Below, piece by piece: positions 1 through 64,000 of a stretch of 64,000 bases of DNA. Numbering within the stretch: the stretch's first letter is position 1; the number at the start of each line of letters is the position of its first letter. Location of the stretch: NCBI GenBank assembly GCA_001595385.3, contig LVEI03000001.1:1207501-1271500 (forward strand). Direction: 5' to 3'. Under the pieces are notes generated by a model. That model was given only the letters and a program-made list of their open reading frames with translations, ran no database searches and had not been told where the DNA came from. This stretch comes from Deltaproteobacteria bacterium GWC2_55_46 (GTDB lineage: Bacteria > Desulfobacterota > GWC2-55-46). A program made the position numbers and the translations under genes.

Positions 1-3000
1 AGGGCCAGGCAAAGGCTTGAGGCGGCTGGAGAGGTCGTCGCGGAAGAAGGGGCGAGAGAACGGATCGAGTTCTTCGCGAGGGGGAATTATTTCTGGATCG
101 GTAAACAGGGCGAGACACCAAGCCCCGTCTACCTTAAAGGCGTCAACCTCGGCTTCGGCACCCCAGGCAAGTTCCCGACTGAGTTCCCTGAAGAAGAGAG
201 GTTCTATCTCGAATGGTTCGACTCTATCGGCAGGATGAATGCCAATGTGATAAGGGTCTATACCCTCCTCCCCCCTCAGTTCTACTCGGCCCTGAAAAAA
301 TTCAATAAGGGAAGGCCCTTTGACCAAAAACTTTTTCTCATACAGGGCATCTGGGCTGAATTGCCTCCTGACCACGACTTCCGCGCGGCACACTATCTTG
401 AAGAGGTAAAAAAAGAGATAGAGAACGCCGTCGGCATAATCCACGGCAGGGCAAAGATAGAGAAGAGATTTGGCCACGCGCACGGCATATACAGGAACGA
501 CGTATCGGATTACGTCATGGGCTTCATATTCGGGCGCGAATGGGAGCCGCCAGACGTGGTCGCCTACAACAGGATCGGTAAGGATACGGCCTTTACCGGC
601 AAGCGCCTCGCAATCGAGAACGCTACCCCCATGGAGGCCTGGCTTACATGGATGCTCGACCACCTTGTGGGCTATGAACTTGAAGAGTTCAAGGTGTCGC
701 GCCCTGTGGCCTTCATGAACTGGCCGCCGCTCGACCCGCTCTACCACCCATCCGAAGCTACACTTGAAGAAGAGGTGGCGCTCAGGAGAAAGGCCGGAGA
801 GTACCTGCCTGACCGGGACTTTAGCAAGGCCTTTGACGAGGACGCCGCGAGCCTTGACGAGACGAAGATACAGGTTCTGGATAAGGCGTTCAGGGGCGGC
901 ATTTTCTCATCCTACCATGTCTACCCTTATTATCCGGACTTCCTGCGAAACGATAAAAAGTACTCGGAGGCCTCTCCAGCCGGGGTCTCGCCCTATTATT
1001 TCAATTACCTCAAAGAGCTGAAATCGAGATACAGGAATATGCCGCTCCTCATATCAGAATATGGCGTGCCGACAAGCAGGGGGGTAGCACGCTTCCATCC
1101 CGCCGGGTTAGACCACGGTGGCCATAACGAGGAAGAGCAGGCGAGGATACTAAAAGAGCTGACGCTCAGCATAAAAGAGGCCGGCTCTGCCGGAGGGATA
1201 GTCTTCTCCTGGATTGACGAATGGTTCAAATCAAACTGGATGACCCGGGCATCGGAAGAAAACGACCAGCTCTGGTACAACGCCCAGGACCCGGAGGAGG
1301 CATACGGGGTCGTGGCCGCCGCCCCAACACATGGCGGCAAGCTCCAGGGCGAAGCCGGTTCCTGGAAAGGCTCTGCACTTGTCTATTCAAAAGACTCGAG
1401 TCCCCTTACGCCGATGAATGACGGGGCAAACCCCGGCAGGACGATAAAACGGCTCTTTGCCGACTCCGATGCCGGCTATCTGTATCTCAGGATGGACGTG
1501 GGCGGGGAGATAGACTGGTCAAGGGCAGCGTACATCATAGCGATCGACCTTTACAGCGACGATGAAGGCGACCACCTGCTGCCGTTTTCCACCGGCTACA
1601 GAAGCCCAGTCGGGTTTGAGTACGCGATACTCCTCCATGGGGACAGGAGCAGGGTCGTTGTAGACGATAAACTGGCAAGAATAGTATTCGACGCCTCGCT
1701 CAAAAAACTGCCAGGCCTCACAGGCTACAAAGAGAACCCCGTGTTCGGGAGCGTCTACAATGAAAACGGCCTCTTTTCAGATATCATCGTCACGCACAGG
1801 AGGAGGTTCGGAAGGGACGGCGAGATATACCCCGAGACCTTCTATAACGCGAGCGCCCTAAGGCAGGGCAGCATCAAGGAAGACAGCCTCGCCGACTTCT
1901 ACTACAGCAAGGAACACGGCACGATCGAGATCAGGCTGCCGTGGGGGCTGCTGGGAGTAGCCGACCCATCGGCCCTGAGATTCATATACTCCTCTGACAG
2001 GAGGGTCACTACGAAAGGGATCAGGCTCATGGCCGTCTCCTACAAGCCCCGGAGCCTGGATGACTCAAATGCCGCGAACTTAAGCGGCGGAGCGTTTATA
2101 ACCGATGCCATCCCGCAAAATGGCCTCATAAGCTACACCTGGAAGGGATGGAGCCAGCCGGAGTATGGAACGCACCTGAAGAAGGCCTACCATGCCCTCC
2201 AAAAGGAGTTCGCCGGCTTAATGCCCCCTGAGGCCGATATCAACCTTCCGCCAGGCTTTGAGTTCAGGCCCGTCATAACGAACCACTATAGCTCCGTGGA
2301 AGAGTTCAAGAAGACCTACGACAGGGGGCTTGAAGGGGCGCAGGGGAAGACAGGCCCCTACGCCCTCGCCCTCGCAAGCCTCGTAAAGGGGTTTGCGGGC
2401 AACGAAACCTTTTACATCCTTGACGCGGGCTACCTCTTTGCCATCTCGGCCGCAACCGCCGGAACATCCAGGGAAAAAGAGCTTGCCGGACTTGGGGCTG
2501 GCTATACGGATGCCATCATCTCAGGGGTCCATAAGAAATCCGCCAAAGACGCGCGGCTTGAGCCAGTTAAAATAGAGCGGGTGAAGGCGCCGAGGGATTT
2601 TACCAGCATAATCCTCGGCAGGTCCGCCATAATGCTTAAAAAGGGCGCGCTCGTAAAGACACAGGTCGAGCGAGTCTCAAGGGACTGGCTCTCGGCGTAC
2701 AACATAAAGACGCCGCCATGGGAGATAGACACTGAAGAGATAGTACCCTGGCACGAAGGGGCGAGGATAAAGGAGATAGTAAAGTACGCCGGGGCAAGGA
2801 TTGAGCCTGTATGGGGAACCGTGGTTAAAAAAATAGATGGCGTTTGGTACGCGCCGGACGCAGGTGGAAAGTTCAGGTTCAGCGTCTCAGGGGATAAGGT
2901 GCTCAACTACCCGTCAAACCTGGTCGCTGACGAGGGCACAGCCGTAATAAACGACACCCACGGCATAAGCGCCATCGCGTGGGACTCTCTCGGCGCGGAC

Positions 3001-3573
3001 CTCGCGGTCGGGTGCGGAGACTATTACGGCAAGGCGGAGGCCGCATACTACCTTGCCTCCAACGGGGTGAACGTCTATATGCCTACCGACAGGTTCGCCA
3101 ATATGCTCATAGGCGCCAGGACGAAAGCGGCTATAATAGGCTCCGCGCCGGTCAAAAAAAGAGGTGAAGGCGCGGTCATCGGGGACCAGCCCGTTACGAT
3201 AGACGCTAAAGAGCCTATCGTGGTCACTGCCTCCTCCGGCAGATACCCGCTTCAGTACTACGACACGCCGGAGCGTTACTTCAAGGCCCTTGCGGAATAT
3301 TCCGGAAAGCCGATGAACGTTCTCCCGGTAGAAGTAAAAGAGTATGGCGGGGCCGGCGTGGCCATCGCTGAGGCGAGGCGGGTTGGCGCGAAGGTCGTGG
3401 GGATAAGGGCTGCCGTAAAGGCTGAGCATGACGCGGTTGCTTCGTGGCTCAAGGAAGACCCTTCTCGCAGGGCGATATTGTTCCACACGGCGGCTTATGA
3501 AGAAGGCTACAGGCTCTTCTTCGAGTTCCCAGGGCAGACCTCATTCGGGGATATCTCCCCTGAATTTCATTGA
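1..3573 (+). CDS. Glycoside-hydrolase-like protein, 5' truncated by window edge
   Basis: The reading frame is open from the first base, so the gene begins upstream; the first ATG at 235 is internal. The visible part is about 1190 residues. Near nt 140-280 it reads like the start of a TIM-barrel glycosidase (YLKGVNLGFGTP, then a segment ending in NVIRVYTL). An FGREWEP stretch near nt 530 and an SEYGVP stretch near nt 1055 sit where clan-A glycosidases carry their acid/base and nucleophile glutamates. A tryptophan-rich segment (VFSWIDEW) follows near nt 1205. The second half resembles beta-sandwich or carbohydrate-binding modules but I cannot assign a family. Role in envelope or extracellular polysaccharide metabolism is inference. 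The substrate is unknown and the N-terminus, including any signal peptide, is outside the window. Confidence 0.6.
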   Translation, partial: RARQRLEAAGEVVAEEGARERIEFFARGNYFWIGKQGETPSPVYLKGVNLGFGTPGKFPTEFPEEERFYLEWFDSIGRMNANVIRVYTLLPPQFYSALKKFNKGRPFDQKLFLIQGIWAELPPDHDFRAAHYLEEVKKEIENAVGIIHGRAKIEKRFGHAHGIYRNDVSDYVMGFIFGREWEPPDVVAYNRIGKDTAFTGKRLAIENATPMEAWLTWMLDHLVGYELEEFKVSRPVAFMNWPPLDPLYHPSEATLEEEVALRRKAGEYLPDRDFSKAFDEDAASLDETKIQVLDKAFRGGIFSSYHVYPYYPDFLRNDKKYSEASPAGVSPYYFNYLKELKSRYRNMPLLISEYGVPTSRGVARFHPAGLDHGGHNEEEQARILKELTLSIKEAGSAGGIVFSWIDEWFKSNWMTRASEENDQLWYNAQDPEEAYGVVAAAPTHGGKLQGEAGSWKGSALVYSKDSSPLTPMNDGANPGRTIKRLFADSDAGYLYLRMDVGGEIDWSRAAYIIAIDLYSDDEGDHLLPFSTGYRSPVGFEYAILLHGDRSRVVVDDKLARIVFDASLKKLPGLTGYKENPVFGSVYNENGLFSDIIVTHRRRFGRDGEIYPETFYNASALRQGSIKEDSLADFYYSKEHGTIEIRLPWGLLGVADPSALRFIYSSDRRVTTKGIRLMAVSYKPRSLDDSNAANLSGGAFITDAIPQNGLISYTWKGWSQPEYGTHLKKAYHALQKEFAGLMPPEADINLPPGFEFRPVITNHYSSVEEFKKTYDRGLEGAQGKTGPYALALASLVKGFAGNETFYILDAGYLFAISAATAGTSREKELAGLGAGYTDAIISGVHKKSAKDARLEPVKIERVKAPRDFTSIILGRSAIMLKKGALVKTQVERVSRDWLSAYNIKTPPWEIDTEEIVPWHEGARIKEIVKYAGARIEPVWGTVVKKIDGVWYAPDAGGKFRFSVSGDKVLNYPSNLVADEGTAVINDTHGISAIAWDSLGADLAVGCGDYYGKAEAAYYLASNGVNVYMPTDRFANMLIGARTKAAIIGSAPVKKRGEGAVIGDQPVTIDAKEPIVVTASSGRYPLQYYDTPERYFKALAEYSGKPMNVLPVEVKEYGGAGVAIAEARRVGAKVVGIRAAVKAEHDAVASWLKEDPSRRAILFHTAAYEEGYRLFFEFPGQTSFGDISPEFH

Positions 3574-3746
3574 ACCTCCCCTAAGCCAAACTGCTGAGTT
3601 CTTCAAACCTCCCCCATCAAAGGGGGATGAGTCAAATACAAGCGCGGCAGCGAGCATCAGGTTTTTGAGATAAAACTGAGAAGAGATCACAAGCAAAAAT
3701 TTGCATGCCCATGGTCCGCGCCGCTGAGGGTCAGGGCACAAAAAAA

Positions 3747-3766
3747 GGCCCCGGAAATCCGGGGCC
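3747..3766 (-). terminator. Rho-independent terminator of rpsU
   Basis: A perfect 8-bp GC stem (GGCCCCGG / CCGGGGCC) with a 4-nt loop is followed on the minus strand by a run of Ts. It lies 29 bp beyond the rpsU stop codon. Confidence 0.85.
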
Positions 3767-3795
3767 TTTCAAGTTCGGAAGAGGGCTTATGCCTT

Positions 3796-4002
3796 TTACT
3801 CCTGAACCCTTCTGGCGCTCTTTTTAGACGCCTTGGCGCGACGCTTTGCCGCCTCCTGGCGCTTTCTCTTCTTCTTTACGCTCGGCTTTTCATAGAACCT
3901 TCTCTTCTTTATCTCCTTGAAGGTCCCGTCCTGGGCGAGTTTACGCTTGAGGATCTTTAGCGCCTTCTCAAGCTGGTCGTCATATACCTTTACCTCTGAC
4001 AA
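3796..4002 (-). CDS. rpsU: 30S ribosomal protein bS21
   Basis: This 68-residue, highly basic protein matches S21 in length and sequence (SEVKVYDDQLEKALKILKRK, then a Lys/Arg-rich tail of the AAKRRAKASKK type). S21 binds the 30S platform near the anti-Shine-Dalgarno region of 16S rRNA and helps translation initiation. The start is a TTG codon. A strong GAGGGGGTG ribosome binding site lies 7 nt upstream, and the protein begins exactly where other S21 proteins begin. The gene appears monocistronic, with a strong terminator behind it and a divergent lipoprotein gene in front. Confidence 0.93.
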   Translation of the reverse strand: MSEVKVYDDQLEKALKILKRKLAQDGTFKEIKKRRFYEKPSVKKKRKRQEAAKRRAKASKKSARRVQE

Positions 4003-4313
4003 AAGTTAACACCCCCTCTATGACAAAATTACTTCAGAATATGCCCTTACCCCCGCAATTAAGCTGACAGGGCTGGCCTGAATTCATGGCAAGATATAAA
4101 ATTATACCAAAACATCAACATAAGTCAAATATTTTAAACGGAATCAGATCAGGAGAGTTCTTGGATTATAAGCTTTTTTTCGGAATAAAGCGTTTTGTCC
4201 GACCTCCCATGCAAGTTCGTTGCGGTGGGGTGGAGGCTGCAGAATTCATATTCAAAAAAATCATATTTTCTGGTAGACTGCTCTATAAAATCCGATATAC
4301 GGCGCTACCTTCT
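4003..4313. other. Divergent intergenic region between rpsU and lipoprotein gene
   Basis: This 311-bp stretch is more AT-rich than its flanks and should hold the promoters of both divergent genes. I see no consensus pair good enough to mark. The frame of the downstream lipoprotein stays open back to 4086, but that extension lacks a signal sequence and looks non-coding. Confidence 0.4.
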
Positions 4314-4805
4314 ATGGTAAAACTTTACCGGACAGCCCTTATAGCCATCCTCACCCTGCCAATCCTTTCCGGCTGCGTCTCCAGGCGCGCCTGTGAAGAG
4401 AACATCTCCTATCTTGTCGACAAGCTCAATCGTGAAAAGGCCTCAGGCAACGAGGAGATCGGCCTCCTTGAGGTCAAGGTGAAGGAGCGCGGGAGGGCCA
4501 TCGGAGATATCACCGGCAGGTACATAAAGCTCATGGACCAGCACGATATCTCCGAGGCAAAGCTCGGGAGGCTCACCAGCGACCTTCAGGCGCTCCAAAG
4601 GGATATGACCGAGCTTAAGCTCGTCATCTTCTCCAACTTCAAGGGCTCCCAGGCCAACGAGATGATGCTCAAGCTGAATGAGATGCAGCGCAGAGTCCAG
4701 GAGATCCTCAGAAAAAGCGGCGAGCCCCTGCCTTCAGCCCCGGCTGCCACCCCTGCCGTCATTCAGGAACAGGCCCCTGAAACCGATCCAGCCGACAAGC
4801 TCTGA
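4314..4805 (+). CDS. Coiled-coil lipoprotein
   Basis: The 163-residue product starts with a lipoprotein signal peptide: basic MVKLYR, a hydrophobic core and an LSGC lipobox with the lipidated Cys at about residue 21. Most of the rest is charged and helical, with heptad-like stretches (LLEVKVKERGR, LQRDMTELKL, MLKLNEMQRRVQEIL), and the C-terminus is Pro/Ala-rich. The start at 4314 is preferred over the longer open frame from 4086 because only this start exposes the signal peptide. Membrane anchoring is supported by the lipobox. Function is unknown, although small coiled-coil lipoproteins often serve envelope structure. Confidence 0.7.
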   Translation: MVKLYRTALIAILTLPILSGCVSRRACEENISYLVDKLNREKASGNEEIGLLEVKVKERGRAIGDITGRYIKLMDQHDISEAKLGRLTSDLQALQRDMTELKLVIFSNFKGSQANEMMLKLNEMQRRVQEILRKSGEPLPSAPAATPAVIQEQAPETDPADKL

Positions 4806-4844
4806 CGCCTCATGCCTGATCTTTACACTCTTGAATAAAAAAAA

Positions 4845-4867
4845 GGCCGGCGGGGATGCCGCCGGCC
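4845..4867 (-). terminator. Terminator of the pentaheme cytochrome gene
   Basis: A 9-bp stem GGCCGGCGG / CCGCCGGCC is followed on the minus strand by a run of nine Ts. It sits 23 bp beyond the cytochrome stop codon. It may also stop transcripts of the convergent lipoprotein gene, but the T run on that side is short. Confidence 0.88.
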
Positions 4868-4890
4868 TTTGAAAGAGCTGCTTTTTATCT

Positions 4891-5874
4891 TTACTTCTCG
4901 TGACACGTCCTGCACAGGGCGCTTCCGGTGTTACCTCCGACCCTTCTCAAAAACATGCCGTCAGAGCAGGCCTCCCCTTCGTCATTGCACCAGTCGGTCT
5001 TAAGACCATCGGCCCATGTCGATTCGGTCTCATCCCAGCTCAGGTTATTGAAGTGCGGGTCATGGCATGACGTGCACTCGACCTTGCCATCGCGCAGGAT
5101 GTCGCTTATAGAAGCGCCGCTGGTTATGAATCCATTGACCGACCAGCGGTTCTGGAGAAGGTTACCGCCATAGGCCGTTGCCGCGTCAGCGTTCAGGTCG
5201 GCCGAAATGTTTATCGTACCGATGACCGTGTTCACAGGCCTTAAGCTTGCAACCGTTGTGGTATATGGTACGGAAACCGGGTGGTCGTTCGAAAGATTGG
5301 TGCCTACAATGAACCTGAGGACGTTCTGTGCCTTGTCTGCACCACTGCTGTGGCAGTCATCGCAGCTCACCCCTCCCACATAGAAGTGGTCGAGGAGGAC
5401 ATTGGGTGTTATGAAAGGCGACGGCATCCCGAACGCCCAGCTCCGGTTGCTGTCGCTGCCGCTTCCACCAAAGGTTATACCGTCTTTACCCGGAAGGTTC
5501 ACCAGGTTGTCGAAGGTGGTTGTACCGTCATGGCAGCTCAAGCACGCCAGAGATGCCCCGCTGACGGTAGATACGGTGTTGCCGCCCATGGTCGTGCCAT
5601 AAGCGGTATAAGTAGTTGGCACGATGCGCTTGTTCCATAATGGCCCGATGCCATTGTCGCCGGTATTCGCGAAATGCGGCGTATGGCAGAAGACGCATAT
5701 CTCGGTCGTCGACCCTGTTGTTATGACCTTTCCGGTTGCGCCCATGTTGTGCCTTGAGCCGCCTATGCCGCTCGCCGCTATGCCCTCGGGGTAGCTTGAT
5801 ATGTCCGCGGCTCCTGCCGTTATTGCGGTGAATGAGATAGCGAAGAATGTGAGGAGGATTCGGATGGCGTGCAT
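4891..5874 (-). CDS. Secreted pentaheme c-type cytochrome
   Basis: The 327-residue protein has a Sec signal peptide (hydrophobic residues 4-22, AGA cleavage region) and five CxxCH heme-attachment motifs: CVFCH at 60, CLSCH at 111, CDDCH at 171, CTSCH at 267 and CRTCH at 321. Several are followed by His-Thr-Pro-His or Asp-Pro-His, as in the multiheme cytochromes of metal- and sulfur-reducing bacteria. It should be a periplasmic or outer-surface electron carrier. The partner is unknown because the gene stands alone between its own promoter and terminator. A GGAGGT ribosome binding site lies 3 nt before the ATG and can be masked by the leader. Five hemes and export are directly supported; the electron-transfer route is not. 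Confidence 0.88.
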   Translation of the reverse strand: MHAIRILLTFFAISFTAITAGAADISSYPEGIAASGIGGSRHNMGATGKVITTGSTTEICVFCHTPHFANTGDNGIGPLWNKRIVPTTYTAYGTTMGGNTVSTVSGASLACLSCHDGTTTFDNLVNLPGKDGITFGGSGSDSNRSWAFGMPSPFITPNVLLDHFYVGGVSCDDCHSSGADKAQNVLRFIVGTNLSNDHPVSVPYTTTVASLRPVNTVIGTINISADLNADAATAYGGNLLQNRWSVNGFITSGASISDILRDGKVECTSCHDPHFNNLSWDETESTWADGLKTDWCNDEGEACSDGMFLRRVGGNTGSALCRTCHEK

Positions 5875-5997
5875 ACTACCTCCGGACTAAACTTTTTTTG
5901 AAATAAAATATGCCGCGCACAACCTGCTTGGGTTGATACGTGGCATCATCGCCCGTTACGCCGGAGGCCCGCCATGAACCAAGGGCGAATAAAACTT
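5875..5997 (-). promoter_or_regulatory. Structured 5' leader with anti-Shine-Dalgarno element
   Basis: About 120 nt separate the predicted transcription start from the cytochrome ATG. The leader can fold into a closing helix (CTTGG...CCAAG) around an inner helix (TGGCG...TGCCA). A CCTCCGG segment (plus-strand 5961-5967) is perfectly complementary to the CCGGAGG that forms the ribosome binding site (plus-strand 5879-5885). This looks like the expression platform of a translational riboswitch or thermosensor. The ligand is unknown. The conserved GCAAA of GEMM (cyclic-di-GMP) riboswitches is absent. Confidence 0.4.
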
Positions 5998-6003
5998 GAG
6001 CCA

Positions 6004-6031
6004 ATTATAACAACTGTTACTTATTTGTCAA
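6004..6031 (-). promoter_or_regulatory. Consensus sigma-70 promoter of the cytochrome gene
   Basis: On the minus strand TTGACA (6026-6031) and TATAAT (6004-6009) are both perfect and are separated by 16 bp. Transcription should begin near 5996 and run through the structured leader into the cytochrome gene. Confidence 0.85.
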
Positions 6032-6119
6032 GAAAATATACTAAACGTCCTTTTGATTTTTTTATAAAACAGGTTGTTACTTAAAAAGTAGGATTTTTTC
6101 TGGTTGAGAGGAGCCCCCT

Positions 6120-7583
6120 TTATTTTTCCGAGAACGTCTTGAGTTTCCTGCACCTTTTCGGGTGGCGGAGTTTTCTTAGCGCCTTGGCCTCTATCTGGCG
6201 TATCCTTTCGCGCGTGACGTTAAAGAAAGCGCCGACCTCCTCAAGGGTATGGTCCTTCATCTCGCCGATGCCGAACCTCATCCTCAATACCTTCTCCTCC
6301 CTGGGAGAAAGGGTAGAGAGCACTTCGTTCATGTGGCCGGTGAGGTCGCTGCTTATCGCCTCGTCGTGCGGGACGGCTGCCTCCTTGTCCTCGATGAAGT
6401 CCCCGAGCAGGCTGTCGCCGTCTTCCCCGACAGGGGTATCGAGCGAAACAGGCTCCTTCGCTATCTTTGTTATCTTGCGCACCTTCTCGACGGTAAGCCT
6501 CAATGCCTCAGCAAGCTCTTCCGGGGTAGGTTCCCTCCCTTTTTCCTGGACCATGTAATGGGAGGTGCGCACGAGCTTATTGAGGGTCTCTATCATATGG
6601 ACAGGTATCCTTATTGTGCGCGCCTGGTCCGCTATCGACCGGGATATCGCCTGCCTTATCCACCACGTCGCGTATGTGGAGAACTTGTACCCCCTCCTGT
6701 ACTCGAACTTCTCGACGGCCCTCATGAGGCCGATATTGCCTTCCTGTATGAGGTCCAGGAACTGCAGCCCCCTGTTGTTGTACCTCCTCGCGATGCTCAC
6801 CACGAGCCTCAGGTTCGCCTTTATGAGCCTCTCCTTCGCGTAATCTATCCTCGACTCGCAATCGTCAAGCCTCGCCACAAGGGCGGATAGCTCGCCGCCG
6901 TTAAGCCCGGTCCTCGCTTCAAGCGCGGCTATCTCCCCGTTTATCCCTTCGCCCCCGTCTGCGGGCAGGGCCTCGACATACGCCCTCCTGTCCTCGAGCC
7001 CCTTGAGCTCCTCCGCGTACGACCTCAGGTCCTCGATGACCTTCTCGTAGATATTGGCCTTCTGCTCGATATCAAGCACGAGAGCGACAAGCTTGCCCCA
7101 GGCCTTATCATTTTCCTTATCCCTGGGGAGACCGGGAAAGGCCTTGAGCGCCCGGTCTATCTTTAACAGTACCTTCCGGCGGTCTTCCTCATCCTCGGAT
7201 ATAAAGCCCTCGTCGTCATCGTACTCGAGGACCTCGTCATTCAGCTTCCTCTCGGCAAGCCTGTTTTTAAGCCCTTCGAGCTCGTCTATTATTATCCTTG
7301 TCTTTAATAGCTCCCTTGTTATCTCGGCCCTTCCCGCCTCGATCGCCTTGGCGAGATCCACCTCCTCTTCCTTCGAAAGGAGATAGACCGAGCCCATCTC
7401 CTTGAGGTAGGTCCTTACCGGGTCCGTCGAGGCTACGGCCGGATGCTCCACTTCCCGGGCCTCGTCTTCGACAGACGACAGGTCATCGAGACCAGGCTCC
7501 CGCTCTGGGGCGTCTTCCTCGAGATCAAGCTCGTCGAGCTCGCGCTCCTCGAAGGTATCCTCGGCTACTTCCTTATTCGCCAT
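6120..7583 (-). CDS. rpoD: Primary RNA polymerase sigma factor (sigma-70)
   Basis: The 487-residue protein carries region 1.2 ([11 protein letters not shown]), region 2 with the core-binding and -10 recognition helices ([17 protein letters not shown], then [13 protein letters not shown]), region 3, and region 4 ending in [19 protein letters not shown] for -35 binding. It is shorter than the E. coli protein, mainly before region 2. The ATG at 7583 lies 4 bp past the dnaG stop. A TTG at 7619 is also in frame and would overlap dnaG by 32 bp, so the start is uncertain. The order mutS2-dnaG-rpoD with tiny gaps indicates one operon, a variant of the common dnaG-rpoD macromolecular-synthesis arrangement. 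Confidence 0.95.
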
Positions 7584-7587
7584 CTTC

Positions 7588-9336
7588 TCAGTGTCTTTTG
7601 CCCTGGGACCCAATCTCAAGCCTCTTTTTTATCTCCAAAGCCACTTCCGACCTTCCCATCTGTTCCAGAAGTTTTATGCTCTCACGCGTGAACTCCTGGG
7701 TGGAGGGTTTGATATTCCCCCTGTTCAAGACCCTTTTTATGCTGTCCTGGAGCATCCTTTCAGGCTCCTCCACAAAGCCGTCATCCTCTCTCAACAGCAT
7801 CTCGGCCATGCGCCCCTTAAGGCCCGGGTCTTCAACGCCGTCAAGGAGGCCTGTGCCTGAGATGCCCTTCCCCTCGCGGCAGAGACAAGAGATGATCCTT
7901 CCGGCCTCCTTAAGCTCCGGGTCGATGAAAGACTCGATGGCGGCCTGGGCCTCAGGGCTATAGAGGGCTGGATGCTTGACAAGCACCCTCAGCACGATGA
8001 CCTCCGGCCGTGAGTTCCCTGTTGTGGCCACACCCCTGACCTTAAGCCCCTTCCCCTCTTTGGGCGACTTCAACGCCTCATAGACGGATTCGACCCCTAT
8101 GCCAAGGGTCGACGCTACGATAGATGCGTAATGGCCGCGCTCAGCTATGTCCGTTATCCTCGAAAGATAGGCGAGCGATTCCCCGAAGTACTTCTTTTTC
8201 CCTTCAGGTGCGGTAAGGTTGAGCTTCCCCCTTAGATTCCCAAGGTAGAACTCCATAAGAGTCGGCGCCTCTTTTATCGCCTCCCTCAAGGCCTCGGGGC
8301 CTGAAAGCTTCAGGAACTCGTCCGGGTCCTTGCCCTTGTCGAGCAGTACGGCCCTGCAGGAAACGTCCTCGTTCAAAAACAGGTTCAAGCCCCTTATAGC
8401 CGCGCTCCTGCCGGCCTCGTCAGCGTCGAAGAGGGCATAAATGGTGGTGGCATAGCCCTTAAGGATCCTTATGTGCTCTGGTGTCAATGCCGTGCCCATC
8501 GTAGCTACACTGTTCGTAAACCCGTGCTTATGGAGGGCGACAAGGTCAAAGTACCCTTCGACCACCGTGACGGAGCCCTCTTTGGCTATAGGCTCCTTTG
8601 CCTGGGAGAGGCCATAGAGCGTCTCCCCTTTTTTGAATACCGGGGATTCGGGGGAGTTCAAGTACTTTGGCTGTACCTTGTCATCGAGGGTCCTGCCACC
8701 GAAACCTATGACCCTGCCCCTCATGTCCGTTATCGGGAATACGACCCTGTTCCTGAACCTGTCGTAAAAGCCTGGGGAATTATCCCTCTTTATTATAAGC
8801 CCCGCGCGCTCCGCGGTATCGGTGCTTACGCCATTCTTCCTGAGGTAGTTCACGAGCCCGTCCCACCTGTTGGGGGCGAAGCCCACCTTGAACTCCCTGG
8901 CGATCACCCCTGTCATGCCCCTGCCCTTCAAATACTCCCTCGCCGTTTCGCCGTGCGGCGTCCTGAGCTCCGCCATAAAATACTCGGAGGCCGCCTTGAG
9001 CGCGGCGTAAAGCCCCTCCCTGTCGTCGGAGGCCTCTTTTCTGAACTCGTTTATGGTTATCCCGTACCTGCGGGCGATAGAGCGGACAGCCTCCGGGAAG
9101 GTGAGCCCCTCTTTTTTCATGATAAAGGTGATGACATTGCCTGTGGCGTTGCAGCCGAAGCAATAAAATATCTTCTTCTGCTCGCTTACCGTAAAAGAAG
9201 GGCTCTTCTCGGAATGGAACGGGCACAGGCCCACGTGGTTATGCCCCCTTTTCGTAAGGGGCATATAGTCGGATATCACCTGGACGATGCTGGCGCGTTC
9301 CCTGACCTCTTCTATCTTGTCCTTCGGTATGGTCAT
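7588..9336 (-). CDS. dnaG: DNA primase
   Basis: The 582-residue protein has the N-terminal zinc ribbon (Cys38, His41, Cys59, Cys62), the catalytic core ([22 protein letters not shown]) and a TOPRIM fold near residues 255-340 (VVEGYFD, then [10 protein letters not shown] with the metal-binding acidic residues). The C-terminal third is the variable helicase-interaction region. DnaG makes RNA primers for lagging-strand synthesis on DnaB. It lies 11 bp downstream of mutS2 and 4 bp upstream of rpoD. Confidence 0.96.
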
Positions 9337-9347
9337 CTATATTCCGC

Positions 9348-11663
9348 CTACTTGAGGTCTATGACAGTGACGCCCGCGCCCCTCGGGGGCTCTCCGTGGT
9401 GGAACCTCTTTACGAGCGGGTTCTTTTTGAGATATTCCTCGACGGCCTTCGCGAGCGCGCCTGTGCCGATGCCGTGTATCACTTCAACGCTCCCTATGCC
9501 GCTTACGTGAGCGTTATCGATAAACCTTGTCACCAGCGGCAGGGCCTCATCCACCCGCATACCTATGATCTTGAGCGCTGTCGCTAACTCCATATCGGCA
9601 ATAACGCCGATTCCTTGAGACGGAGCGCCTTTGTCGGCCCCCCTTTTTACGAGCCTTTCCCAGGGTGCCCAGACCTTCAGGGCTCCGACCATCACCTCCG
9701 CCCTTTTGCCCTCGGCGTCGACAGCGGCAACGACCCCCCTGGAGCTGGAACCGGCCAGGGCTACCTTGTCCCCGGCCTTCGGGGAATAGGCCTCCGCCTT
9801 CTGAGAGAAGCTGGCCTTGAGCTTCGACACGGCCTTGTCTACCCTGGCCGATGCCTTTTTTCCTCCCGCCGCCTTCCCTTCTTCCCTGAACCTCTCAAGC
9901 GCTTCCCTTATCTCGTCATTCGCCTTCCGGACCATCGACTCGACGTTCTTTTTGGCCCGCTCGACGAGCGCTTCCCTGTCGCCTCTGAGCCTTGAGAGGG
10001 CCTCGTTCCGCCTGGCCTCAAGCACCGCGAGCCTCTCCCTCGCCCCCCTCACCTCTTCCTTCTCCCGCTCAAGGGTCCTGATCGATTCGATGAAGGCCCC
10101 TTCCTTTTCTTTAATATAGCCGCGCGCCCTCGTTATGACGCCTTCGGGGATGCCGAGGCTCTGGGCTATGGAAAGCCCCAGGGAAGGCCCAGGCACACCG
10201 TAGCATAGCCGGTAAAGGGGCCGCCATGTCTTTTCATCGAACTCGACCGATGCGTTAAGATAGCGCGGGTCCGCCTGCGCGTAAGCCTTAAGGAGGTTAA
10301 GGTGCGTGGTCACGACCGTCCTCGCGCCCCGCTCAAGCAAAGTCTCGATGGCCGCGAGGGCGAACGCGCCGCCCTCTGAAGGGTCTGTGCCGGCGCCGGC
10401 CTCGTCTATGAGGACGAGCGTGCCGGATGAAGCGGTCTCAAGAAACTCCCTCATCCTCTTCACATGGGCGGAGAAGGTCGAAAGCGAGGCTATTATATCC
10501 TGCCTGTCGCCTATATCGGAAAGGATATCCTCAAAGGCGACGATCTCGCTCCCCTCTTGAGCCGGCACAGGAATAGCCGAAAGGCCCATCAGGGTAAGAA
10601 GGCCAAGGGTCTTTAGCGCGACCGTCTTTCCTCCCGTATTCGCGCCGGATATGACGAGAACGGATGTCTCCTCCGGCATCCTGAAATCGATGGGTATCGC
10701 GGGTGTTGCCCCCTGCTTCTCCTTGAAGACCAATAAAGGGTGCCTTGCGGACTTGAGCCTGACCTCCCCCTTTTCTCTTACGACCGGTACTATCGCCCCT
10801 ATCTCTTTACCGAAGAGCGCCTTTGCCTGGATGAGGTCAAGGCAGGATATCTCATCCAGGTCACTCAGGATAAGATCCCTTTGGCTGGCGACATGCCTTG
10901 TCGCCTCCTTCAGGATCTCTATCTCTTCGGCCTTCTCCTCCTTTTTGAGGATAGCCACCTTGTTGTTCAGTTCGACCAACTGCATGGGCTCTATGAAATA
11001 GGTCGAGCCGCTCCCGGACCTTCCGTGCACGACCCCCTGGAAGGTGGTGTGCATGCCAGCCTTGATGGCGAGCACGTACCTGTCCTCCCTTATCGAGATG
11101 ATATCCTCCTGGAGGTAATCCCTCGTATCCTTGTCGATAGTTATCGATTCGAGTATCCTTCTGGCGCGCTCCTTGCTGGCCCTTACCTCGCGCCTTATCC
11201 TGTAAAGCTCCGGCGAGGCCGTGTCCTTTATCTCGCCCTTGTCGTCGAGTATGCGCTCAAGCTCCGAGTACAGGGCTTCCTGGTCGGAAACGCGGCCTAT
11301 GCGCTCCGACGTCCTCGGGTAAGAGCGGCTGAACGATTGGGTCCCAAGCGATTTGATGATGGAGGCTGAAGCGAGGTTCGATCTTAAGATGAGGAGCTCC
11401 GGCGCGAGGAGATACGAACCCTCGACGTCGGTCTTTGAAAGGAGGCCCCTTATGTCGCTTACGCCGCCTAACGGCAGGGTCCCTGATACCTGTATAAGGA
11501 GGGCGACCTCAGAGTAATCGGCGTACGCGCCCTCTATCGAACGGATATCGGCGCGGGGCTTGAGCCCAAGCGCCATTTCCCTTCCCACGGGGGTCATGGA
11601 AAAGGAGGCGAGCTCAGCCAGAACAGCAGGGTATTCGAGGGTCAGTAGGGTTGTTTCGTCCAC
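9348..11663 (-). CDS. mutS2: Endonuclease MutS2
   Basis: This 771-residue MutS-family ATPase lacks the mismatch-recognition N-terminus. It shows the MutS core helices, a Walker A loop (SGANTGGKT, about residues 333-341), Walker B (TLVLIDEAGAGTDP), a long coiled-coil region and a C-terminal Smr nuclease domain (VEVIHGIGTGAL...HHGEPPRGAG, about residues 695-771). MutS2 acts on branched DNA to limit recombination and, in some bacteria, on collided ribosomes. The start codon is GTG. It is the first gene of the mutS2-dnaG-rpoD run. Confidence 0.94.
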   Translation of the reverse strand: MDETTLLTLEYPAVLAELASFSMTPVGREMALGLKPRADIRSIEGAYADYSEVALLIQVSGTLPLGGVSDIRGLLSKTDVEGSYLLAPELLILRSNLASASIIKSLGTQSFSRSYPRTSERIGRVSDQEALYSELERILDDKGEIKDTASPELYRIRREVRASKERARRILESITIDKDTRDYLQEDIISIREDRYVLAIKAGMHTTFQGVVHGRSGSGSTYFIEPMQLVELNNKVAILKKEEKAEEIEILKEATRHVASQRDLILSDLDEISCLDLIQAKALFGKEIGAIVPVVREKGEVRLKSARHPLLVFKEKQGATPAIPIDFRMPEETSVLVISGANTGGKTVALKTLGLLTLMGLSAIPVPAQEGSEIVAFEDILSDIGDRQDIIASLSTFSAHVKRMREFLETASSGTLVLIDEAGAGTDPSEGGAFALAAIETLLERGARTVVTTHLNLLKAYAQADPRYLNASVEFDEKTWRPLYRLCYGVPGPSLGLSIAQSLGIPEGVITRARGYIKEKEGAFIESIRTLEREKEEVRGARERLAVLEARRNEALSRLRGDREALVERAKKNVESMVRKANDEIREALERFREEGKAAGGKKASARVDKAVSKLKASFSQKAEAYSPKAGDKVALAGSSSRGVVAAVDAEGKRAEVMVGALKVWAPWERLVKRGADKGAPSQGIGVIADMELATALKIIGMRVDEALPLVTRFIDNAHVSGIGSVEVIHGIGTGALAKAVEEYLKKNPLVKRFHHGEPPRGAGVTVIDLK

Positions 11664-11717
11664 GGCAATGCTACAAGGGTCTGAACTGCACCTGACAACG
11701 TGCGAAGAGGCCTCTAT

Positions 11718-11745
11718 CGGGAGGGCGCTTTTTTAAGCCCTCCCG
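11718..11745. repeat. Intergenic inverted repeat
   Basis: A perfect 9-bp stem (CGGGAGGGC / GCCCTCCCG) encloses a T6-containing 10-nt loop between the NIF3-like gene and mutS2. The T run is inside the loop rather than after the stem, so it is not a standard terminator. Confidence 0.4.
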
Positions 11746-11795
11746 GATTATCCGCACATTGTCATCTGAAAGCCGTTAAAAGCCCGGCGGAAACC

Positions 11796-12749
11796 TCAGG
11801 TCCTGGCTATCCTCCTGAACCCGGAGGCCGCAACGACCTCCACGCCGTCGAGGATATTATCGAGGAGCAGGTTCATCCCGATGTTGTCGCTCGAGATGTG
11901 GCCCGCTATGACCACGTTAATGTGGTGCTTCGCGGCCTCTTTCCTGTGCTCCTCGCTTATGTGCATGCCGACCACCGTGCCCACGCCGGATACGGCCAGC
12001 TTCTCAAAGACCCTTTTCGACCCGCCTGTCCCCCCGGTCATGTCGACGAAGACCTTGCCGGCCCTCCTCTTGTCAGAGCCTGTGACCACCTTTGGCGCCA
12101 TGAAGAGCTCTTCCATCGAGGAGATGTACTCGGGTATGTCCTTCAATATCTTTACAACGTCGGAGACGCAGTGGGGCTTTGATTCGTCAAAAAACCTCTG
12201 CAGATAATCCGTCACGGCGTTGTCCGCCGGCGTATGGAGGCACATGAGGGGTATATCCAGGAGGCGCGCCGCGTCGACCGCCCTGGTATGGTTAGTAGGC
12301 ATGAGCCGCCTTTCCACTTCCTTTATGCGCTCTTCCATTATGTCTTCGGCTACGTTTATGGGCACCCCGTACTTAAGGAGTATGCCCGACTGCATGTCCA
12401 TGACCTCGTAGAGCTTTGCCATGGCGCTGCCTTCGGGGTGGTGGGCTATTATAAGGTCGATGGGCCTTCCGCTTTCGCGGAGCCTGTCGGCAAGGACCAC
12501 TTCCCCTACCTCGATATCTATGCCGACGAGGGCCCTCCTGACCTCTTTTTCAGGGTCTCCGTAAAGCATACGAGAGTCAGCGTACGGGTTCCTGAGCCGT
12601 TCGGAGTCGAACCACTTGCGCTCCTTATCCTTCAGGTCGTCGTAGTCCTTCTTGGCGTCCTCAAGAACGCTGCCGACCTCTCCAGCCCCCCTCGGGTCGA
12701 GCGCCATCCCCCTCTTAATCGCCTTCTCATATATCTCTTTTATCTTCAT
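11796..12749 (-). CDS. NIF3/DUF34-family metal-binding protein
   Basis: The 317-residue protein has the NIF3 hallmarks: a LIIAHHPEG segment (His103, His104) and a late AGHISSDNIGMN segment supplying the other ligands of a dinuclear metal site. The long insert between them is common in larger members. NIF3-like proteins are widespread; proposed activities range from GTP cyclohydrolase-like to metal handling, and none can be chosen from sequence. It lies upstream of mutS2 on the same strand, 132 bp away, and may belong to that transcription unit. Confidence 0.85.
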   Translation of the reverse strand: MKIKEIYEKAIKRGMALDPRGAGEVGSVLEDAKKDYDDLKDKERKWFDSERLRNPYADSRMLYGDPEKEVRRALVGIDIEVGEVVLADRLRESGRPIDLIIAHHPEGSAMAKLYEVMDMQSGILLKYGVPINVAEDIMEERIKEVERRLMPTNHTRAVDAARLLDIPLMCLHTPADNAVTDYLQRFFDESKPHCVSDVVKILKDIPEYISSMEELFMAPKVVTGSDKRRAGKVFVDMTGGTGGSKRVFEKLAVSGVGTVVGMHISEEHRKEAAKHHINVVIAGHISSDNIGMNLLLDNILDGVEVVAASGFRRIART

Positions 12750-12826
12750 GAAAAAACACCCTGCTGGAATTTGACCGGTATTATAACCCGATTATATCGT
12801 AAGTTCTATCTTTTTGCGTCCAATGA

Positions 12827-12863
12827 TAAAGACCCCCTTCCGATGATCGGAAGAGGGTCTTTA
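12827..12863 (-). terminator. Bidirectional-type terminator hairpin after yqeY
   Basis: A long stem (TAAAGACCC...GGGTCTTTA outside, CTTCCGA...TCGGAAG inside, one mismatch, 3-nt loop) lies between yqeY and the NIF3-like gene. Moderately T-rich tracts follow on both strands. It most likely ends the yqeY transcript. Confidence 0.7.
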
Positions 12864-12950
12864 TTTTGTTCGCAGGCTGCATGGGGTCAACAACCTCCAT
12901 GCATCAGCAATCGCTCTCGATTATTTTTTCAATCCGCGGCGGCTTATGTA

Positions 12951-13397
12951 TCAGGCCCCCAGTACTTCTTTGACTATCTCATTCACGAGCTTGCCATCAG
13001 CCTTGCCCTTTACCTGCGGCATGACTGCCTTCATGAGCTTGCCCATGTCCTTCTGTCCCGTGGCGCCCGTTTCAGCGGCAGCCTTCGTTATTATATTCCT
13101 GACCTCTTCCTCTGAAAGCTGCGGAGGCAGATAGCCCTTCAAGACCTCGACCTCTTTCGTCTCCTTGTCCACGAGGTCTTCCCTGCCGCCCTTCCTGAAC
13201 TGGTCGATGGAGTCATGCCGTTGCTTGATGAGGGTCGATATGACGGAGATGACCTCCTCGTCGTCGAGCTGGTGCTTGGCGTCGACCTCCTTGTACTTGA
13301 TGGCGCTCATGAGCATCCTCAAAGTTGAGAGCCTCGCCTTCTCCCCCGCCTTAAGCGCAACGGCCATGTCCTTCGTAACCTGCTCTCTCAAGCTCAC
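12951..13397 (-). CDS. yqeY: GatB/YqeY domain protein
   Basis: The 148-residue protein is a full-length stand-alone YqeY (TLRMLMSAIKYKEVD near the start, LPPQLSEEEV, GKLMKAVMPQVKGKADGKLVNEIVKEVL at the end). This is the helical tail domain that in GatB contacts tRNA in the amidotransferase. Its role as a free protein is unsettled. The start is GTG with an AAGGAG ribosome binding site 8 nt upstream. yqeY commonly sits near dnaG and rpoD in these bacteria. Confidence 0.92.
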   Translation of the reverse strand: MSLREQVTKDMAVALKAGEKARLSTLRMLMSAIKYKEVDAKHQLDDEEVISVISTLIKQRHDSIDQFRKGGREDLVDKETKEVEVLKGYLPPQLSEEEVRNIITKAAAETGATGQKDMGKLMKAVMPQVKGKADGKLVNEIVKEVLGA

Positions 13398-13460
13398 CGG
13401 CAGACTCCTTTTGATAGCGCCGAAGCGTCGCGTCTACTACCGCACAACCCGGCCTACGTT

Positions 13461-14048
13461 TTATGTGCTCTTCTTAAGCTCGATAAGGACGAGCTTCACC
13501 ACGGCCTTGAGCGTTTCGAATACGCCAGTCCCAACGCTTGCCACGGCCTCGAAGTCAGGCACGGCCTCAGGGTTCAAGACCTTCTTAAGCTCGGCGACCG
13601 GGACGACGTTTGGAAGGTCCCTTTTATTGTACTGGACCACGTATGGCACCTGGGGGAGGCTGTAGCCCTGCTCCTCCAGGTTTATCTTCATGTTCTCGAA
13701 GCTTTCGATATTCGCGTCCATCCTCTCCACCTGCGAGTCGGCGACGTAGACTATCCCGTCCACCCCCTTCAAGATGAGCTTTCTGGAGGCGTCGTAGAAT
13801 ATCTGCCCCGGTACTGTGTAGAGGTGGAACCTGGTCTTGAAGCCCTTGATATCGCCAAGGGCAAGTGGCAGGAAGTCGAAGAAGAGGGTCCGTTCGGTCT
13901 CGGTGGCAAGGGTAATCATCTTGCCCTTGGCCTCGGGCCTGGTCTTCCTGTAGATGTACTGCAGGTTCGTGGTCTTGCCGCAAAGGCCCGGCCCGTAGTA
14001 CACGATCTTGCAGTTTATTTCCCTGGACGAGTAATTTATGAACGACAT
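13461..14048 (-). CDS. mglA: MglA-type small Ras-like GTPase
   Basis: The 195-residue protein has the bacterial MglA layout: P-loop [10 protein letters not shown] at residues 19-28, a TVPGQ switch-II motif followed by [12 protein letters not shown], the [10 protein letters not shown] strand, and NKRDLP for guanine specificity near residue 143. In Myxococcus MglA sets cell polarity for motility with its activator MglB. The next gene upstream in the transcript encodes a roadblock protein, the expected MglB partner. Polarity control is the likely role here, though the cargo is unknown. Confidence 0.92.
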
Positions 14049-14129
14049 CTCACCAACGGGTCCGTAAAAAACCGTCCCGGGTTCCCCGGGACGGCGGATA
14101 AAAACTGTATGGCCTTTGTGGCTGACGGC

Positions 14130-14612
14130 TTAATGGAAGAGCCTTTCTATGTCCTCGTCTGATATCTCCTCAAGGAGGCTTTCCTTCTCCGCGCCCCCGG
14201 CCATCCTTGCCATGAGCTTCTGTATGCTCTTTCCAAGCTCCTCACTCGCCTTGCGGACCCTGAGCCTTACAAGCCCCAGAGAGGAGCTCTTGTCGAATAT
14301 CACGACGAGTATTACCCGCTGCTCGACTACGGAGATATGCAGGTTGTCCTTCTCCCCCTCATGGAAGAGGATAGAGAACTCCTTCTCCCCTATGAGCTTG
14401 GCGAGCCCCCCTGTGGCGGCTATGTTCCCGGCGGTAAGGGACGCGAGTGACGTCGCGTCTATGTCCTTCGTCGCGCCGCTTGAGGCGATCAACTGCCCGT
14501 CCTTGTCAACGAGATAGACGCACTTGGCGTTTGCTTCCCTGAGGAGCTTCTCTATTACAGCGGTGATCTCCCTGTACTCCTCATCGAACATGACAAAAGA
14601 GCTTTGAGGCAT
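14130..14612 (-). CDS. Roadblock/LC7 protein, probable MglB-type GTPase-activating partner
   Basis: The 160-residue protein has a single roadblock/LC7 fold: FDEEYREITAVIEKLLREANAKCVYLVDKDGQLIASSG, then an IDATSLASLTAGNIAAT segment and a hydrophobic strand near VILVVIF. The C-terminal helix is acidic. MglB dimers stimulate GTP hydrolysis by MglA, and this gene lies 81 bp upstream of the mglA gene on the same strand. The pairing is strongly supported by position; MglB function itself is inferred. Confidence 0.85.
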   Translation of the reverse strand: MPQSSFVMFDEEYREITAVIEKLLREANAKCVYLVDKDGQLIASSGATKDIDATSLASLTAGNIAATGGLAKLIGEKEFSILFHEGEKDNLHISVVEQRVILVVIFDKSSSLGLVRLRVRKASEELGKSIQKLMARMAGGAEKESLLEEISDEDIERLFH

Positions 14613-14685
14613 GGACCTACCAACCTACCCTTCTTGTGCGGCGTTGTTTGCCTGTCCTGATGATGCCTTGGTGAAGGTAGCGCTG

Positions 14686-15621
14686 TTAGAGGCGCTTGCC
14701 TTCGAGCGCGAGGAGCCTCTCCCACTCAGAGTCGATCATCTTCTGGTACTCCTCGAGAAGGTGCGCGTTCTCAGGCTTGAAAAGGTGCTTGAACCTGCCC
14801 TGTGGCTTGAGCCAGTCCGCGATGGGCTTTTTCTCCTTGGGCTTGTAGGTTATCTTCAAGACCCCGTTCTCGACCTCATAAAGCGGCCAGCTGCAGGTAT
14901 CCACCGAAAGCTTCGCCAGCTTCATCGAGTCCTCCGGCTTCGTATACCAGCCGAGCGGACAGGGGGACATCACGTTCATGAAGGTCGGCCCCTGCATGCT
15001 GAGGGCCTTCTCGGCCTTTCTGGAAAGGTCCGCCCAGTTGTGCGGGCTGGCCTGCGCCGCGTAGGGGACGTTGTGCGCGACGACTATCCTGGTGAGGTCC
15101 TTTCTCATCTGGAGCTTGCCCGGGATGACCTCGCCCGCAGGAGAGGTAGTCGTGCTGGAAAAGGACGGAGTGGCGCTCGAGCGCTGTACGCCTGTATTCA
15201 TGTACGCGCCGTTGTCATAGCAGACGTAGAGAAAGTTCTGGCCGCGCTCCAGTGCCCCGGAAAGGGCCTGCAGCCCTATGTCGTACGTGCCACCGTCGCC
15301 TCCGAAGGCGACGAACTTTATGTCCTTGTCGCCGCCGGGGAGCTTGCCCCTTCTCTTGATCGCCTTATAAGCGGCCTCTATCCCGCTTATGGTGGCCCCG
15401 GCGTTCTCGAAGGCCGAATGTATCCACGGTATCCGCCAGGCGGTATATGGATAGATCGTAGTGCCGACCTCGAGGCACCCAGTGGCTGTCGTTGCCACGA
15501 CCGGGCCATTTGCGGCCCGGAGGATGAGCCTTACTATGGGCGGGATACCGCATCCGGCGCAGAGCCTGTGCCCGCCGGTGAAGAGCTCATCCTGCCTTGA
15601 AAGATCCTTTAAAGTCGCCAT
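14686..15621 (-). CDS. porB: Pyruvate:ferredoxin oxidoreductase, beta subunit
   Basis: The 311-residue subunit binds thiamine diphosphate and a [4Fe-4S] cluster. It has CAGCGIPP near residue 18, the GDGGTYDIGLQAL diphosphate-binding motif, and TGVQRSSATP, typical of PorB. The order porG-porD-porA-porB on the minus strand gives the four-subunit enzyme of archaea and many anaerobes. It oxidises pyruvate to acetyl-CoA with reduction of ferredoxin, or runs in reverse in CO2-fixing organisms. A related 2-oxoacid specificity cannot be excluded. Confidence 0.9.
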   Translation of the reverse strand: MATLKDLSRQDELFTGGHRLCAGCGIPPIVRLILRAANGPVVATTATGCLEVGTTIYPYTAWRIPWIHSAFENAGATISGIEAAYKAIKRRGKLPGGDKDIKFVAFGGDGGTYDIGLQALSGALERGQNFLYVCYDNGAYMNTGVQRSSATPSFSSTTTSPAGEVIPGKLQMRKDLTRIVVAHNVPYAAQASPHNWADLSRKAEKALSMQGPTFMNVMSPCPLGWYTKPEDSMKLAKLSVDTCSWPLYEVENGVLKITYKPKEKKPIADWLKPQGRFKHLFKPENAHLLEEYQKMIDSEWERLLALEGKRL

Positions 15622-15677
15622 TTTTAACCTCTTTATGCCGTTTTAACCGGCATTATTTTCTGTTATGCCGCTACCGT

Positions 15678-16868
15678 TTACAGGGTTATGTACTTGACCA
15701 GTGTCTCTACCTTGCCGGTCTCGGCTGTCTTGAGAAGCTCCTCGAATACGGCGATGGCGTCCTTCACCTTGTAGTCCCTTCCGCCGAGGCCGTATATCCT
15801 GTTCATCATCTTCGGGCGCGCCTCCGCGTCATAAAGGGCGGAGCGCACCTCGTTCCAGACAGGACCGCCAAAGGCGTTCATCGAATCGGCCCTGTCAAGG
15901 ACCGCTACCGCCTTCTTGCCCGCAAGGGCCTCCGCTATCTCCTTCCAGGGGAACGGCCTGAAGACCCTGGGCCGGAGCGCGCCTACCTTCTTGCCCTTCT
16001 TCCTGAGCTCGTCCACGGCCACCTTTGTCGTCCCCGCGGCCGAGTTAAGGACCACTATGACCGCTTCCGCGTCATCGAGCATGTAGGACTCGAAGAGGCC
16101 GTACTCCCTTCCGAACCTCTTGCCGAAATCCTTCATCACCTCTATGGCCGCGTCCTTTGCCCTTACCATGGCCTCCGACTGCTGGTGCTTGAAGTCCATG
16201 TATACGTCCTGCAGGGTCATCGCGCCGAGGGTGACCGGGTTGTCGGTATCAAGGAGCGTTGTCCTGGCCTTGTACTCGCCTATGAACTGGCTTACCTCCT
16301 GGTCGTCCAGAAGCGAGATGTTCTCGATGGCGTGGCTTGTGATGAAGCCGTCGAGGCATACCATCGTGGGCAGTAGCACCTTCTCGTGCTCGGCTATCCT
16401 CACGGCCATGAATATGTTGTCATAGGCCTCCTGGACGGTCTCGGAATATAACTGGACCCAGCCAGAGTCCCTCGCGCCCATCGAATCAGAATGGTCGCAG
16501 TGGATGTTTATGGGCGCTGAAAGGGCCCTGTTGACGTTCGTGAGCACTATGGGAAGCCTCATGCCGGAGGCTATGTAGAGCATCTCCCACATGAGGGCCA
16601 GCCCCTGTGAAGACGTGGCGGTCATCACCCTCGCCCCGGCGGCTGAGGCCCCTATGCAGGCGCTCATCGCCGAATGCTCGCTCTCGACGGTCACAAGCTC
16701 GGTCGTCACCTCTCCATCAGCCACGTAGCCCGAGAAGTCCTCCACTATCTGGGTGGACGGGGTAATCGGGTAGGCAGCGCATACGTCAGGGTTTATCTGC
16801 TTCATGGCATAGGCTACGGCCGTATTACCAGTGAGCCCTACCTGGCCCTTAGTCGCTGTTATAGCCAT
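15678..16868 (-). CDS. porA: Pyruvate:ferredoxin oxidoreductase, alpha subunit
   Basis: The 396-residue subunit has the pyrimidine-binding N-terminal domain (GNTAVAYAMKQINPDVCAAYPITPSTQ, with ESEHSAMSACIGASAAG) and the C-terminal domain (VLDRADSMNAFGGPVWNEV). Its start codon overlaps the stop of porD by one base (TAATG), so the two are translationally coupled. It forms the catalytic core with PorB. Confidence 0.92.
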   Translation of the reverse strand: MAITATKGQVGLTGNTAVAYAMKQINPDVCAAYPITPSTQIVEDFSGYVADGEVTTELVTVESEHSAMSACIGASAAGARVMTATSSQGLALMWEMLYIASGMRLPIVLTNVNRALSAPINIHCDHSDSMGARDSGWVQLYSETVQEAYDNIFMAVRIAEHEKVLLPTMVCLDGFITSHAIENISLLDDQEVSQFIGEYKARTTLLDTDNPVTLGAMTLQDVYMDFKHQQSEAMVRAKDAAIEVMKDFGKRFGREYGLFESYMLDDAEAVIVVLNSAAGTTKVAVDELRKKGKKVGALRPRVFRPFPWKEIAEALAGKKAVAVLDRADSMNAFGGPVWNEVRSALYDAEARPKMMNRIYGLGGRDYKVKDAIAVFEELLKTAETGKVETLVKYITL

Positions 16869-17155
16869 TATTCCGCCTCCTGTTCATCTACCATCTTTAT
16901 CGCCTTGACCTTGTCCGGGCATTCGACGGCGCAGATGCCGCAGCCTTTGCAGTGATCGAGGTCGAACCCGATCATCTTGCCGTCCTCCGCGATGATCGCG
17001 GAATCAGGGCACATGACCCAGCAGATAAGACAGTTGGTGCACGTCTCCTTGTTAAGAACAGGGCGGAGCTTCCTCCAGCCGCCTGTCGTGTAATCGTGGG
17101 CCGTACCGCCCCTTGGTATCACCCCTCCGATAGGGTATTGCTTTTTATCGTTCAT
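16868..17155 (-). CDS. porD: Pyruvate:ferredoxin oxidoreductase, delta subunit (2[4Fe-4S] ferredoxin)
   Basis: The 95-residue protein carries two cysteine clusters, CTNCLICWVMCP and CKGCGICAVECP, each able to bind a [4Fe-4S] centre. The N-terminus (GGVIPRGGTAHDYTTGGWR) is typical of PorD. It passes electrons from the PorAB core to free ferredoxin. Confidence 0.93.
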   Translation of the reverse strand: MNDKKQYPIGGVIPRGGTAHDYTTGGWRKLRPVLNKETCTNCLICWVMCPDSAIIAEDGKMIGFDLDHCKGCGICAVECPDKVKAIKMVDEQEAE

Positions 17156-17180
17156 GGATCTCCGGTCCTTTCGTTATTAT

Positions 17181-17786
17181 TCAGCCCCTTAATTCGCCGT
17201 AGCCCCTGTTCATGGCCTCGACGTTGCCCTCTATCACCTTTGGGCTGTACTTCTTTGAGTAGCCCTCCCTGAAGTTGTCCACGAGCGCGTCGAGCGTTAC
17301 GAACCCGGTCGCCTTCGCGAGCGCCCCAAGGAGCGGTGTATTTGGCATGAGCCTGCCGATAGTCTCAAGGGATATCTTGCCGGCGTCCAGCGTGAAGACC
17401 TTTACACCGTTCTTTCCGTCAAGGCCCAGCGCTTTTCTCATCTCCTCCGGGCTCCTGTGGGTGTTCACTATGAAGACCGCGTTCTCCGGAGTACCATCTG
17501 TCACTGCGCCCGAGGATTCCATCCCTCCGGCAAGGTCCATGCCTATGAGCGTCGGGTCCGCTATCAGCACGTACCTCGGTTCCGTTACCTGGCAATGGAG
17601 CCTTATGGGCTCGCTTGATATCCTGTTATACGCCCTGACCGGAGCCCCCATCCTTTCCGGGCCGAACTCCGGGAAGGCCTGCACGAACTTGCCTGACCTG
17701 AGGCACGCCTCTCCGAGGACTTTAGCGGCCGTCACGACACCCTGCTGTGCCCTGCCATGCCATCTGACTTCTATGTAATTCTCCAT
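17181..17786 (-). CDS. porG: Pyruvate:ferredoxin oxidoreductase, gamma subunit
   Basis: The 201-residue protein shows the gamma-domain pattern: EVRWHGRAQQGVVTAAKVLGEACLRSG, FGPERMGAPVRAYNRIS and a C-terminal VEGNVEAMNRGY-type stretch. It is the first gene of the por operon, 71 bp after recR, and 25 bp separate it from porD. Confidence 0.92.
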   Translation of the reverse strand: MENYIEVRWHGRAQQGVVTAAKVLGEACLRSGKFVQAFPEFGPERMGAPVRAYNRISSEPIRLHCQVTEPRYVLIADPTLIGMDLAGGMESSGAVTDGTPENAVFIVNTHRSPEEMRKALGLDGKNGVKVFTLDAGKISLETIGRLMPNTPLLGALAKATGFVTLDALVDNFREGYSKKYSPKVIEGNVEAMNRGYGELRG

Positions 17787-17857
17787 CCTTGTCTTCCTTT
17801 AGGTTTAGGTTTTAGTTTTACATCCGCGGCGGCTCCTGAGTCGCACCCCGCGGCATT

Positions 17858-18454
17858 TTACACTTCCCGTCTCCCATCGAGCGCCCTGCCGAGGGTCGCC
17901 CCGTCCATGAACTCCACGTAGCTGCCGACCGGTATGCCGGAGGCAAGGCGCGTGACCATTACGCCATAAGGCTTAAGGAGCCTTGCCAGGTAGGCCGAGG
18001 TGGCCTCGCCTTCCGAATCGAAGCCGGTTGCGAGTATTACCTCGTTCACGCCTCCAGCCTCGACCCTCGCCACAAGCTCACGTATCCTTATCTCGTCAGG
18101 CCCGACGCCTTTAAGCGGGGCCAGGTTGCCGTGGAGTATGTGGTACCTGCCCCTGTAAGCGCCCATCGACTCGAGCGCGGTCATGTCCTTGTAGTCCGAG
18201 ACCACGCAGACCGTCGAAGGGTCCCTCTGCTCGTCCGCGCATATCCTGCACGTGGCTGCATCCGAAAACGTCATGCACACCGGACAGAGCGATACCTTCT
18301 CCTTGACCGAAGCTATGGCATCGGCAAGCCCGGCCGCGTACTCCTTGTCGGCGTTGAGGATGAAAAGAGCCAGCCTCGTGGCGGTCTTCTCGCCTATGCC
18401 AGGGAGCCTTGAAATAGCCCTGATAAGGTTATTTATCGGCTCCGCGTACTGCAT
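17858..18454 (-). CDS. recR: Recombination protein RecR
   Basis: The 198-residue protein has the helix-hairpin-helix (ISRLPGIGEKTATRLALFIL), a four-cysteine zinc finger (CPVC...CRIC, about residues 57-72) and a TOPRIM domain with VVSDYKD and LATGFDSEGEATSAYL. RecR works with RecO in loading RecA at gaps. It follows ybaB at 99 bp, completing the common dnaX-ybaB-recR order. Confidence 0.96.
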   Translation of the reverse strand: MQYAEPINNLIRAISRLPGIGEKTATRLALFILNADKEYAAGLADAIASVKEKVSLCPVCMTFSDAATCRICADEQRDPSTVCVVSDYKDMTALESMGAYRGRYHILHGNLAPLKGVGPDEIRIRELVARVEAGGVNEVILATGFDSEGEATSAYLARLLKPYGVMVTRLASGIPVGSYVEFMDGATLGRALDGRREV

Positions 18455-18553
18455 TCCTGAAGTTCCATCCTTGTTCTCATCCGGCCTTAGCCGGCGATCT
18501 GCATACAGAAAGGGGCTGCGGCAAGAGCAGCCTCAGCTCCCGGATATCCGGGA

Positions 18554-18877
18554 TTAAAAAAGCCCGCCAGGAAGATTGAGCCCCATGCCTGAGGTGAGCT
18601 TCGACATCTCGTCCTGTACCATCTGCTTACTTTTCCTCAAGCCCTCGCTAACGGCCGCGACCACGAGGTCCTGAAGCATGTCGATGTCCTTGGGATCGAC
18701 CACGGACGGGTCTATCTTAAGGCCGACGAGCTCCTGGCTGCCGTTGACGACAGCGGTTACCATACCGCCGCCCGCCGAAGAATCGACCGTCCTGGAGGCA
18801 AGCTCCTTTTGCATCTCGGCCATCTTTTCCTGCATCTTCTGGGCCTGCCTCATCAGATTGCCCAACTGCTTAGACAT
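18554..18877 (-). CDS. ybaB: Nucleoid-associated protein YbaB/EbfC
   Basis: The 107-residue protein matches the family in length and pattern: LMRQAQKMQEKMAEMQKEL, VNGSQELVGLKIDPSVVDP, and DMLQDLVVAAVSEGLRKS. YbaB/EbfC dimers bind DNA. It overlaps the 3' end of dnaX by 8 bp, so translation is probably coupled. Confidence 0.95.
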   Translation of the reverse strand: MSKQLGNLMRQAQKMQEKMAEMQKELASRTVDSSAGGGMVTAVVNGSQELVGLKIDPSVVDPKDIDMLQDLVVAAVSEGLRKSKQMVQDEMSKLTSGMGLNLPGGLF

Positions 18878-20522
18878 CGGTCCTCCTCCGGTCCTCTATT
18901 ATCCTCCCGCCGAGGATGCGGAGCGCATCCTTCAGTACCGGGTCAGTGTCCTTTTTTTTTACCTCACCGGCGCCACCCGCGCCGTTTATCCTTACCGAGA
19001 CCGGAGCGCCGTAGAACTCCTTGAGGCACGCCTCAAGAGATCCGCGGTTGACCGTCAGCTTTGCTCCTGCCCTGGCCGCCGCTGTTATGTTGACAGAGTC
19101 TCCAACGGCTTCGATGGAGGCGTCTTTCAAAAGCTCGTAGAGCTCCTTGTTCCTGTTCTTGAGGAACCCGAGCGGGCCTCCGTCCTCCCTGCCCTCCTGG
19201 GCCGCGGCCTGGGCCTTTTTCTCCTCAGGGGGCGCCGCGCTCTTTACAGGCCGCGCCATCGGAGCGCCTGAGCCCTCTTCAGCCGCGGCCTTTGCCGGCC
19301 CCCCGCTCTTCCATGGCAGCCCCTTAGGCTGGGGCTGGGGAGCGCTGACCGAAGGGCGTACCGGAGAAGAAGGGCTGCCGAGCCTTGAGGCGACCCCTTC
19401 GAGCCTTTCCACAAGTGCGCTCACCGGCTCAAGCTCGTCCAGGTGGGCGGCCCTCAAAAGCATCATTTCAAGAGCGTACCTCGGGTGAGCCGACCTTGAG
19501 ACATCTTCATAGCCTTTTGACAGGATTGTAAATAGCATGTGAAGCCGCTCAAGGCTCACACGCGCCGAAATCTCGCAAAGCCGCTCGATTTCGCTGTCCG
19601 GAAGGTCAAGAAGGGAGGAGTCTCCAGTTGCCTTAAGGACACTCAGATCCCTTATATGCTCAAGTAAGTCGCTACAACCCCTCTTAAAATCATACCCAAA
19701 ATTATATACTTTTTCAACAATATTCAAACATGCCCTGGCGTCTTTTCCTATGATGGCCTCGGATAGCTCGTAGAGGACCGACCTGCCAAGCAATCCAAGG
19801 GCCTCAGCCACGTCCGCCTCTTTGAGGTCCCCCCCGGCAAAGGCCAGAGCCTGCTCAAGAAGGCTCTGGGAATCACGCATGCTCCCGTCCGCCTCCCTGG
19901 CGATAAGGTAGAGCGCCTTCTCCTCGAACCTTACCTTCTCCTGCGTGGCTATTTCATTGAGACGCGCCTGTATCTCCCTGAGCGGTATCCTTTTGAAATC
20001 GAAACGCTGGCACCTGGAAAGGATGGTAGCTGGGATCTTGCGGACCTCGGTCGTGGCAAAGATGAAGATGGCGTGGGGGGGCGGCTCTTCGAGCGTTTTA
20101 AGGAGCGCGTTGAAGGCGGGGATCGAAAGCATGTGCACCTCGTCTATGATATAGACCTTGTACTTGCCCTGGGAGGGCACGTACCGCACGCTCTCTGATA
20201 TCTCCCTTACGTTCTCGACCCCGTTGTTCGAAGCGCCGTCTATCTCGAATACGTCTACGTATGACCCGCTCGCGATCCCCTTGCACGACGAGCACTCGTT
20301 GCAGGGGTTTATCGTCGGACCAGATGAACAGTTGAGACACTTGGCCAATATCCTCGCGGCCGTAGTCTTCCCGACACCCCGCGGCCCGGAGAACAGATAC
20401 GCGTGGGCTACCTTGCCGGAAGCGATGGCGTTCCTGAGCGTCCTGGTAACGTGGACCTGCCCCACGACCTCGTCAAAGATGCCTGGCCGCCACTTCCTCG
20501 CTATTACCTGGTAGGAAGACAT
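18870..20522 (-). CDS. dnaX: DNA polymerase III subunits gamma and tau
   Basis: The 550-residue clamp-loader ATPase has Walker A GPRGVGKTTA (about residues 45-54), a zinc module (CLNC...CNECSSC), Walker B region YIIDEVHMLS and an SRC sensor motif. The region from about residue 385 to 445 is a Pro/Ala/Lys-rich linker, and the last 100 residues form a tau-like tail. A run of nine As followed by G (plus-strand 18952-18960) lies 26 codons before the stop. Losing or gaining one A gives a stop within 7 codons, so transcriptional slippage could yield a slightly shorter form. The gene starts just after the SRP RNA. Confidence 0.95.
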   Translation of the reverse strand: MSSYQVIARKWRPGIFDEVVGQVHVTRTLRNAIASGKVAHAYLFSGPRGVGKTTAARILAKCLNCSSGPTINPCNECSSCKGIASGSYVDVFEIDGASNNGVENVREISESVRYVPSQGKYKVYIIDEVHMLSIPAFNALLKTLEEPPPHAIFIFATTEVRKIPATILSRCQRFDFKRIPLREIQARLNEIATQEKVRFEEKALYLIAREADGSMRDSQSLLEQALAFAGGDLKEADVAEALGLLGRSVLYELSEAIIGKDARACLNIVEKVYNFGYDFKRGCSDLLEHIRDLSVLKATGDSSLLDLPDSEIERLCEISARVSLERLHMLFTILSKGYEDVSRSAHPRYALEMMLLRAAHLDELEPVSALVERLEGVASRLGSPSSPVRPSVSAPQPQPKGLPWKSGGPAKAAAEEGSGAPMARPVKSAAPPEEKKAQAAAQEGREDGGPLGFLKNRNKELYELLKDASIEAVGDSVNITAAARAGAKLTVNRGSLEACLKEFYGAPVSVRINGAGGAGEVKKKDTDPVLKDALRILGGRIIEDRRRTDV

Positions 20523-20581
20523 TCTGAATGCCTTTTTCCATCAGGGGATTGCCCGACAGAACGGATTGAGCTGGATTGGGC

Positions 20582-20711
20582 TTGCGGGCGGTGTTGATAG
20601 CTAGGCACCCTTGCGGCACATGGATGAAGCTGCTACCGTTGCTTCCTTCCGGACCTGGCGGGGTTTACGGCCATCCATTGCGCAAGACCCAGCTATCAAC
20701 ACCGCCCGCAA
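20582..20711 (-). ncRNA. ffs: Small signal recognition particle RNA
   Basis: The minus strand contains the diagnostic SRP domain IV core (AGGTCCGGAAGGAAGCAAC). The ends form a long terminal helix: plus-strand 20582-20602 pairs perfectly with 20691-20711 over 21 bp. The product is about 130 nt, a hairpin-type bacterial SRP RNA that binds Ffh. It lies 59 bp upstream of dnaX, a frequent arrangement. Confidence 0.93.
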
Positions 20712-20800
20712 ATTCTTCCCTGGAGGAGCTCCTCCGGAGATTAGTAATTATAACACAAGAAGGTGGAAAAACAAAAATCCGGGCGAAGTTAAAAAAATGG

Positions 20801-20887
20801 CGGAGAGGGAGGGATTTGAACCCTCGGTGCCGTTTCCGACACAGCAGTTTTCGAGACTGCCACCTTCAGCCTCTCGGTCACCTCTCC
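20801..20887 (-). tRNA. tRNA-Ser(CGA)
   Basis: An 87-nt class II tRNA with acceptor stem GGAGAGG / CCTCTCC, discriminator G, a T-arm GAGGGTTCAAATCCCTC, a long variable arm (TGTCGGAAACGGCA region) and anticodon loop CTCGAAA, giving anticodon CGA for UCG codons. No CCA is encoded. Confidence 0.93.
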
Positions 20888-20919
20888 GTAGGGGCCTAAA
20901 AACTTTTCGAAACAAATTT

Positions 20920-21009
<90 letters not shown>

Positions 21010-21047
21010 GTAACAGCCTGAATTGCTTTATTGCTAAATTTTCTAAA

Positions 21048-21225
21048 GGATGAGGGAGGGATTATCTCGTCCATCCCTGGACTCGACCCTTCCGCTTCGC
21101 TCCAGGGCTTTGCACCTTCGGTGCAAATTCAATTTTCGCTATCCTGCGAAAATTGCCGAACCCTCGATACGTTTCCGTATATACGATTTCCAGTCGTACT
21201 CCTTCGGCCTCTCGGGCACCTCTCC
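21048..21225 (-). pseudogene. Interrupted tRNA-Ser(GGA) copy
   Basis: Bases 21157-21225 repeat nucleotides 1-69 of the neighbouring tRNA-Ser(GGA) with one substitution, including anticodon GGA. The T-loop then breaks after GGTTCG, and 93 foreign bases follow. The remaining 3' half (AATCCCTC plus acceptor strand) resumes at 21063. The 3' acceptor strand has one extra A, so the stem would carry a bulge. It is most simply a tRNA gene inactivated by insertion of a hairpin element. A spliced or processed tRNA is possible but unproven. Confidence 0.75.
21064..21156 (-). repeat. 93-bp triple-hairpin insertion in tRNA T-loop
   Basis: The insert is almost entirely self-complementary. It contains a 10-bp perfect stem (21130-21139 / 21146-21155, 6-nt loop), an 8-bp perfect stem (21109-21116 / 21120-21127, 3-nt loop) and a 7-bp stem (21075-21081 / 21101-21107). 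It has no reading frame of note and is far too small for a group I or II intron. It resembles a palindromic mobile repeat. Confidence 0.6.
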
Positions 21226-21372
21226 GTCGCCGAAAAAATATCGATTTTGCCGGGCTTTAGCATATAAAAAAGGCTACCCGGGGCCTTTTAATTAAGCATA
21301 CTTCCCTGCGGTTGTCAAAGCCTTTAGCAGGATACTGAACACACAGATTTTCCAGCCTGTTAAAAAACAAAA

Positions 21373-21399
21373 AAGGCCCCCGGGAAACCCGGGGGCCTT
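21373..21399 (-). terminator. Terminator of the DUF2155 lipoprotein gene
   Basis: A perfect 12-bp stem (AAGGCCCCCGGG / CCCGGGGGCCTT) with an AAA/TTT loop is followed on the minus strand by TTTTTTG and more Ts. It lies 16 bp beyond the stop codon. Confidence 0.9.
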
Positions 21400-21414
21400 C
21401 TGGCCTTAAATCCC

Positions 21415-21999
21415 TTATTTCTTGGCTGTCTGCTTGCCGAGCACAAGCTTTACCGGGTACCTGGCGTCCTGGAAGGAATTGAACTCAGGGAAATCCCTGA
21501 AGACCCACCCTCTCGACACACTCTTGCCATTCACCGTGAGGTCTACGAGGACCGCGGGGTTGTTTGGCTCGTTTGACTTGGACTCTATCTTGTTCTCAAC
21601 TATTGTATAATCCGGCACCAGGCTCTCTACCTTGAGCCTCACGCCTTCCGCAAGTTTTACGTCCTCGCCTACCTTGACGGTTAAGACCTGGCTCGCTCCA
21701 CTTGCGGCATCGGTCACCTCAAGCCTGGCTTCCTTCCACTTGCTCTTCACCTCGTTGGAGATGGAGACCGTCTTCTGGGTCTTTATATTGGCGTGCTGGG
21801 CCCTGGCGATATCCTCCTGGGTCTTGTCCATCGGCGCCTGCGCTGTCGGCGGATGTCCCTCCGGCAACTGCTGCTGTGGTGCTGCGGCAGGCTGGGGCGC
21901 CTCCTGAGCCTTCTTCTCTCCGCTGCATCCGGTTATAGAAAGAAGGGCAACGGATGCCGAAACTAAAAACAGTCTTTTGTACGATCCTGACAGACTCAT
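21415..21999 (-). CDS. DUF2155 lipoprotein
   Basis: The 194-residue product starts with a lipoprotein signal peptide (hydrophobic residues 10-23, ITGC lipobox). A Pro/Gln/Ala-rich spacer and a C-terminal domain follow, containing EARLEVTDAASG, a VLVDLTVNGKSV strand and a GWVFRDFPEFNSFQDARYPV motif. The last is typical of DUF2155 domains, which are small envelope proteins of unknown function in delta- and alphaproteobacteria. A GGAGGAG ribosome binding site precedes the ATG. It ends the run of minus-strand envelope genes. Confidence 0.75.
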   Translation of the reverse strand: MSLSGSYKRLFLVSASVALLSITGCSGEKKAQEAPQPAAAPQQQLPEGHPPTAQAPMDKTQEDIARAQHANIKTQKTVSISNEVKSKWKEARLEVTDAASGASQVLTVKVGEDVKLAEGVRLKVESLVPDYTIVENKIESKSNEPNNPAVLVDLTVNGKSVSRGWVFRDFPEFNSFQDARYPVKLVLGKQTAKK

Positions 22000-22071
22000 G
22001 GTCCATTCTCCTCCAGGGTTGTTTTCAAATTGCGACTATACCATAAATGCTGTTTTTTTAAAAAATCTTTT

Positions 22072-23457
22072 TTATCCGTCCTTGAGCGAGCCTGCCCAGA
22101 GCCTTTCGAGGTCGCTGTAAGATATGCGCAAGGCGGCAGATACGGCCTCATCGAGGCCCATCCCGCCGCCAAGGTTCTCCAGTATGTTCCTTACCGAGAA
22201 TATGCCGAATTCCCGTATTATGTACTCCGTGGCTGAAAGGCTCAGCAGGTAAGCTACCTGGGCCTGCTCGGACTTAAAGCCCATGAACGACCCCTCAAGG
22301 GGACGGAGGCTAAGTTTTCCGCTACCCGCTATCTGCGCGAGCACTCGTTCGTACCCGGCAGAGCTCTTGCCCTCCTCGTACTGCGCTATCCCCTCGTTAA
22401 GCCATACGGGCGCCCTGCCCCTGGCCACCGACCTTACCACGGCATGCGTATACTCGTGGAAGATGACGCTTTCAAGTTGAGAGGTCTTCTCCGTTATGCC
22501 CCCGGCCGGTATCTTTATCCTGCCGTCATAGAGGGCCCCGGCCCACGATGGACTTCTTGTCACATCCCTGAACGTCTCCCTCGTGTAAAGGAGCGCCTCT
22601 ACCCTGGCCTCCGGGTATATCCCGAGGTCGCTCCCAACCTTCAGATAGGCCTCCTCCAGAAGAAGGGCTATAAGATGGCCGGCTACAGCGTTCTCTCCCC
22701 CTTCGAACCTTACGGTGAAGCGCCCACCCTCCTTGACGCCCATGCCGCCCTCGGCCTCTCTATCTCCCTCAGCGGCGGCAAGCTCGCTTGCGAGCGCGCT
22801 GTCCCCGGGGTCAAGTGCGAGCCCTTTGCGGAAAAAAGAAGCCGCCCCTTCCAGGTCGCCCCTTGAGTGCCTCTCCCTTCCAAGCTTTACGTATATGCGC
22901 TTGAGATGGTCTTTCGCCCCGGGGTCGCCGGATAACGGCTCAAGGGTCTCGGCGGCTCCTTCTAGGTCGCCTGAGCGCGCCTGCACACTCGCGAGGTTCT
23001 TTATTATGAGACTATCGGGTGAAAGGAGAGCCGCCTCCTTGAGAAGCGCCATGGCGTTGCCAGGCCTTCCGTCCTGGGCATCCTTTAAAGCCTTGCTGTT
23101 AAGGACTCCCGCAAGGGCTGATTTCAAACTGTCAGAGGGGTCTTCCTGAATGGCGTTCCGCAATATCTCCTCGGCCAGCTTGAGGTCGCCCTGCCGCAAC
23201 GCCTCTGCCGCCGGGTTTGCCGGACCGGGGATTATTCCAAAGCGCTCAAGAGGCGCTTGAGCTAAAACCTCGGCCGGCTCCTCAAGAGCTGCCGCCGGGG
23301 AAGGCTCATCGGCCACCGTAGCCGCGGGCTTTGCCGGAATATCATTTTTATCTTTATTATAGAAGAGAAAGGCCAGGATGAAGACAAGGAGAAGTGCTAT
23401 TAAAAGGGTCAGGACCGCCCCGCCGGACGGCCCTGAAAGATTTTTGCTTGGCGACAT
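22072..23457 (-). CDS. Membrane-anchored TPR protein with MA-type zinc peptidase domain
   Basis: The product is about 461 residues. It has one N-terminal membrane helix (AVLTLLIALLLVFILAFLF), a Pro/Ala-rich stretch, three or four TPR-like helical pairs (about residues 85-240) and a gluzincin-type metalloprotease domain. HEYTH (340-344 counted from the in-frame TTG at 23475) and NEGIAQYEEG (Glu361) give two His and the third ligand. I chose the ATG at 23457 over the TTG because it has the better-spaced ribosome binding site. It should act on the outer face of the inner membrane. The substrate is unknown. GAF and RodZ-like genes lie just upstream. Confidence 0.75.
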   Translation of the reverse strand: MSPSKNLSGPSGGAVLTLLIALLLVFILAFLFYNKDKNDIPAKPAATVADEPSPAAALEEPAEVLAQAPLERFGIIPGPANPAAEALRQGDLKLAEEILRNAIQEDPSDSLKSALAGVLNSKALKDAQDGRPGNAMALLKEAALLSPDSLIIKNLASVQARSGDLEGAAETLEPLSGDPGAKDHLKRIYVKLGRERHSRGDLEGAASFFRKGLALDPGDSALASELAAAEGDREAEGGMGVKEGGRFTVRFEGGENAVAGHLIALLLEEAYLKVGSDLGIYPEARVEALLYTRETFRDVTRSPSWAGALYDGRIKIPAGGITEKTSQLESVIFHEYTHAVVRSVARGRAPVWLNEGIAQYEEGKSSAGYERVLAQIAGSGKLSLRPLEGSFMGFKSEQAQVAYLLSLSATEYIIREFGIFSVRNILENLGGGMGLDEAVSAALRISYSDLERLWAGSLKDG

Positions 23458-23481
23458 AGGTACGGCCTGCCTCAAGAGCGC

Positions 23482-24192
23482 CTACAGGCACTTACGCATC
23501 TTTACCGCGCCGAGTATGAGGTTGGCTATCGTTGACATGAAATATATCTCATCCTCGGTAAACTCGCGGGTCACGACGGTCTGGGCATTAAGCACGCCAA
23601 ATGGCTTGTCACCCAGGAATATGGGATAGGAGTACATCGTCTTTATCTTGTACTGCTCCTCCCTGGTCTCCGGGAAGTACCTGTAGCGCGCATCCTTGGT
23701 GACGTCTTCTATGAGAAGCGGCCTTCTCGCCTCGACGGCGGAGCCCGTTATCCCCTCGCCCATCTTGAGCCTGGCCTTGCCGACAGCTTCCTGCGCAAGA
23801 CCATATGTGGCCCGGAGCACCAGGTGCTCTCCGTCCCAGATGTATATGGAGCATATATCGACCCCAAGCCTTCTGGCGGTCTTCTCCGCTACCCCCTTGA
23901 GGACCTGGTCGAGGTTATAGTCAGAGGAGGCGAGCATGCTTATCTCCTCGAGCGTGATGATCTCCTTTTGCTCGCGGTCTGCCTGCTGCTGGAAGAAGAA
24001 CCGGCCGCTGTCATCGAATGTAAGCGGCAGGAGGCTTTCCTTCGAAAAATGAGGGTTTATGGCCTTGGAGGCGGCCGGGGCTGTCCGGTACTCGGAAAAA
24101 CCGCAGCTGCAGGAGAACTTCACCCTGTAATCGTCGACGCGCGCGGACTTCATCTTCTTGCCGCATTTTCTGCACCTTATTATAGACTCCAT
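23482..24192 (-). CDS. Zinc-ribbon GAF-domain protein
   Basis: The 236-residue protein begins with a small cysteine motif (CRKCGKKM...SCSCG; Cys7, Cys10, Cys29, Cys31) of zinc-ribbon type. After a linker it has one GAF domain (about residues 75-235): LEEISMLASSDYNLDQVLKGVAEKTARRLGVDICSIY, then GEGITGSAVEARRPLLIEDV and MYSYPIFLGDKPFGVLN. GAF domains bind small ligands or redox centres. There is no output domain, so it probably signals by protein contact. It lies 24 bp upstream of the peptidase gene. Confidence 0.82.
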   Translation of the reverse strand: MESIIRCRKCGKKMKSARVDDYRVKFSCSCGFSEYRTAPAASKAINPHFSKESLLPLTFDDSGRFFFQQQADREQKEIITLEEISMLASSDYNLDQVLKGVAEKTARRLGVDICSIYIWDGEHLVLRATYGLAQEAVGKARLKMGEGITGSAVEARRPLLIEDVTKDARYRYFPETREEQYKIKTMYSYPIFLGDKPFGVLNAQTVVTREFTEDEIYFMSTIANLILGAVKMRKCL

Positions 24193-24249
24193 GAGTCCTC
24201 CCCTTCCGGAAATCCAGTGCCGTGGCCGCAGCCCCTCAATATATCCGAA

Positions 24250-25281
24250 TCAGAGCATCTTTGCATTAATATTATCCACCGGGCCTGCCTGGAAGTTAAT
24301 CTCTTTATCAGGCCGCGCAGGCGAGGTCAACGGCTCAATGGATTTCCTCTCCGGCCTCATAATCCTCTGCTGCGTCCCGGAAGGGAGCTTAAGGCTCACT
24401 ACCTCTCCGGAAAGCCCAAGGCTTGAAAGCTCTTTCCCATTATATGTGAGTGTCACCCCGCCGGCGTTCCCTACCAGCACTGAGAAGCCCTCAGAGCCCT
24501 TCCATGTGAACCTCTCTCCCTGCCGCAAAAGCACCTCTACAGGCTCTGCCCCGTCCACCACTATCTTCAGCCAGACCATCTCTTTGGCTGACGCGGTAAG
24601 CGTGTGCGCAACCGGAGGCGCTCCCGCAGGATCGACAGCCGCCTGAGGCTTTAGAGCTTCTTCCTTCTTTACCGGCTCCGTAGCCTTGGCCGGGGCTGGC
24701 GCTAATACAGGCGCAGGGGAGGCAGAGTCCTTTACCACAGGGCGCGTCTGTTTGAGAGGCGAAGGGGGCACAGGGGCCGCCACATGGCTTGAAGGGACGG
24801 TCGATTGGGCCGGGGAGTCCAGGGGTGCCTGTACAGCCGGGGCAATTACCTCGACCGGCGCGGAGGCGTCCTTTTTTATAGAGAAGGCGTAGGCTATTAC
24901 TATTATAAGAATGCCAGCGGCTATAAAGGCGGGTTTGCGCAGGTTATCCGGCAGCTTGACAGAAGGCTTCTGGGTTAAGGCTTTTCTTGACCAGCCCTTG
25001 GCAGGCGCGGCCTTGGCCTTGGCCCCTTCGGCCTCGGCCTCCTCCTTCTCCCTCTGGTAGACCTCGAAACGGAGCACAGCGTCCGTTTCGTCCACCCCGA
25101 GCACCTTGCAGTAAGACCTTATGAAGCCCTTTACGAAGGCAGCGGGCGGAAGGCCTTCATACCTGTCGGCCTCTATCGCCTCGAGGAACTTCATTGGGAC
25201 CTTGGTGGCCTCGAATATCTTGACGAGGGATACCCCCCTCAGCTCCCTTTCCCTTCTTAGGTATTCACCAGGACTTTCCAT
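24250..25281 (-). CDS. RodZ-like helix-turn-helix membrane protein
   Basis: The 343-residue protein has a cytoplasmic HTH domain typical of RodZ (GEYLRRERELRGVSLVKIFEATKVPMKFLEAIEADRYEGLPPAAFVKGFIRSYCKVLG), a Lys/Ala-rich segment and one membrane helix near residue 118 (AFIAAGILIIVIAYAF). A long Pro/Ala linker and a C-terminal DUF4115-type domain (WLKIVVDGAEPVEVLLRQGERFTW) follow. RodZ links the MreB cytoskeleton to wall synthesis. Divergent delta-type members of this architecture are poorly studied, so the exact role is inferred. Confidence 0.82.
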   Translation of the reverse strand: MESPGEYLRRERELRGVSLVKIFEATKVPMKFLEAIEADRYEGLPPAAFVKGFIRSYCKVLGVDETDAVLRFEVYQREKEEAEAEGAKAKAAPAKGWSRKALTQKPSVKLPDNLRKPAFIAAGILIIVIAYAFSIKKDASAPVEVIAPAVQAPLDSPAQSTVPSSHVAAPVPPSPLKQTRPVVKDSASPAPVLAPAPAKATEPVKKEEALKPQAAVDPAGAPPVAHTLTASAKEMVWLKIVVDGAEPVEVLLRQGERFTWKGSEGFSVLVGNAGGVTLTYNGKELSSLGLSGEVVSLKLPSGTQQRIMRPERKSIEPLTSPARPDKEINFQAGPVDNINAKML

Positions 25282-25353
25282 ATGTTCCCCCTAAAAATCG
25301 AGCCATTTGGCCCTGGGCCGAATGGCTTCGGTTGGAAGACAGACGCCATCTTT

Positions 25354-26109
25354 TTACCTGATAAGGTTTATGTACTCTTTCGCGGACAGCCCCTTATCAC
25401 TGCCGGGCGCAAGCTCGATGACCTTCTCGAAGGCCTTTAGCGCTCCAGCCTTGTCCTTTACCTTGACAAGCGCCATGCCGAGGTTGAAATACGCGTCGAG
25501 ATAGGCCGGGGATACGGCAGTAGCCGCACGGTATGACTCGACAGCCTCCTTGAGCCTGCCGGCCTTCTCGTATGAGAGCCCCATGTTATAATGCGCCTGC
25601 GCGTAATTCGCGTTGGCCTGCAGGGCGAGCCTGTAGTTCTCTACCGCCCTGCCGTAATCTCCCTTGTTGTGGAACGCCCAGCCGATGTTGTTGTACGCGA
25701 GCTCCGGGGTCCTGTAGAAGATGTTCTTGACCGCGGCCTGCGACTCTTCTATAGCGTTGTCCCACTTGCGCTCGGAGAGATAGACCGCGGATTTATTGAG
25801 GCGGGCGTCAGAAAGCTTGGGGTCGATGGATATCGCCCTGTCAAAAGACTTATACGCCTCAGCGTTCATGCCCTTGACGAAATAGGCGAGGCCGAGCGCG
25901 TTATGGTAATTGGCGTTGTCGGGATATAGCTCTACGGCCTTCGTAAGCTCTTTTAAGGCGTCGGCGATACTCCTTTCTCTAAGGTGGACCTCGCCGAGCC
26001 TGTAGTGTATGTCAGCCTGGTCCTTCCTTTTTTCGAGCGAGGCGCCGCACGAAGTAAGTGTAGCGGCAAAGAGACCGGCCAGAACTATCCTGAAGAGCTT
26101 TCCATTCAT
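25354..26109 (-). CDS. TPR lipoprotein, PilF/PilW-like
   Basis: The 251-residue product has a lipoprotein signal peptide (LTSCG, Cys at 21) followed by about six TPR units (IHYRLGEVHLRERS, ANYHNALGLAYFVKG, LAYNNIGWAFHNKGDYGRAVENYRLAL, AQAHYNMGLSYEKAG, and so on). The size and architecture match PilF/PilW pilotins, which promote secretin assembly for type IV pili. No pilus gene is nearby, so a general scaffold role is possible. Confidence 0.75.
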   Translation of the reverse strand: MNGKLFRIVLAGLFAATLTSCGASLEKRKDQADIHYRLGEVHLRERSIADALKELTKAVELYPDNANYHNALGLAYFVKGMNAEAYKSFDRAISIDPKLSDARLNKSAVYLSERKWDNAIEESQAAVKNIFYRTPELAYNNIGWAFHNKGDYGRAVENYRLALQANANYAQAHYNMGLSYEKAGRLKEAVESYRAATAVSPAYLDAYFNLGMALVKVKDKAGALKAFEKVIELAPGSDKGLSAKEYINLIR

Positions 26110-26139
26110 CTGCTGAAATCCATAAGTGTTTGAATTATA

Positions 26140-27051
26140 TCATATATCTTCAAAATGGGTCAACCGTTTAAATTCCGAATAGCGCGTCTTGATCTCAGGG
26201 AGCGTAAGGGTGTCGAGCCTGCCGAGACTGAATGCCTCGACGTTGAACGAGGCCATCACAGAGCCGAAGATTATGGCCCTTCTTATGCTATCCTCGCTAA
26301 GGTCCCCGCTATTGGCCAAATAGCCCATAAGCCCGCCCGCGAATGTATCCCCGGCGCCTGTGGGGTCGAAGACCTCTTCAAGCGGGTAAGCGGGGGATGA
26401 GAAGACAGAGCTGCCATTAAACATGAGCGCGCCGTACTCACCGCGCTTTACGATGAGCGTTCTGGGGCCGTAGCCCTGTATCACCTTTGCCGCCCTCACG
26501 AGAGAGGCCTCTCCTGAAAGCTCCCTCGCCTCTCCCTCGTTTATGACGAAGAGGTCTACTTTCTTCAATAGTTCTTTTAAGGCCTCGGGCTTTCCCTCTA
26601 TCCAGAAGTTCATGGTGTCGCAGGCCACGAGCCTTGGCCCCCTGACCTGCTCGAGCACCTTCATCTGAAGCTCAGGGTCGATGTTGGCGAGGAATACGAA
26701 GGGTATGTCCTTGTACTCATCGGGTATCTCCGGGTTAAAGGAGCTGAAGACGTTCAGCTGGGTCTCAAGGGTATGGGCCTGGTTGAGGTCATACCCGTAA
26801 TAGCCCTTCCACCTGAAGGTCTTGCCCGGGACTTTCCTTAAGCCACCGACGTTTATGCCCTTATTCGAAAGGGTCGTTATGTGCTCGGCAGGGAAGTCCT
26901 CACCGACGACGGCGACAAGGTTCACCCCGGTAAAGAAACTGGCTGAAGTCGAAAAATAGGTCGCCGAGCCGCCGAGCACCTCATCGGCCTTGCCGAATGG
27001 GGTCTCTACAGAGTCAAAGGCGACCGAGCCGACTACGAGTATCTCAGACAT
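26140..27051 (-). CDS. PfkB-family sugar or nucleoside kinase
   Basis: The 303-residue protein has the ribokinase fold: N-terminal GSVAFDSVETP, a GGSATYFSTSA substrate loop and the C-terminal DPTGAGDTFAGG motif with the catalytic Asp and anion hole. The substrate cannot be read from sequence. It starts 12 bp after mtnP, so it may act on a product of methylthioadenosine breakdown or on a nucleoside such as adenosine. The ATG at 27051 is used instead of the preceding in-frame TTG. Confidence 0.87.
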   Translation of the reverse strand: MSEILVVGSVAFDSVETPFGKADEVLGGSATYFSTSASFFTGVNLVAVVGEDFPAEHITTLSNKGINVGGLRKVPGKTFRWKGYYGYDLNQAHTLETQLNVFSSFNPEIPDEYKDIPFVFLANIDPELQMKVLEQVRGPRLVACDTMNFWIEGKPEALKELLKKVDLFVINEGEARELSGEASLVRAAKVIQGYGPRTLIVKRGEYGALMFNGSSVFSSPAYPLEEVFDPTGAGDTFAGGLMGYLANSGDLSEDSIRRAIIFGSVMASFNVEAFSLGRLDTLTLPEIKTRYSEFKRLTHFEDI

Positions 27052-27062
27052 CAAAACGCTCC

Positions 27063-27932
27063 TTAAACTGTTTTTTGAGGCAGATACTTGCCGATAAGAA
27101 GGGCCAGGTCTTCTCTCGCCTTATCCGGTATCGCCTTCGGGTCGGTGATGGTCGCGTACTTAAGGGCGCTACCGCACTTGCAGCCCCTCGCGCCGGTAAT
27201 GGCCGGCACCGCCTTCATTATTATATCCTTTGCCATCGCAACGTTGGCCTTGAGGGTCGCTATTATCGCCTCGACCGTGACCGACTCTTCGGTCTCATGC
27301 CAGCAGTCATAGTCGGTTGAAAGGGCGACCGTTGCGTAGCAAACTTCAGCCTCACGCGCGAGCTTGGCCTCCGGTATGTTGGTCATGCCGATGACGTCGA
27401 CCCCCCAGCCCCTGTATATCTTCGATTCGGCCCTGGTCGAGAACTGTGGGCCTTCGATACAGATATAGGTGCCCCCCATGTGGACGGTAGCGCCGGCCTC
27501 ATTGGCGGCCTTATAGAGTACCTTGCTCAGGTCAGGGCATACCGGATCGGCGAACTCGACATGGCCAACCACCCCGTTGCCGTAAAAACTCGACGGCCTG
27601 CCCTTCGTCCTGTCGAAGAACTGATCGACTATGACGATATGGCCGGGCTTTATCTCCTCTTTCATGCTGCCGACGGCAGAGACCGAGATGACCCATTCGG
27701 CCCCGAGCTTTTTCATGCCGTATATGTTCGCCCTGTAGTTGACTTCTGTTGGCGTAAACCTGTGCCCCCTGCCGTGCCTGGGGAGGAATATCATCTTTAC
27801 ATCGCCGAGCATGCCGGTTACATACTCATCCGACGGGTCGCCGAAGGGGGTGGAGACCTTCTGAGAATTTACGTCCTTAAGCCCCTCCATCTCGTAGAGG
27901 CCTGAACCGCCTATTACGCCTACAACCTTCAT
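27063..27932 (-). CDS. mtnP: S-methyl-5'-thioadenosine phosphorylase
   Basis: The 289-residue protein matches the MTAP/PNP family: VIGGSGLYEMEGL, phosphate-binding LPRHGRGHRFTPTEVNYRANI, the SAVGSMKEEIKPG segment, the IEGPQFSTRAES substrate loop and MTNIPEAKLAREAE. NYD-type Asp residues for 6-amino purines are present (STDYDCW). It cleaves methylthioadenosine to adenine and methylthioribose-1-phosphate. The next enzyme, MtnA, is encoded at 53.5 kb on the other strand. Confidence 0.92.
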   Translation of the reverse strand: MKVVGVIGGSGLYEMEGLKDVNSQKVSTPFGDPSDEYVTGMLGDVKMIFLPRHGRGHRFTPTEVNYRANIYGMKKLGAEWVISVSAVGSMKEEIKPGHIVIVDQFFDRTKGRPSSFYGNGVVGHVEFADPVCPDLSKVLYKAANEAGATVHMGGTYICIEGPQFSTRAESKIYRGWGVDVIGMTNIPEAKLAREAEVCYATVALSTDYDCWHETEESVTVEAIIATLKANVAMAKDIIMKAVPAITGARGCKCGSALKYATITDPKAIPDKAREDLALLIGKYLPQKTV

Positions 27933-28036
27933 TTAAAAAGATTCTCCTTCGCTCTTTTATAACCCGTAATTTGTAACACTACGCGCCTTGGCGGTCAAGG
28001 TCAATCCTAAAGCTCGTGTTTAAATATGGGGCAGCT

Positions 28037-29062
28037 TCAGCCTGGGTAAACGCCCTTAAGCTGGCCGCAGGCCGCCTGTATCTCGGCGCCCTTGCTCGAG
28101 CGGACGATGACGGTATAGCCAGCCTTTTTGACTATCGAATGAAAGGCATCCACGCGCTCTACAGAGGGGCGGGCAAAATCCGAGCCGGGGAAGGGGTTAA
28201 AGGGAATGAGGTTCACCTTGCAGGGTATCCCGCGGAGGAGCCTTACCAGCCTTCTCGCGTCCGCGTCAGTATCGTTCACGCCTGAGATGAGCACGTACTC
28301 TATCGTTATGTACTTCCGGGACCTCAGCGGATAGGCCCTCAAGACGGCCATAAGCTCGGCTATGGGATATTTCCTGTTTATCGGCATGAGCCGTTCCCTC
28401 ACCTCGTCGGTCGTGGCGTTGAGGGATACCGCGAGGTTCACGGTCGCCTCCTCCCCGAACCTCTTTATGGCCGGCACGAGGCCAGCGGTGGAAAGGGTAA
28501 TCTTGTTGTGGGAGAAGTTGAAGCCGAGGTTGCCTGTTAGCACTCCGATGAACCTTACAACGTTATCGTAGTTGGAGAGCGGCTCTCCCATGCCCATGAG
28601 GACTATGTTCGTTATCTCCTCACCTTCGTCGAGTATCTCATATGCCGAGAAGACCTGCCCGGCAAGCTCCGAAAGCGTGAGGTTACGCACGAAGCCGGCC
28701 ATCCCGGTCATGCAGAACCTGCACCCAAGCGCGCAGCCTGCCTGGGAAGAGACGCAAAGCGTAAGCCTGTCGGTTTCAGGGATGAGGACCGATTCGATGC
28801 GGGACGAGTCGGGAAGCTCGGAGAGGAACTTCCTCGTGCCGTCGGAAGAGCGCTTCACGTCGATGAGCTTATTGCCGGTTATGCGGTATCCGGCAGCCAG
28901 CGTCTCCCTGAAGGCCTTTGATATGTCGGTCATCGAGGCTATGTCGGTTGCGCGCCTGTAGAAGACCCACCTGAATATCTGCTCGCCCCTGTAGGGGCGC
29001 TCATTCATGGCGGCCACCTCGGCCAATAGCTCTTCGTATGTAAAATCCCTTAAGTTCTTCAT
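28037..29062 (-). CDS. rlmN: 23S rRNA/tRNA adenine-C2 methyltransferase RlmN
   Basis: The 341-residue radical SAM enzyme has the CALGCRFCMTG cluster motif (Cx3Cx2C), GMGEPLSNYDNV for SAM contacts, LSTAGLVPAI, and near the C-terminus the catalytic Cys context (SSKGAEIQAACGQL). It methylates C2 of A2503 in 23S rRNA and A37 in some tRNAs. It lies 104 bp upstream of mtnP. An interspersed repeat separates it from the globin gene. Confidence 0.95.
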   Translation of the reverse strand: MKNLRDFTYEELLAEVAAMNERPYRGEQIFRWVFYRRATDIASMTDISKAFRETLAAGYRITGNKLIDVKRSSDGTRKFLSELPDSSRIESVLIPETDRLTLCVSSQAGCALGCRFCMTGMAGFVRNLTLSELAGQVFSAYEILDEGEEITNIVLMGMGEPLSNYDNVVRFIGVLTGNLGFNFSHNKITLSTAGLVPAIKRFGEEATVNLAVSLNATTDEVRERLMPINRKYPIAELMAVLRAYPLRSRKYITIEYVLISGVNDTDADARRLVRLLRGIPCKVNLIPFNPFPGSDFARPSVERVDAFHSIVKKAGYTVIVRSSKGAEIQAACGQLKGVYPG

Positions 29063-29102
29063 AGTTAATTGTCAGCGGAATTATGAATTATTCCGATTTT
29101 TT

Positions 29103-29204
29103 CAGGCTGCTCAAAAAGTCCATATGCGAGGCCCCAATTAAATCGGGGAGCGAGGAATGAGGCGTATCTGGAGTGTACGCGGTAGTAGAAGCGCCTTTGG
29201 CCAG
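29103..29204 (+). repeat. Interspersed MITE-like repeat, copy A (right end lost)
   Basis: It starts with the left terminal sequence CAGGCTGCTCAAAAAGTCCA and continues through the internal GCGAGG...GGGGAGCGAGGAATGA and GGCGTA...GTGTACGC segments shared with copies at 34310 and 53366. The right terminal inverted repeat is missing. It abuts the stop codon of the globin-PsiE gene. Confidence 0.75.
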
Positions 29205-30089
29205 TCAATTATCGACCTTGGCGACAAGCCAGTATACGACCCCGAGGACCGCCACCGCGGCTATGAGCGAGATCTGCGCCTCGACCTGCTCTGATTTAAG
29301 GCTGGTGACGAGTATCTTTCTTATTACCGCCACGAGCGCTACACTTATAAAGACCTTGATGGCGAACTTGCCGCCCTTCAGGTGCTTTATTTCGGTGTCC
29401 ATAAGCTCGATGACCACCCAGAGCATGAGAAGACTGCCGAGGGTGGAAAGCAGCCCTCTTTCTATGTCGCCGTCGAGTATGTGGAGGAGGTCATAGGCGA
29501 AAAGGCCCATGACCATAAAGCCCAGGAGCACGAGCCCCAATACAAGGACGAGGTTCAGCCCGTGGGAGAAGCGGTTCGCCAGCTGTACGAGGTAGGACTC
29601 CACCTTCTGGGAGAAGAAGAACTTCTTCTCCTCCTCGATATAGGAGCTGGTGAACATGTCGAGGTTTATGTCGAGTATCTTCTCGACCGACTCAAGTATC
29701 CTCGCGCGCGTGGGGATATCCTCTATCTCGCTGTGGAGCACGCCGTGGATAAAGAGCTTGACGAAGTGGAACGCGGCGTTAACGTAATGCGCGTGCAGGC
29801 TTATCTTGACATGGGCCTCTCCGACCTTATGGAGCTCGGCGTGGTAATGGTTGCCGTACGAGCCGGAGAAGAGCTTTATGAACCAGCCCTTCAACGCCTC
29901 CTGGTGGCGGGCTACCGTGGCCTCGTCCTTGAGGAACTTGTGCGCGTCCTCGAATTCCCTGACGAAGCCGTAGAACTCATCGACGAACACGTCCTTGTGC
30001 CTCTCCATCACGGGCCTGAGCCTCATGAGGATGGAGGCGTCCTCGTCGGTGAAGTGGTAATGCGCCTTTATGGTCTCGATATTCTCCAT
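29205..30089 (-). CDS. Protoglobin-PsiE membrane fusion
   Basis: The 294-residue protein has an N-terminal protoglobin/globin-sensor domain (about residues 1-160) with a GEAHVKISLHAHYVNAAF segment that should hold the proximal heme His. Four membrane helices follow (about 175-294). The helix pair around VVIELMDTEIKHLKGGKFAIKVFISVALVAVIRKIL matches the PsiE phosphate-starvation-inducible family. A heme gas or redox sensor joined to a PsiE membrane module is the plain reading; the output is unknown. The ATG at 30089 is preceded by an AAGG ribosome binding site; a GTG at 30116 is an alternative. Confidence 0.75.
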   Translation of the reverse strand: MENIETIKAHYHFTDEDASILMRLRPVMERHKDVFVDEFYGFVREFEDAHKFLKDEATVARHQEALKGWFIKLFSGSYGNHYHAELHKVGEAHVKISLHAHYVNAAFHFVKLFIHGVLHSEIEDIPTRARILESVEKILDINLDMFTSSYIEEEKKFFFSQKVESYLVQLANRFSHGLNLVLVLGLVLLGFMVMGLFAYDLLHILDGDIERGLLSTLGSLLMLWVVIELMDTEIKHLKGGKFAIKVFISVALVAVIRKILVTSLKSEQVEAQISLIAAVAVLGVVYWLVAKVDN

Positions 30090-30130
30090 GCCTTGCCGCC
30101 TTATGCTGAAAAACACAAGTTTTGTTCAGG

Positions 30131-30550
30131 CTACTCGAATATCTCCATGGAGCTGAAAAAGTAGCTTATCTCGAAGGCAGCGGTATCGGCGGCGTCAGAG
30201 CCGTGGACTATGTTCGACTCGATGGAGTCGGCGAAGTCCTTCCTGATGGTTCCGGCAGCGGCCTTCGCGGGGTCTGTCGCGCCCATAAGCTCCCTGTTCT
30301 TGAGGATCGCCCCCTCGCCCTTCAATACCATGAGTACGACCGGGCCGGAGGACATGAACTCGGTGAGGCTTCCGAAGAAGGGCCTCTCCCTGTGGACCGC
30401 GTAGAACCCCTCGGCCTCTTTCCTTGAAAGGTGATACATCTTCATGGCGGCTACCTTGAGGCCGGCTGCCTCGAACCTTCTTACCACCTCTCCTATTATG
30501 TTCTTCCTCACCCCGTCCGGCTTTACTATCGACAGCGTCTTCTCTACCAT
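30131..30550 (-). CDS. ndk: Nucleoside diphosphate kinase
   Basis: The 139-residue protein has the family N-terminus ([15 protein letters not shown]), [17 protein letters not shown], and the active-site segment [12 protein letters not shown], in which His becomes phosphorylated. It equalises nucleoside triphosphate pools. The longer open frame to 30634 is rejected because family members start at the MVEKTLS methionine. Confidence 0.95.
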
Positions 30551-30759
30551 TTTAAAATACGACCTCCTGAAGCTCTTTTGTTTTTTATAATCTCTCCCCT
30601 TAAGGGGTTTACAGCACATGCAAATGAGAGGCACTCTGAAGGCCAGACAAGACCAACAGGCGCCGCGGATCTCAAAAGATATAACACTTAAGAGCCCATC
30701 TTTACAAGTTTCTTTTTGATTTCAGCGATATCGGGAAGGATTGGACTGTGGCTACGCCT

Positions 30760-30780
30760 CCTCTCCCCTCCGGGGAGAGG
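30760..30780. repeat. Intergenic hairpin between nth and ndk
   Basis: A perfect 9-bp stem (CCTCTCCCC / GGGGAGAGG) with a TCC loop lies in the 262-bp gap between nth and ndk. It resembles the short C/G-run repeats common between genes in this genome. No T run follows on either strand, so it is not a clear terminator. I see nothing else in the gap. Confidence 0.5.
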
Positions 30781-30812
30781 GCTGAGGTGAGGGGGGCTTT
30801 CAACAGGTCGCC

Positions 30813-31472
30813 TTACCTGCTCCTCAAGACCCCGGCCCTGGCGCAGTAAAGAGATATACGGCACGCGCTGCACATAGGAGAAGTCGGCCTGCAGAGGTTC
30901 TGCCCGTAGGCGACCAACAGGTCGTTTATCTCTATCCAGTACCTTTTGGGGAGCTTCTCCCTTAGCGCCCTTTCGGTCTCCTCCGGGCTCCTCGTCTTGA
31001 CGAAACCCCACCTGTTGGTTATCCTGTGGACGTGAGTATCGACACAGATGCCAGGCTTTCCGAAGCCGAGCGTAACGACAAGGTTAGCGGTCTTTCTGCC
31101 CACGCCCTTGAGCTTAAGTAGCTCTTCTATCTCATCCGGCACCTTCGATGAATACCTCTCGACCAGCTCCCGCGAGATATCCTTCAACGTCCTGGCCTTT
31201 GTCCTGTAGAAGCCGGCGGGGTAGACGGCCTTCTCGATTTGACCGTTTGGAAGCTTTAGCAGCACGGAAGGCGTATCGGCGAGCTTAAAGAGCCTCTGGG
31301 AAGCCGCCCTCGTCACGTCATCCGTCGTGCGAAGGCTTATGATACACGAGACGAGCACCTTGAAGGGATCGCGCGTCAACTCCTCAGAGACCTCGGTAAC
31401 GTAAGGCGTGCGGAAACGCTTATATTCCTGTCTGAGTATCTTTATTACTGCCGGGATCTCTTCGGGCTTCAT
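30813..31472 (-). CDS. nth: Endonuclease III
   Basis: The 219-residue DNA glycosylase/AP lyase has the helix-hairpin-helix with catalytic Lys (LLKLKGVGRKTANLVV), the catalytic Asp in GICVDTHVHRITNR, and a C-terminal [4Fe-4S] loop with spacing Cx6Cx2Cx5C (CRPTSPMCSACRISLYC). It removes oxidised pyrimidines. The MKPEEIP start at 31472 is preferred; the open frame continues to 31586 but that extension does not look like the family. Confidence 0.93.
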   Translation of the reverse strand: MKPEEIPAVIKILRQEYKRFRTPYVTEVSEELTRDPFKVLVSCIISLRTTDDVTRAASQRLFKLADTPSVLLKLPNGQIEKAVYPAGFYRTKARTLKDISRELVERYSSKVPDEIEELLKLKGVGRKTANLVVTLGFGKPGICVDTHVHRITNRWGFVKTRSPEETERALREKLPKRYWIEINDLLVAYGQNLCRPTSPMCSACRISLYCARAGVLRSR

Positions 31473-31600
31473 GCGTTTGATGATAACAGAACCGAAGGGA
31501 GTTGGGGAAGGACTTATGAGTCTTGGCTTGCTCACTATTTTGCGTAGCAAACCTAAGCATTTGGTATCTTTCATTTTTTCTTGCATTAGTCACCCAAAAG

Positions 31601-32065
31601 ATGGATAATGCGGCCATGCTCTGGAGACTTGCATTACTCCTGCTATTCCTAATGCCCTTTGCCGCAAACGCCAATCATCTGGGCTCTCCGCCTGCGGCCC
31701 TGCCTGGCGGCAGGATAATCTCGGTCGATGAGGCAAAGGCGCTCCTTGACGCCAAAGGCGCGTCCTTTATCGACGTCCGTAACCCCATAAACTACGGCAG
31801 GGGGCACCTGCCTCAGGCCATCTCAATCCCGTTTGACGGCAGCGCCGACTCACCCGGCGACAAGGCCGCTCTTGTCAAGAGCCTCCCGAAAGACAAGGAT
31901 AAGCCCCTGGTCATATACAGCCACGGCCCAACGGGATGGAAGTCCTACAGGGCGGCAGAGGCGGCCATCGAGGCGGGCTATAAGAATGTCTACTGGATGA
32001 GGGACGGCTTTGGCGCGTGGGAGGCAAGGGGCTATCCCGTAAAATTCGGCGCTGAAAGGAACTGA
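31601..32065 (+). CDS. Exported rhodanese-fold protein lacking the active cysteine
   Basis: The 154-residue protein has a signal peptide (LWRLALLLLFLMPFAANA) and one rhodanese domain (IISVDEAKALLDAKGASFIDVRNPINYGRGHLPQAISIPF, later YKNVYWMRDGFGAWEARGYPV). The catalytic loop, normally starting with Cys, reads SHGPTGWKS, so sulfur transfer by the usual route is not possible. It is probably a periplasmic binding or sensing module. The stop lies 5 bp before the diguanylate cyclase start, so the two are co-transcribed and may act together. The ATG at 31601 fits the signal peptide; 31616 is an alternative. Confidence 0.78.
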   Translation: MDNAAMLWRLALLLLFLMPFAANANHLGSPPAALPGGRIISVDEAKALLDAKGASFIDVRNPINYGRGHLPQAISIPFDGSADSPGDKAALVKSLPKDKDKPLVIYSHGPTGWKSYRAAEAAIEAGYKNVYWMRDGFGAWEARGYPVKFGAERN

Positions 32066-32070
32066 TATTG

Positions 32071-33363
32071 ATGAGTATAGGCTCCAAGCTCATCAGGGTG
32101 TCGCTCTTCTCTCTCTTCCTCCTGACGATCCTCGTGCTCACCGGGTGGCTCGGCGGCCGCGCCATGGAGGCAAGCTCGAGAGAGGCCGAGGCCTTTGAGA
32201 GGCAGTCGATGTGGCTTCAGACACTCTTCAGGGGCATGAACGAGACCATACTTACCGAGGGCACCCAGGACTCCATAAACATAATCAGGGAGGCCGTAAA
32301 AGGCTTTGACGAGAGCCATCTGACGGTCTTCTCCGTCGCTGACGAGGGCCTGCGGAGCGAGATAAGGCAAAGGACGGAAAGCAGATGGTCTTCCATCAAG
32401 TCCGGCCTCCCCCCGTTCCTCCGTGACAACGGCGTAAGCCAGAGGGACACCGCCTTGATGGTCGAGTACGGCAGGCTCCTTGCCGAGGGGGACGCTCTCA
32501 TGAAGGAGGTCCACTCACTTTCAAAAGAGTCGAGGGAACGCGCCGATAAGACCATTGCGCGGACCAAGCTGGTCGTCGGCTCACTGGCCTTGTTTATCAT
32601 CATCAGCGTCGGCTGGCTCCATATGGGCCTCTTCCGTTCCGTGGCGCTCCCCATTAGGAAGCTCAGAAAGCTGATGGTCGAGATATCGGAGAAGGAGAAG
32701 TCTGCCGCCACGTTCAAGAACGAAGGCGCCCTTCTCCTTTCGGAAAGGCTCAACGACAACGAGAAAAAACTCGCCGGTAAGATAACCGACATAAAGGACC
32801 TGACCAACTCGTTCGACGCGATGATAAAGGCGCTTAACGACCACACGGTCGAGAGGCAGAGGATACAGGGGCAGCTGGAGAAGCTCGCGACGACAGATGA
32901 GCTCACGCAGTCCTACAACAGGACCAAGTTCGAGGACTTGATCGGTAGCGAATTAGAACGGGCCATGAGGTACAAGCACCCCCTCTCGGTCATCATCTTC
33001 GACCTCGACCATTTCAAGCTCGTAAACGACAGGTTCGGCCACCTGACAGGTGACGATGTGCTTAAAACGGCCGCGGATATCGCGCGGTCGAATATCAGGG
33101 ACTCCGATTTCCTCTTCAGGTGGGGGGGCGAGGAGTTCCTCGTGCTCGCGCCTGAAACAGACCTCCAGAACGTTTACCTGCTCGCCGAGAGGCTCAGGCG
33201 CATGCTCGCTGAAAATGTCTTTGATAAAATCGGGACCCTGACAGCCAGTTTCGGGGTCGCCGAATATATCGACGGCGAGACAAAGGACAGCTTCATATTG
33301 AGGGCAGACCGCGCCATGTACCGGGCCAAGGGCACAAGGAACAGGGTCGAGAGGAGCGCGTAG
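32071..33363 (+). CDS. Diguanylate cyclase with periplasmic sensor
   Basis: The 430-residue protein has an N-terminal membrane helix (residues 8-28), a helical periplasmic region, a second membrane helix near residue 168 (VVGSLALFIIISVGWL) and a HAMP-like linker. The C-terminal GGDEF domain has active-site GGEEF and an RDSD inhibitory site exactly 5 residues before it. It should make cyclic-di-GMP under product inhibition, in response to a periplasmic cue. The rhodanese-fold protein just upstream is a candidate partner. The ATG at 32071 replaces a preceding TTG. Confidence 0.9.
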   Translation: MSIGSKLIRVSLFSLFLLTILVLTGWLGGRAMEASSREAEAFERQSMWLQTLFRGMNETILTEGTQDSINIIREAVKGFDESHLTVFSVADEGLRSEIRQRTESRWSSIKSGLPPFLRDNGVSQRDTALMVEYGRLLAEGDALMKEVHSLSKESRERADKTIARTKLVVGSLALFIIISVGWLHMGLFRSVALPIRKLRKLMVEISEKEKSAATFKNEGALLLSERLNDNEKKLAGKITDIKDLTNSFDAMIKALNDHTVERQRIQGQLEKLATTDELTQSYNRTKFEDLIGSELERAMRYKHPLSVIIFDLDHFKLVNDRFGHLTGDDVLKTAADIARSNIRDSDFLFRWGGEEFLVLAPETDLQNVYLLAERLRRMLAENVFDKIGTLTASFGVAEYIDGETKDSFILRADRAMYRAKGTRNRVERSA

Positions 33364-33799
33364 CCTCTATCTTCCATCCGCTCTTTTCTTTCAGCCTGCA
33401 AATCGAAAAAAATTCAGCCACTACCGCCTGAAAGCCCGACTGAAATCTCCCCCTTTTCTAAAGGGGGACTAAGGGGGATTATAAACCCTTCAAAGATAAT
33501 CTCCCCTGACCCCTCTTTAGGAAAGAGGGGAACCAAGATCCCGTTGCTCGGCTTAAACCTCGCACAGGGGCGTGGTCCTTAGCCCGGCTCGAACTTGCAA
33601 AAAAAATCCTCTCCCATAGTGGAGAGGATCTAAGTGGAAATATTATTACTGCGGCGAGTCTGCGGGCGGGAGGAGCCACCAATCGTTTTAATCTGGCCCC
33701 GGAAGTCCTCACACAGGCTTCCGGGGCCTGCAGCGGCGGTCAGGAGGTAACCGCGCCGTAAAAACCTGATGAAAGATCGTCCTTTTAATTGTCCTGGGG
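33364..33799. other. Repeat-rich intergenic region
   Basis: This 436-bp gap holds no credible gene. It contains two C/G-run hairpins (33449-33467 with CCCCCTTT / AAAGGGGG, and 33512-33532 with CCCCTCTTT / AAAGAGGGG), the bfr terminator, and a CCCCGGAAG / CTTCCGGGG inverted repeat near 33699-33727. Confidence 0.6.
33606..33629 (-). terminator. Probable bfr terminator
   Basis: A perfect 9-bp stem (ATCCTCTCC / GGAGAGGAT) with a 6-nt loop is followed on the minus strand by a run of eight Ts. It lies about 170 bp beyond the bfr stop codon. Confidence 0.75.
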
Positions 33800-34273
33800 C
33801 TATTCTTCTCTGATCTGTTCGCTCAAATAATTCTGGAGACCTACCTGGTCGATGGTCTGGAGCTGGGTCTCAAGCCAGTGTATCTGCTCCTCTGCCTCTT
33901 CGAGCATCTCCTCTAACTTGTGCCTGGTATTGTTATCGCCAACCGATACGCATCTGGCGATTGTCTCGTTGAGCATCGCGACCGCTTCCTGCTCTTTTTT
34001 AAGGTTGAGCTTCAATTGCTCAGGGACCGTCTCGCCCACGAGCACGTCCCCGAGCTTCTGCATATTGGGGACGCCCTCCAGGTGCAGGATGTGCTCGATC
34101 AATTTTTCGGCATGGACCATCTCACGCATCGATTCGGCCCTCATCTTCTTATAGAGCCTTTCATACCCCCAGTTGTCGCACATCTCGCCGTGGATGAAAT
34201 ACTGGTTTACCTTTGTGAGCTCGCCTGTAAGGATATTATTGAGGATCTCCAGAATACCTTCTTTTGCCTTCAC
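33800..34273 (-). CDS. bfr: Bacterioferritin
   Basis: The 157-residue four-helix protein has the diiron ligands (Glu in LTGELTKVNQYFIH, Glu and His in MVHAEKLIEHI, and the EEAEEQIHWLETQL pair). A Met in the SMREMVHAEKL helix corresponds to the heme-coordinating Met of E. coli Bfr. It stores iron as a ferric mineral in a 24-mer. The bacterioferritin-associated ferredoxin that releases this iron is encoded 230 bp upstream on the same strand. Confidence 0.95.
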   Translation of the reverse strand: MKAKEGILEILNNILTGELTKVNQYFIHGEMCDNWGYERLYKKMRAESMREMVHAEKLIEHILHLEGVPNMQKLGDVLVGETVPEQLKLNLKKEQEAVAMLNETIARCVSVGDNNTRHKLEEMLEEAEEQIHWLETQLQTIDQVGLQNYLSEQIREE

Positions 34274-34309
34274 GCCGACCTCCCTTTTATTAAAAAAACA
34301 AATTTTGTT

Positions 34310-34435
34310 CAGGCTGCTGAAAATACACGTATGCGAGGCGATTCTCGCCGCTGGATGAATGAGGCGTACTTCTTTGGTACGCCTCTGCTACGAGCTTCTG
34401 AAGCCAACGACGCAGATGGACTTATTTCATGCCTG
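34310..34435 (+). repeat. Interspersed MITE-like repeat, copy B (full length)
   Basis: This 126-bp element begins CAGGCTGCTGAAAA and ends GCAGATGGACTTATTTCATGCCTG; the ends are imperfect inverted repeats. The internal GCGAGG...GAATGAGGCGTAC and GCTTCTGAAGCCAACGA segments match the copies at 53366 and 59352. It lies between bfr and bfd. Confidence 0.8.
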
Positions 34436-34505
34436 ATGCCCGAAATATAGCAGAGTCCTGCACCCTGTCAAGCCGACCAGGGTACAGGACTTTTTTAAAA
34501 GCCAG

Positions 34506-34688
34506 TCAAATTGAAGCGGAAGCGCCTGAGGCCAACGCGACGAGAGACTCGATATTCCTGAGGCATTTGCCGCAACAGCTTTCCTTGTCGATGCCGAGCC
34601 TGCATGCCAGCTCTTCCGGGCCCAGATTCTGCTGCTCAAGGCCCTTGACCGCCTTGTCCGTAACACCCTTACACAGGCAAATATACAT
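34506..34688 (-). CDS. bfd: Bacterioferritin-associated ferredoxin
   Basis: The 60-residue protein has the BFD-type [2Fe-2S] ligand set: CLCKGVT near the N-terminus and SCCGKC about 32 residues later. Bfd reduces the mineral core of bacterioferritin to release iron. The ATG at 34688 gives the usual MYICLCKGVTD start; the open frame to 34712 is longer than the family. A Fur box over its promoter fits induction in iron starvation. Confidence 0.92.
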   Translation of the reverse strand: MYICLCKGVTDKAVKGLEQQNLGPEELACRLGIDKESCCGKCLRNIESLVALASGASASI

Positions 34689-34726
34689 GGACACCTCGCT
34701 GGAATTAACCAACTCACGTCATTGAT

Positions 34727-34759
34727 GAAAATGATAATCGTTTTCAATTGAGTTGTCAA
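34727..34759 (-). promoter_or_regulatory. Fur-controlled sigma-70 promoter of bfd
   Basis: On the minus strand TTGACA (34754-34759) and TATCAT (34731-34736) are 17 bp apart. A 19-bp Fur box (34727-34745) matches the GATAATGATAATCATTATC consensus at 16 positions and covers the -10 element. Repression by Fur-iron is the expected outcome. Confidence 0.85.
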
Positions 34760-34887
34760 GCACAATAAAGGCACTGACCGACATCTGGAACAACGATCGG
34801 TCGGCTTGCCATTACACGTCCCAAGAATTTCTTAATAAAAACGTGCGGGTAGCCAGGCAGGATGGGCAGAGCCCATTTTTATTTCTA

Positions 34888-35313
34888 TTATGCCCCTACG
34901 CCCTGAACGTAGACGGTCTTTGTGCCGACGCCGTCGGGAAGGGTCCAGGCCTTTGTTGTGGAGTAGGATTCCCACGCGGTCCATGTGCTATTGTCATGGC
35001 TGAAGCGCATCTCGGTTACAGCGCCGCCGAAGTCAGAGGCCGAGAGCGTGAGAGAGACGGAGGTGGAAACCGTTCCCGAGCCACCGCCGTTGATGATAAT
35101 GGAGCCGGTCGGCGGGGTCAGATCGCTCGCGATGACAGTAGTCGATGTCAGATTGCCGTTGGCGTCATAGGTGTAATTGATTACAGTGCCGTTGCCGTGG
35201 TCGATTGAGATAAGGCGGTTTGCGTTGTCATAGGTATACGTGGCCGAAAAAGCCTGGGGGCAGGCAAGAAGAGTTATAAAAAATATAAGGTAGGCAAATT
35301 TTTGAAAATTCAT
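34888..35313 (-). CDS. Truncated RHS/YD-repeat secreted protein
   Basis: The 141-residue product has a signal peptide (AYLIFFITLLACPQAFS). Two YD repeats follow directly (TYTYDNANRLISIDHGNGTVINYTYDANGNLTST), then a beta-sandwich-like stretch (TPPTGSIIINGGGSGTVSTSVSLTLSASD...MRFSHDNSTWTAWE). It stops where homologous surface proteins normally continue. Full RHS proteins carry dozens of repeats and a toxic C-terminal tip, so this is probably the short remnant of such a gene. A toxin-like tail and an immunity candidate lie immediately upstream on the same strand. Confidence 0.6.
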   Translation of the reverse strand: MNFQKFAYLIFFITLLACPQAFSATYTYDNANRLISIDHGNGTVINYTYDANGNLTSTTVIASDLTPPTGSIIINGGGSGTVSTSVSLTLSASDFGGAVTEMRFSHDNSTWTAWESYSTTKAWTLPDGVGTKTVYVQGVGA

Positions 35314-35371
35314 AAAACAGCCTTTAGCATTTTAATATGCAATCTTATTTTATGCACAGCGCAACTTGAAA

Positions 35372-35815
35372 CTACTTTGCTGATTTTAATTCGCGCAACG
35401 CCTTTTTTGCAAAATTCTTAATCATAGTACATTCAGAAAATGCTGATTCAGGGCACTGTTCGTTACTGTTAATGATTATGTTTTCAATTGAAGACTCAGC
35501 AGCTGTCGAATCAATGTGACTAAGCACAAATTCAAAAAAATCTTTGTCTATATTAGAAAGATCAATTAATTCATTGATTTGATCCCAATTAAACGCGATT
35601 TGTCTTACAATTACGTCTGAAAACGCTTCCGCAATAGCACCATCATCACAGTGCTTGTATTTTTTATATGAAGCATGAATATCATTCCAACTATTAAGGT
35701 ACGGAATGGATTTTTCTGCTTCTATGGCTTCAGCTCTAAGACAGGCTCTTTCTTGAGCTACCCCATTTACACAGGCAATAAATATTGACAAAAATGCAAT
35801 TAATATTATCTTCAT
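35372..35815 (-). CDS. Secreted unknown protein, probable immunity partner
   Basis: The 147-residue product has a signal peptide (IILIAFLSIFIACVNGVAQ) and an acidic, helical mature part with four cysteines (CLRAEA, KHCDDG, EQCPESAFSECTM). I recognise no family. It overlaps the LD-transpeptidase-like toxin tail by 4 bp (ATGA), a layout typical of toxin-immunity pairs. Export fits a partner that neutralises a periplasmic peptidoglycan-acting toxin. The gene is clearly more AT-rich than its surroundings. The immunity role is inference. Confidence 0.5.
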   Translation of the reverse strand: MKIILIAFLSIFIACVNGVAQERACLRAEAIEAEKSIPYLNSWNDIHASYKKYKHCDDGAIAEAFSDVIVRQIAFNWDQINELIDLSNIDKDFFEFVLSHIDSTAAESSIENIIINSNEQCPESAFSECTMIKNFAKKALRELKSAK

Positions 35816-36039
35816 CGCACTGTAATTATTGTAAGTGGGTCGATAGCATGCAAATCGCGAATAGCTCTTGTTGCATCATCAGTTGTTCGAATGCATCCTT
35901 GTGTGCGCGATTGGGGACCATTACGCCCTGAATGCACACCCATTCCTGTTCTTCCGGGCACATCGAACACAAAATTACCATAAGATCCAAATGGCCCAGC
36001 CTTGTAGGTTGGGTTAGCGAAGCGTAACCCAACAATCAT
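35812..36039 (-). CDS. LD-transpeptidase-like toxin C-terminal fragment
   Basis: The 75-residue reading frame holds a motif of the YkuD/LD-transpeptidase type: GVHSGRNGP followed 9 residues after the His by TQGCIRT, giving the catalytic His and Cys. Such domains occur as exported toxins that act on peptidoglycan. A whole domain is usually above 100 residues, so this is only the C-terminal part. The first 13 codons are encoded by a GTTGGGTTACGC-type palindromic repeat, so the original N-terminus has been replaced or cut off. It is probably a remnant that fused by chance to the repeat. Confidence 0.5.
   Translation of the reverse strand: MIVGLRFANPTYKAGPFGSYGNFVFDVPGRTGMGVHSGRNGPQSRTQGCIRTTDDATRAIRDLHAIDPLTIITVR
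36008..36033. repeat. GTTGGGTTA palindromic repeat
   Basis: A near-perfect palindrome (GTTGGGTTA...TAACCCAAC, 8-nt centre) lies inside the N-terminus of the toxin-fragment frame. A partial copy (GTAGGTTGGGTTAG) is at 36131-36144, next to the transposase gene. Confidence 0.7.
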
Positions 36040-36130
36040 TCATTCCCTACGCACCCTTCAAATTCAAACTTCTCGCCGGCACCCCAATCGTCGTCATAAA
36101 AGCCGTTTCTTACATATTCATGAAAGCCTT
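36040..36130 (-). pseudogene. Possible gene fragment between two repeats
   Basis: The minus strand reads about 30 codons (HEYVRNGFYDDDWGAGEKF and FEFEGCVGNE) to a stop at 36040, with protein-like composition. It has no start and is bounded by palindromic repeats. It looks like the tail of a lost toxin or immunity gene; the family is unknown. Confidence 0.25.
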
Positions 36131-36148
36131 GTAGGTTGGGTTAGCCCT

Positions 36149-36172
36149 GTAGGGTGCGCTGTGCGCACCATT
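36149..36172 (+). repeat. REP-like palindrome, left flank of RAYT
   Basis: This 24-bp sequence contains the hairpin GGTGCGC-TGT-GCGCACC. It is the exact reverse complement of the sequence at 36742-36765, so the two bracket the transposase gene. Confidence 0.85.
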
Positions 36173-36174
36173 TT

Positions 36175-36714
36175 TTACTCTGCCCCTATGCCCTTGAGCT
36201 CGATAACGTCTCCGCCCCAATCTGGCGGATATACGCCGTCAACGACATATTTTCGAAATGATGAATGTTCCCATTCTATGGGCGAACCAACAATCCCGTG
36301 TCTCACCGGGTTGTAATGTATATATTCGACATGCGCTCGAAAATCGGCCTCGTCTCTTATCTTGTGCTCCCAAAAACGCCTTTGCCAGATCGTATCTTCC
36401 CTTCGCGTCACCCGTGACATGTTCGGCGCCGGGGTATCGATGCGCCCTTTCACCCTTTTTGTGAACCCCTTTTTGACCAAAGCCCATCTGATCGAAAAAT
36501 CCGTGTCGCCTTCCGGAAGCTCCCATATCGCATGAATATGGTCGGGGAGGATGGCCCATGCCTTGATCGCAAAGGGCCTGCTTTGCTGAACCTCCAAGAT
36601 CGATTCTTCCAGAGCCTTTATCGAATCACCAAGGCACAGGATGGGTTGCCGCATGTAAGTCACAACAGTAAAGAAATAAGTTCTTCCATCCCGCGGCCTT
36701 CTATAATTGGACAT
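36175..36714 (-). CDS. REP-associated tyrosine transposase (RAYT)
   Basis: The 179-residue Y1-type HUH transposase has a YFFTVVTYMRQ start, the metal-binding HxH in LPDHIHAIWELP (about residues 57-60) and the catalytic Tyr in HVEYIHYNPVRHG. RAYTs are single-copy, domesticated relatives of the IS200/IS605 transposases and process REP palindromes. Perfect 24-bp inverted repeats flank the gene at 36149 and 36742. The length is normal and the motifs are intact, so it may be active. Confidence 0.9.
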   Translation of the reverse strand: MSNYRRPRDGRTYFFTVVTYMRQPILCLGDSIKALEESILEVQQSRPFAIKAWAILPDHIHAIWELPEGDTDFSIRWALVKKGFTKRVKGRIDTPAPNMSRVTRREDTIWQRRFWEHKIRDEADFRAHVEYIHYNPVRHGIVGSPIEWEHSSFRKYVVDGVYPPDWGGDVIELKGIGAE

Positions 36715-36741
36715 TGCTCAATTAAGATGTTTATGTTTTTT

Positions 36742-36765
36742 AATGGTGCGCACAGCGCACCCTAC
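36742..36765 (-). repeat. REP-like palindrome, right flank of RAYT
   Basis: It is the exact inverted copy of 36149-36172. Another fragment (CCCTTTAGGGTGCATTGCTTAA) follows near 36795-36817. Confidence 0.85.
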
Positions 36766-37057
36766 GAGGCTACCAAGCTACAAGGCTTTTTAAGCCCTTT
36801 AGGGTGCATTGCTTAATTTTTACAAAGAATACTCTTTCCATTTCTGTTTTTCAACTTAAAATTTAAAAGACAAGATGGGAGGGAAGCAGACATTATGCCG
36901 GGCCTTATGCCCAAAAAAAGCCCTACAGGGCGCTAAAGGCCCTGTGTAAAAAATCTTTTCATCCTCCCCTCATTCCCATACCGTCAAGGGGAGGGGAGGT
37001 TGACTGTGGATCCGTTGCTCCGCTCAGAATGACCGCGTTCTGGTACGCACAATAAAA
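36766..37057. other. Non-coding region between RAYT and groEL
   Basis: I see no gene here. There is a G/C-run hairpin near 36964-36999 and part of a TTGCTCCGCTCAGAATGAC repeat (37014-37033) that belongs to the TGTCATT family seen at 55567. Confidence 0.5.
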
Positions 37058-37085
37058 AACGGGGGCTGCATACGCAGCCCCCGTT
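37058..37085 (-). terminator. groESL operon terminator
   Basis: A 12-bp stem (AACGGGGGCTGC / GCAGCCCCCGTT) with a 4-nt loop is followed on the minus strand by a T run. It lies 31 bp beyond the groEL stop codon. Confidence 0.88.
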
Positions 37086-37116
37086 CCATTTTCATTCCGT
37101 ACAGCGCGAAGCGGGA

Positions 37117-38766
<1,650 letters not shown>

Positions 38767-38823
38767 TTAAATTCCTCCTTGCGATTAAATGTTGTATTGA
38801 GGACCGATAAATTCTGGCCCGGC

Positions 38824-39111
38824 TTATTTCTCCACTACCCCTAAAATATCCTCCTCCCTCATGATAAGGAGGTCCTCGCCTTCCACCTTAATCTCGGTGC
38901 CGGCGTACTTGCTGAATATTATGGTGTCGTTCACCTTTACGCCGAGCGGCTCTATCTTGCCGTCCTCTTTCTTGCCGGGGCCTACGGCCACGACCTTGCC
39001 TTCAGCGGGGGTCTCCTTGGCGCTCTCCGGGATGATGATGCCTCCCTTTGTCTTCTCCTGCTCTTCGAGCCTTCTTACAATGACTCGATCATGAAGCGGC
39101 CTGATCTTCAT
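38824..39111 (-). CDS. groES: Co-chaperonin GroES
   Basis: The 95-residue protein shows [31 protein letters not shown] with the mobile loop, VAVGPGKK, and [29 protein letters not shown]. It forms the heptameric lid of GroEL and is the first gene of the groESL operon. Confidence 0.97.
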
Positions 39112-39189
39112 TCTTTGCTCCTCCTTCTTAGGTTATATTTTTATTTTGTATATCGGTTGTTGACAGGAAACCAGCCGTTTTGTGTTCTA

Positions 39190-39218
39190 AATATATGGCC
39201 CCATCCTGGCTTTGTCAA
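39190..39218 (-). promoter_or_regulatory. groESL sigma-70 promoter
   Basis: On the minus strand TTGACA (39213-39218) and TATATT (39190-39195) are separated by 17 bp. The promoter lies between CIRCE and groES, so transcription starts about 70 bp before the groES ATG. Confidence 0.85.
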
Positions 39219-39226
39219 GCCGTTTT

Positions 39227-39253
39227 TTAGCACTCACCTAAAAAGAGTGCTAA
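39227..39253. promoter_or_regulatory. CIRCE operator (HrcA site)
   Basis: TTAGCACTC-N9-GAGTGCTAA is a perfect match to the CIRCE consensus. It ends 8 bp upstream of the -35 hexamer. HrcA should repress groESL here until heat stress; hrcA is not in the window. Confidence 0.95.
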
Positions 39254-39353
39254 CCTACCGTGATTCCATCGTTTTTACCATTTTGAGGCCCTGAAAAGCA
39301 CCCGCTTCAGCGTGGACTCGCGTTCTCAGATGTAAAAAATATGTAAAACTCTA

Positions 39354-39382
39354 TTGACAATCTTGAGCGAATCATATACTAT
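39354..39382 (+). promoter_or_regulatory. Cold-shock gene promoter
   Basis: TTGACA (39354-39359) is followed 17 bp later by TACTAT (39377-39382), with TATACT overlapping it at 15 bp spacing. A leader of about 95 nt precedes the ATG, as is usual for cspA-type genes. Confidence 0.75.
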
Positions 39383-39485
39383 GTGATAGATAAGTTGGTT
39401 GCAGGTATTGTTCTGAAGGAAGCTTTGTCTTTTTGCAGTGCAGGACCTCAAAGACTTATGACTCTTAGAAAGGAGGTCTTCTCAA

Positions 39486-39686
39486 ATGGCAAAAGGCAAA
39501 GTGAAATGGTTCAACGAATCCAAGGGTTTCGGGTTCATTGAAAGGGAGTCCGGCGAGGACGTTTTCGTCCACTACACTTCCATCCAGGGCGACGGTTTCA
39601 AGACCCTGAAGGAAGGTCAGGAAGTCGAATTCGACATAGCCAAGGACGCAAAGGGTTCCAAAGCGGTGAACGTAGTTCCCCAATAA
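39486..39686 (+). CDS. cspA: CspA-family cold-shock protein
   Basis: The 66-residue protein has the RNP1 and RNP2 motifs ([16 protein letters not shown]) and the [10 protein letters not shown] start of the CSD family. It binds single-stranded RNA and DNA and melts RNA structure. A strong AAGGAGG ribosome binding site precedes the ATG, and the gene has its own promoter and terminator. Confidence 0.96.
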
Positions 39687-39700
39687 GGACCAAAAAGCAA

Positions 39701-39726
39701 AAAGCCCCCACGCAAGTGGGGGCTTT
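39701..39726 (+). terminator. Terminator of the cold-shock gene
   Basis: An 11-bp stem (AAAGCCCCCAC / GTGGGGGCTTT) with a GCAA tetraloop is followed by a run of Ts. It begins 15 bp after the stop codon. Confidence 0.93.
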
Positions 39727-39910
39727 TTTTATTTCCGGGCCTGCCAGAATTATCGCCTATCTTAAAACTCCTTGAAAAACAAATTGTTATTCTACAACTG
39801 CCCGCCTTCCAGGCAACGAGCGTATCTGCTTGATTTCCCTCCCTTAACGGAAGTGGGTCGACTGGTGGTCTTTTTTTCGCCTGGAATGAGCAGGTCCAAC
39901 AACTTTCCTC

Positions 39911-39939
39911 TTGTCAAAGGAACCCTGCCTTAGTATAAT
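39911..39939 (+). promoter_or_regulatory. Sigma-70 promoter of the unknown 190-residue gene
   Basis: TTGTCA (39911-39916) and a perfect TATAAT (39934-39939) are separated by 17 bp. A second TATAAT at 39963 has no good -35. The rest of the 336-bp gap after the cold-shock gene (39727-39910) shows nothing I can name. Confidence 0.75.
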
Positions 39940-40022
39940 TAATGTAACAATTATAACCCTGCTATAATCAAAAAAGGCAGGCTCTCCAAAGTCAGATACG
40001 GACGGTCAAGGAGGTGTGGGCT

Positions 40023-40595
40023 ATGGTAACAGCGATAAATCCCATAGAGCACTTCAAAGAGCTGGTCGCCCTCGCCATCAAGCGCCAGAAGGTAAAGACC
40101 GATGAGCTGGCCGAGTTCTACCTCTCAAGGCTTCTGGCAAGCTTCATAACCTGCGAAAAACTCCTCAATGAACCGCTTGCCATTACCTACCTGAAGGCGA
40201 TGGGCGCAACCAGGGACGTCCAGCTCCAGCAGATGAAACAGCTCGGGGACATCTCTCTTTTCACATCCGGTTTTTTCTCAGACAGCCTCAAAAGAAAGAT
40301 CGTTGACATAGACTACTATATGGCGATGGGCTCCGCCTCATACGGTTTTGTGGCCTCGATGCACAGGGGCGGAAAAAACGAGCACGTCTCAAAGCTCTTT
40401 AATGAGCTTGCCCGCAAGTTCGCGGCCTTTGTGGACGTACTTACAGAGGTAAGCGAGCGGAGCAGGCTCACGTCGTCAAAGGACGTGCTGCGCATCTATG
40501 AAAGGTGGCTCCGCACACGGAGCAGGCTTGCCGAAAAGGTCTTGCGCGAGATGGGCATTGAGCCGCAGATGGTGAGCACGAAGCCGGCCCATTAA
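40023..40595 (+). CDS. Conserved-looking cytoplasmic protein of unknown function
   Basis: The 190-residue product is soluble and mostly helical, with no signal peptide or membrane segment. Segments such as DELAEFYLSRLLASFITCEKLL, HVSKLFNELARKFAAFVDVLTEVSERS and LRIYERWLRTRSRLAEKVLREMG suggest a helical bundle. I recognise no family. A near-perfect AAGGAGGT ribosome binding site 7 nt before the ATG and a consensus promoter suggest strong expression. The GTG at 40014 overlaps that ribosome binding site and is rejected as start. Confidence 0.7.
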   Translation: MVTAINPIEHFKELVALAIKRQKVKTDELAEFYLSRLLASFITCEKLLNEPLAITYLKAMGATRDVQLQQMKQLGDISLFTSGFFSDSLKRKIVDIDYYMAMGSASYGFVASMHRGGKNEHVSKLFNELARKFAAFVDVLTEVSERSRLTSSKDVLRIYERWLRTRSRLAEKVLREMGIEPQMVSTKPAH

Positions 40596-40683
40596 ATCAG
40601 CCATCTCATTTTATATACAAGGCCGACCCATCGGAATCCTCTCGTGCATAGAATAATAAGATCAATCGACGAGGACGGATCGC

Positions 40684-40782
40684 CAAATTGCGAGACTTGA
40701 AAAGTCGAGCAATTTGTAAGATTTGAACTGATTCACTCAGGCCAAATCGTAGTTGAAAAAGTCCATCCAGGACTTTTTCAAC
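40684..40782. repeat. Pair of intergenic hairpins
   Basis: The first hairpin (40684-40716) has outer stem CAAATTGC / GCAATTTG and an inner GACTT / AAGTC. The second (40752-40782) has a perfect 13-bp stem GTTGAAAAAGTCC / GGACTTTTTCAAC. Its arms match the AAAAAGTCCAT ends of the MITE-like family, so it could be two terminal repeats joined after loss of the interior. Confidence 0.6.
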
Positions 40783-40846
40783 ATCCTGCTATTGACACCA
40801 GGGTAAACAAATTGACTTAATAAATAGCCTATGCTACTCATCACTA

Positions 40847-42496
40847 ATGCTAACAGGGTACCCTCGCGAGGCGAGAAAGCTTCACATCCCGCTGATCCTC
40901 CTCCTGACGTTCCTCCTCTATTCGAACGCGATAAACGCCCCTTTCTATCTGGATGACTATTACAACATAATCAGGAATATGGAGATCAGGGAGCTAAAGA
41001 ACTTCTGGCCCCCGCTGGGGACGAGATTCCTAAGCTACCTCTCGTTCGCGCTCAACTACCGTGTGAACGGCCTTGATGCCGCCGGATACCATCTGGTTAA
41101 TATCTCCATACACGCCGCCAACGCCGTTCTCGTATATTTTCTCGTACTCAACTGCTTCAGGACGCCGTTGCTTAAGGCTTCCCAAGGCGTTCAGCCCCCG
41201 CTCATCGCGCTCTTCTCAGCTCTTGTTTTTGCCTCTCACCCTGTACAAACCGAGGCCATCACCTACATAACCCAGCGGACCACTTCGCTTGCCGCGCTGT
41301 TTTATCTCCTCTCGTTAGTACTGTTCCTGCGCTGGAGGTCGTCAGATAAAGGCATCGTAAGCGCCGGCTATTTTTCGTCGGTCCTTTTCGCCGCCGCGGC
41401 CCAGATGACAAAGGAGATAAGTTTCACTCTGCCGTTCCTCATCATCCTCCTTGATACGGTTTTTTTCAGCTCCCGGACAAGGGGCAGGCGGCATCTTCTG
41501 CCTTTTATCCTCACGCTTCTCATCATCCCTTTCATGCTCTTCGCGCCAGACCTCAGCGGGGGCTTGAACGAGCGCCTGAGAAGCTCGCAGATAAACGACC
41601 TCATGACGCTTTCCAGGCACGATTATCTGGTGACGCAGTTCAAGGTGCTCGTCCATTATCTGAAACTGTTCATCCTTCCCCTGGGGCAGAACCTTGATTA
41701 CGACTGGCAGCCCTCAAGGTCGTTTTTCGACCCCGGCGTACTCGCCTCTTTCGTTTTCCTGCTGGCTTTTTTCATCTCTGCCCTCTTTATCTTCATCCGT
41801 TCCATCAAAAGGGGGAACGGCCCCATGGCCTTCGCCTCTTTCGGTGTCATCTGGTTCTTCGTCACGATATCGATAGAATCGTCCATAATCCCTATCAAGG
41901 ACGTGATATTCGAGCACAGGCTCTATCTGCCGTCGATAGGCCTTTCCTTCGGCCTTACTACGCTTGTTTTCCATGCCGGAGCCAGGCTCAACGCCGGAAG
42001 CTGGCGGACGGCGCTCATCCTGACGCTTGCCGTTGCCGCGCTCGGGGCAGTTACTCTTCTCCGTAACGACCTGTGGGCGGACAATATAAGGCTATGGAAG
42101 GACGTAGCCGAAAAGAGCCCGAACAAGGCCAGGGCCCATATAAACCTCGGGCATGCGTACAGGGAAGCCGGGCTGCTTGACGAAGCGCTAAAGGAATACG
42201 CGGTCGCCATCAAAATAGAACCGCGAAACCACGTCCTCCTGAACAACATGGGTGTCGCCTATCTCATGCTCGGCCAGCCTGATATGGCGATGCCCCGCAT
42301 AAAGGGCTCACTTGCGCTTAACCCCGGTTACGAAGACGCCCACAACAGCCTCGGATACGCCTACTTCCTCATGGACAGGAATGACGAGGCGATAGCTGAG
42401 TTTAAAAAGGCTTTGAGGCTGAGACCAGGCTTTCCCGAGGCCCAAAGGAACCTCGCGAACGCCTTGAAGAAATCAAAAAATACTTCGGGAAGATGA
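40847..42496 (+). CDS. TMTC-like membrane glycosyltransferase with C-terminal TPRs
   Basis: The 549-residue protein has about ten membrane helices and an early lumenal/periplasmic YLDDYYN motif (Asp36, Asp37), the acidic pair typical of GT-C enzymes. The C-terminal part (about residues 425-540) is three or four TPRs (ARAHINLGHAYREAGLLDEALKEYAVAIKIEPRN, VLLNNMGVAYLMLG, DAHNSLGYAYFLMDRNDEAIAEFKKALRLRPG). This matches TMTC/DUF1736-type O-mannosyltransferase-like proteins. Protein or envelope glycosylation from a lipid-linked sugar is likely; the acceptor is unknown. Confidence 0.8.
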   Translation: MLTGYPREARKLHIPLILLLTFLLYSNAINAPFYLDDYYNIIRNMEIRELKNFWPPLGTRFLSYLSFALNYRVNGLDAAGYHLVNISIHAANAVLVYFLVLNCFRTPLLKASQGVQPPLIALFSALVFASHPVQTEAITYITQRTTSLAALFYLLSLVLFLRWRSSDKGIVSAGYFSSVLFAAAAQMTKEISFTLPFLIILLDTVFFSSRTRGRRHLLPFILTLLIIPFMLFAPDLSGGLNERLRSSQINDLMTLSRHDYLVTQFKVLVHYLKLFILPLGQNLDYDWQPSRSFFDPGVLASFVFLLAFFISALFIFIRSIKRGNGPMAFASFGVIWFFVTISIESSIIPIKDVIFEHRLYLPSIGLSFGLTTLVFHAGARLNAGSWRTALILTLAVAALGAVTLLRNDLWADNIRLWKDVAEKSPNKARAHINLGHAYREAGLLDEALKEYAVAIKIEPRNHVLLNNMGVAYLMLGQPDMAMPRIKGSLALNPGYEDAHNSLGYAYFLMDRNDEAIAEFKKALRLRPGFPEAQRNLANALKKSKNTSGR

Positions 42497-42609
42497 TTTA
42501 TGGCTAAACAGGTACGCCCCCGCGCTTTGAAGGGTGCGGGCGGAATCGCACTCTTGCGACTCCGCCCAAAGACGGAACTCGCGCTCGGTATTCGACTCCC
42601 ATGTTTTTC

Positions 42610-42645
42610 TGTCATTCTGAGGAGCCGTGCGACGAAGAATCTCGC
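42610..42645 (+). repeat. Partial TGTCATT-family repeat
   Basis: TGTCATTCTGAGGAGC...GCGACGAAGAATCTCGC matches the left arm of the complete element at 55567. It ends 2 bp before the stop codon of the phage-like gene. Confidence 0.7.
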
Positions 42646-42647
42646 AT

Positions 42648-42863
42648 TTAGACCGGCGTGCCTCCGAAGATTTTTATACCGCCTCTTGAGAGGCGCTTAA
42701 CCTGCCTGTCCCAGAACTCTATATTCTCGCGGATCACCTGTGCGTCCGCGCGGGTGTAGGTCTTACCGCTTATGGAGAAGGACTGCCCCTTGGCCACGGC
42801 CTTGTCGGCATCGAGCCAGGTTGAAAGATGCGTCTCTGCTTCAACGAGCGTTATTCCCGCCAT
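42648..42863 (-). CDS. Orphan phage-type DUF6148/gpW-like protein
   Basis: The 71-residue protein (MAGITLVEAETHLSTWLDADKAVA, then GQSFSISGKTYTRADAQVIRENIEFWDRQVKRLSRGG) resembles DUF6148 proteins, small virion-assembly factors found next to phage head-tail genes. No other phage gene is nearby. A hairpin followed by a T run (plus-strand about 42876-42918) precedes it, as if the upstream gene was lost. It is either a prophage relic or part of a reduced, domesticated element. Confidence 0.7.
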   Translation of the reverse strand: MAGITLVEAETHLSTWLDADKAVAKGQSFSISGKTYTRADAQVIRENIEFWDRQVKRLSRGGIKIFGGTPV

Positions 42864-43122
42864 GAAAGCCCCAAAAAAGAAAAAACCCGCAACCGCCGTC
42901 CGGACGGTTACGGGCCTTGAAGATACTCCTCCGGTTCATGAGGCCGGGGAAGGTTTAAGTTGTTTTATTTTACCTGAGAATTATGTTACTTCATAGGGAC
43001 GGATGTCCACAGATGTCCACGAATGTCCAGCAATATTGTCACCCAAATCTTCTGCCACGCCCTTTATCAAAGATTAGAGGGAATATGGATTCAGAATTTC
43101 TCGTCTTATCTCAAGAGCAGTC
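42864..43122. other. Intergenic region with hairpin and 10-bp tandem repeat
   Basis: It contains the CCCG...CGGG imperfect hairpin upstream of the phage-type gene. Three tandem 10-bp units, GGATGTCCAC, AGATGTCCAC and GAATGTCCAG, lie at 43001-43030. Base composition changes to AT-rich from about 42950 onward. Confidence 0.55.
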
Positions 43123-43407
43123 ATGACGAATGCGCTGCTCTCTTTTGGAGTCTTCCTTACAGCCATATTTTTGACCTCGTCCACGATTGCTGACACGACC
43201 TATCGAGTCTTCGATAACGAGGGAAAGGTTGTTGAGATATGGAAGGAGAAAGATGGGCTGATTGAAATCTATAATCCCAACATGTCCAGAAAGGGCTATA
43301 TCAGGAAAGAAGGAGACCGACTTGAGCGATACGACCGGAACTGGAATCGTGAGGGGAGCATAAGAGATAAAGAGGTTCCTGTTTTTAAAAAGGAGACTCA
43401 ACCCTGA
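43123..43407 (+). CDS. Small exported protein of unknown function
   Basis: The 94-residue product has a signal peptide (LLSFGVFLTAIFLTSSTIA, cleavage before DTTYRVFD). The charged mature part has loosely repeated strands: YRVFDNEGKVVEIWKEKDG, IEIYNPNMSRKGYIRKEGD and LERYDRNWNREGSIRDKE. The three units of about 20 residues resemble a small beta-repeat fold. No family is recognised. It is the first of four AT-rich plus-strand genes. Confidence 0.6.
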   Translation: MTNALLSFGVFLTAIFLTSSTIADTTYRVFDNEGKVVEIWKEKDGLIEIYNPNMSRKGYIRKEGDRLERYDRNWNREGSIRDKEVPVFKKETQP

Positions 43408-43440
43408 TTCGGTTTTTACCAAAGCGAGTTTTACAAAGCC

Positions 43441-43980
43441 ATGAATAGTTGCACTGCCTGGAAGTTAAACTTACTGGTAATTATTGCTGCCATTTTGCTA
43501 TTAGGCTGTGGGGAAGAAAAAACTTGGACTCACGATTGCAGTTTAGTTGCGACTTACGATGAATCAGAGTGGACTTATGAAGAGCGATCTCATAATAAAT
43601 TTTTTTTTGAAAGTATAAGATGGGTTGAATTTGGTGAAATAAGAAGACCTAATGAAGATTATTGGATAAGCGATAAGTACTATGAATTTAAAAATAAAGG
43701 ACCAAGAATTAGAACAGGCGTTCTCGGAGGCGCTCACGGCTATAGCATTGATGATATTAATAGAGTACTAAAATTTCTAAATCTTCAACCGGTAACGCAT
43801 TTGTATATAATATCAAGATCGGGATATGTCACAAAGTATAGTGAGGGTTTTCTTCATATCTCTATTCACGACTGGGATAGACATCCCATGACCGGTGCTC
43901 AAATGTCTCAATATGAAAAAGGATGCTCATCTGTCATGCAAATCCATATAGAGCAGTTTGTGAAGAAATGGAGTGAATAG
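43441..43980 (+). CDS. Lipoprotein of unknown function
   Basis: The 179-residue product has a lipoprotein signal (LLVIIAAILLLGCGEE, Cys at about 23). The mature part is rich in aromatic and charged residues (ESEWTYEERSHNKFFFESIRW, DYWISDKYYEFKN, SIHDWDRHP). I recognise no domain. It lies 33 bp after the preceding exported protein and shares its AT-rich composition. Confidence 0.6.
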   Translation: MNSCTAWKLNLLVIIAAILLLGCGEEKTWTHDCSLVATYDESEWTYEERSHNKFFFESIRWVEFGEIRRPNEDYWISDKYYEFKNKGPRIRTGVLGGAHGYSIDDINRVLKFLNLQPVTHLYIISRSGYVTKYSEGFLHISIHDWDRHPMTGAQMSQYEKGCSSVMQIHIEQFVKKWSE

Positions 43981-44039
43981 TATGTATGTAAAATTACAAT
44001 TGTGCATAGAGACTGTTCAGCCGACTGTGTCAACCACTG

Positions 44040-44900
44040 ATGTTGGATATTAAGGATTTGATTTTGCTGAAGTCAATCATAAAGCAGAAAAAGCTCGTCT
44101 TAAAAAGATTCCTAGTATTGGGCATTATTATCATATCGTTTGTCCCCTTAAATCTATATGGTGCAGACAAAAAGTCCATAAAAAAGACGTCTCAAACGCC
44201 CAAAGCCATTCAGCATATCGAGGGGTCTTTTGATGTCAATACGGAGAAGCTTCCTCCCGATTTTAGAGGTCACAATATAAAAAAGGTGATTGAAAAATGG
44301 AGCAAAATTGACAAAGATGAATTTGAAACTACTGCACAATATGAAGAAAAACTTGAAAAAATCGGGATAAATAATGTCCTTGTTTTCAGAGAGGATGCTA
44401 TCGTTCGTTATGATGCCGATAATCAAAGATTATTGATTAAGGCGCCTTGGGGAAGGATAATAGAGGAGGTCACGAATCTTGGCTCCTATATGGGGCAAAA
44501 CGCTTTTGGAGTAAAGAAAAAAATCAATCGCATTGATTATGTGTTCTATGCGCTCAAAACAAGGATAGCGTTAGACTTTGATGAGCACTTTGAATGGATA
44601 GAAGATAAAAATGATTCCTATCGTTATGAAATTATGAGTATTCTGCCGGAAGAAGGGAAAAGAATAAAAGACGATTTAAAATGGCTGATAATCTGCAAAA
44701 TAAAACCTGCTGATCTCGAGAGGTATAACTCAACAAATTCTATAACGGGATTATCCAGGAGCCATTATAAAGCCACTATAGATGATCCTCTGGAATCTAA
44801 GCGAACTGTCTATTTTTTGAGCGTTGAAGTTAATGAGGTCTGGTTATTCAACTTCAAAACCGGGGAGATTCTCAAAAAGAAAACGATAACGACTAACTGA
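44040..44900 (+). CDS. Exported or membrane-anchored protein of unknown function
   Basis: The 286-residue product has a long basic N-region and one hydrophobic segment (FLVLGIIIISFVPLNLYGA, about residues 24-42). The rest is soluble. A KIDKDEFETTAQYEEKLEK stretch near residues 90-110 recalls the EFET-Y motif found in several exported proteins of unknown role. Codon use is AT-rich like its neighbours. Confidence 0.6.
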   Translation: MLDIKDLILLKSIIKQKKLVLKRFLVLGIIIISFVPLNLYGADKKSIKKTSQTPKAIQHIEGSFDVNTEKLPPDFRGHNIKKVIEKWSKIDKDEFETTAQYEEKLEKIGINNVLVFREDAIVRYDADNQRLLIKAPWGRIIEEVTNLGSYMGQNAFGVKKKINRIDYVFYALKTRIALDFDEHFEWIEDKNDSYRYEIMSILPEEGKRIKDDLKWLIICKIKPADLERYNSTNSITGLSRSHYKATIDDPLESKRTVYFLSVEVNEVWLFNFKTGEILKKKTITTN

Positions 44901-44969
44901 GAAGTATCCAATAGGTGCATTTCGTTTTATCGTTTATCGTCTATAACAAGCAATCCAAAATTATAAAGT

Positions 44970-45605
44970 ATGCAATTATACACGTGGAATTATAATGGTG
45001 AGGAATCCCTGGCGACACTTAAGGTATCACAAATAAGTGCAGCTAAGCTTTATTACTGCTTTACAGGACGAAATGCATGGTGGTCTATATGGGTACAAAA
45101 ATACTATGAGGGCTGTATGCATTCATCTTTAGAAAGCGCGAAAAAATATGCCGAAAAGAAGCGCGTGCAAGGTACCGTTTTTTACATTGAAGAAATACCA
45201 GCCTTGATTTTTGAAGCTGAAAATAATTGTCTTGCTGTCACGCAAATTAATTGCAAAGAACCCATGGCTGAGTATTCCTCGGATGCTATTTCGGAAAAAG
45301 TTTCTTTGTCAAAATTTAAAATAAAAAATGCTATGAACAATTATTTGAAGTGTGGAGCATCACTTGAAGGAGTATGTCTGTCCTTTGATTACGATAGCCG
45401 CTTCTGGAAACGATTGCAACCATCTGAAAATTCAATAGTTCGTGTCATGTGTAAGAAAGCCAAATCGGATCAATTTGTATCTCTTAAGCCCAAGGAAGCA
45501 CTTTTTCGTTTCGAGTCGTACTCCGTAGGTAGTAATTATTATCTTGAGTGGCGCAAAAGCGAGAGCCGTTTTTCCCCTGACTCTGTATTATCATTACTGT
45601 CTTAG
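44970..45605 (+). CDS. Cytoplasmic protein of unknown function
   Basis: The 211-residue product has no signal or membrane segment (MQLYTWNYNGEESLATLKVSQISAAKLYYCFTG..., WSIWVQKYYEGCMHSSLESAKKYAEK). No family is recognised and the ribosome binding site is poor. The last 3 bases overlap the end of a decayed helix-turn-helix gene on the other strand. It closes the AT-rich island. Confidence 0.5.
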   Translation: MQLYTWNYNGEESLATLKVSQISAAKLYYCFTGRNAWWSIWVQKYYEGCMHSSLESAKKYAEKKRVQGTVFYIEEIPALIFEAENNCLAVTQINCKEPMAEYSSDAISEKVSLSKFKIKNAMNNYLKCGASLEGVCLSFDYDSRFWKRLQPSENSIVRVMCKKAKSDQFVSLKPKEALFRFESYSVGSNYYLEWRKSESRFSPDSVLSLLS

Positions 45606-45799
45606 TAGGGTGTCAGCTTCGTATTTTCCTCAATCACCATCAAAACCTCCCTTTCGGGAATCAAATACCCGTCCTTCACCTGGATGACCTCGCGGAATAT
45701 CCCTTCCTCCCTCCAGCGGTAGATGGTCTTTTTGAAGCGTTTGAAAATCTCGGCCACTTCGGCATAGGACAGGAATAAAAATGGTGGGCAGATAGACTT
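45602..45799 (-). pseudogene. Decayed excisionase-type helix-turn-helix gene
   Basis: The minus strand encodes FLSYAEVAEIFKRFKKTIYRWREEGIF and then VKDGYLIPEREVLMVIEEN before the stop. This is the winged helix-turn-helix of excisionase/MerR-like DNA-binding proteins. No start codon is available: the upstream frame hits a stop at 45800-45802 inside a solo MITE end. The repeat has therefore replaced the 5' end, and the gene is probably dead. Confidence 0.6.
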
Positions 45800-45812
45800 T
45801 TAGAGCAGCCTG
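45788..45812 (-). repeat. Solo terminal repeat of the MITE-like family (copy E)
   Basis: The minus strand reads CAGGCTGCTCTAAAAGTC then TATCTGC, the left end of the element seen complete at 53366. The rest of the element is absent. Confidence 0.7.
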
Positions 45813-45901
45813 CCCTTCCCCCTCTTTTATCTGGTCTTCAACCCCGCCCATAAGTTATAATCTATCGTTAATCTATATACTAAGCACGGCACTATCTATA
45901 T

Positions 45902-48706
45902 ATGGCCAGAAAAAAGACAAGCAGGGCGGAAGTCCTGCCATTCGAGGTGCCAGCCCCCTCTGACAAAGACGAGCTGGTAATCGAGGGGCTCAGGCAGAAC
46001 AACCTCAAGAACATCTCGGTCCGCATACCCCACAACGTCATCACCACCATCGTGGGTTTGAGCGGCTCTGGCAAATCCTCGCTCGCCTTCGACACCCTCT
46101 TCGCCGAAGGCAGATGGAGGTTCATCGAGTCCCTTTCCACATACACCAGGCTATTCCTCGAACGAATGGACAGGCCCGATGTCGACACCATCAGGAATAT
46201 CCGCCCGGCCATCGCCGTAGAGCAGAAAAACCCGGTGCGCGGCAGCCGCTCTACCGTCGGCACCACCACCGAACTGAACGACTACCTGCGCCTCCTTTTC
46301 AGCCGCGTTGGAAGGCTCCACTGCCCGGAGTGCGGCTCGCCTGTATATAAAAGCGGCCCCGAGCCTGCCGCAGAGAGCATCCTGGCCGGCCGCCCCGGCG
46401 AGCCTGTCTATATCGGATTTAACATCAACCTTAACGGAAAACAGCCTGAAGAGGCCGCCGCGGAGCTGCTTGGCAAGGGCTTCATACGGGTAAAGGCCGG
46501 CGCCGATATCATAGACATCTCGGAAGGCTTTACAGAACTGCCCCGCTCCTTCGGGGTGGTGACCGACAGGCTCATCGTAAAGGAATCCGAGCGGCAGAGG
46601 CTCACCGAGGCGCTTGAAACAGCCTTCAGCGCCGGCAACGGCGCGGCCTGGGCATATACGCCGGGCAAGGGCGAAGAGGCCTTCTCTACAGAGCTTATCT
46701 GCCGGGAGTGCGGCACAAGGACAGAGAGGCCCACTTCGATCTCCCTTTCATTCAACCACCCTGTCGGCGCATGCCCGGAATGCAAGGGCTTCGGCAACCT
46801 GCTCAAATATGACGAGGCGAAGGTATTGCCAGACAAAACACTCAGCCTCCGCGAAGGTGCGATAGAGCCATGGACAAAGCCCGCCTACAGATGGTGGTAT
46901 GAAGAGCTTGAAAAACACGCTCACAACTACGGGATAGACCTCAATAAGCCATTCGAGAAGCTATCCGCAAGGGAACGGCGGCTCGTATTCGAGGGCACCT
47001 CGGACTTCGAAGGCATAAACGACTTCTTCGACTACCTTGAGAGCAAGAAATACAAGCTCCACATAAAGGTCTTCAGCTCACGCTACAAGGGGCAGGTCGC
47101 ATGCCCGTCGTGCAAAGGGACGAGGCTTAAAAAGCAGGCGCTCTCCGCGAAGGTCGGCGGCCTCAACATCGCCGAGGCAAGCGCCCTTTCGATAAAAGAG
47201 GCCCGCGAGTTCTTCTCAACGATAGAGCTTACAAGCTTTGAAGAGGCCATTTCAGAGGAGGTATTGAAGCAGATACGGGCGAAGCTCGAATTCCTGAGCC
47301 ACACCGGCCTCGGCTACATAACGCTCGACAGGCTCACCAAGACCCTTTCCGGGGGCGAGGCCCAGAGGGTCACCATAGCGACCCAGCTCGCCTCGTCCCT
47401 TTGCGGGGTTCTCTACATACTCGACGAGCCGTCCATCGGCCTCCATCCTGTAGATATAGACATGCTCACCAGCCAGCTTGAGAGGCTTTCATCCATGGGC
47501 AACACGGTCGTGACCGTCGAGCACGACCCTGGCATGATAAGGAGGTCGAGCCATGTAATCGAGCTTGGCCCCGGCTCAGGCGAAAAGGGTGGCCACGTGG
47601 TATGGGCAGGCCCTACGAAAGAGTTCCTGAAGGGCGCGCGCACCCTTACAGCCGACTACCTTGCCGGGCGGGAAGAGATCCACGTGCCCAGGTGGAGGAG
47701 AAAGGGGAGCGGCAGATACATTCAAATCCGGGGCGCCTCCGGGAATAACCTCAAGTCGGCAGACCTCTCGGTCCCCCTTAAGACCATGACCTGCGTAACA
47801 GGTGTATCAGGCTCAGGCAAAAGCACCCTCGTTGTCGATACCCTCTACAACGTCCTCGCCTCGCACTTCGGCGAGAAGTCCGAGCCTGCCATGCCCTACT
47901 CGTCTGTCCACGGCCTCGACAACTTGAGCGGGGTAAAGCTCATAGACCAGAGCCCAATAGGGAGGACGCCACGTTCAAACCCGCTCACATACATCGGCGG
48001 CTTCGACGAGATAAGAAAGCTCTTCTCCGGCCTGTCTTCGGCCAGGGCCATGGGGCTGGCCCCGGGGGACTTCTCATTTAACGTCCCCGGCGGCAGATGC
48101 GAATCATGCAAGGGCGAAGGGGTCGAAAAGCTCGAGATGTACTTCCTCCCGGACGTCTACGTGAAATGCGCGGTCTGCGGCGGCAAGAGGTACAAGGGGC
48201 ACGTCCTCGACGTCAAATACAGGGGCAGGTCGATCTATGACGTCCTTGAGACCACCTTCGAGGACGCCATCCTCCTTTTTCCGAACGAACCCGGCCTCCA
48301 GAGGCGTTTCTCGGTCCTTAAATCCGTCGGCCTTGGCTACCTCAAGCTCGGCCAGCCTGCCACGACCCTCTCCGGTGGAGAGGCCCAGAGGCTCAAGATA
48401 GCGAGGGAGCTTGTGGAGGAATCATCAGGGGACGTCCTTTACATACTCGATGAGCCCACAACAGGCCTTCACATGGATGACGTCAAAAAGCTCCTCTCGG
48501 TGCTTGGCGCCCTGGTCGATTCAGGGAGCACCGTCTTAATGATAGAGCACAACCTCGACTGCATAAAGTCGGCTGACCACGTCATAGACCTGGGCCCCCG
48601 GGGCGGCGGCGAAGGCGGAGCCATAGTCGCCAGCGGCACCCCGGAGGAGATATCAAGATCCCCCCGCAGCCTCACCGGAAAATACCTAAAGAAAGTCCTT
48701 CACTAA
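45902..48706 (+). CDS. uvrA: UvrA-type excinuclease ABC subunit A, divergent
   Basis: The 934-residue ABC ATPase has two Walker A loops (GLSGSGKSSLAFDT and GVSGSGKSTLV), two LSGGEAQR signatures, two Walker B motifs (YILDEPSIGLH, YILDEPTTGLH) and zinc modules (CPECG, CESCKGEG...CAVCGGKR). UvrA finds damaged DNA with UvrB in nucleotide excision repair. The first-half motif reads ESLSTYTRLFLERMDRPDVD where canonical UvrA has SAYARQFL, so this may be a second UvrA paralog. A region matching the UvrB-binding domain (VVTDRLIVKESERQRLTEALE) is present. No uvrB is nearby. Confidence 0.85.
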   Translation: MARKKTSRAEVLPFEVPAPSDKDELVIEGLRQNNLKNISVRIPHNVITTIVGLSGSGKSSLAFDTLFAEGRWRFIESLSTYTRLFLERMDRPDVDTIRNIRPAIAVEQKNPVRGSRSTVGTTTELNDYLRLLFSRVGRLHCPECGSPVYKSGPEPAAESILAGRPGEPVYIGFNINLNGKQPEEAAAELLGKGFIRVKAGADIIDISEGFTELPRSFGVVTDRLIVKESERQRLTEALETAFSAGNGAAWAYTPGKGEEAFSTELICRECGTRTERPTSISLSFNHPVGACPECKGFGNLLKYDEAKVLPDKTLSLREGAIEPWTKPAYRWWYEELEKHAHNYGIDLNKPFEKLSARERRLVFEGTSDFEGINDFFDYLESKKYKLHIKVFSSRYKGQVACPSCKGTRLKKQALSAKVGGLNIAEASALSIKEAREFFSTIELTSFEEAISEEVLKQIRAKLEFLSHTGLGYITLDRLTKTLSGGEAQRVTIATQLASSLCGVLYILDEPSIGLHPVDIDMLTSQLERLSSMGNTVVTVEHDPGMIRRSSHVIELGPGSGEKGGHVVWAGPTKEFLKGARTLTADYLAGREEIHVPRWRRKGSGRYIQIRGASGNNLKSADLSVPLKTMTCVTGVSGSGKSTLVVDTLYNVLASHFGEKSEPAMPYSSVHGLDNLSGVKLIDQSPIGRTPRSNPLTYIGGFDEIRKLFSGLSSARAMGLAPGDFSFNVPGGRCESCKGEGVEKLEMYFLPDVYVKCAVCGGKRYKGHVLDVKYRGRSIYDVLETTFEDAILLFPNEPGLQRRFSVLKSVGLGYLKLGQPATTLSGGEAQRLKIARELVEESSGDVLYILDEPTTGLHMDDVKKLLSVLGALVDSGSTVLMIEHNLDCIKSADHVIDLGPRGGGEGGAIVASGTPEEISRSPRSLTGKYLKKVLH

Positions 48707-48908
48707 GCCGAAAAAGACCATGGGCCACAGATCCGCCTTTGTCTCCGGCGTGCCATAGCTCACATACACCTTTGCTCATTGCATATACAATGGGACCCGT
48801 AACGGAAGGCCCCCGCCAGTCCCAGGCGGCGGAAGAAAAAAGCGGGATTTTCCTTGAAAAATCCTGTATTAGGGTCTTCCAGGGAGGTGAGCCGGGCAGG
48901 TATTTTCC

Positions 48909-48937
48909 TTGACACTGGTATGGCTGGCGGTTAAGAT
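48909..48937 (+). promoter_or_regulatory. Sigma-70 promoter of the radical SAM gene
   Basis: TTGACA (48909-48914) is followed 17 bp later by TAAGAT (48932-48937), about 30 bp before the start codon. The remaining gap after uvrA (48707-48908) shows no gene. Confidence 0.7.
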
Positions 48938-48967
48938 GTACGGCATTCCAGTGTAAAAGGATGATTG

Positions 48968-50464
48968 ATGAAAAAAATCGTTTTTATAGAGCCAAATCCC
49001 CCGGATTTTCATATCTTTTCAAAAGTACCGCTGCCCAGGCTCGGCACCGCGATACTCGGATCGAGGCTAAAGCAGGAAGGTTACGAGGTCAAAAGCTATG
49101 TGGAGTCCATCTCGGAGCTCGACCTTAAGGATGTCCTGAGCGCTGACGCGGTCGGCATCTCCACCATCACTTCGACCTCATGCCGTTCTTTTGAGATAGC
49201 GAAACTTGTAAAGAAGGCCGGCATACCGGTCTTCATGGGCGGCCCCCACGTAACGTTTATGCCTGATGAGGCCCTCCAGTACTGTGATTACGTGGTGCGA
49301 GGCGAGGCCGATGACATCATAGTCGACTTTGTAAAGGCCATGGAGACTGGCGAAGGGCTGGATCAGATACCGGGCCTGTCGTACATGAAAGATGGCGTAG
49401 CGAAGCACAACTCGACCGCCCCTTTCTGCAAGGACATGGACAAGATCCCGGCCCCGGACTTCAGCATAATAAGCGGTCTCGATACCGCAGGCGCGAAAAA
49501 GCTGCCCATAGCGCCGGTCATGACATCAAGAGGATGCCCGTATGACTGCAGCTTCTGCTCCGTTACCGGCATGTTCGGCCAGAAATACAGGTTCAGGAGC
49601 AAGGAGCGCGTAATAGAAGAGCTTATGAACCACAGGGAACACGGCGGAAACTGGGTCTTCTTCTACGACGACAACTTCTGCGCCCACAAGAGGAGGACCA
49701 AAGAGCTCCTCTCCACCATGATAGAGCAGAAGATCACGCCGGCGTGGACGGCGCAGGTAAGGGTCGAGATCGCGAGGGACCAGGAGCTTCTTGACCTGAT
49801 GAAACGGTCGAAATGCCATACCGTCTACATAGGGCTTGAATCGATAAACCCCAAGACGCTCGAGATCTACAACAAGAAGCAGTCCCTGGAGGACATAACA
49901 AGCTGCATAAGAATACTTAAAAAGAACGGCATCAGGATACACGGCATGTTCGTCTTCGGCTCAGACCATGACACCACCGACACCATAGCCGAGACCGTAA
50001 GGTTCGCCAAGAAAAACGACCTGGACTCGGTGCAGTTCCTTATCCTTACGCCCCTTCCGGGGACCAAGTGCTACAGGGACCTCGACAGGGAGGGCAGGAT
50101 AATCACCAAGGACTGGAGCCTTTATGACGCCCATCACGTGGTCTACGAGCCAAAGCTCATGAGCTACTACGAGCTTCAGTCAGAGACCATGAGGGCCACG
50201 AAAGAGTTCTACTCGCCCTGGCAGATAGCCAAGAGGGCGGCCCGCTTCGACCTCTTTAACGTAACTATAAAGGTTTGGGGGCACACCCTCACCAAGCAAT
50301 GGATAAAGAAGAACCAGTACTTCCTGGACTACACCAGGGCCCTCGGGGAAGCCGGCAAAAAGATCGAGCTTGCCGCCAAGAAGACCGCCGAGGACGTAAA
50401 AGAGAAGTTCCAGCAGATAGAGCTCTCCGGCGGTATTCCGCATAAGTACTCCGGGGCCTCGTAG
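48968..50464 (+). CDS. B12-binding radical SAM protein
   Basis: The 498-residue protein has an N-terminal cobalamin-binding-type domain (LGTAILGSRLKQEGYEVKSYVES, VGISTITSTSCRSFEIAKLVKKAGIPVFMGGPHVTFMPDEAL). A radical SAM domain follows, with CPYDCSFC near residues 189-196 binding [4Fe-4S], GGNWVFFYDDNF and the GLESINPKTLEIYNKKQ barrel segment. Such enzymes often methylate unreactive carbons or modify hopanoids, lipids or cofactors. The substrate is not evident. The ATG at 48968 replaces a preceding TTG. It precedes mltD by 24 bp. Confidence 0.88.
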   Translation: MKKIVFIEPNPPDFHIFSKVPLPRLGTAILGSRLKQEGYEVKSYVESISELDLKDVLSADAVGISTITSTSCRSFEIAKLVKKAGIPVFMGGPHVTFMPDEALQYCDYVVRGEADDIIVDFVKAMETGEGLDQIPGLSYMKDGVAKHNSTAPFCKDMDKIPAPDFSIISGLDTAGAKKLPIAPVMTSRGCPYDCSFCSVTGMFGQKYRFRSKERVIEELMNHREHGGNWVFFYDDNFCAHKRRTKELLSTMIEQKITPAWTAQVRVEIARDQELLDLMKRSKCHTVYIGLESINPKTLEIYNKKQSLEDITSCIRILKKNGIRIHGMFVFGSDHDTTDTIAETVRFAKKNDLDSVQFLILTPLPGTKCYRDLDREGRIITKDWSLYDAHHVVYEPKLMSYYELQSETMRATKEFYSPWQIAKRAARFDLFNVTIKVWGHTLTKQWIKKNQYFLDYTRALGEAGKKIELAAKKTAEDVKEKFQQIELSGGIPHKYSGAS

Positions 50465-50488
50465 GCATCACAAGCTAAGGAGGAAATG

Positions 50489-51919
50489 ATGAATAGGAAA
50501 CTCGCGGCTCTGGGTTTATGCGCCTCGCTCCTGGGCACACCCGCGTTCGCTTCCGACGCTGCCACCGGGATACTCATGCCCGAGATGGAGCCGATACAGT
50601 CAGCCCTCCTCCAGACAGGAAGCGCGGAGCGCCAGGCTGCGCCCATTAAGGCGAAGGGCGTGGCAGCAGCAAGCGATGGCAGCCCCTTCAGCCCCGTGAA
50701 GCTCTCGTCAGCTCCCTCCATATGCGCGGGAGAGGCGAAGGCCCTATTCTATTACTACTCGAATTCGGCGCCGGAGGCCGCCCTGCCTTCATGCTCATCC
50801 GACGCCCCGGTTGTCGCCAGCCAGGCGCTGCCCGAGTTCACCATGGCCGACGCCTCGCTTACCGAGGCCGCAGCAGTTGAAGAGCCGGGCATCGCCGACG
50901 TGCCGATAGTAGTCAACAAGAGTGTCGAGTCGTTCATAAGGTACTTCCAGACGAGCGGGCGCAAGTACTTTGAGAAGTGGCTCGGCAGGAGCTCGGATTA
51001 TATGGCCATGCTCCAGACGATACTTCGCGAAAACGGCCTGCCAGAGGACCTCTCATATATCGCCTTTATCGAGAGCGGCCTCAACCCGACCGTCAGGTCG
51101 AGGGCCAACGCGGTCGGGATGTGGCAGTTCATAAAGGGCACGGCTCAGAGATACGGCCTCAGGGTCGACTGGTGGATAGACGAGAGGATGGACCCTGAAA
51201 AGGCTACATACGCAGCCGCCAAATACTTCAAGAACCTCTACGGCATGTTCGGCTCCTGGTATCTCGCCGCCGCGAGCTACAACGCTGGCGAAGGCAGGGT
51301 ATCAAGGGCCATAAAGAAGCACGGCACCGAGGACTTCTGGGAGCTTGCCAGCCAACGCAAGCCGCTGCACAGGGAGACCAGGGAATACGTGCCAAAGTAC
51401 CTTGCCGCCGTGACCATAGCCAGAGACCCTGAGCTCTACGGCTTCACTTCCGTTGAATTAAACGATGGGCTCCGCTATGAGAAGGTAAAGGTCTCGCAAG
51501 CGACAGACCTCCGTGTCATAGCCGAAGCGGCTGGCACAAGCGTCGACGAGATAAAGAGGCTCAACCCGGAGCTGCTGCGCTGGTTCACGCCGCCGAACTA
51601 CCCCGGCTATGAGGTAAAGATACCCGCCGGCAGGGGCGAGATATACAGGTCTAACATGAGCAACGTCCCGCCCGCCAAGAGGATAGCCTTCCTCCAGCAC
51701 AAGGTGAAGCGCGGAGAGACGCTCAACAAGATAGCGAAACGGTACGGCATCGCGGTAAGCCCGATACTCTATCTCAACAACACCATAGTCTCAAACCCGA
51801 AGAAGAAATTGAAACCTGGCATGCTACTCATGATACCCGTGAAGGCCGGAAATTACGCGAGCAGGAAAAAGAGCGTAGCCGTAGCGGAGATAGTCACCAG
51901 GATGGAGCTTCAGAGCTGA
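50489..51919 (+). CDS. mltD: Membrane-bound lytic murein transglycosylase D-like
   Basis: The 476-residue protein has a signal peptide (residues 1-21), a low-complexity segment and an SLT domain with catalytic Glu near residue 195 (FIESGLNPTVRS, then NAVGMWQFIKGTAQRYGL and AAASYNAGEGRV). A C-terminal LysM motif (HKVKRGETLNKIAKRYGIAV) binds peptidoglycan. It cleaves murein glycan strands to 1,6-anhydro ends. An AGGAGG site 5 nt before the second of two ATGs favours the 50489 start. No lipobox is visible, unlike E. coli MltD. Confidence 0.9.
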   Translation: MNRKLAALGLCASLLGTPAFASDAATGILMPEMEPIQSALLQTGSAERQAAPIKAKGVAAASDGSPFSPVKLSSAPSICAGEAKALFYYYSNSAPEAALPSCSSDAPVVASQALPEFTMADASLTEAAAVEEPGIADVPIVVNKSVESFIRYFQTSGRKYFEKWLGRSSDYMAMLQTILRENGLPEDLSYIAFIESGLNPTVRSRANAVGMWQFIKGTAQRYGLRVDWWIDERMDPEKATYAAAKYFKNLYGMFGSWYLAAASYNAGEGRVSRAIKKHGTEDFWELASQRKPLHRETREYVPKYLAAVTIARDPELYGFTSVELNDGLRYEKVKVSQATDLRVIAEAAGTSVDEIKRLNPELLRWFTPPNYPGYEVKIPAGRGEIYRSNMSNVPPAKRIAFLQHKVKRGETLNKIAKRYGIAVSPILYLNNTIVSNPKKKLKPGMLLMIPVKAGNYASRKKSVAVAEIVTRMELQS

Positions 51920-51940
51920 ACATATAACGGGCGCTTCAAA

Positions 51941-51971
51941 GGGCGGCATCGAAAGATGGCCGCCCTTTTTT
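51941..51971 (+). terminator. mltD terminator
   Basis: A GGGCGGC-ATC stem pairs with GAT-G-GCCGCCC around a GAAA tetraloop, with one bulged G, and is followed by six Ts. It lies 21 bp after the mltD stop codon. Confidence 0.9.
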
Positions 51972-52082
51972 ATTTCCCCTTTTTTATTTCATCGGCCAGC
52001 CAGAGCTTTTCTATTCCCCATTTACAACGGCAGCCCCATAATGATATCTTTAACATTATCAAACTAAAGCAAGGGTGGCTTA

Positions 52083-53321
52083 ATGATATCGGTAGAGTCA
52101 GCGCTTGAGACGATCCTCAAGGAAATAAAGCCCCTTGGCCTTGAGAGCGTCAATATAAATTCCGCCCTTGGCCGTGTGCTCGGTGAAGATACTACCGCGG
52201 CGCGCGGCAACCCGCCCTGGGACAACTCCGCCATGGACGGATACGCGCTTAAATACGCGGATACAGACGGGGCATCGAATGAAAGCCCTGTGAGCCTCCG
52301 GGTGCTCTACGACCTCCCGGCCGGACAGACACCCAAGGGGCCATTGGGCAACGGAGAAGCGGTGCGCATAATGACCGGCGCGCCAGTGCCTCAGGGCGCC
52401 GACGCGGTAGTGATGGTCGAGAGGACCGAGGCCGGAGAAGGCTTTGTGCTCGTCAAGGCCGGGGCGAAGCTCGGAGAAAACATCAGGAGAGCTGGCGAGG
52501 ACTTTAAGGCCGGAGAGGTCGTCATCAGCAAGGGAAGCGTCGTCCGAGCGGCCGAAGTGAGCATGCTCGCCACAGTAGGCGTGCCCTTCGTCTTCGTGCA
52601 CAAACGGCCCAGGGTGGCGGTCATCTCCACCGGGGACGAGCTCTGCGACATAGACGAGGCGCCTCCTGCCGGGAAGATAACCAACAGCAACGGCTACGCC
52701 CTCGCGGCCCTTGTGGCCGCGTGCGGGGCAGAGCCCTTGCAGCTCGGCATAGCCAGGGACAACAAGGAGAGCCTCAAGGAAAAGCTCGCCCTCGCCATGA
52801 AAGCGGACTGCATAATATCATCGGGCGGTGTCTCGGTCGGCGATTACGACTTTGTGAAAGACGTCCTGAAGGAGATGGGCTCATCGATGATATTCTGGAA
52901 GGTCGCGATGAAGCCAGGCAAGCCCCTGGCCTTCGGCGTAATAGGCGGAAAGCCCGCCTTTGGCCTTCCAGGCAACCCTGTATCCTCGATGGTGGCCTTT
53001 GAGCAGTTCGTAAGGCCGGCTCTCCAAAAGATGTCCGGGAGAAAAAATATCTTCCGCCGGGGCTTCAGAGCGAGGCTCACAAAGGATATCCGCATAAAGC
53101 CGGGCAGGATGAACTTCATACGCGCCGAGCTGACCGCGGACGATTCGGGCTTCTCCGCGACACCGCTTGACGGACAGGGCTCCGGCATGATCTCTACCAT
53201 GGTAAGGGCCAACTCGTTCATCATAGTCCCACCGGGGTCCGAGGGCTTCAAGGCGGGAGAGACGGTAAAGGCCCAGCCATTCGATGAGACCGTTTTTCTG
53301 AGCCCCACCCCGGCCTATTGA
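52083..53321 (+). CDS. moeA: Molybdopterin molybdenumtransferase
   Basis: The 412-residue protein has the MoeA pattern: PPWDNSAMDGYAL, VRIMTGAPVPQGADAVVMVE, VISTGDELC, the TNSNGYALAALV loop, and SSGGVSVGDYDFVKDVL with GLPGNPVSSMVAFE. It inserts molybdate into adenylated molybdopterin. No other molybdenum-cofactor gene is nearby. A mid-quality promoter may lie near 52021-52047. Confidence 0.95.
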   Translation: MISVESALETILKEIKPLGLESVNINSALGRVLGEDTTAARGNPPWDNSAMDGYALKYADTDGASNESPVSLRVLYDLPAGQTPKGPLGNGEAVRIMTGAPVPQGADAVVMVERTEAGEGFVLVKAGAKLGENIRRAGEDFKAGEVVISKGSVVRAAEVSMLATVGVPFVFVHKRPRVAVISTGDELCDIDEAPPAGKITNSNGYALAALVAACGAEPLQLGIARDNKESLKEKLALAMKADCIISSGGVSVGDYDFVKDVLKEMGSSMIFWKVAMKPGKPLAFGVIGGKPAFGLPGNPVSSMVAFEQFVRPALQKMSGRKNIFRRGFRARLTKDIRIKPGRMNFIRAELTADDSGFSATPLDGQGSGMISTMVRANSFIIVPPGSEGFKAGETVKAQPFDETVFLSPTPAY

Positions 53322-53365
53322 CATCCGTCATATCTGATGAGGGCCATTTATCATATTGTTTTGTT

Positions 53366-53494
53366 CAGGCTGCTCTAAAAACCATATGCGAGGCCCCAAT
53401 TAAACGGGGAGCGAGGAATGAAGGCGTACCTGGAGTGTACGCCGCTTCTGCCGCTTCTGAAGCCAACGAAGCAGATGGACTTATTTCATGCCTG
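53366..53494 (+). repeat. Interspersed MITE-like repeat, copy C (full length)
   Basis: This 129-bp element starts CAGGCTGCTCTAAAAACC and ends GCAGATGGACTTATTTCATGCCTG. It shares its interior with copy A (GCGAGGCCCCAATTAAA.CGGGGAGCGAGGAATG) and copy B. It lies between moeA and mtnA; an ATG at 53488 inside its right end is in frame with mtnA but is not the likely start. Confidence 0.82.
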
Positions 53495-53526
53495 TTAAGG
53501 CTAAAATCCCACATACGGAGATGGAA

Positions 53527-54564
53527 ATGTTCAAGACCGTTGAATGGAAGAACAATTCAGTCGTCATGATAGACCAGCGGCTTCTGCCTGAAAAGGAGGT
53601 CTACAGGAGGTACAAGTCCTATCAGGAGGTCGCGAGGGCGATAAAGGATATGGTGGTAAGGGGCGCTCCGGCCATCGGGGTGGCCGCGGCGATGGGAGTA
53701 GCCCTCGGGGCCTTGAAGATAAAGGCCCGCGACATGAAGGGTTTCAAAAAAGAATTCGGCCGTATAGCAGCCACGATCGCCTCTACCAGGCCGACCGCCG
53801 TGAACCTCTTCTGGGCAATAGAGCGGATGCAGGGTATAGCGGATTCCGGCGAGGCCCTCGGGGTCGCCGGGCTCAAGAAGAAGCTCGTTGACGAGGCGCT
53901 TAGGATCCACAAGGAAGACATAGAGATAAACCGCTTTATCGGCAAACACGGCGGCAAGCTCCTTAAAAGCGGCTCTACCGTACTTACACACTGTAACGCC
54001 GGGGCTCTTGCGACCGCTGGCTACGGCACGGCCCTCGGCGTCATAAGGGGCGCCATCGAGCAGAAAAAGAAGATACGGGTCTACGCCGATGAGACGAGGC
54101 CGTTTCTCCAGGGGGCGCGGCTCACCGCGTGGGAGCTTCAGAAGGACAAGATAGACGTAACGCTCATAACCGACAGTATGGCCGGGTATATGATGAAAAA
54201 GGGGCTCATCGACGCCGTAGTCGTGGGGGCGGACAGGATCGCGGCTAACGGCGACGTCGCCAACAAGATCGGGACCTACTCGGTGGCAGTCCTCGCCAGA
54301 GAGCACGGCATACCCTTCTATGTGGCAGCGCCGCTTTCTACCATCGACCTCAAGATAAAGCACGGGGACTTCATCCCCATCGAGGAGAGGGATATAACTG
54401 AAGTCACCCACATGAAAGGCAGGAGGATAGCCCCCAAGGGGATAAAGGTCAAGAACCCGGCCTTTGACGTGACCCCCTCAAGGCTTGTGGCCGGGATAGT
54501 CACCGAGAAAGGCGTGGTGAGGGCCCCTTACGGCAAGGGGCTCAAGGCGCTTTTCAAAAAATAA
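53527..54564 (+). CDS. mtnA: Methylthioribose-1-phosphate isomerase
   Basis: The 345-residue protein has MtnA signatures: [37 protein letters not shown] with the catalytic Cys, [20 protein letters not shown], and [19 protein letters not shown] with the catalytic Asp. It converts methylthioribose-1-phosphate to the ribulose form in methionine salvage, after MtnP. The ATG at 53527 has a GGAG site 6 nt upstream; longer frames run into an interspersed repeat. Confidence 0.94.
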
Positions 54565-54577
54565 GAAAAGAGGGCTG

Positions 54578-54850
54578 ATGTCTTTCATAGATTTCGCTAT
54601 AGTAGTCGGCATAGTCGTCGCCATGATAATCGTCTACAAGTACGCAGACAGGTGGGTTAAAAAGATGGACCCGGCCACGGTCAAGAAATTGAACTGGGCC
54701 GGGTTCATAATCGGGGTCGTAGGCGGCATACTCTGGTATTTGTTCGCCATCGGCATCTTCATGATCATAACCCTTGTCGGCGTAGTCGTCTACTTCATCT
54801 TCTACGGTTACGACAAGGTGGAAGAGGAGCAAAAAGACGACAGGACATAG
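54578..54850 (+). CDS. Small multi-helix membrane protein
   Basis: The 90-residue product has three hydrophobic segments (FAIVVGIVVAMIIVYKYA; AGFIIGVVGGILWYLFAI; IFMIITLVGVVVYFIFYGY) and a charged C-terminal tail. It starts 13 bp after mtnA and is probably co-transcribed with it. Function is unknown. Confidence 0.65.
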   Translation: MSFIDFAIVVGIVVAMIIVYKYADRWVKKMDPATVKKLNWAGFIIGVVGGILWYLFAIGIFMIITLVGVVVYFIFYGYDKVEEEQKDDRT

Positions 54851-54857
54851 CCTCTTC

Positions 54858-54885
54858 TTGACGCCCCCCAATGCTGGTATATACT
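54858..54885 (+). promoter_or_regulatory. Sigma-70 promoter of the exported 185-residue gene
   Basis: TTGACG (54858-54863) and TATACT (54880-54885) are 16 bp apart. An overlapping inverted repeat (GTATA...TATAC, about 54878-54896) could bind a regulator. Confidence 0.6.
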
Positions 54886-54934
54886 TTTCTGTATACGCTT
54901 AAAAAAAACAGCAATCTCAAAAGGGGGGCGTAAA

Positions 54935-55492
54935 ATGAGGAACAGCAAGTTTTTCCAGTTGGCTCTCGCCTTTGGTCTAGCTATGGCTGTGGCGGCTCCT
55001 TCCGCCTACGCAGCCGGAGAAAAAGCCGCAAAGACATCTGACATAAGCAAGTTCAAGGAACAGATACAGAAGGATACCAACCTCTCCCAGTCCGATATCA
55101 ATGCCATAGAGCCGCAGCTGAGCGAGTTCGCCCAGCGCAACGCCGACCCTGACAAGGTCTCCGCGCTTGCCAAGACGGCTGTGGACAGCAACTGCACCGG
55201 CTCGTGCCTGAGGGACGTCCTCCTAAGCATGAACAACGCCATGTCAAAGGGTCTTTCCGACAACGACGCGCAGGACATGGTATCGCAGGCGCTCCGCGAC
55301 CAGGTCCAGGCCCGCGGCGGCCAGATATCAGACCCGGCAGAGCTCGGCAGCCAGGTCCGCGCAAGCGTTGAAGCCCAGCTCGCGAGCAGGCCCGGGGCAC
55401 AGGCTCCCGGAACCACCGGCGGCATGTCAGGGACTGAAAGCGAGAGCACCCGCGGCATGTCACCCGGCGGGACAACAGGCGGCGGATACTAA
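54935..55492 (+). CDS. Exported protein with Gly/Ser/Thr-rich tail
   Basis: The 185-residue product has a clear signal peptide (QLALAFGLAMAVAAPSAYA), a helical middle with two cysteines close together (DSNCTGSCLRDV) and a low-complexity C-terminus (TTGGMSGTESEST, GGTTGGGY). No family is recognised. It has its own promoter, a GGGGGG ribosome binding site and a terminator, so it may be made in quantity as a periplasmic or surface protein. Confidence 0.65.
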   Translation: MRNSKFFQLALAFGLAMAVAAPSAYAAGEKAAKTSDISKFKEQIQKDTNLSQSDINAIEPQLSEFAQRNADPDKVSALAKTAVDSNCTGSCLRDVLLSMNNAMSKGLSDNDAQDMVSQALRDQVQARGGQISDPAELGSQVRASVEAQLASRPGAQAPGTTGGMSGTESESTRGMSPGGTTGGGY

Positions 55493-55515
55493 AGGCAAAG
55501 CCCGATTGCTACTTT

Positions 55516-55537
55516 GCCCCGCTTTTTATGGCGGGGC
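55516..55537 (+). terminator. Terminator of the exported-protein gene
   Basis: A 7-bp stem GCCCCGC / GCGGGGC with an 8-nt loop is followed by TTTATTTTTTTG. It lies 23 bp after the stop codon. Confidence 0.88.
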
Positions 55538-55566
55538 TTTATTTTTTTGTTCTGAAGGGCTTAAGT

Positions 55567-55656
55567 TGTCATTGTGAGGAGCGTAATGCGCGACGAAGAA
55601 TCTCGTAACTTCTGGACACCACTACCCGCGGATTCTTCGCTACGCTCGGAATGACA
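55567..55656. repeat. TGTCATT-family interspersed repeat
   Basis: A 90-bp element with terminal inverted repeats: TGTCATTGTGAGGAGCGTA at the left and TACGCTCGGAATGACA at the right, with GACGAAGAATC / GATTCTTCG further in. Partial copies lie at 42610-42645 and 37014-37033. A solo MITE-like end (AGTTTTCAGCAGCCTG) follows at 55663-55678. Confidence 0.75.
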
Positions 55657-55681
55657 ATAAAAAGTTTTCAGCAGCCTGGAA

Positions 55682-56089
55682 TCAGGCGAGGAGTTTCTCA
55701 AGCTCAGGGATGGCCTGGCGCATATTGGGCACGAGCGTGCCGTTGCCGCAAAGCCCCTTTATCTCATCTATCGAATACCAGCCAAACGTCGGGATCTTCT
55801 CCGGCTCCATCACCCTCGGCTCGCCGGAGATCATTTCGCAATAATACATCCTTACCAAAAACAAGCCCTCAGGGGAATGGGTCCTGTACTCGCCGAAGAG
55901 TCCTGTAACGCGGACCTCTATCCCAAGCTCCTCCCTTATCTCACGCATGACAGATTCCTCCCACCCCTCATCCACGTCTTTCTTGCCCCCGGGAGGCTCG
56001 ACCCTCAGTCCATGCTTCACGTTATGGACAAGGAGTAGCTTCTTGTCCCTTATGATCATCCCTGCTGACATCTCGCGCATGAAAGCCAT
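55682..56089 (-). CDS. Nudix hydrolase
   Basis: The 135-residue protein has a perfect Nudix box (GGKKDVDEGWEESVMREIREELGI, matching Gx5Ex7REUxEExGU) at about residues 34-58. The substrate, a nucleoside diphosphate linked to some group, cannot be read from sequence; the size and YCEMISGEPRVMEPEKIPTFGWY context recall MutT/8-oxo-dGTPase-like enzymes. It is divergent from the NtrB-like gene. Confidence 0.92.
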   Translation of the reverse strand: MAFMREMSAGMIIRDKKLLLVHNVKHGLRVEPPGGKKDVDEGWEESVMREIREELGIEVRVTGLFGEYRTHSPEGLFLVRMYYCEMISGEPRVMEPEKIPTFGWYSIDEIKGLCGNGTLVPNMRQAIPELEKLLA

Positions 56090-56206
56090 TATGCTTTCAC
56101 CGGCATGACAAAAACAAGATTATTGTTGCCTGCTCAACTTATCCTCCTGTTTTTCCATTGCCTTTATCATGGAGTACTGTTACCATGCCTAATATTTAGG
56201 CAGACC

Positions 56207-57298
56207 ATGGGACAAGCAAAAAACCAGCTTTCATTTGAGGATATCCTCGAAAGCCTCGCCGAGGGGGTAATAGCCGTCGATACGGAGATGCGGGTCTGCG
56301 TCTTCAACCAGTCGGCGGAGAAGATGGCCGAGGTCTCCCGCTCCCTTGTGCTGGGCAAACCCATCGAGGGATATCTGGGGCGCAATCCGCGGATAATCGA
56401 GATGCTCAGGAAGACCCTCACCGAAGGGCGCCTCTTTGCCGAATACGAGGAGAAGCTTTTCAGGAGGATAACCGGAGACACCATACCCATAGGCATAACC
56501 ACAAGCCAGGTGCTTGACCCGGCGGGCAACCTCGCCGGGGCGGCGGCGCTTATAAAAGACCTCTCCGGCATAAAGTCCCTTGAGGCCGGCTCCCTCCGTA
56601 AAGAAAGGCTCGCCTACATAGGGACCTTCGCCGCGAACCTCGCGCACGAGATCAAAAACCCTCTGAGCGGCATGAGAGGCGCGGCCCAGCTCCTCGCAAG
56701 GAAGATAAAAGAGCCGGCCCTCTCCGAATACACGGAAGTCATAATGAAGGAGGCCGACCGCCTCAACATCATCCTCAACGACATGCTCGATTTCACGAGG
56801 CCCGCCAGGCTCAACAAGAAACCGGTCAACATACACAAGGTGCTCGATTCCGTACTGATGCTCCTTCAGGAAGGGGGCGAACAAGCGCCCTTCGTAAGAG
56901 GCTATGATCCGAGCATCCCGCCTGTGTCAGGGGACGAGGGGCAGCTTAAGCAGGTCTTCCTCAACCTGGTCAAGAACGCGAAAGAGGCCATTACAGTGGA
57001 CGGGACCATACATATCAACACAAGGGCCGCCACCGAGTTCCACCTTGTCGAGGGCGGCTGTCCGGGCAGAATGGTATCGGTAGAGGTAAAGGACAACGGC
57101 TGCGGGATAGCCCCGGAGGACCTGGAGAAGATATTCACTCCGTTTTTTACGACCAAGCCCAGGGGCAGCGGCCTCGGCATGGCGATAACCCTTAAGATTA
57201 TAAAGGAGCATGGGGGCCTTTTGAAGATCGACTCCGAGCCCGGGAAGGGCACTTCCGTGATAGTCTATCTCCCGGTCGCCGACAGGGGGCAATCATGA
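56207..57298 (+). CDS. NtrB-like PAS sensor histidine kinase
   Basis: The 363-residue kinase has a PAS domain (ILESLAEGVIAVDTEMRVCVFNQSAEKMAEVS), a HisKA phospho-acceptor box (NLAHEIKNPLSGMRGAAQLLARK) and an HATPase domain (N box LKQVFLNLVKNAKEAI, G1 VKDNGCGI, G2 GSGLGMAI). This is the NtrB/GlnL arrangement. The frame is open back to 56105 with a hydrophobic extension; I prefer the MGQAKNQ start because NtrB is soluble, but a membrane-anchored form is possible. It overlaps the response regulator by 4 bp. Confidence 0.85.
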   Translation: MGQAKNQLSFEDILESLAEGVIAVDTEMRVCVFNQSAEKMAEVSRSLVLGKPIEGYLGRNPRIIEMLRKTLTEGRLFAEYEEKLFRRITGDTIPIGITTSQVLDPAGNLAGAAALIKDLSGIKSLEAGSLRKERLAYIGTFAANLAHEIKNPLSGMRGAAQLLARKIKEPALSEYTEVIMKEADRLNIILNDMLDFTRPARLNKKPVNIHKVLDSVLMLLQEGGEQAPFVRGYDPSIPPVSGDEGQLKQVFLNLVKNAKEAITVDGTIHINTRAATEFHLVEGGCPGRMVSVEVKDNGCGIAPEDLEKIFTPFFTTKPRGSGLGMAITLKIIKEHGGLLKIDSEPGKGTSVIVYLPVADRGQS

Positions 57299-58722
57299 GC
57301 GATACAAGTGTACTTATAGCCGACGATGACGAGAGCATACTCTGGGTCCTTGAGAAACTCCTTAAGGGAAAGGGGCTTGACGTGGTAAAGGCCTCTGACG
57401 GAGAAGAGGCCTGGAAGGCCCTCTCCGCTCAACCCGTAAGCCTTGCCATACTCGACATAAACATGCCGGGCAGGGACGGGCTTAAGCTCCTCACCGACGC
57501 CAGGGAGGCCGCCAACCCGGCCACGTTCATCATAATGACCGCTGAATCGAGCATGAAGAACACCCTCGAAGCTATGAAGCTCGGGGCCTTCGATTATGTC
57601 ACAAAGCCCTTCGATGTAAGCGAGCTTGAGATAATAATCGAGCGCGCCATAGAGAACCTCAAGCTCAAGGGCAAGGTCTCGGCCTTGAAGGAGCGCATGA
57701 AGGAACGCCTTGAGCACGATACTACCTTCATCGGCAAGAGCAAGGCCGTTGAAGAGGTCTTCAAAAAGGCCGGGAAGGTGGCTGCAAAGGACGTGACCGT
57801 CCTTGTGCTCGGAGAGAGCGGCACAGGGAAGGAACTCCTCTCCAGGCTCATCCACATGAACAGCTCAAGGGCCGATGGCCCCTTTGTCGCCGTGAACTCG
57901 GCCGCCGTCCCGAAAGACCTGATGGAGAGCGAGCTCTTCGGCTTTGAGAAGGGGGCCTTCACGGGCGCTGTAGAGGGCAAGAAAGGCAAGTTCGAGCTTG
58001 CGGACGGCGGGACCCTCTTCCTTGACGAGGTGGGCGACATGAGCCTCGACCTGCAATCGAGGTTGCTCCGCGCCATACAGGAAAAGGAGTTCTACAGGGT
58101 TGGCGGAAGGGAGCCCATAAAGGTCGACGTCCGCATAGTCGCCGCGACAAACCAGGACCTCGACAAGGCGGTCGCGGAGAAGAGGTTCAGGGATGACCTC
58201 CTCTTCAGGCTGAACGGCATTACCCTCACCCTCCCGCCGTTAAGGGACAGGAAGGGGGACGTCGGGGTCCTTGCCGAATTTTTCCTCGACAGGTTCAGAA
58301 CAGAGTTCAACTCAGGGCCAAAATCCTTTTCACCCGCTGCAACAGAGGCGCTCGAAGCCTATCAGTGGCCCGGCAACGTAAGGGAGCTTGAGAATACCGT
58401 AAGGCGCTCGGTGCTCATGTCGCCGAACGTCACGATAACGCCGCAGGACCTCAACCTGCCGCTCTCAGTGGGCAAGCGCGAGTCCCTTGAGGAGATCATA
58501 GCGGCAAGGCTCAAGCCATTCATAGACAAGACAGACCACCGCTCAAGGCAGGAGCTCTACGACTTCATAATGCCTTTCATGGAAAGGCCGCTTATAAAGC
58601 TCGTGCTCGAGAAGACCAGGGGCAACCAGGTGCAGGCCGCCGATATGCTCGGGATCAACAGAAATACGCTCAGGAAAAAGATAAGGGATTTGAACATAAA
58701 CATCGGGAAGCTCAAGGATTGA
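57295..58722 (+). CDS. NtrC-family sigma-54-dependent response regulator
   Basis: The 475-residue protein has a receiver domain (DDDESILWVLEKLL; phospho-Asp in LAILDINMPGRDG near residue 53) and a AAA+ domain with Walker A GESGTGKELLSR and the sigma-54-contacting GAFTGA loop. Walker B (GGTLFLDEVGDM) and a Fis-type helix-turn-helix (VQAADMLGINRNTLRKKIRDL) follow. With the kinase before it, it should activate sigma-54 promoters. The nearby nirB, amtB and glnB genes make nitrogen control likely; no sigma-54 promoter was found in the window. Confidence 0.92.
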   Translation: MSDTSVLIADDDESILWVLEKLLKGKGLDVVKASDGEEAWKALSAQPVSLAILDINMPGRDGLKLLTDAREAANPATFIIMTAESSMKNTLEAMKLGAFDYVTKPFDVSELEIIIERAIENLKLKGKVSALKERMKERLEHDTTFIGKSKAVEEVFKKAGKVAAKDVTVLVLGESGTGKELLSRLIHMNSSRADGPFVAVNSAAVPKDLMESELFGFEKGAFTGAVEGKKGKFELADGGTLFLDEVGDMSLDLQSRLLRAIQEKEFYRVGGREPIKVDVRIVAATNQDLDKAVAEKRFRDDLLFRLNGITLTLPPLRDRKGDVGVLAEFFLDRFRTEFNSGPKSFSPAATEALEAYQWPGNVRELENTVRRSVLMSPNVTITPQDLNLPLSVGKRESLEEIIAARLKPFIDKTDHRSRQELYDFIMPFMERPLIKLVLEKTRGNQVQAADMLGINRNTLRKKIRDLNINIGKLKD

Positions 58723-59351
58723 GGGACAAAACACCCTTTATAAAAGGCCTCTACGCCATAATAGATTCCACGTACGCGCCCCTGGAGCTGGCCGGGGAGT
58801 ACGCCGGGTCGCTAGCCGAGGGCGGGGCGAAGATAATACAGCTTAGGGCTAAGGGCACGCCAGGCGCCATACTCCTCAAGGCGGCGCAGGAGGCCAGGAA
58901 GGCGCTTCCTGAAAACGCTCTGTTCATCGTAAACGACCGGATAGATATAGCCATGCTGTCAGGGGCTCAAGGAGTACACCTCGGGCAGGACGACATCCCG
59001 TTGAAAGAAGCGCGCAGGCTCCTGCCGTCCTCAATAATAGGCGTATCGACACACAATATGGAAGAAGCGAAGAGGGCCGCGGCGGAAGGGGCGGATTACA
59101 TCTCATTCGGCCCTATATTCCCGACCAGGACCAAAGGTGACGCGGACACCCCCAAGGGGCTTGAAGCGCTCCACAAGATCGCCTCAAGCATAGGGGTCCC
59201 GGTGGTCGCCATCGGCGGCATTACCGAGGCCACGGCCCTTTCGGTCCTCAGGGCCGGGGCCTCGTCAATAGCCATCATCTCGGATATACTCCTCGCCACG
59301 GATATAAGAGAGAAGACCTCAGCCATAGCCGCTATTATTGAGAAGGGCTGA
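58719..59351 (+). CDS. thiE: Thiamine-phosphate synthase
   Basis: The 210-residue barrel enzyme has QLRAKG, FIVNDRIDIA, GVHLGQDDIP, IGVSTHN, YISFGPIFPTRTK and VAIGGIT, all ThiE motifs. It joins hydroxymethylpyrimidine diphosphate and thiazole phosphate. The start is TTG, overlapping the response regulator stop (TTGA), so it belongs to the ntrBC-like operon. No other thi gene is visible. Confidence 0.93.
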   Translation: MRDKTPFIKGLYAIIDSTYAPLELAGEYAGSLAEGGAKIIQLRAKGTPGAILLKAAQEARKALPENALFIVNDRIDIAMLSGAQGVHLGQDDIPLKEARRLLPSSIIGVSTHNMEEAKRAAAEGADYISFGPIFPTRTKGDADTPKGLEALHKIASSIGVPVVAIGGITEATALSVLRAGASSIAIISDILLATDIREKTSAIAAIIEKG

Positions 59352-59423
59352 CAGGGCCTGAAAGGTACGCCGTAGTAGCCGGCTTCTGAAGCCAACAAGG
59401 CAGATGGACTTATTCCATGCCTG
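59352..59423 (+). repeat. Interspersed MITE-like repeat, copy D (left half reduced)
   Basis: The right half (GGTACGCC..., GCTTCTGAAGCCAACAAGG, CAGATGGACTTATTCCATGC, CTG) matches copies B and C. The left half is reduced to CAGGGCCTGAAA. It fills the gap between thiE and nirB. Confidence 0.75.
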
Positions 59424-61817
59424 CTATACAGCCCCCTGGGCCATTTTTCTGAGGGGCATCCTCCCCTCGCCATTCCACGGGTCCGTGACCGCGCCTGCCG
59501 CTTCATCCAGCCTGGCGCAAAGCTCCTTTATTCTCTCCGGGTCGTCGAGGGCCTCTTTCCTTATATTCTCGATGCCCCTGCGGGCTATCCACTTGAAGGT
59601 CCTCTCGCCGTAACTGGCGTCTTCCCTGTAATGCTGCAGCAGGGCCGATAGCGCCTCTATCGCCTCTTCTCCTGTCTTATAAGCCCCGAGCTTATCGGCA
59701 GCCCTCAGCTCTATGCCTCCGCATCCGCCCGCGTATACCTCCCAGCCGCTGGCCACGCCAACGACGCCGATGTCCTTGACGCCGCTCTCCGCGCAGTTCC
59801 TCGGGCAGCCGCTCACGCCGAGCTTCACCTTCGCGGGCATCGGTATGCCTGCTATCCTCTTCTCGATCTCGACTCCAAGGCCCATCGAGTCCTGTGTGCC
59901 ATACCTGCAAAAACTCTCGCCCACGCATGTCTTGACGGTCCTTACGGCCTTAGCATAGGCGTGTCCTGAAGGCATGTCGAGCTCGCTCCATATTTCCTTC
60001 AATTCCTCCCTGGGGACCCCGAAGAGGGCGATCCTCTGCCCTCCGGTGAGCTTGACGAGCGGAACCCTGTGCCTCTCTGCCACCTCCGCGATCTTTTTAA
60101 GGTCCGCTGGCGTTGTTACCCCGCCGTACATCCTCGGCACAACGGAGAAGGTGCCGTCCTTCTGGATGTTGGCGTGGGCCCGCTCGTTTATAAGCCTTGA
60201 GGTAAGGTCGTCAGCCGCCTTCCCCGGCCACGCTAGCAGGACATAGTAGTTGAGCGCCGGCCTGCACTTCTCGCACCCGACCCCCTCCCATCCGAGCGTT
60301 TCCATGACTTCGCTGACCGACCTGAGCCCCTTCTCCCTGATGTTTCGGATGACGTCGTCCCTTGTATATCTCGTGCATGCGCACATGGCTGCGGAGGCCG
60401 CTGACTGAAAATCCGCCCCAAGGGTCTCTTCGAGCACCCTGTCCACCAGCGGGGCGCACCCGCCGCACGAAGACGAGGCCCCCGTCTCCCTCTTCACGTC
60501 CTCTCTCGTGAAGAGCCCCTTGGACCTTATCGCCGCCACTATCATGCCCTTTGTTATGCCCTTGCATCCGCAAACCGGCGCGTCGTCAGAGAGCACCTCT
60601 ACCGCCTTGCCCTCTTTGCGCTCCCCTTCCAGAAGCTCACCCCTCCTGTGAGTCACATCAGCGCCCGAGGTGAGAAAACCGAAGAGCGACGGGCCGCGGG
60701 AGCTGTCCCCGAAAAGGACGATCCCCTTCACCCTGCCGTCTTCCATGACCACTTTCTTGTAGACCCTGGACTTCCTGTCGAAGTACTCGATGGAATCGTC
60801 CCCACCGCAGGCGTCCCCCGCCGAGTAAAGGTCTATGCCATGCACCTTGAGCCTTGCAGAGACGGGGGAGTTCTTGAAGGACCTCCTGCCGTCCCCGGCG
60901 AGCTGGTTTGCCGCCACCCTCGCCTGCTCGAATATGGGGGCCGCCAGTCCGAAGGTCAGCCCCCTGTGCTGTACGCATTCGCCTATCGAGTATACGCTCG
61001 GGTCGAAAGTCTGCATGGTGTCGCTCACCACTACGCCCCTCTCGCAATAAAGCCCCGAAGCCCTGGCAAGCTCCGTGTTGGGGCGTATGCCTATGGATAT
61101 GACGACGAGGCCCGCGTCTATCTCGGAGCCGTCCTTGAACCTTATCTTCTCGACCCTCCCGGAGCCCTCAAAGGCGGCAGCCTCTTTTTTAAGGAGCACG
61201 CCTATGCCCATCTCTTCGATTGATTCCTTCAAGAGCATGGCGGCCCGCTCGTCAAGCTGCCTCTCCATGAGCCTGTCCATTATATGTACGACCGTGACCT
61301 CCATGCCGAGGGTCTTAAGCGCCCATGCCGCCTCAAGCCCCAGGAGACCGCCGCCCACGACCACGGCCCTGCCGCCGGAGGCAGCGAGGGCGGTTATCCT
61401 GTCGCAGTCGGCGAGGTCCCTGAACGTGACCACGCCTTCAAGGCCGCTTCCTTCCATATCCGGCCTGATCGGAAGAGAGCCCGCGGCAAGGACGAGCTTG
61501 TCGTAGCCTGCCTCAAGGCCGCAGCCTGTCACGACCTTGCGGCTCCCCCTGTTTATCGCGACTACCTCTTTTGAAGCGTGCACCTCTATCCCGCGCTCCT
61601 TGTACCATTCAGGGGGGTGCATGACGAGGTCGCCGGGCTTTTTTTCACCGGTAAGCACCTGGGAGAGCAATACCCTGTTGTAGCCCGTATGGGCCTCTTT
61701 CCCGAATACCGTAAGGCTGTACTTCTCGGGGCCGGCCTTGATGAGCTCTTCTACAAAGGCGTTCGCGGCCATCCCGTTGCCTACAACGACGATGCGCTGT
61801 CTCCCTTTTCTTTCCAT
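59424..61817 (-). CDS. nirB: NAD(P)H-dependent nitrite reductase large subunit
   Basis: The 797-residue protein has the FAD and NAD(P)H domains (VVVGNGMAANAFVEEL, VVGGGLLGLEAAWALKTLG), two BFD-like [2Fe-2S] modules (CGCKG...CGGC, CACTR...CEKC) and a C-terminal siroheme/[4Fe-4S] sulfite-nitrite reductase domain with CVGESFC and CPRNC. It reduces nitrite to ammonium in the cytoplasm. No nirD is present in the window. AGGAGG lies 7 nt before the ATG at 61817; an ATG at 61823 is too close. It is transcribed behind amtB. Confidence 0.93.
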   Translation of the reverse strand: MERKGRQRIVVVGNGMAANAFVEELIKAGPEKYSLTVFGKEAHTGYNRVLLSQVLTGEKKPGDLVMHPPEWYKERGIEVHASKEVVAINRGSRKVVTGCGLEAGYDKLVLAAGSLPIRPDMEGSGLEGVVTFRDLADCDRITALAASGGRAVVVGGGLLGLEAAWALKTLGMEVTVVHIMDRLMERQLDERAAMLLKESIEEMGIGVLLKKEAAAFEGSGRVEKIRFKDGSEIDAGLVVISIGIRPNTELARASGLYCERGVVVSDTMQTFDPSVYSIGECVQHRGLTFGLAAPIFEQARVAANQLAGDGRRSFKNSPVSARLKVHGIDLYSAGDACGGDDSIEYFDRKSRVYKKVVMEDGRVKGIVLFGDSSRGPSLFGFLTSGADVTHRRGELLEGERKEGKAVEVLSDDAPVCGCKGITKGMIVAAIRSKGLFTREDVKRETGASSSCGGCAPLVDRVLEETLGADFQSAASAAMCACTRYTRDDVIRNIREKGLRSVSEVMETLGWEGVGCEKCRPALNYYVLLAWPGKAADDLTSRLINERAHANIQKDGTFSVVPRMYGGVTTPADLKKIAEVAERHRVPLVKLTGGQRIALFGVPREELKEIWSELDMPSGHAYAKAVRTVKTCVGESFCRYGTQDSMGLGVEIEKRIAGIPMPAKVKLGVSGCPRNCAESGVKDIGVVGVASGWEVYAGGCGGIELRAADKLGAYKTGEEAIEALSALLQHYREDASYGERTFKWIARRGIENIRKEALDDPERIKELCARLDEAAGAVTDPWNGEGRMPLRKMAQGAV

Positions 61818-61839
61818 TTGCATGCCTCCTGAAAACGCA

Positions 61840-61865
61840 AAAGGCGCCGCGGTAGCGGCGCCTTT
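61840..61865 (-). terminator. Terminator between amtB and nirB
   Basis: An 11-bp stem (AAAGGCGCCGC / GCGGCGCCTTT) with a GGTA loop is followed on the minus strand by TTGCGTTTT. A second, T-less hairpin (GTCAGGCCGC / GCGGCCTGAC) lies just before it at 61893-61919. Confidence 0.75.
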
Positions 61866-61921
61866 GCCTTGGAACCCGTTTACCGGCTTTTTGTCAGGCC
61901 GCTTTTAGAGCGGCCTGACGG

Positions 61922-63220
61922 TCAAAGAGAATATCCGCTCTCGCTATGCTGTGTGATATCAAGACCCTGCACCTCATCTTCGCTTGAGACCCTCAGACCA
62001 ACGGTCCAGTCGATGAGCTTTAAGAGCACAAAGGTAGCCACGAACGCGTATCCGACGCTCGCGCCTACGGCTATCAGCTGCTTTACGAGGAGAGTCCCGC
62101 CGTAGAAGAGCCCGTCGGCGCCCGCGGAGTTTATAGCGGTGGATGCGAAAAGTCCGGTCGCTATAGCGCCCCAGATGCCGCCTACGCCGTGTATGCCGAA
62201 GGCGTCGAGCGAGTCGTCATAGCCAAGGAGCGGCTTTATGTATGTTACCGCTATATAGCAGATAACGCCTGCAGCCGCTCCGAGGAATATGGACGGCATC
62301 GGCCCGACAAAACCCGCGGCAGGCGTTATCGCCACCAGCCCGGCTACAATCCCTGAGGCAAGGCCAAGGAGCGTCGGCTTGCCCCTGTGAAGCCACTCAG
62401 CCGCCATCCAGGCCAGCGCCGCGGCGGCGGCAGCGGTGTTTGTCACCAGGAATGCCGAGGCCGCAAGGCCGTTCGCCCCGAGGGCGCTCCCGGCGTTGAA
62501 GCCGAACCACCCGAACCAGAGAAGCCCTGCACCGATCAAGGTGAGCGGCAGGTTGTGCGGCATCATAAGCTCTGTCTTGTACCCCTTCCTCTTCCCCATC
62601 GCAAGCGCGGCAGCCAGGGCCGCGACACCGGAGCTTATGTGGACGACTGTTCCGCCAGCGAAGTCGAGGGCGCCGAGAGCGCGGAGCCATCCGCCAACGC
62701 CCCATACCCAGTGGGCGAGCGGGTCGTAGACCAGGGTTGTCCACAGGAGGGTGAATATGATGAAGGCCGAGAACTTCATCCTCTCGGCAAAGGCGCCGGC
62801 GATGAGCGCAGGCGTTATTACCGCGAACATCATCTGGAATATCATGAAGGCCTGGTGCGGTATGGTCGCTGCGTAGTCGGTGTTCGGATCAGCGCCTACA
62901 CCTGCGAGGCCGGCCCAGTCGAGCGAGCCTATGAGCCCGCCGATATCGGGGCCGAAGGCGAGGCTATAGCCCCAGAGCACCCACTGTATGCTTATGATGC
63001 AAAGGACCGCGAAGGACTGCATTATGGTACCGAGCACGTTTTTTCTCCTCACCATGCCGGAGTAGAAAAGGGCGAGGCCCGGCGCGGTCATAAGGAGCAC
63101 GAACGCGGTGGAGATGAGCACCCATGAGGTATCCCCCGTGTCAATTGGCGGCGGCCCGTCGGCCAGGGCCGTAAGCGGCATTAAAAAGAGCATTACAAGA
63201 GCCCAGATCATCGTCTTCAT
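61922..63220 (-). CDS. amtB: Ammonium transporter
   Basis: The 432-residue protein has a signal peptide ([16 protein letters not shown]) and eleven membrane helices of the Amt family: [48 protein letters not shown] with a conserved pore His, and [22 protein letters not shown] with the second His. It carries ammonium inward. The ATG at 63220 follows a GAGGAGG site; a TTG at 63235 overlaps that site. glnB lies 27 bp upstream in the same transcript, the usual AmtB-GlnK pairing. Confidence 0.95.
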
Positions 63221-63247
63221 TTCCTTCCTCCTCAATCCTGTTTGTGA

Positions 63248-63667
<420 letters not shown>

Positions 63668-63703
63668 TCATCCCGGCACAGCCTTGTGCCGGTTTAATTG
63701 ATT

Positions 63704-64000
63704 TTAGAAGTTGTAGCCGCTCTCTTCGTGCTGAGTGAGATCAAGCCCCTGTATCTCCTCCTCGTTCGATACCCTGAGGCCCACGACGAGGTCGACCACC
63801 TTTAGTATGACCAGCGTCCCCACGACCGAGACAAGGACCGTTACGCCCGCGCCGATAACCTGGCTCATGAGGAGCGCCGGGTTCCCGTGGATAAGCCCTG
63901 TTGCGCCGACCGAGGCGAGAAGGCCTGTTGCCAGAGTCCCCCATGTGCCTGCAACGCCGTGGATGCCGAAGACGTCGAGGGTGTCGTCATACTTGAGCCT
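63704..64000 (-). CDS. Second ammonium transporter, 5' part beyond window
   Basis: The minus strand is open from the window edge to a stop at 63704. It encodes the end of an Amt protein: [26 protein letters not shown] with the pore His, a last membrane helix and a tail ending [15 protein letters not shown], very close to the amtB tail. It is the third nitrogen gene on this strand; two amt copies around one glnB suggest duplication. Confidence 0.93.

Follow-up and report, generated by a model that had tools for sequence, protein, structure and literature searches.

The 93-nt insert that splits a tRNA-Ser(GGA) copy in the window (the whole 64,000-nt stretch of DNA analysed) is very probably a small, non-autonomous palindromic mobile repeat, akin to Rickettsia palindromic elements (RPE) and REP sequences, with the T-loop as a recurrent site and the split tRNA left as a pseudogene. 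The element belongs to a family that is apparently new to description and that appears to have a preference for tRNA T-loops.

The interrupted tRNA-Ser(GGA) locus

The interrupted gene (21225-21048, minus strand) stands at the head of a tRNA cluster. It is followed on the same strand by an intact tRNA-Ser(GGA) (20922..21009; ARAGORN, and Rfam tRNA at 55.8 bits), an intact tRNA-Ser(CGA) (20798..20887; ARAGORN and Rfam tRNA) and, last in order, the SRP RNA (20694-20596). The preliminary description of a tRNA-Ser(GGA) copy split in the T-loop by 93 nt is borne out; the 5' part, insert and 3' part can all be located on the minus strand. The 5' part (21156..21225) comprises the acceptor 5' strand, the D, anticodon and variable arms and the T-arm 5' strand, ending in TTCG(G). 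Its body is 99% identical to the intact copy across 71 nt, with a single G-to-A substitution, in agreement with the one substitution first noted, and the spacing to the intact gene, given as 40 bp, measures 38 nt. The 3' part (21048..21062, CTCATCCTTTA) consists of the T-stem 3' strand and a decayed acceptor 3' strand without CCA. This strand reads CTCATCC, with the one added A that had been reported, and the discriminator and CCA are gone, TTTA being found where the intact gene has GCCA. The gene therefore lacks both the paired acceptor stem and the CCA end of a functional tRNA.

The sister species deltaproteobacterium GWA2_55_10 (G003; contig MGPL01000123) carries an orthologous interrupted tRNA-Ser, whose 5' body differs from that of the window copy at one or two positions and whose junction reads TTCGA|CAATTTT. 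This ortholog defines the element proper as CAATTTT...GAGATA (21155-21063), and its ends are also set by about 120 copies and by empty sites. An A flanks both sides of the insertion point, so placement between G57 and A58, as originally proposed, is equivalent to placement after A58. Because its junction has TTCGA, the replacement of A58 by G in the window genome is a later change. In a search of the window, the insert matches the covariance model of the family (CM R1) at 86.5 bits (E 2e-17); it has a folding z-score of -6.2, with none of 200 shuffles equally stable. The interrupted tRNA-Ser(GGA) is most likely a pseudogene containing one copy of the element. As an intact tRNA-Ser(GGA) adjoins it, this duplicate was free to decay, with loss of the CCA and mispairing of the acceptor.

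Structure of the element

Copies of the element are approximately 80-95 bp in size. Three stems had been described in the insert, of which the 10-bp and 8-bp stems stand. The first is hairpin H1 (CAATTTTCGC-AGGATA-GCGAAAATTG; 21130..21155, minus strand, as are all parts of the element); in its helix 1, 99.8% of cells are paired and four of six pairs have two-sided changes. The second is H2 (TTTGCACC-GAA-GGTGCAAA; 21109..21127), supported by folding and alignment, which varies freely among copies. The 7-bp CCCTGGA/TCCAGGG stem is not the conserved third structure; it results from a lineage-specific addition of 12 nt, TGGAGCGAAGCG (21093-21104), which in the alignment is confined to the window copy and its ortholog in G003. 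The structure kept family-wide in this H3 region (21063..21107) is a CCC..GGG stem with a GTCCA-GGGA-TGGAC hairpin (helices 2 and 3), together with TCGA and the right end, GAGATA. In the alignment, TCGAG and GAGATA vary no more than the GGA loops do.

Among 80 distinct rows, standard pairs occupy 97.8% of paired cells. Two-sided changes are found in 77 cells, compared with 13 after shuffling and 1-13 in slid controls. The alignment was fitted to the covariance model, so that these counts are biased towards the structure, but RNAalifold on an unfitted alignment gives the same helices. All of the covariation lies in helix 1 (H1) and helix 3 (GTCCA..TGGAC). The element thus has the conserved hairpins of a palindromic mobile repeat.

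Distribution in the family, order and phylum

An initial search of relatives matched the insert region at many places. CM R1, built from 16 aligned copies, identifies about 130 copies in the family; they are spread over 18 of its 30 genomes, and a single genome has as many as 23. Across the order, copies occur in 22 of 48 genomes. Weak matches (L209/L210, and the lowest ones in L212 and L176) were discarded as chance. The search of relatives suggested in the preliminary description has yielded the insert both in other tRNAs and elsewhere, and the element is multi-copy and dispersed, as is a palindromic mobile repeat. Seven other families of the phylum carry weaker but clear relatives. Copies from beyond the order have the consensus GACAATTCCGCAGGAYAGCGGAATTGGAC...CCCGAAGGGCGAGGCCATGGATGGCCGAGTCA, with the H1 loop, CCCGAAGGGCGAG and the H3 loop unchanged.

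The window's own genome contains two copies, the second (G000:C1:2094037-2094127) lying within the end of a MITE. Neither a BLAST search of that genome with the whole insert nor a search with a 25-mer core allowing three mismatches found a second copy, and its detection required the covariance model. The exact core of the element is absent from viral contigs, and the element matches no Rfam family. Rfam matches to 'plastid' families were rejected as antisense tRNA artefacts. Elsewhere in the window, Rfam reports a cspA thermoregulator at 39325-39730 (plus strand; 84.7 bits, cut-off 78).

Insertion sites and evidence of mobility

The context was read for 120 copies. A MITE-like repeat is host to 70 of them, tRNA T-arms to 30 and a GTTACA repeat to 12; the other eight are in different contexts. 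In the order, the T-arm hosts are Ser(GGA), Glu(TTC), Glu(CTC), Asn(GTT), Pro(GGG), Arg(TCT), Arg(ACG) and an fMet-like tRNA, and outside it there is a ninth, Arg(TCG), the tRNA being identified from an intact neighbour or by visual reading of the 3' end. The T-loops of many tRNAs are therefore a recurrent site of the element. At MITE ends the contexts are GTCATTCTGAGCGAAGCGA^AGAATCTCG or GTCATTGCGAG..CGA^AGCAATCTC. The 12 copies in the GTTACA repeat all belong to one genus (g6).

The element is placed after GA, usually CGA; this triplet is found 5' of the element in 85 of the 120 copies, and the T-loop site is TTCGA^ATCC. On inspection of the sequences, the insertion point in both tRNAs and MITEs falls within a hairpin loop, towards its 3' side, the hairpin arms at the MITE site being ATTCT..AGAAT or ATTGC..GCAAT. 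Outside the order, a relative of the element (L251; G174:C13) is inserted in frame, spanning 27 codons, in the gene of a gamma-glutamylcyclotransferase (GGACT); both halves of this gene match the GGACT domain.

Past insertion of the element is evident from comparison of sites. In the GTTACA repeat, empty GCGCGTAGA^GCCCTG (L221 and L241) corresponds to filled GCGCGTAGA[element]GCCCTG (L122 and L144), a clean insertion in which any duplication amounts to one ambiguous A at most. In addition, an identical 89 nt is found between MITE flanks in L111 (G040) and between GTTACA flanks in L113 (G019), so that the same element occurs in unrelated surroundings. G019 contains 57 copies of the GTTACA repeat, TGTTACAGAGAGCGGCGGCAGCCGCGTTACATGG, some with the element and most empty. 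These findings support the proposal of a mobile palindrome directed at a conserved site in tRNAs. It is not a classical DDE-type MITE, as its CAATT and AGATA ends are not inverted repeats and target duplication does not exceed the 1-bp A.

One observation does not follow from neutral insertion. Wherever the 3' flank is preserved, every T-arm copy has the sense orientation, even though the palindrome TTCGAA would admit either; a mobile repeat inserting neutrally would not be expected to do so.

Tail units behind tRNAs

Most T-arm copies leave the full tRNA uninterrupted and are placed 3' of the intact tRNA and its terminator. Such a tail unit (for example, L046, L047, L063, L064, L149, L193 and L197) contains, in order, a partly inverted T-arm (GGGATGAGAACCC), GGGTTCGA, the element, a tRNA 3' end, often including CCA, and a terminator-like hairpin. 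Units of like layout recur across families, and another class has them as a tandem behind tRNA-Arg(TCG) (L261). Two tandem units behind one tRNA are found in L047 (G007:C3) and L261 (G068), with the tRNA 3' end repeated in each and, in L047, a terminator also. The inverted arm and the survival of the 3' ends are not fully accounted for by simple insertion followed by decay. Possible origins are att-like recombination, template switching at hairpins, or selection for an RNA.

Some tail units (L037, L050 and L200) are preceded by extra CAGGRNG hairpins with CAGGAT/CAGGGA loops, giving a CsrB-like appearance. L036 (G003:C123) has a T-arm tail of another kind, which lacks the present element. Here, between the intact tRNA-Ser(GGA) and the SRP RNA and apparently in the tRNA-Ser(CGA) slot, several hairpins with CATGGATG/CAGGGA loops form an element that terminates in the 3' end, CCA included, of a tRNA-Ser.

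Selection for an RNA could in principle account for these units. Judged from sequence, they might be a conserved structured RNA with a tRNA-like CCA end whose loops titrate CsrA, an ancient functional class of the phylum in which CsrA-binding hairpins replace the T-loop and of which the dispersed mobile copies are offshoots; we regard this as unlikely. The tail unit would be transcribed with the tRNA, and its acceptor/CCA end would allow processing by RNase P and the CCA machinery. An A(N)GGA motif, the CsrA site, is present in the H1 loop of 108 of 120 copies and in the H3 region of 106. CsrA is encoded in 22 of the 30 family genomes, including all strong carriers of the element except G018, and the element is absent from seven of the eight genomes without CsrA. 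The occurrence of same-tRNA tail units in different families and another class (L193, L195, L197, L198 and L261), the uniform sense orientation and the additional CAGGRNG hairpins upstream of some copies also fit a CsrA-titrating RNA. However, most copies in the family lie in MITEs and other repeats, and one relative lies in a coding gene. Pairing between upstream and downstream flanks beyond the T-stem is not significantly better than in cross-paired controls (-17.4 versus -15.8 kcal/mol); the flanks of the single units L063, L047, L046 and L196 pair very well. The co-occurrence with CsrA may reflect phylogeny, since the carrier genera are related, and TCGAG and GAGATA are conserved equally with the GGA loops; it is these two points that keep our estimate of a CsrA-titrating role low.

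Alternatively, the tail units could be remnants of tyrosine-recombinase integration at the T-loop, with att-like repeats of the tRNA 3' end that are sometimes in tandem. The expected arrangement is seen in L046, L047, L064, L149 and L261, where the segment from the T-loop to the 3' end is repeated behind an intact tRNA, and also in the tandem units of L046, L047 and L261. Such an origin is nevertheless very unlikely, as the element also occurs with clean ends outside tRNAs, in the MITE, the GTTACA repeat and the coding gene. Moreover, the window copy and L036 split an otherwise complete tRNA without regenerating it, and the units contain no ORF within the stretches examined.

The near-identity of the 5' body between two species, with one or two differences, might suggest a functional split, permuted or intron-bearing tRNA, and a processed or permuted-type tRNA was the less favoured proposal of the preliminary description. 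There is, however, no 3' half upstream, the acceptor 3' strand is decayed and mispaired by its extra A, the discriminator and CCA are missing while the neighbouring tRNAs encode CCA, and the identical type of insert is found outside tRNAs; the near-identical intact gene adjoining makes gene conversion another possible source of the conservation. A functional tRNA here is highly improbable. An isolated case of tRNA decay after chance insertion of a palindrome, the outcome foreseen had the insert occurred nowhere else and at first sight compatible with the failure of BLAST and the core pattern to find a second copy, is refuted by the covariance-model copy in the same genome, the dispersed copies in relatives and the ortholog in G003, and has practically no likelihood.

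Mobiliser and proposed mechanism

The search for a transposase linked none to the element, which counts against the mobile-repeat interpretation. The window encodes a REP-associated tyrosine transposase (RAYT; 36175-36714, minus strand; NF047646, 182 bits; PDB 4er8, E 5e-40), which has its own GTAG-type REP on both sides (GTAGGGTGCGC-TGT-GCGCACC). RAYTs of the family likewise have GTAG-type REP flanks (GTAGGGTGCGC..GCGCACC), and no CM R1 copies lie near the window RAYT or its relatives. The window RAYT was rejected as the mobiliser on account of the different REPs at its flanks. The foot of the element is CGA, not the GTAG/GGAG of a repeat that flanks a cognate RAYT. A search of six genomes, in draft assemblies and with a mismatch limit, found no longer version with an ORF between split ends.

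A single-strand mechanism of the HUH/Y1 type is our tentative best guess, on account of the fixed 5' target, the clean insertion, the hairpins at both ends and the CGA foot. A trans-acting transposase would recognize the H1 and H3 hairpins and cleave beside the CGA foot, and the element would be joined behind a CGA-like target. In the window genome, the element entered a duplicate tRNA-Ser(GGA), and the interrupted gene could then decay.

Comparison with known repeats

The RPE are the nearest in behaviour, being small, palindromic and non-autonomous. They occupy intergenic DNA, are found in frame in protein genes and are present in two RNA genes, tmRNA and M1 RNA (PMC2229807). By that published description the present element is distinct: it has 80-95 bp with two conserved short hairpins where RPE have one long stem, it occurs in another phylum, its main RNA-gene target is the T-loop of many tRNAs, and it is not known to be related to RPE in sequence. 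REP/BIME sequences share hairpins with a conserved short 5' foot (in the element, CGA at H1 and H3), and the genomes do encode RAYTs; however, the element lacks a GTAG/GGAG foot, whereas the family RAYTs are flanked by GTAG-type REPs, and no REPs in T-loops were found reported in the literature examined. PATE/MITE derivatives of IS200/IS605 are similar in their subterminal hairpins at both ends, fixed 5' target and lack of target duplication, but no related full-length IS was found and no guide sequence identified for the element. YPAL/RU-2 of Yersinia, of 168 bp, has internal inverted repeats, target duplications and sites beside dyad symmetry (PMC2229807); it resembles the element in its inverted repeats and dyad-symmetry targets, and differs in size, duplications and sequence. 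Sponge RNAs of the CsrB/RsmZ type likewise have several hairpins with A(N)GGA in the loop, whereas the element is a dispersed repeat with only two or three such hairpins per copy and no Rfam match. The word tRNA does not appear in a review of prokaryotic MITEs (PMC10969869), and a search of the open-licence literature for palindromic elements in tRNA T-loops found nothing relevant.

Significance

Earlier known small palindromic repeats lie in intergenic DNA, within protein genes and, in a few cases, within RNA genes, and phages and islands often use the T-loop for attachment. What is apparently new here is a repeat family that enters the T-loops of many different tRNAs, for which no earlier report was found in the open-licence literature. 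The element would be a different kind of user of the T-loop hairpin, beside phages and islands. The presence of filled and empty sites within a few genomes makes its target choice and mechanism testable. In addition, the conserved units behind tRNAs raise the question of whether some copies have turned into functional RNAs. If the CsrA-titrating role were true, the tail units would be sponge RNAs carried along by tRNA genes.
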